Source: Actinopolyspora lacussalsi subsp. righensis
GTDB lineage: Bacteria; Actinomycetota; Actinomycetes; Mycobacteriales; Pseudonocardiaceae
Direction of reading: 5' to 3'
Assembly (NCBI RefSeq): GCF_900116555.1
Contig: NZ_FPAT01000011.1
Span: 62,001 to 126,000 of the forward strand
Length of the DNA: 64,000 nucleotides
Shown one piece after another: positions 1 to 64,000 of this stretch (position 1 is its first letter; each line of letters begins with the position of its first letter). Under the pieces are notes generated by a model, which did not search any database, was not told the origin of the DNA, and worked only from the letters and a program-made list of their open reading frames with translations. Made by a program: the position numbers and the translations under genes.

Positions 1-2466
<2,466 letters not shown>

Positions 2467-2575
2467 GTTCCACTCCATCTCGTGACGGGCGTGCGCAAGT
2501 TCGGGAACGGCACGGGTCCGGGGAAGTCTCGCGCACTTCGGTGTTCCGTGCGCGCGGACCCTTGCTTCAGCTTAA

Positions 2576-2605
2576 ACAGTACGCTTGTCCTGTATTCGTG
2601 CTCAA
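2576..2605 (-). promoter_or_regulatory. Possible acnA promoter
   Basis: On the minus strand, TTGAGC is followed after 18 bases by TACTGT, a fair vegetative-type -35/-10 pair in a locally AT-rich patch. It would give a 5' leader of about 100 bases before the aconitase GTG start. This is pattern matching only. Confidence 0.35.
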
Positions 2606-2741
2606 GGCAGGGTCAGGCGAAATCGAGCCCGAAATATGCCCGTGCGCGTAATCCCGCGGTTTTTGCCCGGGCGAGTGGTGCGGTCGGCGAGTCCCTTCGA
2701 GATGTCCGGCACGTTCGCGTCCACCGCGAGGGCGTTCGGCC

Positions 2742-2870
2742 TCAGGAGTCGTCCTCCTTCTCGTCCTCGGTGCTGGGCAGTTCCGCGAGCTGGGCGCGCA
2801 ACCTGCGGGACCACTCCAGGTCCCGGGCGAACGTCGCGTCGTAGTGGTCGACACCGTGGGGTGAATTCAT
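2742..2870 (-). CDS. Small acidic-tailed hypothetical protein (42 aa)
   Basis: A 42-codon frame begins MNSPHGVDHYDATFARDLEW and ends in an acidic Glu/Asp-rich tail (TEDEKEDDS). The amphipathic middle (RDLEWSRRLRAQLAEL) looks like one helix. It lies upstream of acnA on the same strand with about 275 bases between them. The region just 5' of the ATG is clearly AT-richer than the surroundings, as expected for a promoter. No strong ribosome binding site is visible. A much longer open frame covers it, but the upstream part has shadow-like composition. I do not recognise a family. Confidence 0.4.
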   Translation of the reverse strand: MNSPHGVDHYDATFARDLEWSRRLRAQLAELPSTEDEKEDDS

Positions 2871-3161
2871 ATGGTCACTATTTCGATTCGTTTCGTGTCT
2901 GCTTTCACTCTTGTGGCGGTGTGCCGCAGCTGTCCTTCTGACGTTACGTACACGTAGTGCCGGGTCGAGGTTACCGGCGCGGACTGGTGGGTAGACACCT
3001 GACGTGCGAATACTCATGGATGCGGTGTCGTACGAAGGATCTTTGCCGGCCGGTCGGCCACGGGACGGCCAACAGTGTTCCTCCCGAGCGTGCCGCGTTC
3101 GTCCGACGCCGTGGTGATCCGTGACGGCATCGACCTCTCGATGACGGAAGGTGGGTCGACA

Positions 3162-4295
3162 ATGAAGGCGGTCGTTTATCAGGAACCCTTCTCGGTGGAG
3201 ATATCCGAGGTGGCTGATCCCCGCATCGAACACCCCAATGACGTGCTCGTAAGAGTGACCTCCACCGCTATCTGCGGTTCGGACCTGCACATGTACGAGG
3301 GCCGCACCGCGGCCGAACCGGGCATCGTGTTCGGTCACGAGAACATGGGAATCATCGAGGACATCGGTAGCGGCGTCACCTCCCTGCTGCGTGGTGACCG
3401 CGTGGTCATGCCGTTCAACGTCGCCTGCGGATTCTGCCGAAACTGCATGGAGGGCAACACGGCGTTCTGCCTCACGGTCAACCCCGGTTTCGCCGGCGGC
3501 GCCTACGGCTACGTGGCGATGGGGCCCTACACCGGCGGGCAGGCCGAGTACCTGCGCGTCCCGTTCGCCGACTTCAACTGTCTGAAACTGCCCGCCAACG
3601 GGGAACACGAGACCGACTTCGTGCTGTTGGCCGACATCTTCCCGACCGGTTATCACGGCTGCGAACTGGCACAGGTCAGTCCCGGGGACAGCGTGGCGGT
3701 CTACGGTGCGGGACCCGTGGGGCTGATGGCTGCCTACTCGGCCCTGCTGCGCGGCGCTTCCCGCGTGTTCGTGGTCGACCGCGTTCCCGAACGGCTCACC
3801 AAGGCCACCGAGATCGGTGCGATACCGGTGGACTTCAGCCGCGGTGATCCGGTCGAACTGATCAAGGACCAGACCGAGGGGGCCGGAGCCGACAAGGGAG
3901 TGGACGCCGTCGGCTATCAGGCACAGGTCGCCGACGCCTCCAGGGAGGAGCCCGCGACGGTGCTCAACTCGTTGATCGAGAGCGTCCGTCCGACGGGGCG
4001 GCTCGGTGTCCCCGGCCTCTACGTTCCGTCCGATCCCGGTGGCCCGACCGAGAACGCCAGGCACGGCATGCTCTCGGTCGAGATAGGTCGCATGTTCGAG
4101 AAGGGACAGGTCATGGGGACCGGGCAGTGCAACGTCAAACGTTACAACCGTCAGTTGCGGGACCTGATCATCGCCGAGCGGGCGAAGCCCAGCTTCGTGG
4201 TCTCCCACGAGCTGTCGCTCTGGGAGGCTCCCGGCGCCTACACCAAGTTCGACCAGCGCGTCGAGGGGTACACCAAGGTCGTGCTGCACCCCTGA
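3162..4295 (+). CDS. Zinc-dependent alcohol dehydrogenase, glutathione-independent formaldehyde dehydrogenase type
   Basis: A 377-aa medium-chain dehydrogenase. The catalytic zinc site is visible (ICGSDLHMYEGR, then FGHENMG) together with the structural zinc loop (CGFCRNCMEGNTAFC) and the NAD-binding motif GAGPVGLMAAYSALLRGA. The insert rich in PGFAGGAYGY and the TEGAGADKGVDAVGYQAQ segment are typical of the glutathione-independent formaldehyde dehydrogenase (FdhA) subgroup rather than plain alcohol dehydrogenases. The likely reaction is NAD-linked aldehyde or formaldehyde oxidation in the cytoplasm; the real substrate cannot be read from sequence. The ATG is preceded by GGAAGGTGGG. An upstream in-frame ATG (3141) lacks a ribosome binding site. 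The gene stands alone, with a GC-rich hairpin after its stop. Confidence 0.88.
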   Translation: MKAVVYQEPFSVEISEVADPRIEHPNDVLVRVTSTAICGSDLHMYEGRTAAEPGIVFGHENMGIIEDIGSGVTSLLRGDRVVMPFNVACGFCRNCMEGNTAFCLTVNPGFAGGAYGYVAMGPYTGGQAEYLRVPFADFNCLKLPANGEHETDFVLLADIFPTGYHGCELAQVSPGDSVAVYGAGPVGLMAAYSALLRGASRVFVVDRVPERLTKATEIGAIPVDFSRGDPVELIKDQTEGAGADKGVDAVGYQAQVADASREEPATVLNSLIESVRPTGRLGVPGLYVPSDPGGPTENARHGMLSVEIGRMFEKGQVMGTGQCNVKRYNRQLRDLIIAERAKPSFVVSHELSLWEAPGAYTKFDQRVEGYTKVVLHP

Positions 4296-4309
4296 GTGAC
4301 GCTCGCCGC

Positions 4310-4343
4310 GACCCGTGTCGGGCCACCGCGCTCGGCACGGGTC
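4310..4343 (+). terminator. GC-rich hairpin after the dehydrogenase
   Basis: The arms GACCCGTG and CACGGGTC pair across an 18-base loop about 15 bases after the stop codon. There is no T-run, so this is a terminator candidate of the actinobacterial kind only. Confidence 0.35.
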
Positions 4344-4453
4344 CGCTTCATGTCCGAGAGGTGAGTCTTCGACGAGTTCGCGTGGACCTCGCCCGCCCGG
4401 CCTCCCGTGGGCGGCCGGGGCGTCCTGACGGCGCCGACACCGATGATTCCTAC

Positions 4454-4507
4454 CGCGAAATCGTGTCGAAAACCGCGTTTGGCACCACACCTCGTGGCGA
4501 TTTCGCG
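4454..4507. repeat. Inverted repeat upstream of the 127-aa gene
   Basis: CGCGAAATCG and CGATTTCGCG form perfect 10-base arms separated by 34 bases, ending 65 bases before the TTG start of the next gene. It could be an operator or a leader structure; nothing else supports either choice. Confidence 0.4.
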
Positions 4508-4572
4508 AGAATTCGACGGGGGCGCGGTAGGGGAGCGTTCCCGTCGGTAAGGCGACACCAGGAGAATCCACG

Positions 4573-4956
4573 TTGGACAACATCGGTGACTGGACCGAGG
4601 GCCGGCTACACTGGCACGCCTACGTCGAAGCGGACGGTTCCTCCGCTGAGCGCAGCGATCGGACGAAGCGGTTGTCACGCAGTCCGGATCGCGTGCTGCA
4701 CACCCCCGACGACGCCGCCGAGTGGCTGGCCGAGATGACCCGCGAACACGCTCAGCGGCGCCGAATACGGTTGCTCGGTGAACGCGCCTGGGCCGAACTC
4801 GCGGACGAGGACCAGCTCAGTCGTGACCTCGAGCGAGACCTGGAAGTGCTCTGCCACGGCCATTCGCTCTACACCGAGGTGCCGCGTGAGACCGATCGGC
4901 TGCGGCTGCACGTCGAGGCGGTCGACAGCAGCGAGTGTCGTCTCACGTGCCGGTAG
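4573..4956 (+). CDS. Hypothetical protein, 127 aa, TTG start
   Basis: I do not recognise this protein. It is soluble and charged, with no signal peptide or membrane segment. The middle (EWLAEMTREHAQRRRIRLLGERAWAEL, read as two pieces) is strongly helical and Arg/Glu rich. The TTG start is supported by AGGAG eight bases upstream (ACCAGGAGAATCCACG). It ends in TAG. The reading frame after that TAG stays open straight into the methyltransferase that follows, in the same frame, which is unusual and is discussed as a finding. Codon use is that of a real gene. Confidence 0.65.
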   Translation: MDNIGDWTEGRLHWHAYVEADGSSAERSDRTKRLSRSPDRVLHTPDDAAEWLAEMTREHAQRRRIRLLGERAWAELADEDQLSRDLERDLEVLCHGHSLYTEVPRETDRLRLHVEAVDSSECRLTCR

Positions 4957-5050
4957 CACCTCGCTTCCCGTTGTCGGGAGGAGACAGCGGTCTCGGCATC
5001 CCGCTCGAGAAGCTCGATAGGATCTCTGTCCGAACCGGCACGAGCCGCTT

Positions 5051-5064
5051 GGGAGGACATCATC
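5051..5064 (+). promoter_or_regulatory. Ribosome binding site deciding an ATC start
   Basis: GGGAGG at 5051-5056 is the only strong Shine-Dalgarno sequence upstream of the methyltransferase. Five bases after it stands ATC, in frame with the gene. A TAGGAT box at 5018-5023 could be the -10 of a promoter giving a short leader. Confidence 0.45.
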
Positions 5065-5877
5065 GACGGGCAGCACCCCGAGAGCGACATCGGCGACGAC
5101 CCCGATCTGTCCAGGCCGAACCTGGCACGGATGTACGACTACTTTCTCGGTGGCTCAGCCAATTTCGAGATCGACCGGCAGGTCGCCGACCAGGCAGCCG
5201 AACGCGCGCCCGCCTCGGTGACCTTCGCCGTCGAGAACCGGGCTTTCCTGCGACGAGTGGTGCGCTATCTGCTCGACGCCGGGATCGACCAGTTCCTCGA
5301 TCTGGGATCCGGCGTTCCCACGGCCGGCAATGTCCACGAGATAGCGCACGAGCGGGCGCCGTGGGCACGAGTGGCCTACGTGGATCACGAGCCGGTTGCC
5401 GTGGCGCATGCCCGACGACTGCTGCGTGACTCGCCCAACGTCACGATCACCAGGGCGGACGCGCGTGACACCGCTACCGTGCTGCATGCGCCCGGGGTCG
5501 CCGGGCTGCTCGACTTCGACCGTCCGGTGGCGGTGCTCGCGGTGGCGTTGCTGCACGCCATTCCCGACCACGACGAGCCCGGAGCCATGCTCGCAGCCTA
5601 CCGTGAGGCCTGCTGCACGGGCAGCGCCGTGGCCGTGTCCCATCTCTCCGGGACGGCGTTCACGTCCGACGAGCAACAGGCCGTGCGCGAACTGCTCGAG
5701 GCCACCCCCACTCCGGTCACCCTTCGTGACCAGGAAGCTATCGGTGGGCTGCTGACCGGATACCGGCTCGCCGACCCCGGGCTGGTCCTGCTGCCCGACT
5801 GGCGCTCCAACGACGAGAGTCCACCGCGCCACTCCGCGGCCCACGCCAACGGCTACGCGGCGGTCGGCTGGTGCTGA
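5062..5877 (+). CDS. SAM-dependent methyltransferase, DUF574 (Methyltransf_19) family
   Basis: The protein belongs to an actinobacterial SAM-dependent methyltransferase family of unknown substrate (DUF574). The family signature ARMYDYFLGGSANFEIDRQ is followed by the SAM-binding FLDLGSGVPTAGNVHEIA and by VDHEPVAVAHAR. The first ATG in frame (5131) falls inside the conserved signature, since PNLARMYDYFLGG starts before it, so the true N-terminus must be further upstream. Between the previous in-frame stop (TAG at 4954) and 5131 there is no ATG, GTG or TTG. The best-placed start is ATC at 5062, behind GGGAGG, giving 271 residues. An ATG start at 5131 would give 248 residues and a clipped signature. 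A missing base in the assembly is also possible. Confidence 0.8.
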   Translation: MDGQHPESDIGDDPDLSRPNLARMYDYFLGGSANFEIDRQVADQAAERAPASVTFAVENRAFLRRVVRYLLDAGIDQFLDLGSGVPTAGNVHEIAHERAPWARVAYVDHEPVAVAHARRLLRDSPNVTITRADARDTATVLHAPGVAGLLDFDRPVAVLAVALLHAIPDHDEPGAMLAAYREACCTGSAVAVSHLSGTAFTSDEQQAVRELLEATPTPVTLRDQEAIGGLLTGYRLADPGLVLLPDWRSNDESPPRHSAAHANGYAAVGWC

Positions 5878-5914
5878 TGCGGGGCGAGTGCGCGGCAGCA
5901 CCGCGAGTGCGGCG

Positions 5915-6868
5915 ATGAACGCGAGACGGTTACGTGGCCTCGGCCTCGCCTTCGCGGTCGCTTCGGCGTTGTTCTTCGGCGGTTCGGGGCCGTTCGCGAA
6001 ACCGTTGCTGGTCGCGGGACTCGGTTCGCTTCAGGTCACGTGGTTGCGACTCGCGGGAGCGGCGCTTTTGATGTCGCCGCTGCTGTTCCGGTACCGCTCG
6101 GCGGTACGTTCCGCTCCCGTGGCGGTCGCGGGCTACGGACTGTTCGCGGTAGCCGGTGTGCAGGCCTGCTACTTCGGAGCCATCGCCACCATCCCGGTGG
6201 GGGTGGCACTGCTGATCGAATTCCTCGGCCCCGTCCTGGTGCTGGTGTGGGCTCGTTTCGTGCTGCGGCGCCCCGTCACTCCGATGGCGGTGATCGGCGT
6301 GGTGCTGGCAGTGACGGGATTGGCGTTCGTGGTGCGCGTCTGGGCGGGTGTCGCGCTGCATCCCGTCGGATTGCTGCTGGGACTGGGGGCAGCGGCGTGC
6401 CAGGCCGCGTATTTCCTGCTCTCCGAGAGCACCGCCTCGGTAAGACCCAGCGCGCTGGCGGCGTGCGGGCTCCTCGTCGGCGCTCTCGTCATGACCGTGC
6501 CGGCCCGGCCGTGGCGCATGGACTGGTCGGTGTTGGCCTCGCGGGTCGAGCTGGCCGGGCACGAGCTGCCCGCGGCGTTCGCGGTGGTTTGGATCGTGCT
6601 CGTCAGCACGGTGTTCGCCTACCTCACCGGCATCGTGGCGGTGCGGGGACTGTCCGCGCCGATCGCGGGTGGAGTGGCCTATCTGGAACCGGTGGTGGCC
6701 ACGGTGCTCGCCTGGTGGTTGCTGCACGAGACCCTGCTGCCCGTCCAGCTGTTCGGCGGTGTGCTGGTGCTGCTCGGAGCGTTCCTGGCGCAGTGGGGCG
6801 CACCTCGTAGCCCCGTGGACTCCGTCGGTGCGACGGCGGAGGGGACCCTGTCGGGCGGGCGGAGGTGA
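5915..6868 (+). CDS. EamA-family (drug/metabolite transporter superfamily) permease
   Basis: A 317-aa integral membrane protein made of the usual two EamA halves, with about ten hydrophobic helices. Recognisable stretches include FFGGSGPFAKPLL in helix 1, LRLAGAALLMSPLL, and YLEPVVATVLAWWLL near the end of the second repeat. It probably exports or imports a small metabolite; the substrate is unknown. The tail after the last helix is short and hydrophilic. The ATG at 5915 gives the usual short cytoplasmic N-terminus. A GTG at 5888 in the same frame, behind GGGGCGA, is an alternative. It starts soon after the methyltransferase stop and may be cotranscribed with it. Confidence 0.87.
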   Translation: MNARRLRGLGLAFAVASALFFGGSGPFAKPLLVAGLGSLQVTWLRLAGAALLMSPLLFRYRSAVRSAPVAVAGYGLFAVAGVQACYFGAIATIPVGVALLIEFLGPVLVLVWARFVLRRPVTPMAVIGVVLAVTGLAFVVRVWAGVALHPVGLLLGLGAAACQAAYFLLSESTASVRPSALAACGLLVGALVMTVPARPWRMDWSVLASRVELAGHELPAAFAVVWIVLVSTVFAYLTGIVAVRGLSAPIAGGVAYLEPVVATVLAWWLLHETLLPVQLFGGVLVLLGAFLAQWGAPRSPVDSVGATAEGTLSGGRR

Positions 6869-7202
6869 ACGGTTCCGGGAACGGTCGCGCGCTCGCACCC
6901 AGTAGAGCGGTTCGAAAGCGGTGTGACAGTCCCCGAGCGAGATCCGGCGCCCGGACGAGGTGAAGTAGCGCTCGGTGAACAGTCCGTAGACGGTGAAGTC
7001 GTCACCGTCTACGATCGGACCGTTGTCGGCCGTGTTGATGTTTCAACCGACACCACACTCGGCCCGTTGGGGTTCTCCCGCACCTTACGGATACTCCCTC
7101 AAGGAGTTCGGGATCCACCGGAACTGACAGCTGTCCTCCGACCGGTTCCCGCCGCGGTGTCGCCGAGTGCCGAGCCTCCCCGGTACTGGGCGCCACCTTC
7201 CG
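6869..7202. other. Intergenic region between convergent genes
   Basis: This is 334 bases between the EamA gene and the end of the nitrite reductase operon, which run towards each other. It holds no convincing coding frame. Its only clear feature is a near-perfect hairpin at 6985-7013. Confidence 0.6.
6985..7013. repeat. 12-bp perfect hairpin between convergent genes
   Basis: CGTAGACGGTGA and TCACCGTCTACG are exact complements separated by five bases (AGTCG). Placed between two convergent transcription units, it is best read as a two-way terminator, though there is no T-run. Confidence 0.5.
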
Positions 7203-7961
7203 TCACGCCGTGGGCGCCACCGCGGAGCGTGCCGGGTCACCACGACACGCGTCGAGGTAACGACGGACGATCAGTCCTGCCACCTCGGAGTGGCCTCCCA
7301 GCGGTTCGGCCACTGCCTTCGAGGGCATCTCCCGCAGCCAGCGGTGGAACAGTCCGGGAGCCAGCAGATAGGGCGCGACGAACTCCCCGCCGCCTCCGCG
7401 CGCGCAGACCTCGGAGGTGCGTGGTCGTGCCGAGGTGATGTAGGTCGCCGGTAGTGGTTCGCCGCCGGGCCGAACCAGCTCTCCGAGCAGGCCCGCGGCA
7501 CGATCCACATCGCCGAGCGCGTGCTGGTCGGAGGAACCCGCCGCGGCGAACACCACCGGCTCGCCGGGGCGCCAACCGGCCTCCCGCAATCTGTGCAGCA
7601 TCACCCGCGCCAACTCCGGTGCCGGGCCCACCGGCTCGGTCACCCGCACCTCGGCGTCGTGCCCGCTGTCGGCGAGCTGGCCGGGAAGATCGGTACGCAC
7701 GTGATAACCGGAGGCCAGAAAGGCGGGAACGGCCACGACCCGTCCGCTGACTCCCCGCAGTGCTTCGGCCACCGTGGGGCCGACCACGTCCACATTGGCG
7801 GTGCGTACCGGCACGCCCAGCCGACCCCCGGCGGTGTGGGCCAGCTGTCGGATCACCCGCCCACCCCGCGGGTCTCGGGTGCCGTGGGCCACCAGCAACA
7901 GGGTGGCGCTGCTCTCCGAGGTGCCGTTTCCGGCTTCCGGGAACTCGCACGGGCCGGTCAA
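7203..7961 (-). CDS. Sirohydrochlorin chelatase, CbiX family
   Basis: A 252-aa two-repeat CbiX-type chelatase. The first half opens with LLLVAHGTRDPRGG, whose His is the conserved metal-insertion residue. The second half has VVFAAAGSSDQHALGDVD. The family inserts Fe or Co into sirohydrochlorin. Being last in a nitrite reductase operon, the likely job here is iron insertion to make the siroheme that NirB needs. The start is TTG, whose last two bases are shared with the nirD stop (TTGA), and GAGGTGG lies seven bases upstream. The long open frame extending further upstream is a shadow over nirD. No uroporphyrinogen methyltransferase gene is present nearby. Confidence 0.88.
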   Translation of the reverse strand: MTGPCEFPEAGNGTSESSATLLLVAHGTRDPRGGRVIRQLAHTAGGRLGVPVRTANVDVVGPTVAEALRGVSGRVVAVPAFLASGYHVRTDLPGQLADSGHDAEVRVTEPVGPAPELARVMLHRLREAGWRPGEPVVFAAAGSSDQHALGDVDRAAGLLGELVRPGGEPLPATYITSARPRTSEVCARGGGGEFVAPYLLAPGLFHRWLREMPSKAVAEPLGGHSEVAGLIVRRYLDACRGDPARSAVAPTA

Positions 7962-8281
7962 CTGGTGCCCACCTCGACGACACCGGCGCGGCAACGCACG
8001 GGGTAGATCGGCAACCTGGTTTCCGGATCGTCGAGACACTTCCCACTGCGCAGCGAGAAGACCTGTTTGTGCATCGGGGAGGACACGGTCGGTTCCCCAT
8101 GGCGGTCCCCGACGATGCCGCGGCTGATCACACCGGCACCGCTGAAGGGATCCACGTTGCCCAGTGCGAAAAGTTCGTCGTCCCCGGTGCGGAACAGCGC
8201 CACGGTGTGTCCCCGCACGAGTGCCGCCACTCCGAAATCGGTGGGAACGTCGGGTTCTCGACAGACAGCATGCCACCTCAT
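7958..8281 (-). CDS. nirD: Nitrite reductase (NADH) small subunit
   Basis: A 107-aa NirD protein of the Rieske_2 family, the small subunit that pairs with NirB in cytoplasmic nitrite-to-ammonium reduction. The characteristic C-terminal segment MHKQVFSLRSGKCLDDP is present. As in other NirD proteins the Cys-X-His and Cys-X2-His iron ligands of true Rieske proteins are absent, so no cluster is expected. The ATG shares four bases with the nirB stop (ATGA), which implies translational coupling and fixes the start as MRWHAVCREPD. Confidence 0.92.
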   Translation of the reverse strand: MRWHAVCREPDVPTDFGVAALVRGHTVALFRTGDDELFALGNVDPFSGAGVISRGIVGDRHGEPTVSSPMHKQVFSLRSGKCLDDPETRLPIYPVRCRAGVVEVGTS

Positions 8282-10821
8282 GCCGAAACCTCCTCGGTAA
8301 CTTGGTCCTGTCCGGGTTGGGCGACCGGCATCGGAAGATCGATCGGTTCGGGGCGGATCTGGCCGCGTTCCTCGGTGAAACTGATAGTGGGGTCGGGCGA
8401 GTCCGGTGCGTTGACGAAGGACACGAATCGCGAGAGCTTCTCGGAGTCGTCGAGCACCGCCCGCCACTCGTCGGTGTAGTTCTCGGTGTGACGGGACATG
8501 GCCGCCTCGAGCTCGGCGGCGATGCCCAGGCTGTCCTCGACCACCACCTCGCGTACGTGCTCCAGCCCGTTGTCGAACGACTCGATCCAGCCCGCCGTCC
8601 GCTGCAGACGTTCGGCCGTGCGGATGTAGAACATCAGGAACCGGTCGATCAGGCGGATCAGTTCCTCGTCGGTCAGGTCCGAGGCCAGCAGCTCGGCGTG
8701 CCTCGGACTGAAACCACCGTTACCGCCCACGTAGAGGTTCCAGCCGCGTTCCGTGGCGATGACCCCGAAGTCCTTCGACCTGGCCTCGGCGCACTCCCGC
8801 GCACAACCGGACACCCCGGCCTTGATCTTGTGGGGAGCTCGTAGCCCCCGGTAGCGCGTCTCCAACCGGATCGCCATGGTCACCGAGTCCTGCACGCCGT
8901 AACGACACCAGTCGGTGCCCACGCAGGATTTGACGGTTCGCAGGGCCTTGCCGTAGGCATGGCCCGATTCGAAACCGGCGTCCACCAGTCTGCGCCATAT
9001 CTCGGGAAGGTGCTCCACCCTCGCCCCGAACATGTCGATACGCTGACCACCGGTGATCTTGGTGTAGAGGCCGAACTCGGTGGCCACCTGCCCCAGCGTG
9101 ATGAGCTTGTCCGGTGTGATCTCGCCGCCCGGCACGCGGGGCACCACGGAATACGTGCCGTTGCGCTGCATGTTGGCGAGGAATCGGTCGTTGGTGTCCT
9201 GCAGTCCCGCCTGCTCGTCGTCGAGGATGTGCGAATTCACCGAGCTAGCGAGAACGGAGGCCACCGCCGGTTTGCAGATGTCACACCCCCGCCCGGCGCC
9301 GTACTCGGCTATCAAACGGGAGAACGTCGTGATGCCGGTCGCTCGTACGATCTCGAACAGTTCCGACCTGGACTGCGAGAAGTGTTCGCACAGCGCGTCC
9401 GAAGTAGCCACTCCCGCTTCGTCCAACAGGTTCTTCAGCATCGGAACACAGGATCCGCAGCCGGTGCCCGCCTTGGTGCACGACTTGACACCGGCCACGT
9501 CCTCGGCCGCTCCCGACGCTATGACCTGGGTGATGTCCGTCTTGCGCACGTTGTGGCAGGAGCACACCGTCGCCTCGTCCGGAAGCACCCCGGTACTCGG
9601 GCCACCGGCCTGCGTCGCGGGTAACAGCAGCTGTTCGGGCGGGCCTGGCAGTGCGGTTCCCGTCAACGGCCGCAGCGTGTCGTAGGCACTCGCGTCGCCG
9701 ACCAGCACACCGCCGAGCAGCGTGCTCGCGTCGTCGTCCAGCACGAGCTTGGCGTAGGTGCCTTCGGCGTTGTTGGCGTAGACGACTTCCAGGGCCCCCT
9801 CGGAAGTGCCGTGCGCGTCACCGAAGCTGGCCACATCGACCCCGACGAGTTTCAGCTTGGTCGCGCCGTCGGCGCCCGGGAACTCGGCGTTGCCGCGTTC
9901 GGTGAGTTGGTCGGCCACCGCCGCGGCCATTCGGTAACCGGGAGCGACCAAGCCGTGGCACTGTCCCCGTACCGCCGCGCACTCGCCGATCGCCCAGACA
10001 CGCGGATCCTCGGTTCGGCAGTTGCCGTCGACCAGAAAACCCCCGCGCTCCCCGCGCGGCAGTTCCGCTGGTTCGGCGAGCTCGTCACGAGGTCGGATTC
10101 CGGCCGAGAACACCAGCAGCCCCGTCTCGATCTCGGTTCCGTCGGTCAGCGTCACCGAGCCGAGTCCACCGTGCTCTCCGGCGTGGGCACCGGCGGTGGC
10201 CACCCCGGTGTGTACTTCGAGTCCCAGGTCGCCGACGAGGCGTGCCAGCACGGCTCCACCGCCCTCGTCGACCTGCACCGGCATGAGCCGTGGCGCCACC
10301 TCGACCACATGGGCACGCATCCCGAGAACCCGGAGGGCGTCGGCGGCCTCCAGCCCGAGCAGCCCGCCTCCGACCACCACGCCGTCGGTGCCGGGGACAG
10401 CCGCCGAGCGGATGCCGTCGAGATCCTCCAGCGTGCGGTACACGTGGCAGCCCTCGAGCTCGGCGCCCGGAACCGGTGGTACGAACGGGCGTGATCCGGT
10501 CGCCAGCACCAGCGCGTCGTAGTGCAGCGTCTCACCGTTCGTGGTGGAGACCGTTCGGGTGACGCGGTCGATGTCGGTGGCTCCCACTCCGGTGCGCAGC
10601 TCCACCCGTGGATCCTCCCGAGTCCCGGAGGTGAGCAGGCTCAGTTCCTCGGCGGTGGACTCGGTCATGTAAGAGGACAGGCCCACCCGGTCGTAGGCGG
10701 CGTACGGCTCCTCACCGAGCACCACGATTCGCCAGTTCTCCGCCGAGTCACGTTCGCGGATCTCCTCGACCAGCCGGTTTCCGACCATGCCGTGTCCGAT
10801 GATGACGAGTGTCTTGTTCAC
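8278..10821 (-). CDS. nirB: Nitrite reductase (NADH) large subunit
   Basis: An 847-aa NirB, catalysing six-electron reduction of nitrite to ammonium with NAD(P)H, FAD, [2Fe-2S], [4Fe-4S] and siroheme. The order is an N-terminal FAD/NAD domain (VIIGHGMVGNRLVEEI), a BFD-like [2Fe-2S] domain (CSCHNVRKTD then GCGSC), a second Cys pair (GRGCDICKP), a sulfite/nitrite reductase ferredoxin-like domain, and the siroheme/4Fe-4S ligands CVGTDWCRYG and SGCARECAEA. Length is normal. The GTG start (VNKTLVIIGHG) has GGAGGG six bases upstream and overlaps the preceding stop as GTGA. Confidence 0.95.
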   Translation of the reverse strand: MNKTLVIIGHGMVGNRLVEEIRERDSAENWRIVVLGEEPYAAYDRVGLSSYMTESTAEELSLLTSGTREDPRVELRTGVGATDIDRVTRTVSTTNGETLHYDALVLATGSRPFVPPVPGAELEGCHVYRTLEDLDGIRSAAVPGTDGVVVGGGLLGLEAADALRVLGMRAHVVEVAPRLMPVQVDEGGGAVLARLVGDLGLEVHTGVATAGAHAGEHGGLGSVTLTDGTEIETGLLVFSAGIRPRDELAEPAELPRGERGGFLVDGNCRTEDPRVWAIGECAAVRGQCHGLVAPGYRMAAAVADQLTERGNAEFPGADGATKLKLVGVDVASFGDAHGTSEGALEVVYANNAEGTYAKLVLDDDASTLLGGVLVGDASAYDTLRPLTGTALPGPPEQLLLPATQAGGPSTGVLPDEATVCSCHNVRKTDITQVIASGAAEDVAGVKSCTKAGTGCGSCVPMLKNLLDEAGVATSDALCEHFSQSRSELFEIVRATGITTFSRLIAEYGAGRGCDICKPAVASVLASSVNSHILDDEQAGLQDTNDRFLANMQRNGTYSVVPRVPGGEITPDKLITLGQVATEFGLYTKITGGQRIDMFGARVEHLPEIWRRLVDAGFESGHAYGKALRTVKSCVGTDWCRYGVQDSVTMAIRLETRYRGLRAPHKIKAGVSGCARECAEARSKDFGVIATERGWNLYVGGNGGFSPRHAELLASDLTDEELIRLIDRFLMFYIRTAERLQRTAGWIESFDNGLEHVREVVVEDSLGIAAELEAAMSRHTENYTDEWRAVLDDSEKLSRFVSFVNAPDSPDPTISFTEERGQIRPEPIDLPMPVAQPGQDQVTEEVSA

Positions 10822-12275
10822 GCCGCACCCTCCTGTTCCGGGGAGTCGATTCCGCTCGGGACGCGTTCGGTGGTCGACGCGACCAGTGAGCCGCACAGTT
10901 CGCGGACGGCGCCGATGCAGCTTCCGCATCCGGTGGTGGCACGCGTGGCCGCGGCGAGAGCGGCCACATCACGCGCTCCGTCGTGGTAGGCCGCTGTCAG
11001 CGTCGATCGGGATACGTTGTTGCAGTGGCACAGCACCGGATCGGCCGGTACGCCGCCCGCTGTTCCGAATCCGGTGGGCAGGTCGAGCAGCGTCGCCAGC
11101 CGGTCGGAGGGGACCGGCATGCCGGTGTCGTGCAGCTGGCTGAGCGTGGCGATCGCTTCCGGCAGACCGAGCAGCGTGGCCGCCACCAGTCGGTCCTCGC
11201 GCAGTGCCAGTCGCGCGTAACGCCGTCGTTTCGGATCGTTGAACGTGACGTGTTCGACCTCGTGGCTCTTTCCGGTGAGCACTTCCGGAGGACCGATCGA
11301 GGCGAGTTCGAGTCCTGCCCCCCGAGCACGCACGATCCCGCCGGATTCGCGGGGCCTTCCCGAAGCCCCGCTGCTACCCGACAGCAGGGTTGCCGCCAGC
11401 GTCTCGGCCTGTTCCCACGAGTCGCTCAGCGAATCGTCGAATCCAGCCGGGGGCACGGCGCACCCTCCCAGCGCGTGAATATGTGGGTCACTGCTTCGCA
11501 GCTCACCGTCGACCGCGACACCCCGGGAGAGTCGCAGTCCGGTATCGCCTGCCAGTGCCGCGTCAGGCAGCGTTCCCGCGCGCAGTACCAGCGCGTCGGT
11601 GGAAACCGCGGCGCCCGACGACAGCACCAGTTTGCCCGGCAGCAGCTCGGTCGCGGTCTCGTTCGACAGGACGGTCACTCCGTTGTCGAGCAGTGTCCCG
11701 GCGACGATGTCTGCCGCGGTCCGATCCAGCAGTCGCGGCATCAGCCGCGCACCACGGTGCAGCAGCGAGACCTCGTATCCGGCCGTGGCCAGCGCGTGTG
11801 CTGTCTCAACCCCGTCCAACCCGCCGCCGAGCACGGTGACAGAGGCGTCGGCCGCCAGCTGACCGCGCATACGACCGCACTCGTTCGGATGGCGCAGCGG
11901 CCAGGTCCCCTCCGCCGGTGAGCCGTTGTCCGAGACTCCCGGCAGGTTCGGCACGACGGTGCGAGTTCCGGTGGCCAGCACCAGGACGTCGTAGCCGTAC
12001 GTCTCACCGTGTTCGGTACGTACCCGTCTCCGGGCCCGGTCGATACTCGCGATCCGAGTGTTCCGGTGAACCCGCACGGGGGAGGGGTGTTCCGGTAGTG
12101 CCGCGAGCTCCGGGGCGAGCCCGTTGGCCAGGACGGTGGGCAGCAGCGCGGGATTGTGGGGGCCCCGCTCGGCGGCGTCGAGCACGGTGACGCTTCCCGG
12201 GTATCCCTGTTCCGTCAATCGTTCGACCAACCGGTGTGCGGCGGGACAGTGCCCGATGATCACGAGTCGTGTCAT
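10818..12275 (-). CDS. FAD-dependent oxidoreductase with C-terminal [2Fe-2S] BFD domain (nitrate reductase electron transfer subunit)
   Basis: A 485-aa NAD(P)H-type oxidoreductase. The N-terminus MTRLVIIGHCPAAHRLVERL is an FAD-binding fold, VTVLGGGLDGVETAHALA is the second nucleotide-binding motif, and the C-terminus carries a BFD-like cluster site (CHCNNVSRSTL, then TTGCGSCIG). It resembles the first 500 residues of NirB without the siroheme part. Lying between nitrate reductase and NirB, it most likely passes electrons from NAD(P)H to the nitrate reductase, which lacks its own C-terminal [2Fe-2S] domain. Both ends overlap neighbours by four bases. Confidence 0.88.
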   Translation of the reverse strand: MTRLVIIGHCPAAHRLVERLTEQGYPGSVTVLDAAERGPHNPALLPTVLANGLAPELAALPEHPSPVRVHRNTRIASIDRARRRVRTEHGETYGYDVLVLATGTRTVVPNLPGVSDNGSPAEGTWPLRHPNECGRMRGQLAADASVTVLGGGLDGVETAHALATAGYEVSLLHRGARLMPRLLDRTAADIVAGTLLDNGVTVLSNETATELLPGKLVLSSGAAVSTDALVLRAGTLPDAALAGDTGLRLSRGVAVDGELRSSDPHIHALGGCAVPPAGFDDSLSDSWEQAETLAATLLSGSSGASGRPRESGGIVRARGAGLELASIGPPEVLTGKSHEVEHVTFNDPKRRRYARLALREDRLVAATLLGLPEAIATLSQLHDTGMPVPSDRLATLLDLPTGFGTAGGVPADPVLCHCNNVSRSTLTAAYHDGARDVAALAAATRATTGCGSCIGAVRELCGSLVASTTERVPSGIDSPEQEGAA

Positions 12276-14365
12276 GCGCTCGGCTCCTCGGCGCTCGAGA
12301 TCGAGACGGCCGCGACCTTGAACTCGGGAATCCCACTGCGGGGATCGAGCACGGGGTTGGTGAGCAGATTCGCGCAGCCGGCCCCGGCGTAGTGGATCGG
12401 AAGGAAGAGCGTGTCCGGCCGGATCGAGTCGTCGAGCCTCGCCCGTGCGAGCGTCGCGCCACGGGCGGAACTCACCCGTGCCAGCTGCCCGTCGTGCACG
12501 CCCCTGCGTGCCGCGGTGTCCGGGTGCAGCCGTACGAACGATTCCGGTTCGGCCGTGGCGAGTTCGTCGACGCGCCGGGTCTGCTCACCCGTCTGGTAGT
12601 GCCCCGAGATCCTGCCGGTAGTGGCCACCAGCGGGTACTCGTGATTCGTGTCCTCAGCTGGGCCGTGCCAATCGACCGCCGCGAAGCGGGCTCTGCCGTC
12701 GGGGTGGGCGAACGACTCCAGGAACAGGCGAGGAGTTCCCGGATGCGGGGTCGGAACCTGCTCGTCCGGCGTCTTCGGGCACGGCCAGTGCAGTGCCTGC
12801 CCGGAGTCGAGACGCTCGTAGTCGATCCCCGAGTAGTCCGCGGGACCACCGGCCGAGGCGTGTGCCAGTTCGTCGAAGACCGTGCTCGGTCGTGTCGGGA
12901 ACCGGCTCTCCGGTTGCCCCAGGCGAGTCGCCAGTCCCCGCAGTACGTCCAAATCGGACCTGGTACTCCCCGGGGGCGGCAGCAACGCCCGTCGGCGCAG
13001 CACCCTCCCCTCCAGGTTGGTCATGGTGCCCTCTTCCTCGGCCCACTGCGTGACCGGCAGCACCACATCGGCCATCCGCGTGGTCTCGGAGGGAAGGAAG
13101 TCGGCGACCACCAGCAGGTCCAGTTTCGACAACTGCGCCCGTGCCAGCCCGGCGTGGGGGGCCGACAGCACCGGATTGGCGCCGAACACGAGCAGCGCCC
13201 GGATACCTTCCGGGGTTCCCGCCGACTCCAGCAACCGAGTGGCCGGCAGGCCGGGACCCGGCAGGGCTTTCTCGGCGACCCCCCACACCTCGGCGACATG
13301 TGCACGTGCGGCCGGGTCGGTTATGGAACGGTAGCCGGGCAGCTGGTCGGCCTTCTGCCCGTGCTCCCGGCCGCCCTGGCCGTTTCCTTGCCCGGTCAGG
13401 CAGCCGTACCCGCTGCCCCTCGTGCCGGGGAGACCCAGTGCGAGGGCCAGGTTGATGAACCCGGACACGGTGTCGGCGCCGTCACCGTGCTGTTCGGCGC
13501 CCCTGCCGGTGAGCACGTAGGAACTCCGTGCTCGGGCCAGCATCCGCACCGCTTGCCGCTGTGCCGAGACGGGCACTCCCGTAACCCGCTCGACACGTTC
13601 CGGCCACCAGGTCACCGCTCGGGCCCAGGTCCGCTCGAATCCGGTGGTGCGTCGTGCCGTGTACTCCGAGTCGTGCCACCCCTCGGTCACCGCGATGTGC
13701 AGCAGTCCCAGCGCGAGCGCCAGGTCGGTGCCGGGGCGCGGCCGCAGATGCAGTTCGGCACGTTCCGCCGTGGCGCTGCGGCGTGGATCGACGACCACCA
13801 GCCGGGCCCCTTCGAGGTGCTGCATCAGTGGCGGCATCGTCTCGGCCGGGTTGCCACCCGCGAGCAGGATCACCTCGGCCTCGCCGAGGTCAGTGACGGG
13901 AAACGGCAGGCCGCGGTCCACCCCGAAGGCCGCGTTGCCCGCGGTCGCCGCGGCGGCCATGCAGAATCGCCCGTTGTAGTCGATACGGCTGCTTCCCAGC
14001 GCCACCCGGGCGAACTTTCCCAGTGCGTAGGCCTTTTCGTTGGTCAAACCGCCGCCGCCGAAAATCCCTACGGCGTCCGGGCCGGACTCGGCGATGATCT
14101 CCTCGAGGTTGGTCGCGATCCGGTCCAGTACTTCCTCCCAACCCACCGGAGCGAGCTCACCCCGCCCGATACGCAGCTGCGGCTCGTACAGGCGGTCGGC
14201 GCTTCCCAAGACCTCGGGGGCGGTCCACCCCTTGCGGCACAGCCCACCGCGGTTGACCGGAAACGACGACGGCGAAACCGATACCGCGCCCTCGCGGTCG
14301 GTCAGCTCCGTACCGCACTGCAACGCGCAGTAGGGGCAGTGGGTAGCAACTTGGTGTCGCGCCAT
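12272..14365 (-). CDS. Assimilatory nitrate reductase catalytic subunit (molybdopterin oxidoreductase)
   Basis: A 697-aa molybdopterin enzyme that reduces nitrate to nitrite in the cytoplasm. The N-terminal [4Fe-4S] motif CPYCALQC with the later GGLCRKGW is intact. Downstream are molybdopterin-binding segments such as IDYNGRFCMAAAATAGNAAFG and LLAGGNPAETMPPL, and a molydop-binding C-terminal domain (YPLVATTGRISGHYQTGEQT). It is shorter than NasA proteins that carry a C-terminal BFD domain; that domain is on the next gene instead. The ATG follows GGGAGG by seven bases. It is the first gene of a five-gene unit. No nitrate transporter is in the window. Confidence 0.92.
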   Translation of the reverse strand: MARHQVATHCPYCALQCGTELTDREGAVSVSPSSFPVNRGGLCRKGWTAPEVLGSADRLYEPQLRIGRGELAPVGWEEVLDRIATNLEEIIAESGPDAVGIFGGGGLTNEKAYALGKFARVALGSSRIDYNGRFCMAAAATAGNAAFGVDRGLPFPVTDLGEAEVILLAGGNPAETMPPLMQHLEGARLVVVDPRRSATAERAELHLRPRPGTDLALALGLLHIAVTEGWHDSEYTARRTTGFERTWARAVTWWPERVERVTGVPVSAQRQAVRMLARARSSYVLTGRGAEQHGDGADTVSGFINLALALGLPGTRGSGYGCLTGQGNGQGGREHGQKADQLPGYRSITDPAARAHVAEVWGVAEKALPGPGLPATRLLESAGTPEGIRALLVFGANPVLSAPHAGLARAQLSKLDLLVVADFLPSETTRMADVVLPVTQWAEEEGTMTNLEGRVLRRRALLPPPGSTRSDLDVLRGLATRLGQPESRFPTRPSTVFDELAHASAGGPADYSGIDYERLDSGQALHWPCPKTPDEQVPTPHPGTPRLFLESFAHPDGRARFAAVDWHGPAEDTNHEYPLVATTGRISGHYQTGEQTRRVDELATAEPESFVRLHPDTAARRGVHDGQLARVSSARGATLARARLDDSIRPDTLFLPIHYAGAGCANLLTNPVLDPRSGIPEFKVAAVSISSAEEPSA

Positions 14366-14609
14366 TCGTCGCCTCCCGAGATCCGCACACGGTCGCCGTC
14401 GGCGCCGCGATTCGGCTCTTCCGTCGTAACCGACGGATTCGTTGGAAACTCTAGGGTGATCGTGTTTCGCGGCCCAGTGTCTCGTGTTGCACTTCGGAAA
14501 AGGAGGGTTACTCGAATTTCACGGGGTGCTCGCGGCCGTGTGCGTTCGATCCTCGTCGTGGTACAGCTCGGTTCACCTCCCGGGCGTTGCCCGGAACCGG
14601 CGTGCGACC

Positions 14610-15446
14610 GTGGTGGACGTGGGCGAGTGCGACGAGGAAGACGCGGCGGGTTGGCAACGGGCCTGTGAACTGGTCGCGGCCGCCCGCAGGATCACGGTGT
14701 TGACCGGCGCGGGTATCTCGACCGGGGCGGGGATCCCCGACTTCCGGGGGCCGAACGGTGTCTGGACACGTGATCCGCGGGCACAGCGCCTCAGTGATAT
14801 CGACAGCTACCTGGCCGATCCCGAGGTGCGCCGCGCGGCTTGGCGCAGTCGGGCGCGGCACCCCGCGTGGGAGGCCGAACCCGGCCCCGCTCATCGGGCT
14901 CTCACCGAGCTGGCGAACTCCGGAAGGCTCCGTGCGCTGCTGACGCAGAACATAGACGAGCTGCACCAGCGCGCCGGGCTCGATCCGGAGCTCGTGCTGG
15001 AGTTGCACGGTTCCATGTTCGGTACCGTGTGCCTGGAATGTGGTGAGACCGGGACCATGCGTGCCGCGCTGCGGCGCGTGGCGGAGGGTGATCCCGATCC
15101 GTCGTGCGAGCGCTGTGGGGGCATCCTCAAATCGGCGACCGTCTCCTTCGGTCAGGCGCTGGACCCCGAAGTGGTTCGTTCCGGGCAACGAGCCGCGATG
15201 GACTGCGAGTTGTTCTTGACCGCGGGTACCTCGCTGACGGTGCATCCCGCAGCCGGTTTCGCCGAGTTGGCAGTACGGGCCGGTGCCGATCTGATCGTCT
15301 GCAACGCGGAGCCCACCCCCTACGACGACCAGGCCGCCGCCGTGTTGCGCGGTAACCTCGACGAAGTTCTTCCCCGGTTGCTCTCCGTGCCCACGGTGCC
15401 GAACTCCAGCCCGCTGCGTACCTGGGGAGATCCCAGCACCTGGTGA
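14610..15446 (+). CDS. Sirtuin, NAD-dependent protein deacylase (Sir2 family)
   Basis: About 278 residues. The NAD-binding motif GAGISTGAGIPDFRG, the catalytic stretch TQNIDELHQRAG and ELHGS, and a four-Cys zinc site (CLEC and CERC) are all present. It should remove acyl groups from lysines in cytoplasmic proteins. At the place where CobB-type desuccinylases have Tyr-X2-Arg this protein has Trp-X2-Arg (AWRSR), so acyl preference cannot be stated. The start is uncertain: GTG codons at 14610, 14613 and 14619 are all in frame and none has a strong ribosome binding site. An upstream extension to 14484 looks non-coding. It diverges from the nitrate reductase operon. Confidence 0.87.
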   Translation: MVDVGECDEEDAAGWQRACELVAAARRITVLTGAGISTGAGIPDFRGPNGVWTRDPRAQRLSDIDSYLADPEVRRAAWRSRARHPAWEAEPGPAHRALTELANSGRLRALLTQNIDELHQRAGLDPELVLELHGSMFGTVCLECGETGTMRAALRRVAEGDPDPSCERCGGILKSATVSFGQALDPEVVRSGQRAAMDCELFLTAGTSLTVHPAAGFAELAVRAGADLIVCNAEPTPYDDQAAAVLRGNLDEVLPRLLSVPTVPNSSPLRTWGDPSTW

Positions 15447-15731
15447 GCGGTTCGGGGACTTCCCTCGGATGTTCCGTTCGGTGCGGTCCGGGGAAGTCCC
15501 GGCGGAACCTCACGCCGGTTCCCGTCCAGGGAACTCCCGCTCCTCCCGGGGCTCAGCTGTGGTGGGCCTTCGCAACGATGCCTCACGTTTGAGTGAAAGT
15601 GGGCGGGTCGGCGTGGCTCGTCTCGTCCCCGATACGAGTTTTTATGGCACATTCCGTGATCGAAATGTCGCCCGGTGCGGTGAGCCGCATCGGTCCAACG
15701 GATGCCCTCGGCTTTTCGGGAGATAACGGTC

Positions 15732-16492
15732 ATGCCGCGCTCCCGCTGTGGTTACCGTCCCGCGGGAGCCGGTACCGCCCGGCAGCGCCGTCGGCCGCGG
15801 TACGGGGGTGTCGCGGGATCATCTCGTGCTCTCGTGCTGTTGTTCGTCGTCGTGCTGACCACGGGGATTCCGGGCACCGCGTTCGCGGCGCCCACTCAAC
15901 CGCCGAATCCCGATCGGCAGCGGATCAGGGAGGAACGTGCCGAGGTGGAGACGCTGCTGGCTCGGCGGGACAGGCATCGCCGCTGGCTGGAGGCCAACCG
16001 CGACGAGCCTCGAACCCCGTTCCCGCCGGGGACTCTCGTTCTCCGGACCGTACCGAAACCGGTGGTGTCGCCTCAGCCGCGGTGGAAACCGTGGTCGCGA
16101 GAGCGCTCTCCCAACGAGGGGTCACCTATGCGTGGGGTGGTGGTGATGCCGACGGTGCCACGCGAGGCATACGCGACGGCGGCGTCGCCGACGCGCACGG
16201 GGACTACCGCAGGATCGGATTCGACTGCTCCGGGCTCATGGTCTACGCATTCGCGGGCATCGGCATACGGCTGCCGCACTACAGCGGTTATCAGTACCGT
16301 GCGGGCAAGCGAGTGCCGCTCGCCCGCAAGCAACGCGGGGACATGCTGTTCTGGAACGACGGTGGCGGTGTGCACCACGTGGCGCTGTACCTGGACGGAC
16401 GAATGGTCGAGGCCCCCTACTCGGGAGCTCGGGTGCGGGTGACCGAGGTGAGGTACGCCGGGATCGCTCCCTACGCGGTACGACTGCTCTGA
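15732..16492 (+). pseudogene. Secreted NlpC/P60 peptidoglycan hydrolase with a one-base frameshift
   Basis: The first part, from ATG at 15732 behind GGGAG, codes for a basic N-terminus, a signal peptide (LVLLFVVVLTTGIPGTAFAA) and a charged helical stalk (REERAEVETLLARRD). That frame then becomes nonsense. The NlpC/P60 catalytic domain lies in another frame: FDCSGLMVYAF holds the catalytic Cys, and GGGVHHVALYL the His. Reading the G of the GGGG run at 16028-16031 twice joins the two frames cleanly (TPFPPG followed by DSRSPDRTE). So either one G is missing from the run through mutation or sequencing error, or a -1 frameshift is used. An intact product would be an exported cell-wall peptidase of about 253 residues. 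Confidence 0.75.
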
Positions 16493-16600
16493 TGTGAACG
16501 GGGCCGACCACCGGCGCCGGGGGACCGCCCGCGAACCCCACAGCCGCGTTCGAGGTCGGCCACCCGGAATCAGCGGGGACGACGACCGTGCCGCCGTTCG

Positions 16601-16668
16601 GACACGGGAACTCGCCGCGCCGGGCGGCGAGTCGGTGGACCCCCGAGCGGTGATCGAGTTCCCGTGTC
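16601..16668. repeat. 14-bp inverted repeat between convergent genes
   Basis: GACACGGGAACTCG and CGAGTTCCCGTGTC match perfectly with 40 bases between them; the right arm covers the stop codon of the MarR gene. Its place between two convergent genes suggests a shared terminator structure. Confidence 0.45.
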
Positions 16669-17161
16669 ACTCATCCGCGTTGGCAGTACGCAGCGTGCGC
16701 ATGGCCATGGCCAGTTGCTCGGACGTCTCGGGACCCAGGGGCCCCAGGACCGTGCGACGCAGGATCTCCGCACAGGCACTCTTCGCCGTTTCGGCTGTCA
16801 CCCGACCGTGGTCGGTCAGTGTCACGTAGGTGACGCGGCGGTCGGTGTCGCAGGGCTCCCTGCGGATCAGATCCGCTGCCACGAGCCGGTCCGCCACCTT
16901 GGTGAATCCTCCGCTGCTCAGTGCCGCTTCCCTCGCCAGCTTGGTCATCGGCATACGGCATTCCGGAGAGCGCACCAACCTGACGAGGATGTCGAAAGCG
17001 CCCGGCGTGAGTCCGAACCGCTCGTTGATTTCGGACATGAGCCGTTCCTGCGTCACGTGATACCCCTCGATCACGAGTCCCCACCAGGTGACGATCTCGT
17101 CGTCTTCCGCTTCCTGGCTCGCCGTGCCGGGGTCGACGGCGGTGATGTCCTCGGTTCCCAC
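16667..17161 (-). CDS. MarR-family transcriptional regulator
   Basis: A 164-aa winged-helix regulator. The core LTPGAFDILVRLVRSPECRMPMTKLAREAALSSGG (in two pieces) is the recognition-helix region, followed by the wing CDTDRRVTYVTLTDHG. The GTG start is chosen because AAGGAAGG sits seven to eight bases upstream; the track of open frame before it has no support. It is divergent from a WrbA-type quinone reductase, and the region between holds two matching palindromes. By analogy with MhqR of Bacillus subtilis it probably represses the quinone-detoxification genes and possibly itself, releasing DNA when quinones or electrophiles appear. Confidence 0.88.
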   Translation of the reverse strand: MGTEDITAVDPGTASQEAEDDEIVTWWGLVIEGYHVTQERLMSEINERFGLTPGAFDILVRLVRSPECRMPMTKLAREAALSSGGFTKVADRLVAADLIRREPCDTDRRVTYVTLTDHGRVTAETAKSACAEILRRTVLGPLGPETSEQLAMAMRTLRTANADE

Positions 17162-17234
17162 CTGGCTGCCTTCCTTCGTATGGCTGTTTCGTCTCCGTAG
17201 TCTAACGGCCACCGGGTAGAGCTTTCCCTAAAAG

Positions 17235-17249
17235 CTTCTTGCGAAGAAG
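17235..17249. promoter_or_regulatory. Putative MarR operator 1
   Basis: CTTCTTGCGAAGAAG is a perfect 6-base palindrome with a GCG centre, in the AT-rich gap between the divergent marR and wrbA-like genes. Its arms are the same as those of the second site 18 bases further on. Confidence 0.6.
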
Positions 17250-17267
17250 ATAATTCATGATAGTATT

Positions 17268-17285
17268 CTTCTTGTGCGTAAGAAG
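17268..17285. promoter_or_regulatory. Putative MarR operator 2
   Basis: CTTCTTGTGCGTAAGAAG repeats the CTTCTT/AAGAAG arms with a 6-base spacer. It lies 47 bases before the start of the quinone reductase gene and close to a TAGTAT -10-like box, a good place for repression. Confidence 0.55.
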
Positions 17286-17331
17286 GCGTCGACCACATGG
17301 GCGACGCCCGGTACTCGAAGGAGTCGTACTG

Positions 17332-17946
17332 ATGAGCGGTCCGGTCAAGCTCGCGGTCGTTTACTACTCGGCCACCGGCGTCGTCGCCGAAATAGCCAAC
17401 GCGTTGGTCTCCGAAGCCGAAGCCGCCGGTGCCGAGGTCCGGTTGCGGCGGGTCGCCGAACTCGCTCCGGACGAGGCCGTGGACGCCAATCCCGCGTGGC
17501 GCGCGAATCTCGAAGCCACCAGGGCTGTCGCCGAGGTTACCCCCGACGACCTGGTCTGGGCCGATGCCGTGATCTTCGGTAGCCCCACGCGCTACGGCAA
17601 CGTGGCGGCCCAGCTCAAGCAGTTCATCGACTCGCTGGGACCGCAGTGGCAACAGGGGTTGCTCGCGGACAAGGTCTACAGCGGGTTCACCTCGACCTCG
17701 ACCAAGCACGGTGGTCAGGAGTCCACGCTGCTCGCGTTGTACAACAGCGTGCACCACTTCGGCGGAATCCTGGTCAGCCCCGGTTACACCGATGGCTCGA
17801 AGTTCGTCGACGGCAATCCCTACGGAACCAGCCACGTCGACGGTCAGGGACAGTTCAAGGTCGACGGTGAGACCAGGCAAGCGGCGTCAGTGCAGGCTCG
17901 TCGAGTCGTCAACGTCGCCCGAGCCCTGCGGGACGGCTCGGCCTGA
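17332..17946 (+). CDS. NAD(P)H:quinone oxidoreductase, WrbA type (flavodoxin fold)
   Basis: A 204-aa flavoprotein. KLAVVYYSATGVVAEIANAL is the FMN phosphate-binding loop, and FGSPTRYGNVAAQLKQFID and FTSTSTKHGGQESTLL are WrbA hallmarks. It should reduce quinones by two electrons to hydroquinones in the cytoplasm, avoiding semiquinone radicals. The ATG (MSGPVKLAV) follows AAGGAG by about ten bases. Two palindromes that probably bind the divergent MarR regulator precede it. The dioxygenase and hydrolase that follow may share its transcript; the gap to the dioxygenase is 120 bases. Confidence 0.9.
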   Translation: MSGPVKLAVVYYSATGVVAEIANALVSEAEAAGAEVRLRRVAELAPDEAVDANPAWRANLEATRAVAEVTPDDLVWADAVIFGSPTRYGNVAAQLKQFIDSLGPQWQQGLLADKVYSGFTSTSTKHGGQESTLLALYNSVHHFGGILVSPGYTDGSKFVDGNPYGTSHVDGQGQFKVDGETRQAASVQARRVVNVARALRDGSA

Positions 17947-18066
17947 GTCCCCGTTCGTGAGACCCGCCGGGATCCGCGGGGTCGGTGTTGAGATCGGGCT
18001 CCGCCCCGTGCCCCGGCGGGCGATTCCGCGCCGAGCACCAATCGCTTCCTCGTTCGGAGGGCTGAA

Positions 18067-19035
18067 ATGGGTATCGCCACCAGTGGGCTGCACCACGTGA
18101 CCGCCATCGCGGGGAATCCGCAGCGCAACGCGGACTTCTACCTGCGTACTCTGGGGCTTCGGATGGTCAAGACCACCGTCAACTTCGACGATCCGGGCAC
18201 CTACCACCTCTACTACGGTGACGAGTCCGGCCGGCCCGGCACGTTGATGACGTTCTTCCCGTTCCACGGAGCTCCACCCGGTAAGCACGGCAACGGTCAG
18301 GCCACCGCCACCGCCTTCTCCGTGCCGGAACGATCCATGGGCTGGTGGCAGCGCCACCTAACCGCCGCCGGGGTTGAGGTCGGCCCGGTACAGTCCCGCG
18401 ACGACGAGGAAACGTTGACCTTCCGGGATCCGGACGGGCTTGCCCTGTCGCTGGTCGCGCACCGGCAGCCGGACCCCCGTGCCCCCTGGGACAACGGCAT
18501 CGTTCCCCCCGAACACGGCATTCGCGGGTTGCACTCGGTCTCGCTCTCCGTCGACGACGCGGACGCCACCGCCGGGATGCTGACCGGAATGGGGCTCTCG
18601 TTGACCGAGCGGCAGGGCGATCGTTTCCGCTTCGCGGCGGGCGACGGCGGCCCCGGGACCTACGTCGACGTGCTGGTGCGTCCCGGTGCCGAGCGAGGTC
18701 TGGTCGCCGCCGGTACCGTGCACCACGTGGCCTGGCGAGCGCCCGACGAGTCGACGCAGGCGGCCTGGCGTTCGGAACTGGTCGAGAGCGGTGTCTCGGT
18801 CACGTCCGTGTTGGATCGGCAGTACTTCCGATCGGTGTACTTCCGCGAGCCGGGCGGAGCACTGTTGGAGATCGCAACCGACGAACCCGGCTTCACCGCC
18901 GACGAACCCCTGCTCGAACTGGGACGGGCACTCAAGCTCCCTCCATGGCTGGAACCCAGCAGGGAACAGATCGAGGCAGCACTGCCCCGACTGGACCTGC
19001 CGAGCGAGAACAATCCGGAAAGGCCGGTCTCATGA
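18067..19035 (+). CDS. Ring-cleaving dioxygenase, VOC superfamily (MhqO/PcpA-like)
   Basis: A 322-aa protein with two vicinal-oxygen-chelate modules. LHHVTAIAGNPQRNADFYLRTLGLRMVKTTVNFDD (seen in pieces) is the N-terminal hallmark, with its metal-binding His in LHHVT. LHSVSLSVDDADATAGML opens a further module, and VHHVAWRAPDE and YFREPGGALLEIATDEPG supply the remaining ligands. The family (MhqO, LinE, PcpA) cleaves hydroquinone-type rings using Fe(II). The start follows GGAGGG by six bases. The final four bases overlap the next gene (ATGA). Confidence 0.87.
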   Translation: MGIATSGLHHVTAIAGNPQRNADFYLRTLGLRMVKTTVNFDDPGTYHLYYGDESGRPGTLMTFFPFHGAPPGKHGNGQATATAFSVPERSMGWWQRHLTAAGVEVGPVQSRDDEETLTFRDPDGLALSLVAHRQPDPRAPWDNGIVPPEHGIRGLHSVSLSVDDADATAGMLTGMGLSLTERQGDRFRFAAGDGGPGTYVDVLVRPGAERGLVAAGTVHHVAWRAPDESTQAAWRSELVESGVSVTSVLDRQYFRSVYFREPGGALLEIATDEPGFTADEPLLELGRALKLPPWLEPSREQIEAALPRLDLPSENNPERPVS

Positions 19036-19655
19036 GCACTTCCGAACTGCCGCTCCGCCACGAGTTCACCGAAGGTGACCCGCGTTCACCGGTACTGCTG
19101 ATGCTGCACGGGACAGGTGGCACGCCGCGTGACATGGCCCCGCTCGGATACCGGATCGATTCCGAAGCGGCGCTGCTGTCCCCTGCCGGCAGTGTTTCGG
19201 AGAACGGGGTGGCCCGGTGGTTCCAGCGGTACGAGGAGGGAGTGTTCGACGAACAGGACGTCCTCCGCAGGGCCGGGGAACTGGCCGAGTTCGTCGAACG
19301 GGCTCGCGACCACTACGGCATAGCCGATCGAGGGTTGGTCGCCGTCGGATTCTCCAACGGCGCCAACATCGCCGCGGCGCTGACGCTGCTGCGCCCGGAC
19401 GTGCTCACCGAAGCCGTGCTGTTCGCCGCGATGTCGCCGATCGTCGACACGCCGCGCCACTCCCTGACCGACACCCGGGTGTGGATGTCCAATGGCGAAC
19501 ACGACCCCATGGCGCCGATGGCCTCGGTGAACCGACTCGTCGACACGCTGCGTGACCGTGGGGCCGAGGTGACCACGCACCGCCATCCCGGCGGACACGA
19601 CATCACGGCGGAAGCACTGCGGGAGGCAGCCGATTGGTTGCGTCAGCGTCACTGA
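19032..19655 (+). CDS. Alpha/beta hydrolase, carboxylesterase/phospholipase family (MhqD-like)
   Basis: A 207-aa alpha/beta hydrolase. LMLHGTGGTPRDM forms the oxyanion region, VGFSNGANIAAAL holds the nucleophile Ser in GFSNG, DPMAP supplies Asp, and HPGGHDITAEAL the catalytic His. It matches the esterase that accompanies MhqO in Bacillus (MhqD). Starting at ATG overlapping the dioxygenase stop as ATGA, it is translationally coupled to it. It may hydrolyse a ring-cleavage product or lactone; the substrate is inferred only from context. Confidence 0.87.
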   Translation: MSTSELPLRHEFTEGDPRSPVLLMLHGTGGTPRDMAPLGYRIDSEAALLSPAGSVSENGVARWFQRYEEGVFDEQDVLRRAGELAEFVERARDHYGIADRGLVAVGFSNGANIAAALTLLRPDVLTEAVLFAAMSPIVDTPRHSLTDTRVWMSNGEHDPMAPMASVNRLVDTLRDRGAEVTTHRHPGGHDITAEALREAADWLRQRH

Positions 19656-19709
19656 ACCGGTTTTCGGGCTGTCAGTGCGCTGAGCTCGTCGTGGTGCGCT
19701 TACGCGGGA

Positions 19710-20930
19710 TCACTGCTTCCCGCGGTGGGCCGCCGCCCGAAGCGAGATCCGCTTGATCCGGCGGTACGCTCCCAGCGCGATCCGCAGCGTCGGGTGCCGA
19801 TCGCTGGACAGCACCAGGCTCTCCCGCAATCCCGGGGCTTTTGGCGCTTCCGGTGTCGGGGGAGCTTTCGGTTCCGGCTGCGCTCGTTGTCGCGCCGTCT
19901 CGCGTCCGATCACCTCCGCCAGCGCCTCGATCGCCACTTCGGCCAGTTCGGCCGTATCGGGGTGATCCGGGACCACCTCGGGGCCGTCGGTTACGGCGGG
20001 GCGGAGTTCATCGAGGTCACCGATCACCTCATAACTCCTTTCCGCCAGTGCCTCGGTAATCCGCTCGGACTGTTGTCGCAGCCATTCCCGGTGTTGTTCG
20101 GGTACTTCGAGCGGATTGCGGGCCTTGCGGCTTCCCAGGATCTCTTCCGCCAGGTTCCGCTTCACACGTCGGTCGTGCGTGGGCCAGTCGATGTTGCCGT
20201 TGAGCCGTTGGTTCAGGCGACGGATGAGTTCCGTCTCGGCCACGCCCAGTGAGCGGTTCCGCTGCTGTACCCGGGTGTCGTACTCCTCGGGGCGCAGTCC
20301 CAGGAGTTCGGCGAAGCGGTGCCATACGAGGTCGGTGGAACTGCCGGCGGGAGGCACCGTAACCACGTGGACCCGTTCGGGGGGAATCGACCGGCCCCAT
20401 TTGGCCAGGATCTCGGGGACGTCCTGCCGGTGCCAGAACAGCTCGCTGAGCATGTCCGGTTCGGCGACCGTACCCCGTACTCCGGCCACGAAGTCCTCGA
20501 ACGATATCGTGTGCCGGTTTTTGACGTCCTCCTGCCACACGGCGGGTAGCTGGCGCTGCAGGTCCCGCACCGTGCAGACCAGATGAACCTCGGCGAAGGA
20601 AAGATCGGCCATCGCGCGTTCGATCTGTTCCGGGGTGGCCGTGCAGAACAGCTCGTGCGAAATGACTACGGTCGCCGGCCCGTCGGCAGCCTGCTTGACC
20701 AGGTTTTCCCAGGCGTTCGGGACGTTGTCGTCGAACCAGTCCACCTGGAACTGCGTGTTCTGCAGATCCATGGCAGCGTGAAAGTGCGCGTCGGGGCGAG
20801 TGCCCGGATAGTGAACGCCCGCCTCCCGGAGGGCTTCCCTGTTGTTCCAGAGGATCTCCTGCAGGTAGGTGGTTCCGGTCTTGGGGGAACCGATGTGTAC
20901 GTAGACTCGGTTGGCGTCGGTGTCGCTCAT
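19710..20930 (-). CDS. Sulfotransferase family protein
   Basis: A 406-aa protein. VYVHIGSPKTGTTYLQEILW near the N-terminus is the 5'-phosphosulfate loop that binds PAPS, and ISHELFC and HLVCTVRDLQRQLPAVWQ fit the 3'-phosphate-binding region. The last 100 residues are Pro/Ala-rich, then basic (RRIKRISLRAAAHRGK). It would transfer sulfate from PAPS to an unknown acceptor. The start at MSDTDANR is chosen for its fit to the family; MKDDH five codons upstream (20945) is possible. It is divergent from the APS kinase gene cysC, which would make its sulfate donor. Confidence 0.83.
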   Translation of the reverse strand: MSDTDANRVYVHIGSPKTGTTYLQEILWNNREALREAGVHYPGTRPDAHFHAAMDLQNTQFQVDWFDDNVPNAWENLVKQAADGPATVVISHELFCTATPEQIERAMADLSFAEVHLVCTVRDLQRQLPAVWQEDVKNRHTISFEDFVAGVRGTVAEPDMLSELFWHRQDVPEILAKWGRSIPPERVHVVTVPPAGSSTDLVWHRFAELLGLRPEEYDTRVQQRNRSLGVAETELIRRLNQRLNGNIDWPTHDRRVKRNLAEEILGSRKARNPLEVPEQHREWLRQQSERITEALAERSYEVIGDLDELRPAVTDGPEVVPDHPDTAELAEVAIEALAEVIGRETARQRAQPEPKAPPTPEAPKAPGLRESLVLSSDRHPTLRIALGAYRRIKRISLRAAAHRGKQ

Positions 20931-21019
20931 GTGATCATCTTTCATGCGATTCCGGAATTGTGGAACACCCACCGGCATATTCGGTAAGGCCCCGACCTAG
21001 GCCAGTAGGGAGATGCGCT

Positions 21020-21592
21020 ATGGGATCCTTGGGAGCCACGCTCTGGTTGACCGGGCTGCCCGGTGCCGGCAAGTCGACCATCGCGCAGGCGGTGGCCGAG
21101 TACTTGAGGCGGCGCGGTGGAAGGGTCCAGGTTCTCGACGGGGATCAGTTACGGACCAACCTATCGGCCGATCTGGGATTCACTCAGGCAGACCGGAACA
21201 CGCACGTGCGCCGGACCGGATTCGTGGCTCAATTGCTGGCCACGCACGGTGTCACAGTGCTGGTCCCGGTTATCGCCCCTTACAGCACCGCGAGGGACGA
21301 TGTGCGTGCCCAGCACGACAGCCTGGGATGCCCCTATTTCGAAGTGCACGTCGCCACTCCGGTCACCGAGTGCATGCGGCGTGACCCGAAGGGCCTCTAC
21401 GGACGAGCCGCCGCTGGTGAGCTGTCCGGCCTGACCGGTTACGACGCGACGTATCAGGATCCGGTGGAACCTGATCTGTGGTTGGACACCAGTACCACCG
21501 ACATCACCGCTGCTCGGGACGCCGTGCTCGGGATGTTGTCGCGCAGGGTGGGACTTCCGCTTCCCGGTTTGGAGACAGTGGGCGAGTACTGA
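21020..21592 (+). CDS. cysC: Adenylyl-sulfate kinase (APS kinase)
   Basis: A 190-aa CysC that phosphorylates APS to PAPS with ATP. The P-loop GLPGAGKST, the DGDQLR switch, the substrate-binding LGFTQADRNTHVRR, and the ECMRRDPKGLYGRA loop are all intact. The ATG is supported by GGGAG eight bases upstream; the longer open frame before it lacks support. No sulfate adenylyltransferase is nearby, so APS must come from elsewhere. Its divergent neighbour is a sulfotransferase, suggesting a small PAPS-making and PAPS-using pair. A strong terminator follows. Confidence 0.92.
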   Translation: MGSLGATLWLTGLPGAGKSTIAQAVAEYLRRRGGRVQVLDGDQLRTNLSADLGFTQADRNTHVRRTGFVAQLLATHGVTVLVPVIAPYSTARDDVRAQHDSLGCPYFEVHVATPVTECMRRDPKGLYGRAAAGELSGLTGYDATYQDPVEPDLWLDTSTTDITAARDAVLGMLSRRVGLPLPGLETVGEY

Positions 21593-21613
21593 TCCGTCCG
21601 GGTGCGCTGAGTG

Positions 21614-21648
21614 AACTCCCGGTGGTCCGCTGACCACCGGGAGTTTTT
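21614..21648 (+). terminator. Strong intrinsic terminator after cysC
   Basis: A perfect 14-base stem (AACTCCCGGTGGTC with GACCACCGGGAGTT), a 4-base loop CGCT, and a run of five T. This is the clearest rho-independent terminator in the window. Confidence 0.9.
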
Positions 21649-21705
21649 CGTGTCCGGGCGTGCGTGGCCACGCTGCCCGCTCGGGACCTCGTTTCCGACG
21701 CGATA

Positions 21706-21735
21706 TTGACCCGCGCGCTGTCGCTCAATTATGTT
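21706..21735 (+). promoter_or_regulatory. pca operon promoter
   Basis: TTGACC and TATGTT lie 18 bases apart in an AT-richer stretch about 90 bases before the first pca start codon. The downstream palindrome overlaps the -10 box. Confidence 0.55.
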
Positions 21736-21766
21736 CGCAGGAAGCACGAACGTTCTCTTTGCGAAC
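21733..21766. promoter_or_regulatory. Putative PcaR (IclR-type) operator
   Basis: GTTCGCA and TGCGAAC are perfect 7-base arms, with an internal CGAACGTTC palindrome between them. It overlaps the -10 box of the pca promoter. IclR-family regulators such as PcaR bind GTTCG/CGAAC-type palindromes, and the last gene of the operon encodes one. Confidence 0.55.
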
Positions 21767-21825
21767 AAACCGTGGGTGTCGTTGTGAGTTCGGACACCAA
21801 GCGAAACCGCTGAACGGGGTGACCA

Positions 21826-22647
21826 GTGGCACGCATACTGCAGCTCGACACGGCCGTGGCCGAGCTGGTCAACGACGGTGACACCGTCGCGTTGGAAGGT
21901 TTTACGCATCTCATCCCGATGACGGCGGGGCACGAGATCATTCGTGCGGGCCGACGTGATCTCACGCTGTGCAGGATGACGCCCGATGTCATCTACGATC
22001 AGCTGATCGGCGCAGGCTGCGCACGTAAGCTCGTGTTCTCCTGGGGTGGAAACCCCGGCGTCGGTTCGCTGCACCGCTTCCGGGACGCGATCCAGCACTC
22101 CTGGCCCGTGCCGTTGGAGATCGAGGAGCACAGTCACGCCGGGATGGCCAACCGCTATGTCGCCGGTGCCTCCGGTCTGCCGTTCGCCGTGCTGCGGGGG
22201 TACGCGGGGACCGACCTGCCGGAGCACACCGACACGATCAGCTCGGTGCGCTGCCCGTTCACCGGTGAGGAACTGGCGGCTGTGGCCGCGCTCAACCCCG
22301 ATGTCGGCATCGTCCACGCGCAGCGTGCCGACCGTGCGGGCAACGTGCAGTTCTGGGGTATCACCGGAGTGCAGAAGGAAACCGTGTTGGCCTCGGCACG
22401 TTCGCTGGTGACCGTGGAGGAGATGGTCGACGAATTGCCGGAACAGCCCGGTGCCGTGGTGCTGCCGAGCTGGGCGGTCACCGCCGTGGCCGAGGTTCCC
22501 GGTGGTGCACACCCTTCCTACGCCCAGGGCTACTCCGAACGGGACAACGCCTACTACCAGGACTGGGACGCGATCAGCAGGGACCGCGATCGGTTCCGCG
22601 AGTGGTTGGACAGCGAGATCCACGAGCCGGAGAGGAGCGCCCGATGA
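21826..22647 (+). CDS. pcaI: 3-oxoadipate CoA-transferase, alpha subunit
   Basis: A 273-aa class I CoA-transferase subunit. With PcaJ it moves CoA from succinyl-CoA to 3-oxoadipate, the fifth step of the protocatechuate branch. VALEGFTHLIPMTAGHEII is the glycine-poor N-terminal CoA-transferase motif and FSWGGNPGVGSLHRFR follows. The GTG start (MARILQLDTAVAEL) has GGGGTGA just upstream. It is the first gene of eight on the same strand and its ATGA end overlaps pcaJ. Confidence 0.9.
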   Translation: MARILQLDTAVAELVNDGDTVALEGFTHLIPMTAGHEIIRAGRRDLTLCRMTPDVIYDQLIGAGCARKLVFSWGGNPGVGSLHRFRDAIQHSWPVPLEIEEHSHAGMANRYVAGASGLPFAVLRGYAGTDLPEHTDTISSVRCPFTGEELAAVAALNPDVGIVHAQRADRAGNVQFWGITGVQKETVLASARSLVTVEEMVDELPEQPGAVVLPSWAVTAVAEVPGGAHPSYAQGYSERDNAYYQDWDAISRDRDRFREWLDSEIHEPERSAR

Positions 22648-23444
22648 CCGGGGAGCTGTCAGAGACACCGACAACCTCGGAATTCACCTCGGACGAGATG
22701 ATGACCGTGGCCGCTTCACGGTCGCTGCACGACGAGTCGGTGTGTTTCGTGGGGATCGGATTGCCGAGCACGGCTGCCAACCTCGCGCGCCGCACACACG
22801 CGCCCGAGCTGGTTCTGATCTACGAGTCCGGGACGTTGGGTACCAAACCGCAGCGGCTGCCGCTGTCCATCGGAGACGGAGTGCTCGCCGAGACGGCCGA
22901 TTCGGTGGTCGGTGTTCCCGAGATCTTCAACTACTGGTTGCAGCCGGGACGGGTGGACGTCGGATTCCTGGGCGGTGCTCAGGTGGACCGGTACGGCAAC
23001 ATCAACACCACCGTGATCGGTGACGACTACGAAGACCCCAAGGTTCGGTTGCCGGGTGCCGGCGGAGCGCCGGAGATAGCCACCTCCTGCGGCGAAGTGC
23101 TCATCGTGATGCGGCACAGCCCGCGTGCCTTCGTTCCCGACGTGGACTTCATCACCTCCGTGGGGTACGGAAGGGACGGCGCGGCCCGAGCGCGGTTGGG
23201 ACTGCCGGGGCGCGGTCCGGTCAAGGTCATCACGGACCTCGGTGTGCTGCGACCCGACGAGGGAACGAACGAACTGACACTGACCGGACTGGCTCCCGGG
23301 GTCGAGGTGGAACAGGTCCGCGCGGCTACCGGTTGGCCGCTTCGCGTCGCCGAGGAACTCGGCGTGCAGCATCCCCCCACCGATCGGGAACTGCGGATCC
23401 TGCGGGAACTCAAAGCTACTGTCGGGAATGGAGAGTCCTCTTGA
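22644..23444 (+). CDS. pcaJ: 3-oxoadipate CoA-transferase, beta subunit
   Basis: A 266-aa partner of PcaI. VCFVGIGLPSTAANLARR and YESGTLGTKPQRLP are the beta-subunit signatures; the Glu of YESG is the residue that carries CoA in this family. The ATG overlaps the pcaI stop and AGGAG lies eight bases upstream. Its stop is in turn shared with the TTG start of pcaF (TTGA). Confidence 0.92.
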   Translation: MTGELSETPTTSEFTSDEMMTVAASRSLHDESVCFVGIGLPSTAANLARRTHAPELVLIYESGTLGTKPQRLPLSIGDGVLAETADSVVGVPEIFNYWLQPGRVDVGFLGGAQVDRYGNINTTVIGDDYEDPKVRLPGAGGAPEIATSCGEVLIVMRHSPRAFVPDVDFITSVGYGRDGAARARLGLPGRGPVKVITDLGVLRPDEGTNELTLTGLAPGVEVEQVRAATGWPLRVAEELGVQHPPTDRELRILRELKATVGNGESS

Positions 23445-24622
23445 GTGACGAGGTGTACGTACTCGAAGCGGTTCGCACCCCCGTGGGGCGTTATGGCAAG
23501 GGACTGGCCGAGGTGCGTCCCGACGATCTGGCCGCCCACACGATCAGGGCTCTGCTCGACAGGGTTCCCGGACTGGACCCGGCACGGATACACGACGTGC
23601 TGTTCGGTGACGCCAACGGTGCGGGCGAGGACAACCGCAACGTGGCCCGCATGGCGACCCTGCTGGCCGGGCTCCCGACGAGCGTCGCGGGGGCGACGGT
23701 CAACCGGCTGTGCGGCTCCGGCCTGGAAGCGGTGATCGAGGCCAGTCGAATCGTGCAGACCGGTGACGGGGATCTGGTGCTGGCGGGCGGCGTCGAGTCC
23801 ATGAGTCGCGCCCCCTGGGTACTGCCGAAGCCGGGGCGCGCCTATCCACGGGGACACGAGACGCTGCACTCCACCACACTCGGCTGGCGGATGGTCAATC
23901 CCGAGATGCCCCCCGAATGGACCATTTCACTCGGGGAGAGTGCCGAGCTGTTGGCCGACAAGTACGGTATCGGTCGCGCCGAGCAGGACGCCTTCGCCGT
24001 ACGCAGCCACCAGCGGGCTGCGGCCGCCTGGGAGCAGGGGCTTTTCGAGGACGAGGTCGTGCCGGTGCCGGGTACGGACCTCACCAGGGACGAGGGGGTG
24101 CGTGCCGACACCTCGGAGGAAGCGCTCGGCAAGCTCAACCCCGCCTTCCGGCCCGATGGCACTGTTACGGCGGGTAACTCGTCCCCGCTCAACGACGGAT
24201 CCGCCGCTGTACTGCTCGGAAGCCGTGCGGCCGCTGACGAGGTCGGTGCGGAACCGCTGGCACGGGTCGTCAGCCGCGGGGTGGCGGCGGTGGACCCCGA
24301 CGTATTCGGGATCGGTCCCGTGCGTGCCGCGCGTACCGCGCTGCGACGCGCGGGGATCGGTTGGGGCGATCTCACCGCTGTCGAGCTCAACGAGGCGTTC
24401 GCCTCCCAGTCGCTCGCCTGTCTGGCCGAGTGGCCGGAACTGGACCCGGAGATAGTCAATCAACGTGGTGGTGCGATCGCTCTCGGACACCCGCTGGGCG
24501 CTTCCGGGGCGCGGATCCTGACCAGCCTCGCGCATCAGCTGCGTCGGGCGGGAGGTGGCTGGGGACTGGCCGCCATCTGCATCGGCGTCGGTCAAGGCCT
24601 CGCGGTCGTCCTGCACGCATGA
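23441..24622 (+). CDS. pcaF: 3-oxoadipyl-CoA thiolase
   Basis: A 393-aa thiolase that splits 3-oxoadipyl-CoA into succinyl-CoA and acetyl-CoA. VNRLCGSGLEAVIEASR holds the acyl-enzyme Cys, ELNEAFASQSLACL the active-site loop, and GGAIALGHPLGASGAR and the final CIGVGQGLAVVL the catalytic His and Cys. The start is TTG (M-SDEVYVLEAVRTPVGRYGKG), overlapping the pcaJ stop, with GGAGAG six bases upstream. Starting at a later codon would remove part of the conserved N-terminus. Confidence 0.92.
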   Translation: MSDEVYVLEAVRTPVGRYGKGLAEVRPDDLAAHTIRALLDRVPGLDPARIHDVLFGDANGAGEDNRNVARMATLLAGLPTSVAGATVNRLCGSGLEAVIEASRIVQTGDGDLVLAGGVESMSRAPWVLPKPGRAYPRGHETLHSTTLGWRMVNPEMPPEWTISLGESAELLADKYGIGRAEQDAFAVRSHQRAAAAWEQGLFEDEVVPVPGTDLTRDEGVRADTSEEALGKLNPAFRPDGTVTAGNSSPLNDGSAAVLLGSRAAADEVGAEPLARVVSRGVAAVDPDVFGIGPVRAARTALRRAGIGWGDLTAVELNEAFASQSLACLAEWPELDPEIVNQRGGAIALGHPLGASGARILTSLAHQLRRAGGGWGLAAICIGVGQGLAVVLHA

Positions 24623-24645
24623 ACCGGTAATCATCAGGAGCGAGC

Positions 24646-25401
24646 ATGTCCACCGACTCGATCGGCAAACCGTCGGATCGATTGATCCTGCCCAAGTACG
24701 AGCGCGACGATGCCAGCCATCCCGCGCTGGACACCACGGAGTACTTTTCGACGTCGCTGCGCAGCCCGCTTCGTCCACTGCAGTTGCTGCCACAGAATCT
24801 CACCGAGATCACTGGTCCGGTACTCGGGCACGAGCGAGTCGGTGAGACCGACCACGACCTGACCGTGCAGCACGAGGGCGAGCCGCTGGGAGAGCGAATC
24901 GTGGTCAGCGGCAGGGTCATGGACTCGGACGGCAAACCGGTGCCACACGCTCTCGTCGAGATCTGGCAGGCGAACGCCTCCGGCCGCTACCGCCACGCTG
25001 GTGATCGCCACCCGGCTCCGCTGGACCCCAATTTCTCCGGCACGGGCCGGTGCATGACCGACGAGAACGGTCACTACCGATTCGTCACCATCAAACCGGG
25101 TGCCTATCCGTGGCGCAACCACGACAACGCCTGGCGTCCCGCCCACATACATTTCTCGCTGTTCGGGCGTGCCTTCACCCAGCGCCTGGTCACCCAGATG
25201 TACTTCCCGGGCGATCCGTTGTTCTACCAGGACCCGATCTTCCAGTCTGTGCGTGACCCGAAAGCACGCGAGCGGATGATCTGTGAGTTCGACCTGGACA
25301 GCACGATTCCGGAGTGGGCGCTGTCGTACCACTTCGACATCGTGCTGCGTGGCAGTCACGCCACCCCCTTCGAAGAGGACGAGGACGACGATGACGACTG
25401 A
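24646..25401 (+). CDS. pcaH: Protocatechuate 3,4-dioxygenase, beta subunit
   Basis: A 251-aa intradiol dioxygenase subunit that holds the catalytic Fe(III) and opens protocatechuate to 3-carboxymuconate. All four iron ligands can be read by comparison with Pseudomonas PcaH: Tyr115 (SGRYRH), Tyr154 (PGAYPW), His167 and His169 (PAHIHF). The ATG follows AGGAG by seven bases. The C-terminus is a run of Glu and Asp (about 12 acidic residues), longer than usual and partly overlapping the pcaG start. Confidence 0.95.
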   Translation: MSTDSIGKPSDRLILPKYERDDASHPALDTTEYFSTSLRSPLRPLQLLPQNLTEITGPVLGHERVGETDHDLTVQHEGEPLGERIVVSGRVMDSDGKPVPHALVEIWQANASGRYRHAGDRHPAPLDPNFSGTGRCMTDENGHYRFVTIKPGAYPWRNHDNAWRPAHIHFSLFGRAFTQRLVTQMYFPGDPLFYQDPIFQSVRDPKARERMICEFDLDSTIPEWALSYHFDIVLRGSHATPFEEDEDDDDD

Positions 25402-25987
25402 GCGATCCGTTGAGGTGACTCACGTTTCCCGGCCGGCCACCACCCCGTCGCAGACGGTGGGACCGTTCTTCGCGCTGCCGGGAGGTCTGCCGTGGCCGGA
25501 CGGGCCCGAACTCCTCCCTCCGGAAGCCCCCGAGGCGGTGATGCTGCGTGGCCGGTTGTCGGACGGTGCGGGGGAGCCGATTCCCGACGGGTTGATCGAG
25601 ATCTGGCAGGCGGACGAGCGGGGCGGGTTCGCGCATCCGGACGATCCCCGGCAACAGACCACGGCCTTCCCCGGTTTCGGGCGGTGTGCCACCGGGCCGG
25701 ACGGGGAGTTCTGGTTCCGCACCGTCAAGCCGGCCGCGTTGCCCACTCCGGCAGGGGAGACGGAGGCTCCGCACATCAACGTCACGGTACTGGCCCGCGG
25801 GTTGCTGGACCGTGTCGTGACCCGGATCTACTTCCCGGACGAACCCGCGGCCAACGCCGTCGATCCCGTGTTGTCCGGTGTCGATCCCGCCCGAAGGGAT
25901 ACCCTGGTCGCGACGGCGACGGCCGACGGCTTCCGATTCGATATCCGGTTGCAGGGTGATGACGAGACCATCTTCTTCGCGGTCTGA
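25391..25987 (+). CDS. pcaG: Protocatechuate 3,4-dioxygenase, alpha subunit
   Basis: A 198-aa non-catalytic partner of PcaH. TPSQTVGPFFALPGGLPW is the usual alpha-subunit N-terminus, with GLIEIWQADERGGFAHP and EAPHINVTVLARGLLDRVVTRIYFPDE (in pieces) following. Its ATG sits within the pcaH end, overlapping it by 11 bases, which suggests tight coupling and equal synthesis. Confidence 0.93.
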   Translation: MTTERSVEVTHVSRPATTPSQTVGPFFALPGGLPWPDGPELLPPEAPEAVMLRGRLSDGAGEPIPDGLIEIWQADERGGFAHPDDPRQQTTAFPGFGRCATGPDGEFWFRTVKPAALPTPAGETEAPHINVTVLARGLLDRVVTRIYFPDEPAANAVDPVLSGVDPARRDTLVATATADGFRFDIRLQGDDETIFFAV

Positions 25988-27350
25988 GACCGCCACTGGA
26001 CTGTTCACTCCCACGTTCGTCACCGACGGGTTCGACGAACTCACCGCGCCTGCCGCCTGGTTGCGGGCCATGCTCGACTTCGAGGGTGCGTTGGCCCTCG
26101 CCCAGGCGGACGTTGGCCTGGTGCCCACCGCGGTGGCCGAGGAGATCGCCGATCGGTGCCGCCGGGGCGACGATTTCGACGTCGACTCGACAGCCCGGCG
26201 TGCGGCGGACTCGGCGACTCCGGTCATACCGCTGGTCAAGGACCTCACCGCCGGGGTGAGCGCGGAAGCAGCCGCGTACGTGCACCGCGGTGCCACCAGC
26301 CAGGACGTGGTGGACACCGCCGCGATGCTGGTGGCACGGGAAGCCGTTCGCGCGTCGTTGCGTGAGCTGCGCGTGGTCGCCGACGAGTGTGCTCGGTTGG
26401 CCGAGGAGCATCGCCACACCCTGATCACCGGCCGTACTCTGCTGCAGCACGCCCTGCCGACCACTTTCGGGCGCAAGGCCGCCGGCTGGCTCGTCGCGGT
26501 GATCGAAGCGTCCGAGGGGCTTGCCGGGATATGGCGACACAGGTTGGCGGTGCAGTTCGGAGGCCCGGTGGGCACGCTGGCGACGTTCGGCTCGGACGGT
26601 GTGCGGGTGACCACCGCGTTGGCCGAACGACTCGGGCTGGTCGAACCCGTTCTGCCGTGGCACACCGACCGGACCCGTGTTGTCGACCTGGCGACCTCGT
26701 TGGGGACCGTGGCCGGTGCTCTGGGCAACATCGCGCTGGACGTCGAACTGGCCGCCCAGACCGAGGTCGGCGAGCTCGCCGAAGGCCGCTCCGGGGGATC
26801 CTCGGCGATGCCGCACAAGCGCAACCCGGTTCGTGCCGTCCGGGTCAACGCGGCAGCTCGCCGGGCACCGGGTCTCGTGGCGACCCTGTTGAGCGCCGTG
26901 CCGCAGGAACACGAACGCGCGGCGGGTGCCTGGCAGGCGGAGTGGGAGCCGTTCAACGAGCTGTTGCGGTTGACAGGTTCGGCGGCGGCGGTAACCGGCG
27001 AGATGCTGGGCGAGCTCAAGGTCGACGCGGACAGGATGCGCTCCAACCTGGAGTTGTCCGGTGGAGTCCTGTTGGCAGAGCGGATCTCCACGGCACTCGC
27101 CGCGGAGCTCGGACCTGTCGGGGCGAGTGAGCTTGTCGGGGAACTCTCCCGGCGGGTGAGTCGTGACGGCAGTACCCTGCGCGCTGAGCTGTTGGCGGAC
27201 GAAACCGTACGCGCGGTGCTGTCCGAACGAGATGTGTTGGACTTGACCGAGCCCGGCGACTACCTCGGTTCGGCGGACGAATTCATCGACCGCGCCCTGG
27301 CCGCCCACACACGCTGGAAGGAGACGAGTGCCGGTGATCCCGGACTATGA
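25959..27350 (+). CDS. pcaB: 3-carboxy-cis,cis-muconate cycloisomerase
   Basis: A 463-aa member of the fumarase/aspartase superfamily that turns 3-carboxymuconate into 4-carboxymuconolactone. The signature GGSSAMPHKRNP and the region HRGATSQDVVDTA are intact. The start is not certain: conserved sequence begins at GLFTPTFVTDGFDEL, and the nearest in-frame starts are ATG 25959 and GTG 25956, both inside the end of pcaG. The long frame before that is a shadow of pcaG. Its last 23 bases overlap the pcaL start. Confidence 0.9.
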   Translation: MTRPSSSRSETATGLFTPTFVTDGFDELTAPAAWLRAMLDFEGALALAQADVGLVPTAVAEEIADRCRRGDDFDVDSTARRAADSATPVIPLVKDLTAGVSAEAAAYVHRGATSQDVVDTAAMLVAREAVRASLRELRVVADECARLAEEHRHTLITGRTLLQHALPTTFGRKAAGWLVAVIEASEGLAGIWRHRLAVQFGGPVGTLATFGSDGVRVTTALAERLGLVEPVLPWHTDRTRVVDLATSLGTVAGALGNIALDVELAAQTEVGELAEGRSGGSSAMPHKRNPVRAVRVNAAARRAPGLVATLLSAVPQEHERAAGAWQAEWEPFNELLRLTGSAAAVTGEMLGELKVDADRMRSNLELSGGVLLAERISTALAAELGPVGASELVGELSRRVSRDGSTLRAELLADETVRAVLSERDVLDLTEPGDYLGSADEFIDRALAAHTRWKETSAGDPGL

Positions 27351-28512
27351 GCTGACCGGTCCGCCCCAGGCTCCCGTGTTGGTGCTGTCCAATTCGTTGG
27401 GTACCGACCGGACGATGTGGGACGAGCAATTGCCCGAGCTGTCGGGCCACTTCCGCGTACTGCGTTACGACCAGCGTGGACACGGCAAGACCCCCGCCAC
27501 TCCCGGACCGTACGATCTGGAAACTCTCGGGCGGGACGTGCTCGACCTGCTCGATCACCTCGATATCTCCGAAGCGCACTTCGCGGGCGTTTCCCTCGGC
27601 GGTATGACCGGCATGTGGTTGGCGGTCAACGCCCCGGAACGAATCGGCGGACTCGCTCTGCTGTGCACCTCGGCGGAGCTCGGACCACCCGAGAACTGGC
27701 GCGAACGGGCGGCGTTCGTGCGTGCCAACGGCACTCGGGAGATGGTCGACTCCACCCTCGATCGGTGGTTCACCGCGGAGTTCGCCTCCAGACCGGATGT
27801 CGTCACCAAGTACGGTGGAATGATCGCGGCGAGTGACGACGAGGGGTACGCCGGTTGCTGTGAGGCCATCGCGGGGATGAACCTGCGGGATCGGCTCGGC
27901 GGAATCACCGCCCCTACACTCGTGGTGGCGGGATATGATGATCCGGCGACACCACCGAAACACGCCGAACGCATCGTCGCCGGCGTCCCGGGCGCTCGGT
28001 TGTCCTTGCTGGAACGCGCCGCGCATCTGGCCAATGTCGAACAGGCCGAGCGGGTCAATCGCCTGCTCGTCGAACACTTCACACCGGAGGGCGAGGGGAT
28101 GTCCACCACGTCCGGCGAACCCGTTTCCCCCGAGGGCACCGGCACCGGCATGGCGGTGCGCAGGCAGGTGCTCGGCGACGAACACGTCGACAGGGCGATC
28201 GAACGAAAAACCGAGTTCACCGAGCCGTTCCAGGACTTCATAACCCGCTACGCGTGGGGAGAACTCTGGGCCTCGGAAGGAATGGATCGTCCGACCCGTA
28301 GTTGTGTGACCCTGGCGATTCTGGCCGCTACCGGGTGCCACGACGAGCTCGCGATGCACGTTCGAGCGGCACGCCGCAACGGCGTCGAACCTTCGACCAT
28401 CAGAGAAGTACTGATGCACGTGGCCGTTTACGCCGGTGTTCCCAAAGCCAACAGTGCTTTCGCGCTTGCGGACCGGATTCTCGACGCGGAAGCCGACGAG
28501 AACGGTGCTTGA
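27328..28512 (+). CDS. pcaL: Fused 3-oxoadipate enol-lactonase / 4-carboxymuconolactone decarboxylase
   Basis: A 394-aa fusion. Residues 1-255 are the enol-lactonase (PcaD), an alpha/beta hydrolase with nucleophile FAGVSLGGMTGMW and a His near RAAHLANVEQ. Residues from about 265 on are the carboxymuconolactone decarboxylase (PcaC), starting at GMAVRRQVLGDEHVD and including MDRPTRSCVTLAILAATG. The fused form is well known from Streptomyces and other actinomycetes. The GTG start has AAGGAG six bases upstream, inside the end of pcaB. Confidence 0.93.
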   Translation: MPVIPDYELTGPPQAPVLVLSNSLGTDRTMWDEQLPELSGHFRVLRYDQRGHGKTPATPGPYDLETLGRDVLDLLDHLDISEAHFAGVSLGGMTGMWLAVNAPERIGGLALLCTSAELGPPENWRERAAFVRANGTREMVDSTLDRWFTAEFASRPDVVTKYGGMIAASDDEGYAGCCEAIAGMNLRDRLGGITAPTLVVAGYDDPATPPKHAERIVAGVPGARLSLLERAAHLANVEQAERVNRLLVEHFTPEGEGMSTTSGEPVSPEGTGTGMAVRRQVLGDEHVDRAIERKTEFTEPFQDFITRYAWGELWASEGMDRPTRSCVTLAILAATGCHDELAMHVRAARRNGVEPSTIREVLMHVAVYAGVPKANSAFALADRILDAEADENGA

Positions 28513-28534
28513 CAGAACCGAGGCGGGGGTGGCT

Positions 28535-29338
28535 ATGGAGTCCGAGGCCGATTCCGGAGTCGTGGGGCCGGTGCAGTCCCTGACGCGTGGGCTGATGGTG
28601 ATCCGCGCCTTCGACGAGACCAGGCCGGAGATGACGCTGAGTGAGGTCGCCCGTGTCACGGGGCTCTCACGTGCGGCGACTCGTAGGTTCCTGCACACGC
28701 TCGTGCGGTTGGGCTACGTCTGGACCGACGGTCGGCTGTTCGCGCTGACCCCCCGCGTGCTGGAGCTGGGATTCTCCTACCTGTCCAGCCTGTCGTTGCC
28801 GGAGATAGCGCAGCCGCACCTCGAACGGCTGGCCGCCCAGGTCCACGAGTCGGTCTCGGTGTCGGTCCTGGACGGGGACGACATCGTCTACGTGGGGCGC
28901 GTCCCCACCTCCCGGATCATGACCGTGGCGATCAACATCGGCACCCGCTTCCCCGCTTATGCCACCTCGATGGGGCGGGTGTTGTTGGCGAACCTGGGCG
29001 AGCAGGAGCTCACCGAGTACCTGCGCCGGGTGCGTCCCGAACCGTTGGCGCCGCAGACCCTGACCAGCGTGGGTCCGCTCAGGCGGGAGCTGGAACGTAT
29101 CCGGGCACAGGGATGGGCCGTGGTCGATCAGGAACTCGAAGCCGGGCTGCGTTCGCTGGCGGCCCCCATCCGAGATCGCACCGACAGTGTCGTCGCCGCG
29201 GTCAACGTCTCCTCCCACGCGAGCAGGACGAGTGCGGAGGACGCCCGAAACGAGCTGCTGCCGCCGCTGCTGGAGACGGCCGCCAAGATCGAGGCGGATC
29301 TACGGGTGGCTCCCCAGGCGGGCAGAACAGCCAGGTGA
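28535..29338 (+). CDS. pcaR: IclR-family regulator of the pca operon
   Basis: A 267-aa IclR-type regulator with an N-terminal winged helix (SEVARVTGLSRAATRRFLHTL) and a C-terminal effector domain (TRFPAYATSMGRVLLA, QGWAVVDQELEAGLRSLAAP). It is the last gene of the operon and most likely senses a pathway intermediate to control it through the palindrome over the promoter. ATG is preceded by GGGGGTGG; an in-frame GTG ten codons upstream (28505) is possible. Confidence 0.88.
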   Translation: MESEADSGVVGPVQSLTRGLMVIRAFDETRPEMTLSEVARVTGLSRAATRRFLHTLVRLGYVWTDGRLFALTPRVLELGFSYLSSLSLPEIAQPHLERLAAQVHESVSVSVLDGDDIVYVGRVPTSRIMTVAINIGTRFPAYATSMGRVLLANLGEQELTEYLRRVRPEPLAPQTLTSVGPLRRELERIRAQGWAVVDQELEAGLRSLAAPIRDRTDSVVAAVNVSSHASRTSAEDARNELLPPLLETAAKIEADLRVAPQAGRTAR

Positions 29339-29380
29339 CGGTTCCGGCCCGCCCGGTCGTCGAGCCCGGTTGTCGAACAG

Positions 29381-29399
29381 GGCTCCGGGATCGGGAGCC
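29381..29399. terminator. Short hairpin between convergent pcaR and ABC exporter
   Basis: GGCTCC and GGAGCC flank a 7-base loop 43 bases after the pcaR stop and just before the end of the convergent exporter gene. It has no T-run. Confidence 0.3.
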
Positions 29400-29412
29400 A
29401 CTCCGTTCGTCA

Positions 29413-31332
29413 TCACGCCCCTCGGAGGTGTGTGGCGGTGTCCCGGGGTGTTTCCCGGCCTCGGGAACCCTGCTCGTCGAACTGGGTCCGGTAAAGCTCG
29501 GCGTAGTGGCCGCCCCGTTCCAGCAGCTGTTCGTGGGTGCCCTGCTCGGCCACTCTTCCCTCGGCTATCACCAGAATGCGGTCAGCGCGGCGGATGGTGG
29601 CCAGTCGGTGGGCGATCACCACTGATGTACGTCCCGTAAGCGCCGTAAGCAGCGCCTGTTGCACGGCCTCCTCCGAACGGGAGTCCAGATGGGCGGTCGC
29701 CTCGTCGAGAACGACGATCGGCGGTTGTTTGAGCAGCAACCTGGCGATCGCCAGTCGCTGCTTCTCGCCGCCGGAGAGCCGGTAGCCGCGGTCCCCGACG
29801 ACGGTGTCCAGCCCTTCGGGCAGTTCGTCCAGCAGTTCTTCGAGCTGCGCGGTCCGCAGCACCCGGTACAACTCCGTGTCGGTGGCACCGGGCGCGGCGT
29901 AGGCGAGGTTCGCCCGGATGGTGTCGTGGAACAGGTGGGCTTCCTGCGTGACCATACCGATGGTCGAGTACAGCGAGGACAGCGTGACGTTCCGGATGTC
30001 GTGCCCGCCGACCCGAACACCGCCGGAGTCCACCTCGTACAACCGTCCGGCCAGATGGCCGATCGTGGTTTTGCCCGCCCCGGAATGCCCGACCAGCGCG
30101 ATCATCTCGCCCGGTTCGGCCCGGAACGTGACGTCGTGCAGCACCTGCTGTGCCGGACCGCTCTCCGTACGGGCCACCGATTCCAGCGAGGCCAGGGAGA
30201 CTTCCTCGGGACCGGGATAGTGGAACGAGACCGAGTCGAATTCGAGACTCGTTGAGTCGCGTGGCAGCTCGATCGCGTTCTCCCGTTCGCGGATCATCGG
30301 CGGCAGATCCAACACTTCGAAGACCCGGTGGAAACTGACCAGCGCGGTCATCACGTCGACGTGCACGTTGGACAGTGATGTCAGTGGACCGTAGAGCCGG
30401 GTGAGCAGCGTCGTCAGCGCCACCAGGGTTCCCAGCTGCAGCGAACCACCGATCACCAGCGTTCCGCCGAGTCCGTAGGTCACCGCCGTCGCCAGCGCGG
30501 CCACCAGCGTGAGTCCGACGAAGAACACCCTGCTGTACATGGCCGAGAGCACTCCGAGGTCTCGGACCCGTTCGGCCTTGCGGGCGAACTGCTCGGTTTC
30601 CTCGTCGGCCCTGCCGTAGAGCTTGGTCAGCATCGCCCCGCCGACCCCGAACCGCTCCGTCATCAGGGAACTCATCTCGGCGTCCACGGCCATCTGTTCC
30701 CGAGTGACGCGTTGCAGACGCTTGCCTATCCACCGCACCGGGAACAGGAACAGCGGCAGCAGGGCCAGCGCGATCAGCGTGATCTGCCAGGACAGCGCGA
30801 ACATCGCCGCCAGTACCAGCACCAGGCTCAGTACGTTCGACACCACCGCCGACAGCGTGCTGGTCAACGCGCGTTGCGCCCCGATGACGTCGCTGTTGAG
30901 CCTGCTGGTGAGCGCTCCGGTCTGTGCACGCACGAAGAACGCCAGCGGCATCCGCTGCACGTGGTCGAACACGTCCCGGCGCAGGTCGTAGATGAGCCCT
31001 TCCCCCAGGCGGGAGGAAAACCAGCGTTGCAGCAGCGTGAGCACCGCTTCCAGCAGCGCGATCCCGGCAACCCCCACCGACAGCCAGACGACCACGTTCA
31101 GTCTCCCCGGCACGATGCCGCGATCGATGATCGCTTTGAACAGCAGCGGGGTGACGACTCCCAGCACGGCTGTGGCCGCGACCACGAGCAGAAACGGAAC
31201 GATGATCCGCGTGTAGGGACGCGCGTAGCCGAGGATGCGTTTCGCCAGTCCCGGTGGGAGACGCTGTCTGGTCACCGAGCTGTCCCTGGTGAGTGAACGC
31301 ATCGTCGCCCAACTCACTCCGCTGTTGTCCAT
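29413..31332 (-). CDS. ABC exporter, fused transmembrane and ATPase domains
   Basis: A 639-aa half-transporter of the lipid/multidrug exporter type that works as a dimer in the membrane. Six transmembrane helices occupy residues 30-330 (for example IIVPFLLVVAATAVLGVV). The ATPase domain has Walker A GHSGAGKTTIGHL, the Q-loop MVTQEAHLF, the signature LSGGEKQRLAIARL, and Walker B IVVLDEATAHLD. The ATG (MDNSGVSWATM) follows GGAAGG by six bases. It stands alone, and the substrate is unknown. Confidence 0.92.
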   Translation of the reverse strand: MDNSGVSWATMRSLTRDSSVTRQRLPPGLAKRILGYARPYTRIIVPFLLVVAATAVLGVVTPLLFKAIIDRGIVPGRLNVVVWLSVGVAGIALLEAVLTLLQRWFSSRLGEGLIYDLRRDVFDHVQRMPLAFFVRAQTGALTSRLNSDVIGAQRALTSTLSAVVSNVLSLVLVLAAMFALSWQITLIALALLPLFLFPVRWIGKRLQRVTREQMAVDAEMSSLMTERFGVGGAMLTKLYGRADEETEQFARKAERVRDLGVLSAMYSRVFFVGLTLVAALATAVTYGLGGTLVIGGSLQLGTLVALTTLLTRLYGPLTSLSNVHVDVMTALVSFHRVFEVLDLPPMIRERENAIELPRDSTSLEFDSVSFHYPGPEEVSLASLESVARTESGPAQQVLHDVTFRAEPGEMIALVGHSGAGKTTIGHLAGRLYEVDSGGVRVGGHDIRNVTLSSLYSTIGMVTQEAHLFHDTIRANLAYAAPGATDTELYRVLRTAQLEELLDELPEGLDTVVGDRGYRLSGGEKQRLAIARLLLKQPPIVVLDEATAHLDSRSEEAVQQALLTALTGRTSVVIAHRLATIRRADRILVIAEGRVAEQGTHEQLLERGGHYAELYRTQFDEQGSRGRETPRDTATHLRGA

Positions 31333-31636
31333 GCGAGACCTTCCGTGCTGTCGAAGACGCTCCGCCGGAATCCTGCGAATTCGAGTTCGCTCGAAGTCAA
31401 TGTTCCACGGGAGCGAACGCCGGAGGAACCCGTTCCGGGTTGGTCGTGTCGCCCCGGCCGTGATGCTTCCCGCCGCACAGGTGGTGTGTCGAGCCGAGGA
31501 CTTCGTTCCACCGCGCGGCGAACGAGACTTCGTTACACCTGGCCGCCTTGTCGTCCGCCGCTGCGGGGACAGCGTGGTTTTCGGACTGGTGAGTTCTTGC
31601 GATCGAGTGACCTGAGATCGATCGGGGGCTCAACCG
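31333..31636. other. Intergenic region, nothing definite
   Basis: This is 304 bases between two minus-strand genes. It holds no supported gene. A short inverted repeat, GATCGA and TCGATC, lies within about 40 bases after the end of the membrane protein gene and might help end its transcript. Confidence 0.5.
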
Positions 31637-32194
31637 TTACGCCGGCGGGTCGGTTCGGTACGCGTGCCCGTCGACCTGTCTCAGGGACACGGTTCGCCCG
31701 GCGGCCAGAGCGGCGATGCTTATGGCGATCACGAGGGCGAGCCAAGCCGACGCCCCAGCTGATTCGTCTCCGCCCGTGGTGCCCACAAACACCCCGAACA
31801 GCACAGCGGCGACACCCGCGAGGGCGGCCAGGCTCGCATGCGCAGGCATACTGGCCGAGGTCGGAGCGCACGTGCCCAGACAGGCCACGGCCAGCGCCAC
31901 GAGCACCACAGGCACCACGCCGGTCACGGGACTGTAGCCCTCGCTGATCACGGCGCCGGAATCCGGATTCACCAGCTCGAACAACCGGAAAAGCCCGACA
32001 GTCCTCTCGTAGGTGGGGTACTCATCCGAGTGCAACCACGGTCCACCGGACAACGCCAACAGCACGCTGCCCAGGGCCGCGTACAGTATCCGGAAGCGCA
32101 CCGCCCGCCCATCGGCTACAACGGAGTTCTGATAGGCGGCGAACCGGCTCTTGAGCTCCTCAATTTCGTGCTCGCGGTCTGACGTACTCGGCAT
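31637..32194 (-). CDS. Membrane protein of unknown function, 185 aa
   Basis: An N-terminal charged helix (REHEIEELKSRFAAYQNSV) is followed by four hydrophobic segments (around ILYAALGSVLLALSGG, VVPVVLVALAVACLG, LAALAGVAAVLFGVFVG and LALVIAISIAALAAG). I recognise no family. The ATG follows AGGATG by six bases. It is separated from both neighbours by 240 to 300 bases and is probably a single-gene unit. Confidence 0.7.
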   Translation of the reverse strand: MPSTSDREHEIEELKSRFAAYQNSVVADGRAVRFRILYAALGSVLLALSGGPWLHSDEYPTYERTVGLFRLFELVNPDSGAVISEGYSPVTGVVPVVLVALAVACLGTCAPTSASMPAHASLAALAGVAAVLFGVFVGTTGGDESAGASAWLALVIAISIAALAAGRTVSLRQVDGHAYRTDPPA

Positions 32195-32435
32195 ACGTGC
32201 ATCCTATGCGGCGGCGAGCAGCGCACTGGTCCCGAACCATCGGTACGAAGTGGATTTCCGCACACGGCTGGTGTGGCCCGGAGGCGAGTCAATCCACGCG
32301 GAAGCTCTCATTGCCGTACGTCTCCGGGTGCGATACCGGCCGAGGCGGACAACGCGCCAAGTCGGGCCCGAAGGCTTCCCGGAACTCGTGCGGCGGGACG
32401 GCCGCGCCTCCTGCCCACCGCACGAGCCGTACCGG

Positions 32436-34835
32436 CTAGTCCTCGCGGTAACCCGCGCGTCGCAGGGCGTCAGCCATGGCCCCGCTGCCCGCGCCGCGCT
32501 TGTCCTGCTGTTTGCCCTGTTGCTTGCCCTGCCGTTGGTTGGCGCCGCTGCCGCGCTTCGCTCCGGCCCTGCCGTTGGCCGCGGAACCGCGAGCCCGCTT
32601 GCCGGAGTCACCGGACTCCGTTCCGGAACCACTTCCGGCGGGAGTGACGTCGTCGTCCAGCCGAAGTGTCAGCGAGATGCGTTTGCGGTTCACGTCCACC
32701 TCACGAACCTTGACCCGTACGACCTCGCCCGGTTTGACGACCTCCCTCGGATCGTTGACGAACGACTTGGACATCGCGGAGACGTGTACCAGCCCGTCCT
32801 GATGCACCCCGACGTCGACGAACGCACCGAACGCGGCGACGTTGGTGACCACCCCTTCCAGCACCATGCCGGGTGCCAGGTCGTTCAACGAGTGGACGTC
32901 CTCGGCGAAGTTGGCGGTGCGGAACTCCGGACGGGGATCGCGTCCGGGTTTTTCCAGTTCGGAGATGATGTCGGTCACGGTGGGGAGGCCGAAGGAATCG
33001 TCGGCGAAGTCCGCGGCCCGCAGTTCGCGCAGCAGACCGCGATTACCGATGATGCCGTCCAACGAGCTGTTGGTCGACTCGACGATCCGGTGCACCACCG
33101 GATAGCTCTCCGGGTGGACGCTGGAGGAGTCCAACGGGTCGTCGCCGTCGGTGATCCGCAGGAATCCGGCGCACTGCTCGAACGCTTTCGGCCCCAGCCG
33201 GGAGACCTCCCGAAGCGCCTTCCTGGACAGGAAGCGCCCGTTCGTCTCGCGGTGGCCCACGATGTTCTCGGCCAGCCCGGCGTTGATACCGGAAACGCGG
33301 CTCAACAGCGGCGCCGAGGCGGTGTTCACGTCCACGCCCACGGCGTTGACGCAGTCCTCGACCACCGCGTCCAGCGAGTGCGAGAGCTTCGACTCGGAAA
33401 CATCGTGCTGATACTGCCCGACTCCGATCGACTTCGGGTCGATCTTGACGAGTTCCGCGAGTGGGTCCTGCAACCGCCGGGCGATCGAGACGGCCCCGCG
33501 CAGCGACACGTCCACTTCGGGGAGCTCCCGCGACGCGTAGGACGAGGCGGAATAGACCGAGGCTCCCGCCTCCGAGACCGAGACTCTGATCAGGCCGTCG
33601 CGGGACTCGGCCAGTCGCGCCGCCAGTTTGTCGGTCTCCCTGGAGGCCGTTCCGTTGCCGACCGCGAGCAGTCGCGCCCCGTGTCGGTCGACCAACCGCT
33701 GGAGGGTGGCGAGCGCCTCCTCCCAACGCCGCTGCGGCTCGTGTGGATAGATGGTGGCGGTTTCGGCGAGCCTGCCGGTGGCGTCCACAACGGCCACCTT
33801 CACTCCTGTCCGGTAGCCCGGATCGAGACCGATCGTGGCACGTGGTCCGGCTGGGGCGGCCAGCAGCAGATCGCGAAGGTTTCCCGCGAACACCCGCACG
33901 GCCTCGTCCTCGGCCCGCTGCCGCAGCCTGTTGCGCAGGTCGATGTCCAGGTGAACCATGATCCGGGTGCGCCACGCCCAGCGCACGGTTTCGCGCAACC
34001 ACGCGTCGGCGGCCCGGCCGCGGTCCTCGACGCCGAACCTGGCGGCGATACGTCGTTCGTAGTCACTCGGTGCCCGCCCGTCGGCCGATCCCTGCCCGTC
34101 AGAGCTGTCGGGATCGAAATCGAGGGTGAGTTCGAGGACTTCTTCCTTCTCGCCGCGGAACAGCGCGAGCACCCGGTGCGAGGGCAGCGCCCCCAACGAC
34201 TCCGCGAAGTCGAAGTAGTCGGTGAACTTCGAATCGTTCTCGGCAGCACCGGAGCGAGCGTTCGAGGACAACCGGCCCCGTTGCCAGGCCAGTTCGCGCA
34301 GTTGCCCGATGAGATCGCCGTCCTCCGCGAAACGCTCCACCAGGATGGAACGTGCCCCGGCCAGTGCGCCCGCGGTGTCGGGCACACCGTTGTCGGCGTC
34401 CACGTACGCGGCTGCCGAGGTCTCGGGGTCCTGTCCCGGGTCGTCCAGCAGCCCGGTCGCGAGTGGTTCCAGTCCCGCTTCGCGGGCTGTCTGCGCCTTG
34501 GTTCGGCGCTTGGGTTTGAACGGCAGGTACAGATCCTCCAGCCGGGCCTTGGAATCGGCGGCCATGATCCGGCTGTGGAGCTCGTCGTCGAGCTTTTCCT
34601 GCTTGCGGATCTCTTCGAGGATCGTGTTGCGCCGCTGTTCCATCTCGCGCAGGTAGCGTAGCCGCTGTTCCAGCGTACGCAGCTGCTCGTCGTCGAGCGC
34701 TCCGGTTGCCTCCTTGCGGTAGCGGGCGACGAACGGCACCGTCGCCCCGTCGTCCAGTAGCCGCACGGCGGCTTCGACCTGCTCGGCGCCCACGCCGAGT
34801 TCGTCGGCGATCCTTTGGTGAATCGACGTCGTCAC
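32436..34835 (-). CDS. tex: Tex-family transcription accessory protein (S1 RNA-binding)
   Basis: About 799 residues. The N-terminal Tex region (EQVEAAVRLLDDGATVPFVARYRKE, in pieces; YLPFKPKRRTKAQTAREAGLEPLA) is followed by a YqgF-like nuclease-fold domain (TIGLDPGYRTGVKVAVVD), helix-hairpin-helix motifs (ASAPLLSRVSGINAGLAENIV), and a C-terminal S1 domain (GMVLEGVVTNVAAFGAFVDVG). The tail beyond the S1 domain is unusually rich in Gly, Lys and Gln (GKQQGKQQDKRGAGSG), likely disordered and nucleic-acid binding. The GTG start gives VTTSIHQRIADELGV, matching Tex N-termini. An open frame extending 36 codons further looks non-coding. Confidence 0.93.
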   Translation of the reverse strand: MTTSIHQRIADELGVGAEQVEAAVRLLDDGATVPFVARYRKEATGALDDEQLRTLEQRLRYLREMEQRRNTILEEIRKQEKLDDELHSRIMAADSKARLEDLYLPFKPKRRTKAQTAREAGLEPLATGLLDDPGQDPETSAAAYVDADNGVPDTAGALAGARSILVERFAEDGDLIGQLRELAWQRGRLSSNARSGAAENDSKFTDYFDFAESLGALPSHRVLALFRGEKEEVLELTLDFDPDSSDGQGSADGRAPSDYERRIAARFGVEDRGRAADAWLRETVRWAWRTRIMVHLDIDLRNRLRQRAEDEAVRVFAGNLRDLLLAAPAGPRATIGLDPGYRTGVKVAVVDATGRLAETATIYPHEPQRRWEEALATLQRLVDRHGARLLAVGNGTASRETDKLAARLAESRDGLIRVSVSEAGASVYSASSYASRELPEVDVSLRGAVSIARRLQDPLAELVKIDPKSIGVGQYQHDVSESKLSHSLDAVVEDCVNAVGVDVNTASAPLLSRVSGINAGLAENIVGHRETNGRFLSRKALREVSRLGPKAFEQCAGFLRITDGDDPLDSSSVHPESYPVVHRIVESTNSSLDGIIGNRGLLRELRAADFADDSFGLPTVTDIISELEKPGRDPRPEFRTANFAEDVHSLNDLAPGMVLEGVVTNVAAFGAFVDVGVHQDGLVHVSAMSKSFVNDPREVVKPGEVVRVKVREVDVNRKRISLTLRLDDDVTPAGSGSGTESGDSGKRARGSAANGRAGAKRGSGANQRQGKQQGKQQDKRGAGSGAMADALRRAGYRED

Positions 34836-34979
34836 GATCCTGTTCAGCCCTTCGACCGGCCTTGATCCCTTGTTGTGATGAGCATTCTCGCCCATCCGTA
34901 CCCGATGGGTACCGGCCAGGGCTTTCCCGGCGTGGCGTATCACCCGGAAGGGCGGTACGCCACCGGAACCGGGAATGTG

Positions 34980-36815
34980 TCAGCGAGTACCGGAGCTGGG
35001 TACCAGCTCCCGAGCGGCGCGGGTGATGGCCGCCGAGTCGATTCCGGCCTGCGCGAGCAGTTCGGCTGGTTTACCGGAACCGGGCATCTCGGTGACCGCC
35101 AACTTCGTCACGGGCACACTGGCTCCCGCTTCGGCGAGCGCGGCGAGCACCGCGTCGCCGAGTCCACCCTCGGGCCAGTGGTCCTCCACCGTCACCAACC
35201 CGTCGGTCTCCTCGGCCGCCAGGCGCAGGGTTTCGATGTCGATCGGTTTGATCGAGTACAGGTCGACCACCCGTGCCCGGATACCCTCATCGGCCAACCG
35301 CTCCGCGGCATCCAGTGCCTCGTGCAGGGTCACACCCGCTGCCACGAGGGTCACGTGCTCACCCTGCCGCACAGTTTTGGCACCGCCGATGGGGAAGTCC
35401 TCGTCGGGCCCGTAGATCACCGGAGTGGCACCACGGCTCGCCCGCAGGTAACAGATGCCCTCCCGGTCGGCCATCGGTTCGAGGAGACCGACCGTCTGAT
35501 TCGCGTCACAGGGGTACAGCACGGTACTGCCGTGCACCGCACGCATGGCGGCCAGGTCCTCCAGCGCCATTTGGGAGGGGCCGTCCTCGCCGATCGCGAC
35601 TCCGGCGTGTGAGCCCATCAGATTCAGCGCGGCACGGCTGACCGCGGCCATCCGGATGAAGTCGTAGGCACGACTCAGGAACGCCGCGAAGGTGGAGGCG
35701 AACGGTATCCACCCCCGTGCCTGCATCCCCACCGTTGTGGCCAGCATCTGCTGTTCGGCTATGTACATTTCGAAGTACCGTTGCGGATGCGCTTCGCGGA
35801 ACTGCTCCGAATGCGTGGAGTTGGACACCTCACCGTCCAGCGCGACCACCTCGCCACGTCGGGATCCCAGTGCTCGCAACCCCTGTCCGTAAGCCTTGCG
35901 GGTGGCCGCGGCGTCTCCGACTTCGAAAACGGGGGGTGGTTCGTAGGCCGTAGCGAAGGTGCGGGGGTCGCCCACCGTCTCGGGCGGGTTCACCTTGACG
36001 CGCAGCTCGCGCGTTCCGCCGAGTTCCTCGATGGCCGCGGTCGGGTCCTGCAGTGGTTTGCCGTGTTTACCCGGCAGGTCCTCGACCTCGCTGACTCCCT
36101 TGCCCTTTCTGGTGCGAGCCACGACGGCTGTCGGACGTCCCCGCGTCGCTTCCGCCTCGTTCAGCGCGGCCTCGATCCGTTCCGGATCGTGTCCGTCGTC
36201 CACCTCCACGGTGTGCCAACCGATGGCGCGGGCACGATCCGAGTAGGCTTTCAGGTCCCAACCGTGCATGGTCTCGCCGGTTTGGCCGAGACGGTTGACG
36301 TCCACGAGTGCGACAATGTTGTCCAGCCGGTAGTGAGCGGCGTGTTCGAACGCCTCCCAGATCGATCCCTCCGCCATTTCGCTGTCGCCGCACAGCACCC
36401 ACACCCGGTTGCCCAACGTGTCCAGTTTCGCGGCGGTCAGCGCCAGCCCCACTCCTACCGGCAGTCCCTGCCCGAGTGAACCGGTGGCCACGTCCACCCA
36501 GGGCAGGGCGGGGGTTGGGTGGCCTTCCAGCCTGCTGCCGAACTCGCGGAACGTCAGTAGCTCCGCGTCGTCGATCGCTCCGGCGGCCTTGAAACAGGAG
36601 TACAACAGCGGAGAGGCGTGCCCCTTCGAGAAGACCAGGTGATCGTTCCGCGGGTCTTCCGGTTGGTCGAAATCCAGTCTCAGATGACCGTCCAGCAATG
36701 CCGCCATCAGATCGGCCGCGGACATCGACGAGGTGGGATGACCCGAGCCCGCCGCATCGGCGGCTCTGATCGAGTCCACTCGCAGCTGTTGTGCCAGTTC
36801 GTGCCTGAATTTCAT
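34980..36815 (-). CDS. tkt: Transketolase (single-chain, short form)
   Basis: A 611-aa thiamine-diphosphate enzyme moving two-carbon units in the pentose phosphate pathway. GHPTSSMSAADLMAALL and FSKGHASPLLYSCF are the N-terminal hallmarks, GDSEMAEGSIWEAFEHA with NRLGQTGET is the ThDP-binding fold, and the pyrimidine domain has EMYIAEQQMLATTVGMQARG. The length matches the shorter, animal-like transketolases (about 620) rather than the 660-700-residue bacterial form. The ATG has GGAG eight bases upstream. A longer frame before it is a shadow. The tex gene follows 144 bases downstream on the same strand. Confidence 0.92.
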   Translation of the reverse strand: MKFRHELAQQLRVDSIRAADAAGSGHPTSSMSAADLMAALLDGHLRLDFDQPEDPRNDHLVFSKGHASPLLYSCFKAAGAIDDAELLTFREFGSRLEGHPTPALPWVDVATGSLGQGLPVGVGLALTAAKLDTLGNRVWVLCGDSEMAEGSIWEAFEHAAHYRLDNIVALVDVNRLGQTGETMHGWDLKAYSDRARAIGWHTVEVDDGHDPERIEAALNEAEATRGRPTAVVARTRKGKGVSEVEDLPGKHGKPLQDPTAAIEELGGTRELRVKVNPPETVGDPRTFATAYEPPPVFEVGDAAATRKAYGQGLRALGSRRGEVVALDGEVSNSTHSEQFREAHPQRYFEMYIAEQQMLATTVGMQARGWIPFASTFAAFLSRAYDFIRMAAVSRAALNLMGSHAGVAIGEDGPSQMALEDLAAMRAVHGSTVLYPCDANQTVGLLEPMADREGICYLRASRGATPVIYGPDEDFPIGGAKTVRQGEHVTLVAAGVTLHEALDAAERLADEGIRARVVDLYSIKPIDIETLRLAAEETDGLVTVEDHWPEGGLGDAVLAALAEAGASVPVTKLAVTEMPGSGKPAELLAQAGIDSAAITRAARELVPSSGTR

Positions 36816-37008
36816 CCGTTCCACTCCACGCGGATTCCCGGGTGGTCGAAGCCACAAACCCCGGCCGGGGAGCTGGAAGTCGTGCCGGAGCGAACACCTC
36901 CGGCGAACCGCTGGGGAAATCCGGGGGAGGAGTTCGTCCGGATTTGCGCGCCGGTCCGTGCGGGTTTGCAATCGGATCCCACACGATGCCTGCAGTAGGA
37001 GGCGTGCC

Positions 37009-37848
37009 ATGGATATGGTCCTAGCGCAAGGAACCGGGTTCAACGTCCTCGACAGCCTGCAGAGCGGGTTCACACAGCTGGTCAGCTATCTGCCGCAGCT
37101 GATCGGCGCGCTTCTGGTGCTGGTGATCGGTTACATCGTCGCGAGGATCCTTCGGGCACTCGTCACGCGGCTGCTGCGTCGTCTCCATCTGGACGACCGG
37201 ATGTCCCGCGCCGGCCAGGGAGCCCGTTATGTGGAGCGTCTCAGTCCCCGAGGCAGCCCCTCGAGGTTGATAGGTACCGTCGTGTTCGCCGTGATCATGC
37301 TCTTCGTGCTGTCCTCGGCGATCGGAACGCTGGGTATCCCCGCGCTGACCGGCTTCATGAACGTGGTGCTCGGTTATCTCCCGCGCGTGATCGCCGCGCT
37401 GGCGATTTTCCTCGTCGCCGCGGCCGTCGCGGGAGCCGTGGGTACGTTGGCCGGACGCACGCTGGGGGACACACCCGCTGGTCGCATGGCACGTACCGCG
37501 GCCCCGGCGCTGGTGATGGCGATCGGTGTGTTCATGATTCTCACGCAGCTTCGTATCGCTCCGGTGATCGTCACCGTGACTTATGTGGCCCTGGTCGGGG
37601 CGATAGCTCTGGGTTCGGCACTGGCCTTCGGTCTCGGTGGCAGGGAGGCCGCCGCGGAGATGATCAATTCGAGTTACCGTCGCAACTTCACCGGCGCCGA
37701 ACAGGCCGCCTCCCCACAGGGTGCGGAAACCGCCGAACAGTCCCAGAACTGGACGGTGCGTGGTGCGGGAACCGCTCCGGAACCGAGCGGAGCACCCGCC
37801 GAGACCGAGCGGGGCGGCGACAGCGGTGGCTCCTACCGGACGACCTGA
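37009..37848 (+). CDS. Mechanosensitive-channel-like membrane protein (CmpX/TM-helix repeat type)
   Basis: A 279-aa membrane protein with about five hydrophobic helices. The repeated pattern LPQLIGALLVLVIGYIVARI and LPRVIAALAIFLVAAAVAG is typical of the conserved TM-helix repeat found in MscS-related CmpX proteins; the beta-domain of a full MscS channel is missing. The last 60 residues are hydrophilic and Glu/Gly/Ala rich. AGGAGG lies seven bases before the ATG. It lies head to head with tkt, and the PRC-barrel membrane gene follows after 24 bases, so the two are probably cotranscribed. Confidence 0.82.
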   Translation: MDMVLAQGTGFNVLDSLQSGFTQLVSYLPQLIGALLVLVIGYIVARILRALVTRLLRRLHLDDRMSRAGQGARYVERLSPRGSPSRLIGTVVFAVIMLFVLSSAIGTLGIPALTGFMNVVLGYLPRVIAALAIFLVAAAVAGAVGTLAGRTLGDTPAGRMARTAAPALVMAIGVFMILTQLRIAPVIVTVTYVALVGAIALGSALAFGLGGREAAAEMINSSYRRNFTGAEQAASPQGAETAEQSQNWTVRGAGTAPEPSGAPAETERGGDSGGSYRTT

Positions 37849-37872
37849 TACCGGGCGACCTGAGAATGCGAG

Positions 37873-38700
37873 GTGGTCACGGTGTCCACACCACACCACG
37901 ACCCCGAACCCGGTCCCGAACACACCGGAGCGGAATCGGAGCCGGACCTGTCGGGCAGGACCGTGGTGGACCGTGACGGTTCACGGTTGGGCAAGCTGGA
38001 GCAGGTCTACCTCGGACCCCGAAGCGGCTCACCCACGTGGGGAGTGGTGCGCGCGGGTGGCAAACAACGTTTCGTTCCGCTGCACGACGCCGACCCCGGC
38101 CAGGGAGCGGTACGCATCACGGCCAGCAAACGCCAGGTGCGATCCGCTCCCACGGCCGCCGCGGACGCCGAGTTGCGCCCCGAGTTCGAGGGAAGGCTGG
38201 CCGAGCACTACGCGGGAGCACCGAACACCACCCGTGGCTCGGTGTCGAGCGTGCGGCGCAGCCGGGGAATGCTCAGCGGAGTGCTGCTCGTCCTGTTGGG
38301 AGCCTGGACCGGTCTGATCCCGTTCGTCGGCCCCTACTTCGGTTACGGTTTCGGTAGCACGCAGCCGTGGAGCTTCACCATCGACCGGCTGTGGCTGTGC
38401 GTGCTGCCCGCGCTGGCCATCCTGTTCGGCGGTTTGTTGTTGGTTCCCACCGGGAATCGGTTTCTGGCGAGTGTGGCCAGTGTGCTGGCGATGGCGGGCG
38501 GAGTTTGGCTGGTCATCGGTCCCAGTCTGAGCAGGCTGTGGGGTACGGAAGGCGTCGCGACTCCGATCGGTGCCCCGCTCGGTTCACCGGGAATGTGGGT
38601 GGCGGCACAGCTCGGATTCTTCTTCGCGGTGGGCGCGCTGGTGGTGGCGGTTGCCGCCACGGCATTCGGCCGACTGACAGTGCGGTCCGTCAGGGACTGA
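37873..38700 (+). CDS. PRC-barrel domain membrane protein
   Basis: About 275 residues. After a disordered acidic start, residues 25-75 (LSGRTVVDRDGSRLGKLEQVY, in pieces) form a PRC-barrel-like domain that opens DRDGSRLGKLEQ. The second half has four hydrophobic helices (MLSGVLLVLLGAWTGLIP to FFFAVGALVVAVAATAFG). The function is unknown. GTG at 37873 is used here, but GTG at 37882 behind GAGGTGG is equally good. It follows the TM-helix gene closely. Confidence 0.75.
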   Translation: MVTVSTPHHDPEPGPEHTGAESEPDLSGRTVVDRDGSRLGKLEQVYLGPRSGSPTWGVVRAGGKQRFVPLHDADPGQGAVRITASKRQVRSAPTAAADAELRPEFEGRLAEHYAGAPNTTRGSVSSVRRSRGMLSGVLLVLLGAWTGLIPFVGPYFGYGFGSTQPWSFTIDRLWLCVLPALAILFGGLLLVPTGNRFLASVASVLAMAGGVWLVIGPSLSRLWGTEGVATPIGAPLGSPGMWVAAQLGFFFAVGALVVAVAATAFGRLTVRSVRD

Positions 38701-38748
38701 ACACCACCCGATGCGGAGCGACCGAGCTGGGAGCGACTGCACTGGGGG

Positions 38749-38786
38749 TTGCACTTTCAGTGACATGAAGTATTCACTAAGTCACT
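38749..38786 (+). promoter_or_regulatory. Candidate promoter and palindrome of the hopanoid operon
   Basis: TTGCAC is followed after 16 bases by TATTCA in the only AT-rich patch before the operon. AGTGAC (38759) and GTCACT (38781) form a 6-base inverted repeat across that -10 region, which could bind a regulator. This is weak evidence from pattern alone. Confidence 0.4.
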
Positions 38787-38883
38787 CAATCGGACGAGGT
38801 CAGTAAGCCTGCGCTGTGTCGCTCAGCGATCTACGCTGACCACAATGAACGCCCTCATCAGCTGTGCGGGGTAGGAGGTGGTC

Positions 38884-40653
38884 ATGGCTGCGATACCGGA
38901 CCGTGCCCGCCCTGCTCGGCAGTCGGCGCGATCGTTCGAGATGGTGCTACCCGGCCAGCTGCCGGAGGTGGGCGAGGTGCTGGCGCGGGCCCAGTCGGAG
39001 AACTTCACCGTCGCCGCCCGAGTACTGCCGTACCGGATCCGACAACACCTCATGGCCGTGTACGGCTTCGCCCGACTGGTGGATTACGCCGGGGACGAGG
39101 CGTGCGGCCCCCGTGAGGGGTTGCTGGAACTGCTCGAGGCGGATCTGGGACGTGCCTACGACGGCACACCACGACTTCCGTTGCTGCGCGCGTTCGCACC
39201 GACCGTGCGTGCCTGCGGTATTCCCCGTGCGGTCCCCTCCCGGTTGATCGAGGCGAATCGGCGGGACCAGCACGTACGTCGTTATTCCACTTTCGAGGAA
39301 CTGCTCGATTACTGCTACTACGCCGCCAACCCGATCGGGGAACTGGTCCTCTACATCTTCGGCCGGGCCGAGCCGGAGTTGATCCGACTTTCCGACCGTA
39401 TCTGTTCAGCCTTGCAGATCCTGGAACACTGCCAGGACATCGGCGAGGACTTTGGCCAGGGCAGAATCTACATGCCGCTCAACGACCTGCGGGACTTCGG
39501 GTGTGCGGAATCGGAGCTAGCGGCCCCAACCGCATCCGCCGAACTGCGCGGGGCCGTGTGGTTCGAAGTGGATCGCGCGCTGGAACTGCTGCGATCCGGC
39601 CAACCGTTGATAGGGCGGCTGTCCGGACTGGCCCGGATGGCGGTCGCGGGCTACGTGGCAGGTGGGGTGGCCACGGCACGGGCCTTCGAACCGGCCGGCT
39701 ACGACCCACTGGCGGTGGAGGTGCGTCCCGATCGGAGGAGGATCCTCTCCGAATGGGTCCGCCTCTCGATGTCGTCCTCGGCGGGGCTCGAACACGACCG
39801 CGTCCGCGACGCCTACCGGTACTGCGAACGGATCACTCGAACCCAGGCACGCAACTTCTTCTACGGAATACGGCTGCTGCCTCCGGTCAAACGTGGCGCG
39901 CTCTCCGCCGTGTACTCCTTCGCCCGCAGGGTGGACGACATCGGAGACGGTTCGTTGTCGAGCGAGCAGAAGCTGCTACGCCTGCAACAGGCACGACAGG
40001 ATATCGACGATGTCGGCCCGGACGCCAAGGACCCCGTACTGGTGGCACTGGCCGACACCGCCCGCAGGTTGCCCGTACCGCTGGAGGTGTTCCACGAACT
40101 CATCGACGGGTGCGAGGCCGACGTACGCGGCACTCGCTACGACACCTTCGAACAACTCACGCACTACTGCCGTTGTGTCGCCGGATCGGTGGGCCGCCTC
40201 TCGCTGGGGGTGTTCGGTCACGAGGTCACCGGACCTGCCGCCCAGCGTGCCGATTCCCTCGGAGTGGCGTTGCAACTGACCAATATCCTGCGCGACCTGC
40301 TGGAGGATCGCCGCGGCGGCCGTGTCTACCTGCCGACCGAGGACCTGCGTCGTTTCGGTGTCTCACTCGAACTGGACTCGCGGGGGATGTTCACCGACCC
40401 GCCCGATGCCCTGAACGAGCTCGTGCGTTTCCAGGCCCGTCGAATCGAAGGGTGGTACTCCGAGGGTTTGCGGCTGCTTCCCCTGCTCGATCACCGCAGC
40501 CGCGCCTGTTGCGCGGCGATGGCGGGGATATACCACGAGCTGCTGCGGCACATCGCGGATGATCCCGCCGCGGTGACTCGTGGCAGGATCACACTGCCGG
40601 GCAGGCAGAAAATGATCGTAGCGGCTCGTTCACTGGCGGGGATGAAATCATGA
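38884..40653 (+). CDS. hpnC-hpnD: Fused hydroxysqualene synthase and presqualene diphosphate synthase (HpnC-HpnD)
   Basis: A 589-aa protein made of two complete squalene/phytoene synthase domains. The first (about residues 20-295) is HpnC-like, with Asp-rich motifs D67YAGDE and D185IGED followed by FGQGRIYMP. The second (about 305-575) is HpnD-like, with D351DIGDG and D471LLED followed by RRGGRVYLP. In other bacteria HpnD makes presqualene diphosphate from two farnesyl diphosphates, HpnC turns it into hydroxysqualene, and HpnE reduces that to squalene; usually all are separate genes. Both active sites look complete. The start ATG follows AGGAGG by five bases. The ATGA overlap with hpnE supports a single coupled unit. 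Confidence 0.9.
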   Translation: MAAIPDRARPARQSARSFEMVLPGQLPEVGEVLARAQSENFTVAARVLPYRIRQHLMAVYGFARLVDYAGDEACGPREGLLELLEADLGRAYDGTPRLPLLRAFAPTVRACGIPRAVPSRLIEANRRDQHVRRYSTFEELLDYCYYAANPIGELVLYIFGRAEPELIRLSDRICSALQILEHCQDIGEDFGQGRIYMPLNDLRDFGCAESELAAPTASAELRGAVWFEVDRALELLRSGQPLIGRLSGLARMAVAGYVAGGVATARAFEPAGYDPLAVEVRPDRRRILSEWVRLSMSSSAGLEHDRVRDAYRYCERITRTQARNFFYGIRLLPPVKRGALSAVYSFARRVDDIGDGSLSSEQKLLRLQQARQDIDDVGPDAKDPVLVALADTARRLPVPLEVFHELIDGCEADVRGTRYDTFEQLTHYCRCVAGSVGRLSLGVFGHEVTGPAAQRADSLGVALQLTNILRDLLEDRRGGRVYLPTEDLRRFGVSLELDSRGMFTDPPDALNELVRFQARRIEGWYSEGLRLLPLLDHRSRACCAAMAGIYHELLRHIADDPAAVTRGRITLPGRQKMIVAARSLAGMKS

Positions 40654-42005
40654 CCCGTGGGCGGGTAGTGGTCATCGGTGGTGGTCTGGCCGGTGTTTCC
40701 GCCGCGTTCGGCTGTCGCGACGCCGGTTTCGACGTGACCCTGTTGGAGGCGCGCTCCCGGCTGGGAGGAGCCACTTACTCGTTCTCCCGGGGCGAGCTCA
40801 CCGTGGACACCGGACAACACGTCTTTCTGCGCTGCTACACCGAGTACCTCGCACTGCTACGACGTCTCGGCACCCTCGACAGGGTGCGGATCCAACCGAG
40901 ATTCCGTGTCCCGGTGATCACCCCGCACGGTCCCGGCTGGACATTGCGGCGTGCCGAGCTGCCCGCGCCGGGACACCTGCTGCCCGCACTGTGGGGACAT
41001 CGTGCGCTGTCCCCACGGCAACGGCTCACCGCGGCGCGGACGGCGCTGGCACTGCGCGGACTGGACCCGGACGATCCGGCCCTGGACCGCACCGACTTCG
41101 GGAGTTGGCTGCGCTCTCGCGGCGAATCGGACCGCTCCGTGGCGACGCTGTGGGGACTGTTCTGCGTCGCGGCGTTGAATTCCCAGCCCGACGAGGCATC
41201 GCTGGCCCAGGCGGTCAAAGTGTTCCGTACCGGAATGTTGGACACCACCACCGGGGGCGACATCGGGGTGATCCGTCGTCCGCTGAGCGAAGTGCACGGT
41301 GATCCCGCCCAGCGGAAACTGTCCGAGGCGGGCGTGCTGCCGCTGACCCGGCACAAGGCGTTGGAGATATCCGGCGAACCGTGCGAATACCGCGTGCGGG
41401 TGAGCGCCGAGCAAGAGTACGAACTGACCGCGGACGCGGTTGTCCTCGCCGTTCCGCACCCGGCCGCCGCCAAACTGCTGGCGGACCGAACCTCACCCGT
41501 CGGAGTCGACCTCACCGAGTTGTCGCGCGCGCCCATCGTGAACGTGCACGCCCATTTCGACCGCAGGGTCACCGACCTGTCCATGGCCGCCGCCCTGGAC
41601 TCCCCGGTGCAGTGGTTGTTCGACCGGACGGAAGCCGCCGACGCGCCACGCGGCCAGTATCTGGCGATTTCGTTGTCCGCGGCCCACGAGGAGGTGAAGG
41701 CGCGCTCCGCACGGCTGCGTGAGCAGTACCTACCGGAGTTGCGAAGGTTGTTTCCCGCGGCTCGAGAAGCGCGACTGCTGGATTTCTTCGTCACGAGAGA
41801 GCCCGCGGCCACGTTTCGGCCCGTCCCCGGCGCGAGGTCGTCGCGTCCGGCCGCGCGCACGGCCGAACGGGGACTCGTGCTGGCGGGCGCGTGGACCGAC
41901 ACCGGTTGGCCGGACACCCTCGAAGGGGCTGTACGGAGCGGAAACACCGCGGCCAGTGTCGTCAGCGGGACCGTCGACCGCCACAGCGATGTGGCGTGGA
42001 GGTGA
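40650..42005 (+). CDS. hpnE: Hydroxysqualene dehydroxylase
   Basis: A 451-aa FAD-dependent enzyme of the phytoene desaturase-like family that removes the hydroxyl of hydroxysqualene to give squalene. The dinucleotide-binding motif VVIGGGLAGVSAAFGCRDAG is at the N-terminus, followed by GGATYSFSRGELTVDTGQHVF, and the C-terminal FAD contact is GLVLAGAWTDTGWPDTLEGAV (in pieces). It begins on the ATGA shared with the synthase fusion. Confidence 0.92.
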   Translation: MTRGRVVVIGGGLAGVSAAFGCRDAGFDVTLLEARSRLGGATYSFSRGELTVDTGQHVFLRCYTEYLALLRRLGTLDRVRIQPRFRVPVITPHGPGWTLRRAELPAPGHLLPALWGHRALSPRQRLTAARTALALRGLDPDDPALDRTDFGSWLRSRGESDRSVATLWGLFCVAALNSQPDEASLAQAVKVFRTGMLDTTTGGDIGVIRRPLSEVHGDPAQRKLSEAGVLPLTRHKALEISGEPCEYRVRVSAEQEYELTADAVVLAVPHPAAAKLLADRTSPVGVDLTELSRAPIVNVHAHFDRRVTDLSMAAALDSPVQWLFDRTEAADAPRGQYLAISLSAAHEEVKARSARLREQYLPELRRLFPAAREARLLDFFVTREPAATFRPVPGARSSRPAARTAERGLVLAGAWTDTGWPDTLEGAVRSGNTAASVVSGTVDRHSDVAWR

Positions 42006-42008
42006 CGC

Positions 42009-43019
42009 ATGACAGTGACAATGCCCTCCGCGCTGTCCAGCGCCCGGGAATCCATCGACTCGCGGTTGCGTCACACTGTCGCCGGATTGGATCCGGACAC
42101 CCGCAGGGTCAGCGAATACCATTTCGGCTGGATCGATGCCGAGGGTGCCGAGGACAACCGGCCGGGAAAGGCGCTGCGTCCGGCACTTGTGCTGTTGTCG
42201 GCGCGGGCCGCCAACGGCGACGAACGCAGTGCCTGCAGCGGGGCGGTGGCCGTTGAACTGGTGCACAACTTCTCGTTGCTGCACGACGATCTGATGGACG
42301 GTGACATCTCCCGCAGACACCGTCCCACCGCCTGGACCGTGTTCGGGCGGTCCGCCGCGCTGCTGGCGGGGGACGCGCTGCTCGGACTCGCCAACGGCGT
42401 GTTACTCGAAGCCGATTCGCAGCGGGCGTTGTGGGCGGCTCGTGAACTGTCGGGCACCGTTCGCGAACTCATCGCGGGACAAGCGGCGGATCTGGACTTC
42501 GAGCAGCGCACCGAGGTCGGATTCGACGAGTGCCTGCGCATGGTGGCGGGCAAGACCGCCGCGCTGATCGCGTGCTCCTGCTCCCTCGGCGCCCTGCTGT
42601 CGGGAGCTTCCGAACACACCGTCCGACGACTGCGCGGTTTCGGATTCGAACTCGGAATGGCGTTCCAGCTCGTCGACGATCTGCTCGGAATCTGGGGAGA
42701 TCCGGAGGAGACCGGAAAACCGGTGCTTTCCGACCTGCGTTCCCGCAAGAAGTCGATGCCGGTCGTGCACGCGCTCAATTCGGACACCGACGCCGGTATG
42801 CGGCTGCGTGAGCTGTACCGCCAACCGGAGGAACCCACCGAGGCCCAAGTGCTCCGAGGGGCGGAACTGCTGCGTTCGGCGGGCTCGGAGGAATGGACCA
42901 GGGCCGAGACGGAACGCAGGTTGACGGCCGCTCACCGGCAACTTCGTGACGCCGGGTGTCAGGGAACGACCGAAGAACTGACCGAACTCGCCGATTTCGT
43001 TCTCCGGAGGAACCAGTGA
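42009..43019 (+). CDS. Polyprenyl diphosphate synthase (farnesyl/geranylgeranyl type)
   Basis: A 336-aa trans-prenyl synthase with first Asp-rich motif LLHDDLMDGD and second QLVDDLLGIWGD. The chain-length region before the first motif (VELVHNFSLLHDD) does not let me say whether it makes C15 or C20 product, but in this operon farnesyl diphosphate for squalene is the sensible product. The start follows GGAGGTG by six bases, and the stop overlaps the cyclase start (GTGA). Confidence 0.9.
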   Translation: MTVTMPSALSSARESIDSRLRHTVAGLDPDTRRVSEYHFGWIDAEGAEDNRPGKALRPALVLLSARAANGDERSACSGAVAVELVHNFSLLHDDLMDGDISRRHRPTAWTVFGRSAALLAGDALLGLANGVLLEADSQRALWAARELSGTVRELIAGQAADLDFEQRTEVGFDECLRMVAGKTAALIACSCSLGALLSGASEHTVRRLRGFGFELGMAFQLVDDLLGIWGDPEETGKPVLSDLRSRKKSMPVVHALNSDTDAGMRLRELYRQPEEPTEAQVLRGAELLRSAGSEEWTRAETERRLTAAHRQLRDAGCQGTTEELTELADFVLRRNQ

Positions 43020-45049
43020 CCGGATCGCTGCGCCAGAACGGCGACATCCGTCGAGCCGACCAACCCCGAGCCGACGGCCCCGTCACCGAGACGATGGCCC
43101 CGCCACAGCCGTCCGCGGCGGACGTCGATTCCGAGCGGGCCTCGATGCCGCCGGGGCAGGGGTTTTCCTGGGAGGAGGCGCTCCGAGCCGGCAGCGATCA
43201 CTTGTTGGGGCTGCAGCACGAGGGAGGATGGTGGAAGGGAGAGCTGCAGACCAACGTGACCATGGACGCCGAGGATCTGATGTTGCGTCAGTTCCTCGGG
43301 ATACGGACCTCGGCGGAGACCGCCGCCGCGGCACGTTGGATTCGCTCCCAGCAGCGCGCGGACGGTACCTGGGCGGCCTTCCACGGTGGTCCCGGCGAGC
43401 TGTCCGCGACCGTGGAAGCCTACATCGCCCTGAAACTCGCGGGCGACGAGGTGGACGACGAGCACATGGTCACCGCGCGGCGTTGGATCCGACGCCGCGG
43501 GGGCATCGAACGCACCCGTGTGTTCACCCGCATCTGGCTGGCGATGTTCGGCCAGTGGTCGTGGGACGAGCTGCCCGCCATGCCGCCGGAGATCGTCATG
43601 CTGCCGAGCTGGGTACCGCTGAACCTGGCCGACTGGGGCTGCTGGGCGCGGCAGACCATCGTTCCGCTGACCATAGTCAGCACCCTGCGTCCCCGGCGTG
43701 AACTGGGAGTCGACACCGCCGAGCTGCGCACCGGCACACACCCGGTGGGGCGGGTACGCGAGAACGCCGGAACCTCCCGTTGGGAGTCCGTGTTCAACGG
43801 GCTCGACCGGGCGTTGCACGTCTATCAACGACACCCGATCCGGCCATTGCGCGAGCAGGCCATGCGGCGGGCGGCCGAATGGATCGTGGCGAGGCAGGAA
43901 GCCGACGGTTCCTGGGGAGGTATCCAGCCGCCCTGGGTTTACTCCCTGCTCGCGCTGAACCTGCTCGGCTATCAACTCGACCACCCGGTGATGCGTGCGG
44001 GTATTCGGGGGCTGGAGGGCTTCCTGGTCAGACAGGAGTCGGAACAGGGCAGCCTCCGCAGACTGGAGGCCTGCCAGTCGCCGGTCTGGGACACCGTGCT
44101 GAGCATCCAGGCGCTGCACGATGCCGGGGTACCGGACAGTGACCCGGCGATTCGTGACGCCGTCGAGTTCGTCCGCTCCGAGGAGATCACCGTTCGAGGG
44201 GACTGGGCGGTACGACGTCCCGAGCTACCCGGCGGGGGAGGGTGGGCCTTCGAATTCGAGAACGACGGTTACCCCGACATCGACGACACCGCGGAAGTAC
44301 TGCTGGCTTTCACCCGTACCGGCTATGTCGAACAGGACCGCATCGCCGCGGCCGCCGACCGGGGAAGACGCTGGCTACGCGGTATGCAGTCCCGCGGTGG
44401 CGGCTGGGGAGCCTTCGACGCCGACAACACGCGTTGGCTGGTGAACAAGCTGCCCTTCTGCGACTTCGGGGCGGTCATCGACCCGCCCTCCGCTGATGTC
44501 ACCGCGCACGTGGTGGAGGCCTTGGCCCAGCTCGGGGACGCCAACGACCGCGTCGTCCGCGACGGCATAAGGTGGCTGCTCGAACAGCAGGAGAACGACG
44601 GTTCCTGGTACGGCCGTTGGGGAGCCAACCACATCTACGGTACCGGGGCCGTGGTTCCCGCCCTGGTCGAGGCAGGGATATCGGTACGGCACTGCGCGCT
44701 CACCCGTGCGGCCCGTTGGCTGGAGCAGCGGCAGAACCCGGACGGCGGTTGGGGCGAGGACCTGCGTTCCTACACCGATCCGGCCTGGATCGGTGTAGGG
44801 GACTCGACCGCTTCGCAAACCGCCTGGGCCCTGCTGGCACTGCTGGCTCTGGGACGTCACGACACCGATCCGGTGCGACGCGGAATCGCCTTTCTGGCGG
44901 ACACGCAACAGGCGGACGGCAGCTGGGCGGAACCGCAGTTCACCGGAACGGGGTTCCCGGGTGACTTCTACATCAATTACCACCTCTACCGACAGATCTT
45001 CCCGGTGACCGCTCTCGGGCGATACCGACAAGCCGTCCACGCCGAATAG
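43016..45049 (+). CDS. shc: Squalene-hopene cyclase
   Basis: A 677-aa monotopic membrane cyclase that converts squalene to hopene and diplopterol. The proton-donating motif DIDDTA is at D421-A426, and several QW repeats are visible, such as QQRADGTWAAF, QEADGSWGG, QENDGSWYGRWG, QNPDGGWGED and QQADGSWAEP. The GTG start overlaps the preceding stop and follows GGAGG by six bases; it adds about 45 poorly conserved residues before FSWEEALRAGSDHLL, where the family begins. Confidence 0.95.
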   Translation: MTGSLRQNGDIRRADQPRADGPVTETMAPPQPSAADVDSERASMPPGQGFSWEEALRAGSDHLLGLQHEGGWWKGELQTNVTMDAEDLMLRQFLGIRTSAETAAAARWIRSQQRADGTWAAFHGGPGELSATVEAYIALKLAGDEVDDEHMVTARRWIRRRGGIERTRVFTRIWLAMFGQWSWDELPAMPPEIVMLPSWVPLNLADWGCWARQTIVPLTIVSTLRPRRELGVDTAELRTGTHPVGRVRENAGTSRWESVFNGLDRALHVYQRHPIRPLREQAMRRAAEWIVARQEADGSWGGIQPPWVYSLLALNLLGYQLDHPVMRAGIRGLEGFLVRQESEQGSLRRLEACQSPVWDTVLSIQALHDAGVPDSDPAIRDAVEFVRSEEITVRGDWAVRRPELPGGGGWAFEFENDGYPDIDDTAEVLLAFTRTGYVEQDRIAAAADRGRRWLRGMQSRGGGWGAFDADNTRWLVNKLPFCDFGAVIDPPSADVTAHVVEALAQLGDANDRVVRDGIRWLLEQQENDGSWYGRWGANHIYGTGAVVPALVEAGISVRHCALTRAARWLEQRQNPDGGWGEDLRSYTDPAWIGVGDSTASQTAWALLALLALGRHDTDPVRRGIAFLADTQQADGSWAEPQFTGTGFPGDFYINYHLYRQIFPVTALGRYRQAVHAE

Positions 45050-45058
45050 GTGCTCGCC

Positions 45059-45670
45059 ATGACATCGGACCTGCTCGTATGCGCCCCGCTGCGAGTGGAG
45101 GCCCGCGCGTTGCGCCGACTGGGCGGGAACCGAGTGTTGCGAACCGGGTACGGCAAGCGACGCAGTGCTCGGTCAGCGGCCGAACTCACCGCGCGCGAAT
45201 TCGGTGCGTTGGCCGTGGCCGGCCTGGCAGGAGGGCTCGACCCAGGACTGCGCAGCGGTGACGTGGTGGTGGGAACCGAGGTCGTCGGGTCGGGGAACGG
45301 CGCGTGCCGGCACTCCGACCGTCCCGAGCTGTTGGCCCACCGGCTGCGTGGCCTCGGGCTGCGCGTGTGGCTCGGTCCGGTACTGACCAGCGAGCGGTTG
45401 GTTCTCGGTGCGGAGCGCGTCGCCCTGGCACGGGGCGGCGCGCTGGTCGCGGACATGGAATCGGAGGTGTTGGCGACAGCGGCAGCAGACCGTCCCGTTG
45501 TGATCGTGCGTGTCGTACTCGACACCCACCGACAACCGCTGCTGGGTCCCGGCTCGCCGGCTCGGCTGTCCGGGGCGCTGCGGCGGTTACGCGCTACCGG
45601 CCTGCCGCTGCTTCGCTGGGCCGAGGCTGTGGCGGGACCCGGTTCGCTGGATACTGTCCGTTCTCGCTGA
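45059..45670 (+). CDS. hpnG: Adenosylhopane nucleoside phosphorylase-like protein
   Basis: A 203-aa member of the nucleoside phosphorylase-like HpnG family, which removes adenine from adenosylhopane to give ribosylhopane. LLVCAPLRVEARALRRLG starts the fold, and VADMESEVLATAAADRPVVIVRVVLDT carries the conserved Met-Glu-Ser ribose contact. I chose ATG 45059; GTG 45050 immediately after the cyclase stop is possible. Confidence 0.87.
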   Translation: MTSDLLVCAPLRVEARALRRLGGNRVLRTGYGKRRSARSAAELTAREFGALAVAGLAGGLDPGLRSGDVVVGTEVVGSGNGACRHSDRPELLAHRLRGLGLRVWLGPVLTSERLVLGAERVALARGGALVADMESEVLATAAADRPVVIVRVVLDTHRQPLLGPGSPARLSGALRRLRATGLPLLRWAEAVAGPGSLDTVRSR

Positions 45671-45687
45671 AGCAAAGAGGTGCCGCA

Positions 45688-46689
45688 ATGGGTATCCCGA
45701 TCCGCCAGGCCGCCAAGGTTGGTGCCTACCTGGTCAAACAAAAGATTCTGCGGCGTAAGAAATTCGCGTTGACCCTCGAGCTGGAGCCGTTGTTCGCGTG
45801 CAACCTGGCGTGCGCTGGCTGTGGCAAGATCCAGCACCCGGCCAACGTGCTCAAACAGCGGATGCCGGTGGAACAGGCATTGTCCGCGGTCGAGGAGTGC
45901 GGAGCTCCGGTGGTCTCCATCGCGGGCGGTGAACCGCTGATGCATCCCGAGATCGAGACGCTCGTCCACGAACTCGTCAAACGCAAGAAGTTCGTCTACC
46001 TGTGCACCAACGCGCTGCTCATGCCGCGCAAGATCGACGAGATCGAGCCCTCCCCTTATTTCTCGTGGGCAGTGCACATCGACGGGTTGGAGGAGCGTCA
46101 CGACGCCTCGGTGAGCAAGCAGGGAGTGTTCGCCCAGGCGGTGGACAACATCAAGGACGCTCAACGTCGCGGTTTCCGCGTGACCACCAACAGCACCTTC
46201 TTCAGCACCGACACGCCCAAGACGGTCATCGACGTGCTGGACTACCTCAACGACGAACTCAACGTCGACCAGATGATGCTGTCCCCCGCGTATGCCTACG
46301 ACAAGGCACCCGACCAGGATCACTTCCTGGGGGTCGAGGAGACCAGGGAGCTTTTCAAGAAGGCTTTCGCCGACGGGAGGCGCAAGAAGTGGCGGTTGAA
46401 CCACTCACCGCTGTTCCTCGACTTTCTCGAGGGCAAGCGCGATTTCGCCTGTACGGCCTGGGCGATCCCCTCGTACTCGTTGTACGGCTGGCAGCGCCCC
46501 TGCTACCTCATGGCGGACGGATACGCACAGTCCTACCGCGAGCTGATCGAGGAGACCGACTGGGAGTCCTACGGAAGGGGAAGAGATTCCCGTTGCGCCA
46601 ATTGCATGGCACACTGCGGCTACGAACCCACCGCGGTGATGGCGACGATGGGGTCGCTACGGGAGTCGCTGCGGGCGATGCGCGGCTGA
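45688..46689 (+). CDS. hpnH: Adenosyl-hopene transferase, radical SAM
   Basis: A 333-aa radical SAM enzyme that joins the 5'-deoxyadenosyl group to hopene, the first step of extended hopanoid side chains. The cluster ligands are C38, C42 and C45 (CNLACAGC), followed by SIAGGEPLMHPEI. A C-terminal Cys-rich stretch (RCANCMAHCGYEP) could be an additional cluster site and is family-typical. AGAGGTG lies six bases before the ATG. It is the last gene of the hopanoid operon. Later side-chain genes (hpnO, hpnP) are not in the window. Confidence 0.94.
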   Translation: MGIPIRQAAKVGAYLVKQKILRRKKFALTLELEPLFACNLACAGCGKIQHPANVLKQRMPVEQALSAVEECGAPVVSIAGGEPLMHPEIETLVHELVKRKKFVYLCTNALLMPRKIDEIEPSPYFSWAVHIDGLEERHDASVSKQGVFAQAVDNIKDAQRRGFRVTTNSTFFSTDTPKTVIDVLDYLNDELNVDQMMLSPAYAYDKAPDQDHFLGVEETRELFKKAFADGRRKKWRLNHSPLFLDFLEGKRDFACTAWAIPSYSLYGWQRPCYLMADGYAQSYRELIEETDWESYGRGRDSRCANCMAHCGYEPTAVMATMGSLRESLRAMRG

Positions 46690-46747
46690 GCCGCCTGCAC
46701 GGTGTGTCCGTGGTCACCGGCTGCGGTGTAGTGCCGTGACCTCGGGC

Positions 46748-46753
46748 TATAAT
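46748..46753 (+). promoter_or_regulatory. Consensus -10 box
   Basis: A perfect TATAAT in a GGC-TATAAT-GG context lies 115 bases before the next start codon, with no good -35 element. It probably drives the membrane protein gene downstream. Confidence 0.45.
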
Positions 46754-46867
46754 GGAACTCGACACGAAGTCCATCGCGCGGCTCGTCGCATGCTCAACAG
46801 CGCGATGTAACCGTCCACGGCGTCGGTGCGGGGTGCCCCGATCCCGCACGCGCCGCGTGAGGTCAAC

Positions 46868-47575
46868 ATGCACAATCCGACGACCGTCCAGCTGGACGGG
46901 CTCCGGACTCATCTTTCACACGCGGGCAAGAAGCTGCTGGAGACCACCCTCGCGCCCTTGGGGTTGTTCTACCTGCTGCTACAGCTGACCGATCTGACGG
47001 GAGGGCTGCTGGCGGCGCTGGGATGGGCGCTGGCGGCGGTGGTGTGCCGACTGGTGTTGCGTGCGCGGATCCCCGCGGTGCTGCTGTTGACCACGGCACT
47101 GTTGGCGGTACGTACCGTTGTCGGCCTGCTCTCGCAGAGCGCTTTCCTGTACTTTCTGCAGCCGAGCCTGCAGAACTTCCTGATAGCGGCCGCGCTGCTG
47201 GCCACGCTGCCGTTCGAACGAACCTTCCTCGCACGGTTGGCCGACGACTTCTGCGTCTTTCCGCCCGCCCTGATGGGCCACGCCGTACTGCGACGGTTCT
47301 TCCGCCGAGTGTCGTTGCTGTGGGCCGCCGTGTTCATCGCCAACGGGGTCGCCGCGCTCTGGATGCTCGCCGAGCACACGGTGGGGCAGTTCCTGCTGGT
47401 GAGCACCATCGGGTCCTACGGACTCGTGGCTTCGGCCGCTCTCGTCTCGTTGTTGTGGTTCCGTAGGGAGCTGCGTGGCCACGGAATCCGGCTGCGGATC
47501 GGGAACGGGACTCCCGGTCTGTTGTCCAACGTGCTACGGCCGATCTGGAACCCGCTCGGTAGCGGTGCGCGTTGA
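46868..47575 (+). CDS. Multi-pass membrane protein, VC0807-like
   Basis: A 235-aa protein with about six hydrophobic segments (APLGLFYLLLQLTDL, LLAALGWALAAVVCRLVL, LLLTTALLAVRTVVGLL and others) and a basic C-terminal tail. The pattern resembles the VC0807 family of unknown function. GAGG lies five bases before the ATG. It follows the hopanoid operon by about 180 bases but has its own -10-like box. Confidence 0.7.
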   Translation: MHNPTTVQLDGLRTHLSHAGKKLLETTLAPLGLFYLLLQLTDLTGGLLAALGWALAAVVCRLVLRARIPAVLLLTTALLAVRTVVGLLSQSAFLYFLQPSLQNFLIAAALLATLPFERTFLARLADDFCVFPPALMGHAVLRRFFRRVSLLWAAVFIANGVAALWMLAEHTVGQFLLVSTIGSYGLVASAALVSLLWFRRELRGHGIRLRIGNGTPGLLSNVLRPIWNPLGSGAR

Positions 47576-47592
47576 TCTTGGCATGCTCCGAA

Positions 47593-47646
47593 CCCCACAA
47601 CAGCACTCCTGCCACTGGGACCGACCGAACTCTCGCTGTTGTGGGG
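47593..47646. terminator. 12-bp inverted repeat between convergent genes
   Basis: CCCCACAACAGC and GCTGTTGTGGGG are exact complements separated by 30 bases, between the ends of the membrane protein and the SDR gene. It is a candidate two-way terminator or binding site. Confidence 0.4.
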
Positions 47647-47665
47647 ACCGGGAGCGCACGATCGG

Positions 47666-48418
47666 TCAGTGGTCACGACCGAAAAGTCCGTTGAGCCGGT
47701 TGAAGGTGCCGGGCATGCCCCCCTGCAGCCGGGACGCCGCGCCCAGCCAGCGGGGTACGAAACTCTCCCGGCTGCCCTGTTCGATCGCTCTCACGATCCG
47801 GGAAGCCACCAGCTCGGCCGAGACCTGCCGGGGAAACCCGCGTTCGTAGGCCCTGCCGCGTCGCCGGAAGAACGGAGTGCGTACCGCGCCGGGCAGTACG
47901 GTCGTGACTCCGATGCCGGTATCGTCGATCTCGTGTCGCAACCCGGTCGCGAAGGCACGTAGTCCCGCCTTGGTCGCCGAGTAGACGGCCTCGTCGCGCA
48001 CTCCTACGGCGGCGATCGACGAGACGAAAACGACGTGTCCACCGCCACGCTGCCGCATGTCGGGCAACAGCAGGCGGGTCAGCTCCAGCGGCGCCGCCAG
48101 ATTCACGGCGAGCAATCGGTGGACGTGCTCGCTCGGCATGGTGGTGAACTCCCCGGCCCAACCGATTCCGGCGTTGTTGATCAGGATGTCCGCCCCGGCC
48201 GCCACGTCGGCGACCCGGGGGAGTTCTTCGGACCGGGTGAGATCGGCCGTCACAGTCCGAGCTCCGGTCATCTCCGCGACGTGCCGCAGCCCGCGTTCGT
48301 GGCGACCGACCAGGATCAGTTCGCACCCCCGCCGCGCCAGCGACCTCGCGGTGGCCGCGCCGATCCCGGAGGATCCACCGGTCAGCAGCACCGTTCGCCC
48401 GTCGAGACCGAACCGCAT
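47666..48418 (-). CDS. Short-chain dehydrogenase/reductase
   Basis: A 250-aa SDR with the cofactor loop LTGGSSGIGAATARSLARRG, the NNAGIG motif, and the catalytic set Ser (SSIAAVG) with Tyr-X3-Lys (YSATK). The basic residue after the loop suggests NADP. The C-terminal region is longer and hydrophobic, as in SDRs acting on lipids. It lies 88 bases downstream of the DMT transporter on the same strand and may be in one unit with it and the acyltransferase fusion. Confidence 0.88.
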   Translation of the reverse strand: MRFGLDGRTVLLTGGSSGIGAATARSLARRGCELILVGRHERGLRHVAEMTGARTVTADLTRSEELPRVADVAAGADILINNAGIGWAGEFTTMPSEHVHRLLAVNLAAPLELTRLLLPDMRQRGGGHVVFVSSIAAVGVRDEAVYSATKAGLRAFATGLRHEIDDTGIGVTTVLPGAVRTPFFRRRGRAYERGFPRQVSAELVASRIVRAIEQGSRESFVPRWLGAASRLQGGMPGTFNRLNGLFGRDH

Positions 48419-48506
48419 TCGTTCACCTGCCTTTCCTTCGGCAACCCCATCCCCGTGGGTGAGAGAGAACCGATCCCGCGGGTATCGTCCTCGGTCGGGG
48501 GAGTGG

Positions 48507-49430
48507 CTACCCCCAGGTCACTGTTCCACCATCACCGAGGGAGTCGTTGTTCTCGATTTCCCTCCGCAGCGACTCACCCCGATGCGTGAGCAACACGATT
48601 CCGCCGACGATCGCCACGGCGGCCACTGCCTGGCCCCCCAACACCGCCGGAGTGGAGACCACCTCCTCGCCGAACCAGCCGATTCCGATCGCCACCCCCA
48701 CCAGCGGGTCCACGGTGGTGATCACCGCGAGAGCGGGGGAGATCAGTTTTCCCTGTTGAAAGGCATTCTGGCTCAACAGGAAACCACACGGGCCGACGAG
48801 GCACACCGCGTAGAGCACCCAGTGCTGGAACGGTTCGACGAAGCCACCCGCGCGGAATTGACTCGCCACCACCTTCATCAGCCCCGCGGTCACCCCGTAG
48901 ATCACCCCGGTCGCCAACGCCAGCGCGATCACCCGGATCTCGCCGGGGAAACGCGAAGCGGCCAACAGACACACCACCGTGATCACTCCGAGCAGTACCG
49001 CGAGCGGGATCGCCTGTGGCTCTATGGTCTCGTCGCCGCCCACCGGACGCGCCAGCAGCAGGAAAGCGGCGAGGCCACTCATGCACCCGAGTGCGCCCAG
49101 TACGACGATCCGGTCCAGCTTGCGGTGCGCCAGCCAGGCCGCGTGCAGGGCGGCGAACAGCACGCTGGTCACCAGCAGCGGCTGGACCAACATCAAGGGG
49201 CCGTAGGCCAGCGCCACTACCTGCAGGGACAGGCCCACGATGACCGTGCCGACACTGGCCAGCCATATCGGCTTGCGTACCAACTCCAGCAACAGGCGTG
49301 GGTTGAGAGTCCGGATACTTGGCACCTGTTTGGTGGCCCGCTGCTGTACCGCGCTGGCCATGCCGAAACTCGCGGCGCCGACCAGCGCCGCCGGAACCGC
49401 TATCGTGAACCAGGCCCCCGTCGCGGTCAA
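48507..49430 (-). CDS. DMT-superfamily transporter
   Basis: A 307-aa membrane protein with nine or ten helices (for example AVPAALVGAASFGMASAVQQRA and FGEEVVSTPAVLGGQAVAAVAIVGG). The pattern of helix 1 followed by QQRA resembles the Mg-transport/EamA-like branch of the DMT superfamily; the substrate is unknown. The TTG start shares bases with the stop of the fusion gene (TTGA), with GAGGA eight bases upstream, so the two are coupled. Confidence 0.82.
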   Translation of the reverse strand: MTATGAWFTIAVPAALVGAASFGMASAVQQRATKQVPSIRTLNPRLLLELVRKPIWLASVGTVIVGLSLQVVALAYGPLMLVQPLLVTSVLFAALHAAWLAHRKLDRIVVLGALGCMSGLAAFLLLARPVGGDETIEPQAIPLAVLLGVITVVCLLAASRFPGEIRVIALALATGVIYGVTAGLMKVVASQFRAGGFVEPFQHWVLYAVCLVGPCGFLLSQNAFQQGKLISPALAVITTVDPLVGVAIGIGWFGEEVVSTPAVLGGQAVAAVAIVGGIVLLTHRGESLRREIENNDSLGDGGTVTWG

Positions 49431-51997
49431 CGTTGTGCTTCCTCACGGGTGGTCCCCGGCCGTGGGGTGGATTCGGTCCGGGCTCGCAACTGCCGGAAGC
49501 AGGAGCGCAGCTGCTCGCACAGCCGGGAGGGCAGCCACTCCAGCCGAGCGTCGGCGGTGATCCCCACACCCACCGTATCGCCCCAGCTGATCAGCCCCAT
49601 CGCCGTTCCGACGCCGGGAGCGAGCGGAAGGATCGGCAGCACCTCGGCCACCAACGCCCCCCAGACCCGTGGCGGGCGGCGCGAACCCGGCATGGCGGAT
49701 ACCAGCGCGTTGAAGAATCGACGCTGGTAGATAGTCCGCACCAGCGGCCGGTGCAGCGGAGTGGGAAGCATCCCCAACGCCGCCATGGCGATGCCCGCCG
49801 CCGCCGGTTGCCCGTCGTGCTGTCCCGCGTTCAGCCGTTCCGCCACTTCACGCAGGCGCTGTTCCGCGTCCATGGGACCCACCGGGAGGTCCACCGAGAC
49901 CGCTACCGTGTGGTTCCCGAACATCTCCGCCGTCGGTGTGTCCCGAGGTGAACGCGTGGTACGCGGCACCATCACCCGCATGTGCTGTCCCGGACCGGTG
50001 CCGGTTCGTTCGGCGAGCGTGCGGTGCAGCGCCTCGGCGGTCAAACCGATCAGCAGCACACTGCTGGGGATGCCGCGGGCGCGTGCCTGTGCGCGTACTT
50101 CGCCGGTGGGCAGCTCCGCGGTGTCGAACACCCGGCCGGAGGTGCTGTCCCCGTCCAACGGGCTCAGCGGCGCCGGTCCCGCCGTGGCCAGCTTCCACAT
50201 CCCCCGCGCCACGGTCAGTGCCGTGCGCCCCCGGGAAGTGACGAGGGAACGGATCGCGGCGGACGCCGTGGCCCTTCGCTCGTTGCGCGGAGGCGGTGAA
50301 TCCCGCTCCCGATCGTCGGCGCTGTCACGCAGCAAGCGCACCAGGGTGTTCGTGACCGCGATGCCGTCACCCAGCGCGTGGTGCAACTTCGCGAGGATCA
50401 ACGTTTCGGTGTCCGTGCGCAGCACCCTCAGTTGCCAGGGAGGGCGATCCGTGGGTACCGCGGCGGTGAAGAACTCCCGCACCACCTCGTCGCGTTCCGG
50501 GGAGGTGCGATGATCCAGATGTTGCCACGGCTCGATACGCCGAACGGTGTGCCACCGCGGGCCGCGAGCGCCTCGTTGGACCAGGGTGTTGCGCAGCATC
50601 GGTAGTGCTCGGGCACGTCGTTCGATCAGCTCGGCGAGGTGCCCGGCCCACTGTTCGGCGGTTCTCTCCTCGGGCGCCTCTCGCAGGCGCAGCACGGCGC
50701 CGGTCTGCTGGGGTACCACCGCGTCCGCCGCGTGCACGAAGAACCGGTCGGAGGAGCGCAACCGTCGCGCGCCGCGGTGCCTGGGCAGTTCGGCGAGTGC
50801 GGCCACCTGCTCGGTGAACTCCCCCGCGGTCGCCTGTCCCAGGGCACGCTGTTCGTCGCGTCGTAGTCGTTCGGGGCTGGCGGTGAGTTCGTGCAGCGTC
50901 GCCGCCAGCGAGTCGGAGGTCGGGCACAGTTCCGCCAGACCCGCTCGTGCCATGAGTTCCGCGTTGGCTCGACCGTGTCCGGCGATCGGTTCGAACATGA
51001 TCACCGTGCGGCCACAGGCCATCGTCTCCAACGCGGTGGCACCTCCAGCGTTGGAGATCACCACATCCGCCGCGGCCGTCAACCCCGGCATGTCGTCGCA
51101 CCAGCCCAGCGCCAACAAGCTCCGCTCTGTGGTGTCGCGTTCCGCCAGTCGCGCGCGCAGCTGCTCGTTACGGCCACACGCCACGATCACCCGGTCGACG
51201 CGGGATTCGGCCAGCGCCGTGTCCACGGCGCGTTCCACCGAACCGAACGACAGCGAGCCGCACGCGATCAGGACCTGAAAACCCTCGGTCGGCATGCCCA
51301 GTGACCGCCGGGCCTCCTCCCTGTCGCGAGGACGGAACGCCGCGGAAACGGGAGGTACGCTCACTGCCGCCGTGGCGTCGGGCTGCGCACGGTGGAGCGC
51401 TCGCAGGCTGGCTTCGCTCATCACGTAGTGCAGGTCGATCTCCGGGTACACCCAGAACGGGTGCGGGCAGAAGTCCGAAACCACGGCCGAAACCGGTTTT
51501 TCCAGCTCGCCACGGCGACGCAGCCGATCCAGCCCGGCAGTGGCCATCGGGTAGGTCGAGATCACCAGATCCGGTTCCCACCGTCGGATTCGACGGCGAA
51601 GCGGTGGTCCGACCCAAGCTCCCACGAAACGTCGAGAAGCGGTGGCGAACCAGTGCCACCGCCACAGCGCGTCGTAGAACAGGTCGTACAACCACGGGGT
51701 GGATTCCACGTTGCGGACGTAGATCCATCGGAACAGTGGTCCGACTCCCGGACCCATCATCCGCAACGTGTCCAGACGTGCCGTTTCGCATTCGGGCCAG
51801 AGCCGTCGCGCCGCTTCCTCGATGGCCCGGGCCGTCGCGTTGTGCCCCTCACCGATATCGGCACTGACCAGCAGTATTCGTTCCGGGGAGCGACCGTTCG
51901 GGTGATGGGAGGTCACCGGCCAAAGTCCTTCCGTGCTCTCGGTGTCTCGTAGCGGGGCAACGGCGCTGTCGCTGGTCGGCTCGCCGGAAGCACGCAC
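49427..51997 (-). CDS. Fusion protein: MGDG-synthase-like glycosyltransferase plus wax-ester-synthase/diacylglycerol acyltransferase
   Basis: About 856 residues. Residues 30-420 form a GT-B glycosyltransferase like monogalactosyldiacylglycerol synthase: ILLVSADIGEGHNATARAI, SDFCPHPFWVYPEID, then the donor-binding SNAGGATALETMACGRTVI. From about 430 on comes a WS/DGAT-type acyltransferase, starting RRLRSSDRFFVHAADAV, with the catalytic motif HHALGDG (about 538-544), PRTTRSP and the WS/DGAT C-terminal region (NALVSAMPGSRRPP). Both halves are full length with intact motifs. A lipid glycosylation plus acylation role in the inner leaflet is inferred. The start is uncertain: GTG 51997 (GGAG seven bases upstream), GTG 52033 and GTG 51916 are all in frame. 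Confidence 0.85.
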   Translation of the reverse strand: MRASGEPTSDSAVAPLRDTESTEGLWPVTSHHPNGRSPERILLVSADIGEGHNATARAIEEAARRLWPECETARLDTLRMMGPGVGPLFRWIYVRNVESTPWLYDLFYDALWRWHWFATASRRFVGAWVGPPLRRRIRRWEPDLVISTYPMATAGLDRLRRRGELEKPVSAVVSDFCPHPFWVYPEIDLHYVMSEASLRALHRAQPDATAAVSVPPVSAAFRPRDREEARRSLGMPTEGFQVLIACGSLSFGSVERAVDTALAESRVDRVIVACGRNEQLRARLAERDTTERSLLALGWCDDMPGLTAAADVVISNAGGATALETMACGRTVIMFEPIAGHGRANAELMARAGLAELCPTSDSLAATLHELTASPERLRRDEQRALGQATAGEFTEQVAALAELPRHRGARRLRSSDRFFVHAADAVVPQQTGAVLRLREAPEERTAEQWAGHLAELIERRARALPMLRNTLVQRGARGPRWHTVRRIEPWQHLDHRTSPERDEVVREFFTAAVPTDRPPWQLRVLRTDTETLILAKLHHALGDGIAVTNTLVRLLRDSADDRERDSPPPRNERRATASAAIRSLVTSRGRTALTVARGMWKLATAGPAPLSPLDGDSTSGRVFDTAELPTGEVRAQARARGIPSSVLLIGLTAEALHRTLAERTGTGPGQHMRVMVPRTTRSPRDTPTAEMFGNHTVAVSVDLPVGPMDAEQRLREVAERLNAGQHDGQPAAAGIAMAALGMLPTPLHRPLVRTIYQRRFFNALVSAMPGSRRPPRVWGALVAEVLPILPLAPGVGTAMGLISWGDTVGVGITADARLEWLPSRLCEQLRSCFRQLRARTESTPRPGTTREEAQR

Positions 51998-52094
51998 CGT
52001 CCTTCTCCGCAAGACCGTATCGCCCTCGGACACGTTTGGCGATCAGGCGGTCGCAGTGAGTCGCGAAAGTTTCACCGCTCCGTCCGGCAACGGA

Positions 52095-52418
52095 TCAGTC
52101 CCGCGGCGGTAATTCCGCCACGGACGTCACGTCGCGTCCCGCTCTGCCGACCTTGGCGGCTCCGCCGGGGGAACCGAGGCCGGTAATCTCGAAGAACTCG
52201 GTGTTGAACGTGGTGTATTCGGCCCATTCGTCCGGCACGTCGTCCTCGTAGTAGATGGCTTCCACCGGGCACACCGGCTCGCACGCTGCGCAGTCGATGC
52301 ACTCGTCGGGATGGATGTAGAGCATCCGCTCTCCCTCGTAGATGCAGTCCACCGGACATTCGTCGATGCAGGACCTGTCGAGTACGTCCACGCACGGCTG
52401 AGTAATTACGTAGGTCAC
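52095..52418 (-). CDS. fdxA: 7Fe ferredoxin
   Basis: A 107-aa ferredoxin with both cluster motifs. The first is of the 3Fe-4S type (CVDVLDRSCIDECPVDC) and the second is of the 4Fe-4S type (CIDCAACEPVCP). It passes electrons in the cytoplasm; no partner oxidoreductase is beside it. The GTG start (MTYVITQPC) follows GGGAG by nine bases. Open frame further upstream is non-coding in character. It is divergent from the DeoR gene. Confidence 0.93.
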   Translation of the reverse strand: MTYVITQPCVDVLDRSCIDECPVDCIYEGERMLYIHPDECIDCAACEPVCPVEAIYYEDDVPDEWAEYTTFNTEFFEITGLGSPGGAAKVGRAGRDVTSVAELPPRD

Positions 52419-52606
52419 GAGGAGATCTCCCGGGGCAGAGGGGAAGTGATTTCGCCCGCTGGACGTACCCAGTGATGGCGTGTTCGATGCAGATCGGAGA
52501 TCGACCACCGGGATCGGTGGTAGCGATTGATACGTTGTTCGGGGCGGGATCCCGGGCACCTCCGCGGTCGAACAACCTTCGCGGTGCCCTCGAGTGAGCG
52601 TGAGGA

Positions 52607-53401
52607 ATGAGCAGGACATCCAAAGGGGCGCGTTCGCGGGAGCAGCGTCAGCAGCAGATCGTCGACTACGTGCTGGAACGTGGTTCCGCGAGCGCGGCCG
52701 AACTCGCCGATCTCGTGGGCGTGAGTCTGATGACCGTGCACCGTGATCTCGACGAACTGGCCAGGCGTGGGCTGCTGCGCAAGTTTCACGGTGGGGTCTC
52801 CGCACAACCCTCCACCGTCTTCGAGGGCAGTTCGGAGTACCGGATGGGAGCCAACCGGGAACTCAAGGACGCGATCGCGAGGACGGCGCTGCGGCTGGTC
52901 GAACCCGGTGCCTCCATCCTGCTCGACGACTCCACCACCGCACTGACGCTGGCCGGACTGTTGGGGGGCGTGGGGCCGCTCACGGTCGCCACCAACTACC
53001 TGCCCGTAATCCAGGAGCTCAAGTCGTTGCCCGATGTGCACCTGATCTGTCTCGGTGGCAACTACTCGGCCACCCACGATTCCTTTCTGGGGCTGCCCTG
53101 TATCGAGGCGGTGGGAGCGTTGTCGGTGGACATGGCTTTCGTGTCCACCTCGGCGATGAACGCGACGATGACCTTCCACCAGGAGCACGAGCTGGTGCAG
53201 GTCAAACGAGCCATGCTCGACGCGGCGGCCACCAGCGTGTTGCTGATGGATTCGAGCAAGATGCCGCGCAAGGCGCTGCACCGCATGGCTCCGCTTGGGG
53301 ACTACGACAAGCTCGTCGTCGACGACGGGGTCGACCCCGAACTGCTCGCCGCCGCCGGTGACGTGATCGATGTGGCCGTGGCACCCACCGGAAACGTCTG
53401 A
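52607..53401 (+). CDS. DeoR/GlpR-family transcriptional regulator
   Basis: A 264-aa regulator. The N-terminal helix-turn-helix (SAAELADLVGVSLMTVHRDLDELARRGLL, in pieces) is of the DeoR type, and the C-terminal domain has the sugar-phosphate fold (ILLDDSTTALTLAGLL, VATNYLPVIQEL, LLMDSSKMPRKALH). It likely senses a phosphorylated sugar. No sugar-use genes stand beside it, so its targets are unknown. The ribosome binding site is weak. Confidence 0.9.
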   Translation: MSRTSKGARSREQRQQQIVDYVLERGSASAAELADLVGVSLMTVHRDLDELARRGLLRKFHGGVSAQPSTVFEGSSEYRMGANRELKDAIARTALRLVEPGASILLDDSTTALTLAGLLGGVGPLTVATNYLPVIQELKSLPDVHLICLGGNYSATHDSFLGLPCIEAVGALSVDMAFVSTSAMNATMTFHQEHELVQVKRAMLDAAATSVLLMDSSKMPRKALHRMAPLGDYDKLVVDDGVDPELLAAAGDVIDVAVAPTGNV

Positions 53402-53494
53402 CCCGAAGTTCGGGTGGTCCCAGGACCGGAACGAAGGCCACGCGTGGCAACCTCACTACGGTCGACGAGCGAACACCATCGGTCCCGGGACGCG

Positions 53495-53905
53495 TTACTC
53501 GCCCGCGGCGCGCAGCATCTCGGCGAGGTCGGGAGGGAGCTGTGCGACGGTGTCCTCGATCTCCTCTTCGGGGACCCAGTACAGCAGCACCGCGAACACC
53601 GCCTCGACCCGCCGTTCCACCACGTCGAGGTCGACCGTGTCGATTTCACCGCTGACCCGGTCGAGGAAGGTCTCCCTGTCGAAGGCGACCGCCTGCCCCT
53701 CGAACCGGTACAGCTCTTCCCGCAGTTCCGGGGGCAGCGCCGGAGCGAGATCGTAGAGCTGTCCCGCGGCAAGCCGCTCGGAAAGAGCGCGTAACGACGC
53801 ACGCGCCAGTCGGTCGGCCTCGGTGCCGTCGGACAACTCGGCCCGCTGCCGGACTTGTTCCAGGAAGCTGGCCATGGTCGGACCGGCCGGTTCCGGATGT
53901 GCCAT
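53495..53905 (-). CDS. DUF2267 family protein
   Basis: A 136-aa soluble helical protein. RALSERLAAGQLYDLAPALPPELREELY (in pieces) and DTVAQLPPDLAEMLR are the repeated Leu-Pro-Pro-Asp/Glu-Leu motifs of the DUF2267 family, whose function is unknown. The ATG follows AAGGA by five bases. There is an alternative ATG ten codons downstream (MASFLEQVRQR). Confidence 0.82.
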   Translation of the reverse strand: MAHPEPAGPTMASFLEQVRQRAELSDGTEADRLARASLRALSERLAAGQLYDLAPALPPELREELYRFEGQAVAFDRETFLDRVSGEIDTVDLDVVERRVEAVFAVLLYWVPEEEIEDTVAQLPPDLAEMLRAAGE

Positions 53906-54058
53906 CCTCGTCCTTCCACTGTCTGTGACCGTTCAGCGTTTCGTACCCGGTTCACCGGAGATCGAAACCCCACGGCGGAGTCCCCGCGTCGGGGAACACG
54001 AGTGCCGCCGCGCCGGTCTGTCGTGTTCGGACCGTACAGGGGACGGGGCGGTGAACGC

Positions 54059-54715
54059 TCAGCGCCGCCTTGCCAACGTGATCCCGTCGCTGATCGGCAG
54101 CATGGTCAACTCGACGCGCTGGTCCCGCAGCGCGTACCGGTTGAACTCGTGGATGGCGTGGGCGCTCTCGTCCTGTCGCTCGTGGAGCACTCGTCCACCG
54201 GCCAGCACGTTGTCCACCACGATGAAGCCCCCGGAGCGGGTACGCGGCACGATCTCGTTCCAGTACGCGATGTAGCCCGTCTTGTCGGCATCGATGAAAC
54301 TCAGGTCGATCACGGCCGCGTTCTCCAGCGCGCGCAGGGTGTCCAGCGCCGGGGCCAGCCGTAGTTCGATGCGTTCGGATACACCTGCCCGGTGCCAGAA
54401 GTGCCGTGCCACATCGGTGTACTCGGTACTCACGTCACAGCACAACAACCGGCCGTCCTTGCCGAGGCCGCGCGCGATCGCCAGTGCCGAATAACCGGTG
54501 AACGTCCCCACCTCCACCGCGTACTCCGCCCGAATCGCCTTGGCCAGCAGCGTCAGCAGCGAAGCCTGTTCCGGTGAGATCTGCATGTCCGCGCTGTCGG
54601 GCAGCAACCGCTGGGTGTCCTCGATCAACTCCAGCTGCAGGGTATCGGGGCGTGGTCCGTGTCGCAGCAGGTACTCGTGCAGTTGTTCGTCGAGCTGGGC
54701 CGACTTGCGAGTCAC
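54059..54715 (-). CDS. Class I SAM O-methyltransferase (family 3)
   Basis: A 218-aa cation-dependent O-methyltransferase of the catechol/caffeoyl-CoA type. [18 protein letters not shown] is the SAM-binding motif, and [17 protein letters not shown] with [11 protein letters not shown] are the metal-binding Asp-Asp-Asn positions. The substrate is unknown. The start is a GTG ([12 protein letters not shown]) without a strong ribosome binding site. It faces away from qcrB. Confidence 0.88.
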
Positions 54716-54940
54716 ATCGCCGACGCTACCCGTACGATCCCGCTCCGCAACTCGTCGAGGCTTCCCTCGCCCCGTCAGGGGCGGTGCGTGCTCCTTTCGG
54801 CGTCGCCCGTGCCGAAGAGCACCGGCAACCGTGCGGTGTGGACGAGCGGGGTGCCGCTCCTGGCTCGCGTAGTGGAACAGGGCTGTTTACGCTGGCGAGC
54901 GAGTGTCAGGTCAATCGCCGGACGGGCCCGAAAGGCAGGC

Positions 54941-56620
54941 GTGATCGTCGCCATGAGCAGATTGACGCGGCCTACGAAGCAGTCCAGCAGGGCGTACCGC
55001 GCCGCTGCGGCCCAGGCGAACGAGGCCGATCAACGGTTGCAGTTGGCATCCGGCATGCGACGACAGATGAACAAGGTGTTCCCCACGCACTGGTCCTTCC
55101 TGCTGGGCGAGATAGCGCTCTACACGTTCATTCTGCTGTTGTTGACCGGCACGTACCTGGCGTTCTTCTTCGATCCCTCGATGGCCGAGGTGACTTACCA
55201 GGGCGCTTTCACCAATCTGCGCGGTGTCGAGATGTCACGTGCCTACGAGTCGACACTCAACATCTCCTTCGAGGTGCGTGGCGGCATGTTCGCACGGCAG
55301 ATCCACCACTGGGCCGCCCTGCTGTTCCTGGTGGCGATCGTGGCGCACATGTTCCGCATTTTTTTCACCGGTGCCTTCCGCCGGCCACGCGAAACCAACT
55401 GGATCCTGGGAATCCTGCTTTTCATCACCGGAATGTTCGAGGGCTTCACCGGGTATTCGCTGCCGGACGACCTGCTTTCCGGAACCGGAGTTCGTATCGC
55501 CTCCGGGATCACGCTTTCGATTCCGGTGATCGGCACTTGGCTGCATTGGTTGCTCTTCGGCGGCGAGTTCGTCGGGGACGAGATCATTCCGCGTTTCTAC
55601 ATGATCCACATATTTCTACTCCCCGGTATCATTCTCGGGTTGATCGCCGTTCACCTGGCTCTGGTCTGGTATCAGAAACACACTCAGTTTCCCGGCGTGC
55701 GCCGCAGCGAGAGCAATGTCGTCGGAGTGCGGATCATGCCGATCTTCGCGGTGAAGGCGGGCGGTTTCTTCGCGGTGGTCGTGGGCGTCACCGCCATAAT
55801 GGGTGGGGTATTCCAGATCAACCCGATCTGGAACCTCGGACCCTACATCGCCTCGATGGTCTCGGCCGCCTCGCAACCCGACTGGTACATGATATGGACC
55901 GACGGCTTGGGTCGACTGTGGCCACCGTGGGAGGTCTATCTCTGGGGACAGGCAACCATCCCGGCACCGTTCTTCCCGCTGATCGGCGGTATGACAGCGG
56001 TGTTCACCCTGGCACTGGCCTACCCCTTCCTGGAGCGCAAGCTCTCCGGTGACGAGGCACACCACAACCTGCTGCAACGGCCCAGGGATGTTCCGGTGCG
56101 TACCGGCCTCGGAGCCATGGCGATCACTTTCTTCGTGATCGTGCTGCTCAGCGGTGCCAACGACATCATCGCGTTCAAGTTCGACATCGCGTTGGAAGCC
56201 ACGACCTGGATGGGGCGTATCGGTGTGCTGCTCGCCCCACCGGCCGCCTACTACATCGCTTATCGCATCTGCATCGGGCTGCAGCGAGCCGATCGGCAGG
56301 TGCTCGAACACGGTATCGAGACGGGCATCGTCAAGAGACTGCCGCACGGTGAGGTCATCGAGTTGCATCAGCCACTCGGGCCCACCGACGAACACGGCCA
56401 CCCCGAACCGCTCTCCTACCAGGGAGCGCCGATTCCCAAGAAGATGAACAAGCTCGGTGCTGCCGGACGTCCGCTTCCCGGCAGCCTGCTGTGGCCCGAC
56501 CCTCCGGAGGAGACCGAGCAGTTGCGCGAGGCGGAACGCCGTGAGGCCGAGGAGCCGGAACGCCCGCAACCGAGGGAACCGGAACTGCCCAGTGGGCGGC
56601 CACGCGACGTGACGGAGTGA
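54941..56620 (+). CDS. qcrB: Cytochrome bc1 complex cytochrome b subunit, orphan copy
   Basis: About 559 residues. The heme-ligating pairs are visible ([37 protein letters not shown]), and the quinol-site motif is PDWY ([13 protein letters not shown]), the actinobacterial form of PEWY. Eight or nine helices are followed by a long charged tail rich in Glu, Arg and Pro, typical of actinobacterial QcrB. It should oxidise menaquinol in the membrane. In this phylum qcrB normally follows ctaE, qcrC and qcrA; none is here. Start: GTG 54941 behind AAAGG, or ATG 54953 (MSRLTRPT). Confidence 0.93.
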
Positions 56621-56847
56621 TACCTCGGGAGTGGGTTCGCCCCGGTTCCGCCTGTGGGGCCTCCCCGATACAAGGGACCATCGTCGCTGGACATCTCCGG
56701 GAGTCGGGTCCACAGTATTGGTGCGGACCTTCCGTACGGACCGCGCAGGGCAGCCCGTGTTTCCCGGACGAACGGCGCGGCGCCGCAAGGGGTTCGACGT
56801 GGCCGGCGGGGGGCCGGTTGCCACAGCGAACGGTAGAGGTGATCGAG

Positions 56848-57276
56848 ATGACACAAGCCGGTTCGATCGAGAGGCATCCCGATCTCGTCGAGATGCGGGC
56901 ACGCTACGAGGAGGCGAGCGAAACCCCGCAGGGACAACTCCTGGAGGGGGCCACCCTGCTCGCGGGGGTCTATCTGGCGATCTCACCGTGGGTTGTCCAG
57001 TTCAGCGCCACCAGCTTCGACGTGGCGCTCGGCAATCTGGTCGTCGGGCTGACAGTGGCCGTGCTGGCACTCGGGTTCGCCTCCGCTTACAGCAGGACCC
57101 ACACCGTTGCCTGGGTGGTCCCGTTGCTGGGAGCTTGGGCCGTCATCGCTCCGTTCGTCATCCTGGGAGGCGGAGTCGGCCTGGGGATGCTGCTCAGCAA
57201 TGTGATCACGGGCGGCCTGATCGTGCTGCTCGGTGTGGGGCTGAGCACGTTGGTGATGATGCGCCGTCGGCGCTGA
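56848..57276 (+). CDS. SPW repeat membrane protein
   Basis: A 142-aa protein with four hydrophobic helices. GVYLAISPWVVQFS in the first helix carries the Ser-Pro-Trp motif that names the family; the second repeat, LLGAWAVIAPFVI, has a degenerate version (IAPF). The function is unknown. AGAGGTG lies six bases before the ATG. The gene follows qcrB by 227 bases. Confidence 0.83.
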   Translation: MTQAGSIERHPDLVEMRARYEEASETPQGQLLEGATLLAGVYLAISPWVVQFSATSFDVALGNLVVGLTVAVLALGFASAYSRTHTVAWVVPLLGAWAVIAPFVILGGGVGLGMLLSNVITGGLIVLLGVGLSTLVMMRRRR

Positions 57277-57406
57277 CGAGGTGGTCGACGAACGTGGTCG
57301 ACCCGACGTACCGCACTCGGCGTGCTCGACACGCGGTGGCGGTCGTATCGGGTCGACCACGTGGCCGAAGGGTCGAGCGTTTGGCCGGATAAGCGCGTGC
57401 GGAGAG

Positions 57407-57850
57407 CTATTGCCGCTCGGTTGAAGCGTGCACGATGACCACCGGGCACTCGGCGTGATGGGTGCACTTGTGGCTCACCGAGCCGAGTAACGCTCCGACG
57501 AAGCCGCCGTGCCCGCGACTTCCGACCACCAGCAACTCGGCGTCTTCCGCGGTGTCGAGCAGTACTCGCGCGGAATCCCCTTGTGCGACGTGGGTACGCA
57601 CCCGGGGCGGATTAGCCCGGCGGTCCACCGCGTTGTCCACGGCGTCTTCCACGGTGACACTGGCCGCGTTCTCGAATTCCCTGGGTGGCACCGCACCACC
57701 CTCCCAGCTGTAGAACGCCGGGTATTCCCAGGCAGTGACGGCTTCGACGGTGGCGCCGGTGAGTTCGGCCTGACTGAGGGCCCAGTCCAGTGCTGCCAAT
57801 GAGGAGGCCGAGCCGTCGATGCCGACCACGATCCGGTTTTCCTGGCTCAT
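57407..57850 (-). CDS. Universal stress protein (UspA family)
   Basis: A 147-aa single-domain UspA protein. RIVVGIDGSASSLAALDWAL starts the fold, and the ATP-binding loop LLVVGSRGHGGFVGALLGSVSHKC (in pieces) with CPVVIV at the end is intact, so it probably binds ATP. The start (MSQENRIVVG) is the ATG nearest the conserved N-terminus; the frame upstream has no support. Confidence 0.9.
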   Translation of the reverse strand: MSQENRIVVGIDGSASSLAALDWALSQAELTGATVEAVTAWEYPAFYSWEGGAVPPREFENAASVTVEDAVDNAVDRRANPPRVRTHVAQGDSARVLLDTAEDAELLVVGSRGHGGFVGALLGSVSHKCTHHAECPVVIVHASTERQ

Positions 57851-58272
57851 CACGCATCGCCCATCCCCGGCGTTTGATATCGCGGCTTCGTCGTGGTGTG
57901 TGCCGCAGCGGCGTGTGCTCTCGCGTCCCTCGACTGTCCCACTCATCCGCCTTGTCCGCTCGGTTCCGCTTCTTTCCGGTGTGGTGCGGTAACCGAATTC
58001 GATACGAAAGTGTGATCTGAATCGTTCGCGGGTATGTTCATCTCACCGGCGGAAAGCCACGACTTCCGGAGTCGCGATGCCTCGATGGAGCGGAGCGAGG
58101 ATACGCCGCGTGGGCCGGTCGCGGCGATACGGCGGGAGTGCTGCCGTGCCGCGACGTCGAGCCGCGACCACGTTCGATGCGAACCGGCTCGTCGGGGATC
58201 GTCCGCGGTCGCGGAACTGATCGTGTGGCCGATCGGAATCGTTCACCGTCGCACGGTTGTTTGGAGAGCCCG
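57851..58272. other. Intergenic region between divergent genes
   Basis: This is 422 bases between the stress protein and the small helical gene. It contains no supported gene. A TATGTT box at 58033 in an AT-richer stretch (about 57990-58040) may be a promoter for the plus-strand gene. A 93-codon frame at 58034 has the basic, shadow-like composition of non-coding GC-rich DNA. Confidence 0.5.
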
Positions 58273-58593
58273 TTGCCGAAACGAACGACCAGCACGCCGT
58301 CGTGGAGCGTTATAGCCCATGACACGGACAGGCTCAACCAGGCCGTACACGAGCTCCACGCCGGACACGACACGTCGTCGGGTCAGGAGCTCAGTCACGA
58401 GCTGCTGCGTGCGGTTACGCTGATCGGGGAACGTCTCGCGACTCTGTTGGACGGATTGGCCAAGCGCCACGAGAATCCCGGCGTGCCAGAGCAACGCACC
58501 GTTCACCTCGCGCTGGACCAGGCGGCGGCCGCGGCCGAGGACCTGGGGGAGTGCGCGCGCCGTGCGGCCCGCACTCTGGAGGACGAACACTGA
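58273..58593 (+). CDS. Small helical hypothetical protein, 106 aa
   Basis: The product is soluble and almost all helical, with Ala/Leu/Glu-rich stretches (AVTLIGERLATLLDGLA and LDQAAAAAEDLGECARRAARTL). I recognise no family. A TTG start (M-PKRTTSTPSWSV) is supported by GGAGAG five bases upstream; no ATG fits. The frame upstream of the TTG looks non-coding. A long opposite-strand open frame is a shadow. Confidence 0.55.
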   Translation: MPKRTTSTPSWSVIAHDTDRLNQAVHELHAGHDTSSGQELSHELLRAVTLIGERLATLLDGLAKRHENPGVPEQRTVHLALDQAAAAAEDLGECARRAARTLEDEH

Positions 58594-58901
58594 CCGGGTC
58601 GATCTCCACGCCGTTCCGACGTACCGTACATTACCGAGTGTGTCGGAGTCGTGCCGCGAAGCACGTGCGTGCCGGGCGGAAGCTCCGGTCGAGCAACTCG
58701 AAAACGGCTCGTTCCAGGGTTTCGTGGCTTCGCGGCGAAGTCGTCCCGCTCATCGGTGGCAGCTCGGCTCCACGCGCGGGCGCGGTGCTTTCGAACCAGG
58801 ACGTCTCCCCGGTGAGCCTGTGTGCCTCGGCTCCGACAGCAGGTTAGTCTTCCCGGCGTCCGGTTCGCGCGACGTCGCCCCAATCGAGCAACGGAGTCAG
58901 C
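58594..58901. other. Intergenic region before the Rieske gene
   Basis: This is 308 bases with no supported gene. A small 6-base hairpin (CTTCGC and GCGAAG) and a TAGTCT box at 58845, about 50 bases before the next start, are the only features seen. The latter could be a -10 element, without a clear -35. Confidence 0.4.
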
Positions 58902-59921
58902 ATGTTCGGCTTCTCGAACGGGAATTCGGTACGCAACGCACTGCCACTTCGCAGGTTGCGGGTCTCCGACTGGGCTCGGCAGGAGGGAACATGGCGCGAG
59001 GCCCGCCCTTCGCTGATCGCGGCCGCCCTCAAACGCGCCCAGGCACGTCCGTCCGGTAACTGGTTCGTGCTGGCGGGTAGCGCACAGATCGACCGGCGCA
59101 GTCCCTTCGCCCGTACCGTGGCCGGCACCGAGGTGGTCGCGTGGCGTACCGAGGACGGCGCGCTGCGCGCGGGCCCGGGGGCCTGCCCGCATCTGGGAGC
59201 GCCGCTCGGGCAGGCAGCGGTGGACTGCGGACAGTTGGTCTGTCGTTGGCACGGGCTCAGACTGGACGAACGGGGTGGTCCGTGGTGGACGCCGTTCCCC
59301 ACTTATGACGACGGTGTACTGGCCTGGGTGCGCCTGGACGACTCCGGTGGGGAACAGCCGCTGGAGCGTCCGGTGGTGCCACGCCGCCCACCACTGCGGG
59401 ACAGCATCTCCGAAGTGGCCACCGCGACCGGTGTCTGCGAACCCGACGACGTGGTGGCCAATCGGCTGGATCCCTGGCACGGCTCGTGGTTCCATCCCTA
59501 CTCGTTCGCCAACCTCAGCGTGCGGCGCGCCCCGGACTTCGAGAGCAGTGAGCAGGAGGACTTCTTCGAGGTGCTCGTCTCGTTCCGGCTGTCCCGCGGG
59601 ATCGGGGTGCCGGTAACCGCCACTTTCCACTGCCCGGACCCGCGTACCGTGGTGATGCGCATCGTTGAGGGGGAGGGGACCGGTAGCGTGGTGGAAACCC
59701 ACGCCACACCGCTGGAAGCCGGTCCCGACGGCGGGCCGCGCACCGCCGTCATCGAGGCCACTGTCGCCTACTCCCGACGTCCCGGGTTCCGGATGGCGCT
59801 GCCCGCGGCAGGCTTGCTGCGCCCGTTGATGCGACGGGTGGCACTGCGGTTGTGGGCCGACGACCTCGCCTACGCCGAACGGCGCTACGAACTGCGCAGC
59901 ACCGGGCGGTTTCCCGACTGA
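58902..59921 (+). CDS. Rieske [2Fe-2S] protein with DUF5914-type C-terminal domain
   Basis: A 339-aa protein. The Rieske ligands are Cys-X-His (ACPHLGAPLGQAA) and Cys-X2-His (VCRWHGLRLDE). The later part (WHGSWFHPYSFANLSVRRAPDF) resembles the DUF5914 domain found with Rieske proteins in carotenoid loci of actinomycetes. It may pass electrons to or act as a ring oxygenase on a carotenoid; this is inferred from its position beside crtU. CGGAG lies six bases before the ATG. It is convergent with crtU. Confidence 0.83.
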   Translation: MFGFSNGNSVRNALPLRRLRVSDWARQEGTWREARPSLIAAALKRAQARPSGNWFVLAGSAQIDRRSPFARTVAGTEVVAWRTEDGALRAGPGACPHLGAPLGQAAVDCGQLVCRWHGLRLDERGGPWWTPFPTYDDGVLAWVRLDDSGGEQPLERPVVPRRPPLRDSISEVATATGVCEPDDVVANRLDPWHGSWFHPYSFANLSVRRAPDFESSEQEDFFEVLVSFRLSRGIGVPVTATFHCPDPRTVVMRIVEGEGTGSVVETHATPLEAGPDGGPRTAVIEATVAYSRRPGFRMALPAAGLLRPLMRRVALRLWADDLAYAERRYELRSTGRFPD

Positions 59922-59990
59922 GTGCGCCGGGAGCCGCACTGCTCCCGGCCGTCGCAGGTGTGTACGCCTCGTGGTCCACCGACTCGAGCT

Positions 59991-61589
59991 TCAGCGTCCC
60001 AGGTCGCGCAACAGGGCGAATCGGCCACGGTCGGGAACGCTCCACAGGGTGTGCCCCCGCACACCCCACCCGCGCAGCAGCTCGTTCGCGGCTCGCATCC
60101 CGGTTGTGGCGGCGCGTTCCATCAGGGCGACCGGTAGGTCGACACGCACCAGGTCTCCTGCCAGCATCAGCGCCGGATCGGGCGTTCGCACGCCGGGACG
60201 CTCCGCGAAACCACCGGGCGGGAACAGTGGGCAGTCGGCTCGCAGTTCGTGACGCTCGTCCACGATGCCCGCTACTCCGGTTTCCGGATATATCCTGGCC
60301 AGTTCCGACAGCATCCGCGATCGCATGCTGTCGAGGGATGGTTCACCCGGTAGCGCGTAACCGTGCAGCTCGAGCACGGAACCCCCGCGACCTCCCGCCC
60401 AACGGGCCGCTTCGTGCTCGTAGCGTTCCAACACGCTGATGTTGTCCAGCGGCCCGTAGCCACTCGTTCCGAGGAACCCGGGTCTGTCCCGGCGAACCGG
60501 TCGGTCCAACCACAGCCGGGAGACCAGAAACGGCGGTGCCTCGCGCAACTCCGCTATCCGTGTTCGCCACCGTGACGTCCCCAGGTCGGGTGAGTTGCCG
60601 ACGATGTTCCGCAGCCCAGCGGTGTCGGTGGCCAGCACCACCGCGTCGAATTCCGGAATACCGGCTTCTCGTGCTCCCGCGGACTCCGAACGTACCGCGA
60701 AGCGTCGGTCGGATCCCCGTTCCAAGGCCCTGACCGGGGTGTCGGTGAGCAGGGTTACACCGTGTTCGACCAGGTATTCAGCCAGCGGATTCCACAACGC
60801 TTCCGGGAACGAGTTCGCCGCCACGTCGAACAGCAGTCCCTCGCTGGAGCCGAGGAAATAGATGTGAAACATCGTCGCCAGTTCGGCGGCGGACAGCTCG
60901 GTGGGAGCGGCGAAGAAGCTGCGGGAGAACACCTCGAACGCCAGATGTTTGGCAGCCGCGGGAAAGCGTATTCGATTGAGCAGCGTGTCCGCGTCGAGAT
61001 GGTCCAGACGCTCGTAGATCTCCGGGACAGACACCTGTGCCAGTGGCAACGCGGCACGGGTTCCGAGTCGTGGGAGGTCACGCCAGTTGAACGTGGGACT
61101 TCGCGCGACGAACGCGAAGGCATTCCACGGTGGAGTACGGGGCAGCCCGGCGAAGGTGTCCCGATATCCGGCACTGTGCAGCAGCGGATAGTCCGGAAGC
61201 GCGGTCAGTCCCGAAAGGTCCGGATCGGCACGCCGCAGAAGTGCGCGAAGGTTGTAGTACTGCCGGAAGAACGCGTGGAACCCACGATTCATACCGACGT
61301 CCGAGCCGTCGGCGAGCGTGGTCCGCCAACCACCGACACGTCCGCCCAACCGATCCTGTGCTTCCAGCACGGTGACCCCGACGCCGCGCTCGGCCAGACA
61401 GGTGGCCGTCGCGAGTCCCGCGATGCCACCGCCGATCACCGCTACCCGGGGGACACGCGCGAGATGACTCGTGTCCGGCGTGCCGTCGTGTGGGGGATGC
61501 GGCACCGCCCTGCGGTCCACCCCGGGAGGCCCGTGCCCACCGTGCCCGTTGTCACCGGCCGATCGGTAAGTCGGGAAACCGCGCCTCAT
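59991..61589 (-). CDS. crtU: Carotene desaturase/methyltransferase-like FAD enzyme
   Basis: About 532 residues. A basic, Gly/His/Pro-rich leader of some 45 residues precedes the FAD-binding motif VAVIGGGIAGLATATCLAERG. GMNRGFHAFFRQYYNLRALL and the C-terminal LMLAGDLVRVDLPVALMERAATTG fit CrtU, which turns beta-ionone rings into aromatic rings in isorenieratene-type carotenoids. It starts on the ATGA shared with the methyltransferase upstream. The lycopene cyclase that would supply its substrate is not in the window. Confidence 0.85.
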   Translation of the reverse strand: MRRGFPTYRSAGDNGHGGHGPPGVDRRAVPHPPHDGTPDTSHLARVPRVAVIGGGIAGLATATCLAERGVGVTVLEAQDRLGGRVGGWRTTLADGSDVGMNRGFHAFFRQYYNLRALLRRADPDLSGLTALPDYPLLHSAGYRDTFAGLPRTPPWNAFAFVARSPTFNWRDLPRLGTRAALPLAQVSVPEIYERLDHLDADTLLNRIRFPAAAKHLAFEVFSRSFFAAPTELSAAELATMFHIYFLGSSEGLLFDVAANSFPEALWNPLAEYLVEHGVTLLTDTPVRALERGSDRRFAVRSESAGAREAGIPEFDAVVLATDTAGLRNIVGNSPDLGTSRWRTRIAELREAPPFLVSRLWLDRPVRRDRPGFLGTSGYGPLDNISVLERYEHEAARWAGGRGGSVLELHGYALPGEPSLDSMRSRMLSELARIYPETGVAGIVDERHELRADCPLFPPGGFAERPGVRTPDPALMLAGDLVRVDLPVALMERAATTGMRAANELLRGWGVRGHTLWSVPDRGRFALLRDLGR

Positions 61590-62305
61590 GCTTCCGCCGT
61601 CTCGGGTCGCTTTCCGGTCAGTGTGTGCACGATGCCGCGCTGCCATCCCGACATCGAGCCGAGACGTACTCCGACGAGGCCGTTCCGACGCATCCGCGCG
61701 GCGAGCTGTTCGGTCGAGTCGAACCGCAGCACGCTGCGCCACAGGTAAGGGTGAATCCCCGAGCCCCGCGTACTCAGTTCACCGGCGGGAATGATCACAC
61801 TCCAGCACACCGCCGACCAGACGAGCCGGGAGACGGGGCGGTTCCGCACGGAGAACTCGTACAGGGCCAGGCGAGCGCCGGGTGCGAGCAACTCGCGAAG
61901 CACGCGCAGTCCGGCATCGGGGTCGGAGAGGTTGCGGAGCAGATAAGCCGCCATGATCCCGTCGAACGGTCCGCGCACCCCCGCTTCTTCGAGGCCGTCC
62001 AACGGTGCGTGAACGAACTCCACTTTGTCCCGCCAGGACTTACGTTCGGCCTGTGCCAGCATGTTCGCGGAAGCGTCCGTGGCCACGATGCGCGCGTGCG
62101 GCGCGATTCGGAGCAGCGCCGCGGTGGACGCGCCGGTACCGCAACCCGCATCCAGCAACCGCAGTCCGCGGCCACTGTCGGGCAGGTGCAACCGACGTGC
62201 CGATCGCCGCAGCGCGCGATGGTATCCGGGGTTGATTCCGACCAGCCGGTCGTACTGTCGAGCGCTCTGCTCGAAACCATCCACGACGGGGTACCGGGAA
62301 GACAT
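61586..62305 (-). CDS. crtT: Methyltransferase of the carotenoid cluster (CrtT-like)
   Basis: A 239-aa class I SAM methyltransferase. LLDAGCGTGASTAALL is the SAM motif, VATDASANMLAQAERK follows, and GIMAAYLLRNLSDPDAGLRVL fits UbiE/COQ5-type enzymes. In Streptomyces griseus a methyltransferase gene crtT lies directly next to crtU, and the same pair is seen here, overlapping by four bases. Its reaction is not established; the name rests on gene order. Confidence 0.82.
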   Translation of the reverse strand: MSSRYPVVDGFEQSARQYDRLVGINPGYHRALRRSARRLHLPDSGRGLRLLDAGCGTGASTAALLRIAPHARIVATDASANMLAQAERKSWRDKVEFVHAPLDGLEEAGVRGPFDGIMAAYLLRNLSDPDAGLRVLRELLAPGARLALYEFSVRNRPVSRLVWSAVCWSVIIPAGELSTRGSGIHPYLWRSVLRFDSTEQLAARMRRNGLVGVRLGSMSGWQRGIVHTLTGKRPETAEA

Positions 62306-62494
62306 CAGCAGTCCTTACCTGGAACTCGTAGCAGAACCATCGCGTGTGTGGTCGGGTGTGGGCACTCGACTCGGCGACCTGCCGCGGTTGACCGGCTCTC
62401 GCGTAACCGTGCGAGCGGTCCGGTCTCGCTAGGTATCCCGATCACTTCGGGCCGATTCGCCCGCCGTGCCGAACAGCGGTCGCGGTCGACGAAC

Positions 62495-63088
62495 TCACGC
62501 CGTCCCCTTCGGCTCCGAGCCTGCTTCCACCGTGTTCGAGGAATCCTCGAACACGGTGTTCAGCAGCGGAACCTGTTCGACCGCCCAAGGGCTGATCGCC
62601 CACGGGGTTCGTGTCGCCAGCAGCACGAAGTCCTCCCAGCCCACCCGTTTCCAGTCCGCGATCTCGGACGGGTCCGGCGCGGGTGGTTCGTCTGTGACGA
62701 CCGTGTACACCGGGCACCACTCGTTTTCCACCACCCCCGTGACGTCGACGGCCCGGTAACGAAAGTTCGCCAACCGCAGCCGTGGCGTCCCGATCTCGAA
62801 CCCGAGCTCCTCCCGCACCCTGCGTCGCACCGCGGCATCCATCGGTTCACCGGGCGCCGGATGCCCACAGCACGAGTTGGTCCAAACACCGGGCCAAGTT
62901 CGTTTCTGAAGCGCACGACGGGTAACCAGCAGTTCTCCCGCGGCGTCGAAGACATAGCAGGAAAAGGCCAGATGCAGGGGAGTGTCACCGTGGTGCACTT
63001 CGGATTTCGGTGCCGTACCCACCTGCTCACCCGAGTCGTCGAGCAGAACCACGAATTCCCCGTCGGAAGCGGGGGAGCTCGAGTCCAT
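62495..63088 (-). CDS. idi: Isopentenyl-diphosphate delta-isomerase, type 1
   Basis: A 197-aa Nudix-fold isomerase interconverting IPP and DMAPP. TWPGVWTNSCCGHPAPGE holds the catalytic Cys, RRRVREELGFEIG is the modified Nudix box, and VVENEWCPVYTVVTDE carries the catalytic Glu. It starts three bases after the end of crtB, so it is cotranscribed with it, raising C5 supply for carotenoids. The last codons lie within a 31-base palindrome. A 189-base gap follows before crtT. Confidence 0.93.
   Translation of the reverse strand: MDSSSPASDGEFVVLLDDSGEQVGTAPKSEVHHGDTPLHLAFSCYVFDAAGELLVTRRALQKRTWPGVWTNSCCGHPAPGEPMDAAVRRRVREELGFEIGTPRLRLANFRYRAVDVTGVVENEWCPVYTVVTDEPPAPDPSEIADWKRVGWEDFVLLATRTPWAISPWAVEQVPLLNTVFEDSSNTVEAGSEPKGTA
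62528..62558. repeat. Perfect 31-base palindrome inside the 3' end of idi
   Basis: The arms CACCGTGTTCGAGGA and TCCTCGAACACGGTG are exact complements around one central A. It codes for the repeated Asn-Thr-Val parts of the Idi tail, beyond the conserved enzyme fold. It could fold as a very stable RNA hairpin near the transcript end or bind a dimeric protein. Confidence 0.8.
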
Positions 63089-63091
63089 CGG

Positions 63092-64000
63092 TTACCTACC
63101 ACCCAACATAGAACTGGACGACACCTGAGCGAGACTATCCGTCAACCGTGCCCGAATCCGGGCAGTGACTACGGGAACAGTGCCACGCAGTGCCACACCG
63201 AATCCGCGTGACCGCGACACCGAGACACGATTGGCGAACACGTCGTACCCCGATTCCACTATCCGATCCAGTATCTCACCGTAGAGCGTGTAGGCCGTGG
63301 CGATACACGGACGTGAGATCGGATCCAACATCTCGATCCCTTCGGCGGCATACCGGTAGATCGCTCTGGTACGGGCGATCTGGTCGGCGAGTGCGCTGCG
63401 AACCCTTCGATCCGCTCTCCCCGTCTCCAGGCAGTGCCGCAGTCTCGGCTCGTCGACGCCGAAAGCGATCAGCTCGTCAGCGGGCAGGTACACGCGCCCC
63501 TTGCGCAGATCCTCACCGACATCGCGCAGGAAGTTGGTGAGCTGGAACGCGTTTCCCAGCGCCGCCGCGTAAGGAGCCGCTTCCTCCGGCGGGCACCGGG
63601 TACCCAGCACGGGGAGCACCTGTAAACCGATGACTTCGGCCGAGCCGTGGACGTACTCGTCCAGTTCCGCGCGGTTCCGGTACCCGGCGACGGTCAGATC
63701 CTGCCGCATCGAGGCCATGAAGGAGTTGAAGCGCCGCTGTTCGATCCCGTAGCGGTTAGCGGTGTCCACCACCGCCCTCACCACCGCGAGCTCACTTCGC
63801 TCACCCGCGAATCCCCGGTCCAGCTCCGTCCACAGATCGTCGATCCGGGCATGCCGGGTCCGTTGCTCGAGGGGCCCTCGTGGCTCGTCGACGATGTCGT
63901 CGACTTCCCGCGCCAAACCGTACAACGCGTGTATCGCCGGACGGCGTGACGGCGGCAACAGTCGTGTGGCCAGGAAGTAGGTACGTCCGTGTCTCGCGTT
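63092..64000 (-). CDS. crtB: Phytoene synthase (5' end cut off by window)
   Basis: About 303 codons are visible and the frame stays open to the right edge, so the N-terminus is missing. HGRTYFLATRLLPPSRRPAIHALYG is readable at the edge (in pieces). The first Asp motif is DDIVDE (REVDDIVDEPRG) and the second DVGED (NFLRDVGEDLRKGRVYLP). It condenses two geranylgeranyl diphosphates to phytoene. It differs from both halves of the hopanoid fusion in carrying the phytoene-type NFLRDVGED motif. idi follows after three bases. Confidence 0.93.
   Translation of the reverse strand, partial: NARHGRTYFLATRLLPPSRRPAIHALYGLAREVDDIVDEPRGPLEQRTRHARIDDLWTELDRGFAGERSELAVVRAVVDTANRYGIEQRRFNSFMASMRQDLTVAGYRNRAELDEYVHGSAEVIGLQVLPVLGTRCPPEEAAPYAAALGNAFQLTNFLRDVGEDLRKGRVYLPADELIAFGVDEPRLRHCLETGRADRRVRSALADQIARTRAIYRYAAEGIEMLDPISRPCIATAYTLYGEILDRIVESGYDVFANRVSVSRSRGFGVALRGTVPVVTARIRARLTDSLAQVSSSSMLGGR

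Follow-up and report, generated by a model that had tools for sequence, protein, structure and literature searches.

A glycosyltransferase-acyltransferase fusion linked to hopanoid genes in actinomycetes is a putative bifunctional hopanoid-tailoring enzyme

Here, we found that a gene of Actinopolyspora lacussalsi subsp. righensis adjoins a hopanoid cluster (hpnCD, hpnE, a prenyl synthase gene, the squalene-hopene cyclase gene SHC, hpnG and hpnH; Table 1) and encodes a fusion of an MGDG synthase-type GT-B glycosyltransferase (GT) with a WS/DGAT acyltransferase (AT), which we confirmed to be a genuine single polypeptide. Judged by its sequence and genomic surroundings, the fusion is probably a bifunctional hopanoid-tailoring enzyme with a hopanoid as acceptor. 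Hopanoids are bacterial sterol-like lipids and the source of widely used molecular fossils. Both halves of the protein are enzymes of known kinds; the joined, hopanoid-linked form is new.

Table 1. Features of the fusion gene and its surroundings, in positions of the window, i.e. the whole stretch of 64,000 nucleotides that was analysed
Feature	Coordinates	Strand	Remarks
GT-AT fusion protein, 868 aa	49427..52033	-	starts at GTG 52033 or at an in-frame GTG downstream of it (uncertain)
Glycosyltransferase half, residues 50-400	50834..51886	-	PF06925 + PF04101; MGD1 fold
Junction, short, residues 401-424	50762..50833	-	
Acyltransferase half, residues 425-851	49481..50761	-	PF03007 + PF06974; Marinobacter WS/DGAT fold; HHALGDG = residues 551-557
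DMT/NIPA-like membrane protein, 307 aa	48507..49430	-	overlaps fusion stop by 4 bases (TTGA)
Classical short-chain dehydrogenase/reductase (SDR), 250 aa	47666..48418	-	
VC0807-family membrane protein	46826..47575	+	
HpnH, adenosyl-hopene transferase	45688..46689	+	TIGR03470, 522 bits; model match from 45688
HpnG-like phosphorylase	45089..45532	+	TIGR03468, 74 bits, below cut-off 187
Squalene-hopene cyclase (SHC)	42956..45049	+	TIGR01507, 733 bits; start uncertain
Polyprenyl diphosphate synthase, IdsB-like	42009..43019	+	below IdsB cut-off
HpnE, hydroxysqualene dehydroxylase	40650..42005	+	TIGR03467
HpnC-HpnD as one ORF, 591 aa	38878..40653	+	TIGR03464 + TIGR03465

The fusion gene is one open frame without an internal stop, running from GTG 52033 to TGA 49429-49427, and its product contains four Pfam domains above their gathering cut-offs: MGDG_synth (PF06925, 57 bits vs 25, residues 64-208), Glyco_tran_28_C (PF04101, 40.5 bits vs 22, residues 254-396), WS_DGAT_cat (PF03007, 47.3 bits vs 23.6, residues 425-608) and WS_DGAT_C (PF06974, 60 bits vs 20.7, residues 706-849). 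With the motifs SNAGGATALE and HHALGDG both intact, this bears out the initial annotation, which had read two complete enzymes in a single frame. Of the extent it had given, 49427-51997, the stop stands, while GTG 51997 is only one of several in-frame GTGs (possible starts are residues 1, 8, 13 and 40); the conserved core extends from about residue 50 onward. Based on its domains, its donor-site residues and the GT-B fold of a predicted model (pLDDT 89.6 for the fusion), the GT half can be classed as an MGDG synthase-type, GT28-like enzyme. Its residues G61, G63, H64, D187, G330, G331 and E336 were conserved in all 35 fusions examined, and the catalytic H552, D556 and G557 of the AT half (HxxxDG) were present in 69/69 fusions, 35 by alignment and 34 by the motif at its expected place; the HH of HHxxxDG was found in 67 of these and replaced by DH in the other two.

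Is the join an artefact, in which two genes were merged by a frame error? It had been proposed that such an error near residue 425 would be recognised by relatives encoding two separate proteins. Instead, the domain-pair search in relatives returned the fusion as one ORF in 69 genomes, including all nine examined from the same genus (that of the window among them) and the single-contig assemblies G003, G006 and G020, so chance or error at this place is excluded and the artefact is practically inconceivable, even though two genera retain one half only.

The fusion is linked to hopanoid genes well beyond the window. At least one of hpnCD, hpnE, IdsB, SHC and HpnH lies within 13 kb in 65/69 fusion loci and at least three of them do in 56/69, and the linkage is seen in genomes from four families. 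In a sample of 200 genomes of the family, 81 encode HpnH and 64 the fusion; of the latter, 62 have HpnH at E <= 1e-100 and 57 have it within 15 kb (Fisher p 6e-32, without correction for relatedness). That 19 of the 81 HpnH genomes have no fusion counts against the hopanoid reading. The count of 64 is based on GT matches in frames of at least 760 aa, all of which were then checked for both domains, and would not capture fusions in shorter frames or those whose GT match falls short of E 1e-20; two long frames, in G028 (C7) and G360, contain no AT domain. At the genus level, the fusion occurs in 17/19 genera with HpnH and in 0/27 other genera. In a sample of 200 genomes of the order, which overlaps with the family sample, all 11 fusion genomes have HpnH, itself present in 36/200. 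Records L033-L038 were excluded from the counts, being the same genomes already sampled under G handles.

The initial annotation had suggested a small locus for the glycosylation, acylation and subsequent transport of a lipid. The complete halves and the accompanying SDR and DMT genes support this proposal, but the hopanoid cluster had been overlooked, and because the cluster adjoins the fusion and is linked to it in four families, the lipid is likely a hopanoid rather than an MGDG-like glycerolipid. It would nevertheless be conceivable that the product is an acylated glycosyl-diacylglycerol, similar to MGDG or glucosyl-diacylglycerol, and that the position in the hopanoid cluster merely reflects co-inheritance of membrane-lipid genes. 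Among solved chains, three match the GT half by sequence, and the annotation of the best two refers to diacylglycerol. Its best solved relatives are a processive diacylglycerol beta-glucosyltransferase from a bacterium (PDB 9wde) and the plant enzyme MGD1, and that of the AT half is a WS/DGAT. A general glycerolipid enzyme, however, should be independent of hopanoids, whereas the fusion follows HpnH: even in genera in which HpnH is patchy, both occur in the same members (G344 of g16; G263, G281 and G350 of g93; G164, G193 and G213 of g43), and the fusion was seen without a detected HpnH solely in G273, a genome that is 93% complete. Moreover, the NCBIfam models of diglucosyl diacylglycerol synthases score the fusion far below their cut-offs (NF010135/NF010134, 119.5 vs 500 and 67.7 vs 557). 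We thus regard a glycerolipid product as unlikely.

The immediate neighbours of the fusion travel along with it. As noted initially, the fusion is coupled to the DMT ORF, whose start TTG overlaps the fusion stop TGA within TTGA (49430-49427), and the SDR ORF follows on this strand after another 88 bases. The DMT protein has about nine membrane stretches in a rough hydropathy count. Among the 69 loci, an SDR lies within 6 kb of the fusion in 68 and a DMT in 67 (a script counted 65, to which L107 and L175 were added because their DMT match overlaps the fusion match and had been excluded automatically; L104 and L176 are without), values that describe loci chosen for the fusion or HpnH and not population rates. 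A VC0807-family relative occurs within 8 kb in 36/69. In HpnH clusters without the fusion, an SDR is frequent (L062, L065, L066, L067, L114, L115, L133, L135, L138, L148-L151 and L189-L191) but not universal, as L140, L141, L145, L146, L147 and L152 showed none on the HpnH side over a distance of about 9 kb (short contigs were not judged). Pattern searches in 83 high-identity SDR copies found TGxxxGxG in 80, YxxxK in 72 and an NNAG-type motif in 32, and these copies cluster together in a FastTree tree that has long branches and one row only 11% filled.

The trees of the GT half and the AT half match and point to an essentially single origin of the fusion, as far as quick trees without bootstrap of 35/69 fusions can tell. 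Three generic WS/DGATs were included, since two of the five intended (L029, L032) had no domain in the chosen frame and were dropped. The own genome contains one other WS/DGAT-catalytic match (C14), which the tree places among the generic WS/DGATs.

Do the two halves act on the same molecule? We consider it plausible, if somewhat short of probable, that the sugar and the acyl group would end up on one lipid. In a variant of the hopanoid reading, the halves could instead perform two separate decorations, in which the GT forms a hopanoid glycoside, the AT attaches its acyl group to another hopanoid or to free bacteriohopanetetrol, and the fusion serves co-expression only. That the halves can part fits such a scheme: genus g25 retains only an AT belonging to the fused clade (represented in the tree by one genome, L062) and genus g27 only such a GT (represented by three), and a hopanoid-linked AT in L114 has a PAP2 domain as fusion partner instead. 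The one-ORF form is, however, kept in 69 genomes, and the junction stretch (residues 384-432) is 49 residues long in 20/35 aligned fusions and ranges from 34 to 107 in the other 15. This hints that being joined is important and makes separate decorations somewhat unlikely.

Unfused relatives of the GT occur in several settings. Two of them speak against a hopanoid acceptor: the fused-type GT of g27 is present in 7/10 HpnH genomes, either on a different contig from HpnH or at a distance of 0.47-5.2 Mb, and in g98, a GT+SDR pair (with DMT in 3/4) lies away from HpnH, which is found elsewhere in all four genomes. In favour of it, two further families (L065, L150) have unfused GT+SDR+DMT sets beside their hopanoid genes. 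As to the fusion outside the order, 24 of 396 genomes of a phylum sample had a GT match at E <= 1e-30, that of the window's own genome being the only one better than 1e-60. No AT domain was found in the GT ORF in L124-L131, L192 and L193, i.e. 9 of the other 23 genomes, including three long open frames. For the GTs of family f32, hopanoid genes were absent nearby in four loci (L124, L125, L127, L131), and HpnH was absent from the two genomes searched.

The linkage speaks for a shared pathway, in which the acceptor, the sugar and the acyl donor, as well as the order of the steps, the SDR reaction and the export, are our inference. HpnC/D/E and SHC yield diploptene, from which HpnH makes adenosylhopane and HpnG ribosylhopane. 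Given its linkage and motifs, the SDR may then reduce ribosylhopane to bacteriohopanetetrol and is thus a candidate for this reductase. With a nucleotide-sugar as donor, the N-terminal GT-B half would then glycosylate a side-chain hydroxyl of the hopanoid. The C-terminal WS/DGAT half would add an acyl group, presumably from acyl-CoA and with the HHxxxDG histidine as base, to the sugar or a side-chain hydroxyl (O-acylation). The DMT/NIPA-like protein would carry the product across the membrane. The prenyl diphosphate synthase and the HpnC/D/E-type genes of the cluster could also supply other terpenoids, and the substrate might then be a squalene- or carotenoid-derived polar lipid instead of a C35 hopanoid. 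We hold this to be very unlikely, as SHC belongs to the same clusters and the fusion co-occurs with HpnH, which initiates the C35 side chain bearing the needed hydroxyls. We tentatively speculate that an acylated glycosyl-bacteriohopanetetrol, a membrane lipid so far undescribed, is produced in many actinomycetes by a single bifunctional enzyme, that a dedicated NIPA-like transporter exports it and that the adjacent SDR is the long-missing ribosylhopane reductase, a picture that in its entirety is rather doubtful.

In a limited literature collection, we found no title or opening of an abstract describing this fusion, and no paper that combines a glycosyltransferase with hopanoids and a wax ester synthase or with acylated bacteriohopanepolyols, and we judge the product of the fusion to be undescribed. 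Such a lipid might have been overlooked so far because hydrolysing work-ups could destroy an ester-linked glycolipid. The conserved locus of fusion, transporter and dehydrogenase offers concrete candidates and a predicted lipid that can be searched for by mass spectrometry. According to PMC12583986, no enzyme has yet been established for the conversion of ribosylhopane to bacteriohopanetetrol; if the acylated glycosyl-bacteriohopanetetrol and SDR reading is true, one locus would settle this open step of hopanoid biosynthesis.

How does the fusion compare with known enzymes? Like MGD1, the plant MGDG synthase (PDB 4wyi, 4x1t), it has PF06925 and PF04101 and a GT-B fold (predicted model vs 4x1t: Z 30.1, rmsd 2.9, 302 residues aligned), and its glycine/glutamate donor-site region aligns with those of MGD1 and 9wde. 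Unlike MGD1, it is joined to an AT and linked to hopanoid genes, and it is only 22-26% identical in structure alignments. The AT half shares its predicted fold, HHxxxDG, PF03007 and PF06974 with the WS/DGATs of Marinobacter (6chj, Z 36.0) and Acinetobacter (AbWSD1, 7nxg, Z 35.4), to which it is only 18-20% identical and from which it differs by its N-terminal GT partner; it scores 159 bits against the WS/DGAT subfamily model TIGR02946, below the cut-off of 309.95. HpnI is not known to have an acyltransferase half, and no HpnI model was among the fusion's NCBIfam matches at E <= 0.01, in a library that should hold such a model. If the hopanoid reading is right, the GT would act like HpnI of the bacteriohopanetetrol cyclitol ether pathway, which PMC12583986 describes as converting bacteriohopanetetrol to its N-acetylglucosamine derivative. 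Acylated and glycosylated bacteriohopanepolyols are reported from Alicyclobacillus and other thermophiles in the available text of PMC8537080, which gives no enzyme for them. These compounds provide a chemical precedent for sugars and acyl groups on hopanoids, with the difference that the cited Alicyclobacillus case is N-acylated, whereas the proposed product of the fusion would be O-acylated.

An MGDG-synthase-type glycosyltransferase (GT) and a WS/DGAT acyltransferase (AT) share one stop-free frame, in which the Pfam domains MGDG_synth, Glyco_tran_28_C, WS_DGAT_cat and WS_DGAT_C follow each other in this order, all four above cut-off. The start codon is uncertain, with a conserved core from about residue 50; the stop overlaps the TTG of the ORF for a DMT/NIPA-like membrane protein, and the ORF of a short-chain dehydrogenase (SDR) follows on the same strand. 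The protein of this Actinopolyspora genome shares 97% identity with its A. alba DSM 45004 counterpart; for the GT half, identity reaches 99% with the copy of a second genome of the window's species (G338). The initial annotation had described a single protein joining two enzymes, and this is confirmed: since both domains lie in one stop-free ORF in 69 genomes, the fusion is not a sequencing error. Both halves belong to known superfamilies, yet fall outside the curated subfamilies tested.

Fusion-length matches were present in 19 of 61 genomes searched, own genome counted, and these 19 provided the domain models for a wider search. The single ORF was found in 35 genomes (own counted) and in 34 more; family f1, to which the window belongs, holds 64 of them, f15 three, and f5 and f3 one each. 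The HxxxDG motif is kept in 69/69 fusions. By alignment its HH form is present in 35/35; the remaining 34 all carry the motif at the expected place, as HH in 32 and DH in two. In the GT half, G61, G63, H64, D187, G330, G331 and E336 are kept in all 35 fusions examined, and N328 is replaced by T in three of them. The junction stretch, positions 384 to 432, measures 49 residues in 20/35.

The fusion operon is convergent with a plus-strand cluster of hopanoid genes, and the order of the adenosyl-hopene transferase HpnH followed by reversed SDR, DMT and fusion genes is repeated, with variations, across genera. The SDR lies within 6 kb of the fusion in 68/69 loci and the DMT gene accompanies it in 67/69, of which a script detected 65 and inspection added two. 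Of five core hopanoid genes, one or more lie within 13 kb in 65 loci, and three or more in 56. Three of the four other loci belong to genus g20, with HpnH at 9.5 kb (G303, just beyond the stretch fetched), 19 kb (G290) and 25 kb (G331); the fourth is G273, whose assembly is 93% complete and gave no HpnH match.

Features of the fusion operon, the hopanoid cluster and their surroundings in the window
Feature	Position	Strand	Remark
HpnC-HpnD	38878-40653	plus	one ORF, 591 aa
hpnE		plus	within hopanoid cluster
Polyprenyl synthase	42009-43019	plus	best model family-2 encapsulin cargo prenyltransferase, 419 bits, below cut-off 450
Squalene-hopene cyclase (SHC)		plus	within hopanoid cluster
HpnG-like gene	45089-45532	plus	206-aa frame; score below model cut-off
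HpnH, then VC0807-family membrane protein		plus	within hopanoid cluster
SDR	47666-48418	minus	
DMT/NIPA-like membrane protein	48507-49430	minus	
GT-AT fusion ORF	49427-52033	minus	868 codons open
Actinobacterial FdxA ferredoxin	52095-52415	minus	177 bits, cut-off 125; ends about 60 bases upstream of fusion
Second HpnD/phytoene-synthase-like gene	63092-63958	minus	near window edge; 186 bits to HpnD, below cut-off 279

Other joined genes were seen in these clusters. HpnC and HpnD form one ORF in the window, whereas many other genera give two separate matches. A profile search of two loci revealed that an HpnG-like phosphorylase and IspH (LytB) share one ORF of roughly 510 aa, located between SHC and HpnH (L057:14460-16004, minus; L117:4451-5965, plus); the L057 copy has full-length matches in many other clusters. 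HpnG stands alone in Actinopolyspora and in locus L052 (220 aa).

Does the fusion occur together with HpnH? Among 200 genomes of the family, HpnH was found in 81 and the fusion in 64, of which 62 have HpnH at E<=1e-100; the other two hold a fragment at a contig end (G284) and no match (G273). HpnH lies within 15 kb of the fusion in 57/64. In G230 it is 125 kb away, but the fusion adjoins SHC. For G284, G314 and G241, the contig that carries the fusion lacks the HpnH match and has other hopanoid genes beside the fusion. HpnH without the fusion was seen in 19 genomes: eight of genus g25, ten of g27 and one of g3 (G341, 87% complete). By genus (n = 46), all 17 with the fusion fall among the 19 with HpnH. 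Fisher's test gives p = 6e-32 with relatedness ignored; more telling are genera in which HpnH is patchy. In g16, G344 is the one genome among the listed HpnH matches, and it alone has the fusion. In g93, both occur in G263, G281 and G350, and G236, G297, G325, G339, G360 and G370 hold GT relatives in other frames, without HpnH. In g43 (f15), both are confined to G164, G193 and G213. In a partly overlapping order-wide sample of 200, all 11 fusion genomes have HpnH, which is present in 36 overall.

The module also exists without the join. In families f12 (L065) and f10 (L150), the hopanoid cluster has an SDR and two DMT genes beside it, along with an unfused GT relative (34% and 30% identity to the fusion GT, respectively). 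In g98, the GT is paired with an SDR, and with DMT in 3/4 loci, away from hopanoid genes; HpnH is present in 4/4 genomes. In g27 (L061, L116, L132), a GT of the fused type lies apart from the hopanoid cluster, as does a DMT gene; the cluster carries a different acyltransferase, a WS/DGAT with an N-terminal PAP2_3 domain (L114:15893-17893, minus; Pfam run on this locus). L189, L190 and L191 match it at 66-67%, and in L115 and L133 the AT occupies the corresponding position of a similar frame.

Quick trees without bootstrap were built for both halves. In the AT tree, 35 fused copies group with one unfused g25 copy (L062; SH-aLRT 99); outside this group fall three generic WS/DGATs and seven unfused copies that are hopanoid-linked. 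In the GT tree, fused copies group with three unfused g27 copies (SH-aLRT 95). The simplest reading is a single fusion event, after which g25 lost the GT half and g27 the AT half. In six genomes of g5 and g93, a second, unfused GT adjoins the fusion divergently (L109:9939-11063, L110:9156-10331, L111, L112, L113, L060); these second GTs form a sister group to the fused ones.

The proposal of a locus that glycosylates and acylates a lipid is strengthened, and cluster linkage and HpnH co-occurrence redirect it from a generic glycolipid to hopanoids. A hopanoid side chain built by HpnH and HpnG bears hydroxyls. We propose that the SDR could reduce ribosylhopane to bacteriohopanetetrol, that the GT and AT halves could supply a sugar and an acyl group, and that the DMT protein could move the product. 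According to an excerpt of PMC12583986, the enzyme that converts ribosylhopane to bacteriohopanetetrol is not yet established, and within the cyclitol ether pathway HpnI is the one that attaches N-acetylglucosamine; an excerpt of PMC8537080 notes glycosidic and acylated hopanoid side chains. The SDR is a candidate ribosylhopane reductase: among 83 high-identity copies, 80 have TGxxxGxG, 72 YxxxK and 32 an NNAG-type motif. An SDR near HpnH was also seen in several fusion-free clusters (L065, L067, L148, L149, L150, L151). The DMT protein scores 95 bits with NF038012 and 26.0 with the NIPA model (cut-off 26.2). This mechanism is proposed on the basis of gene content and linkage, together with motifs and the predicted folds.

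Among solved chains, the GT half has its nearest sequence relatives in MGD1 and a processive diacylglycerol glucosyltransferase, with a weaker match to a MurG-type enzyme. Because the two best of these act on diacylglycerol, and G273 has the fusion without HpnH, we give some weight to an acylated glycosyl-diacylglycerol as the product, which we nevertheless regard as improbable. We favour a conserved bifunctional enzyme of hopanoid clusters, with a predicted glycosylated and acylated hopanoid. An AlphaFold2 model from the alignment of 35 fusions (mean pLDDT 89.6, pTM 0.79) resembles known enzymes in both parts. Its N-terminal part is similar to MGD1 (4x1t; Z 30.1 with an rmsd of 2.9 over 302); its C-terminal part is similar to the Acinetobacter wax synthase (7nxg; Z 35.4) and to the Marinobacter WS/DGAT (6chj; Z 36.0, rmsd 3.1 over 345), also the nearest solved chain to the AT half by sequence.
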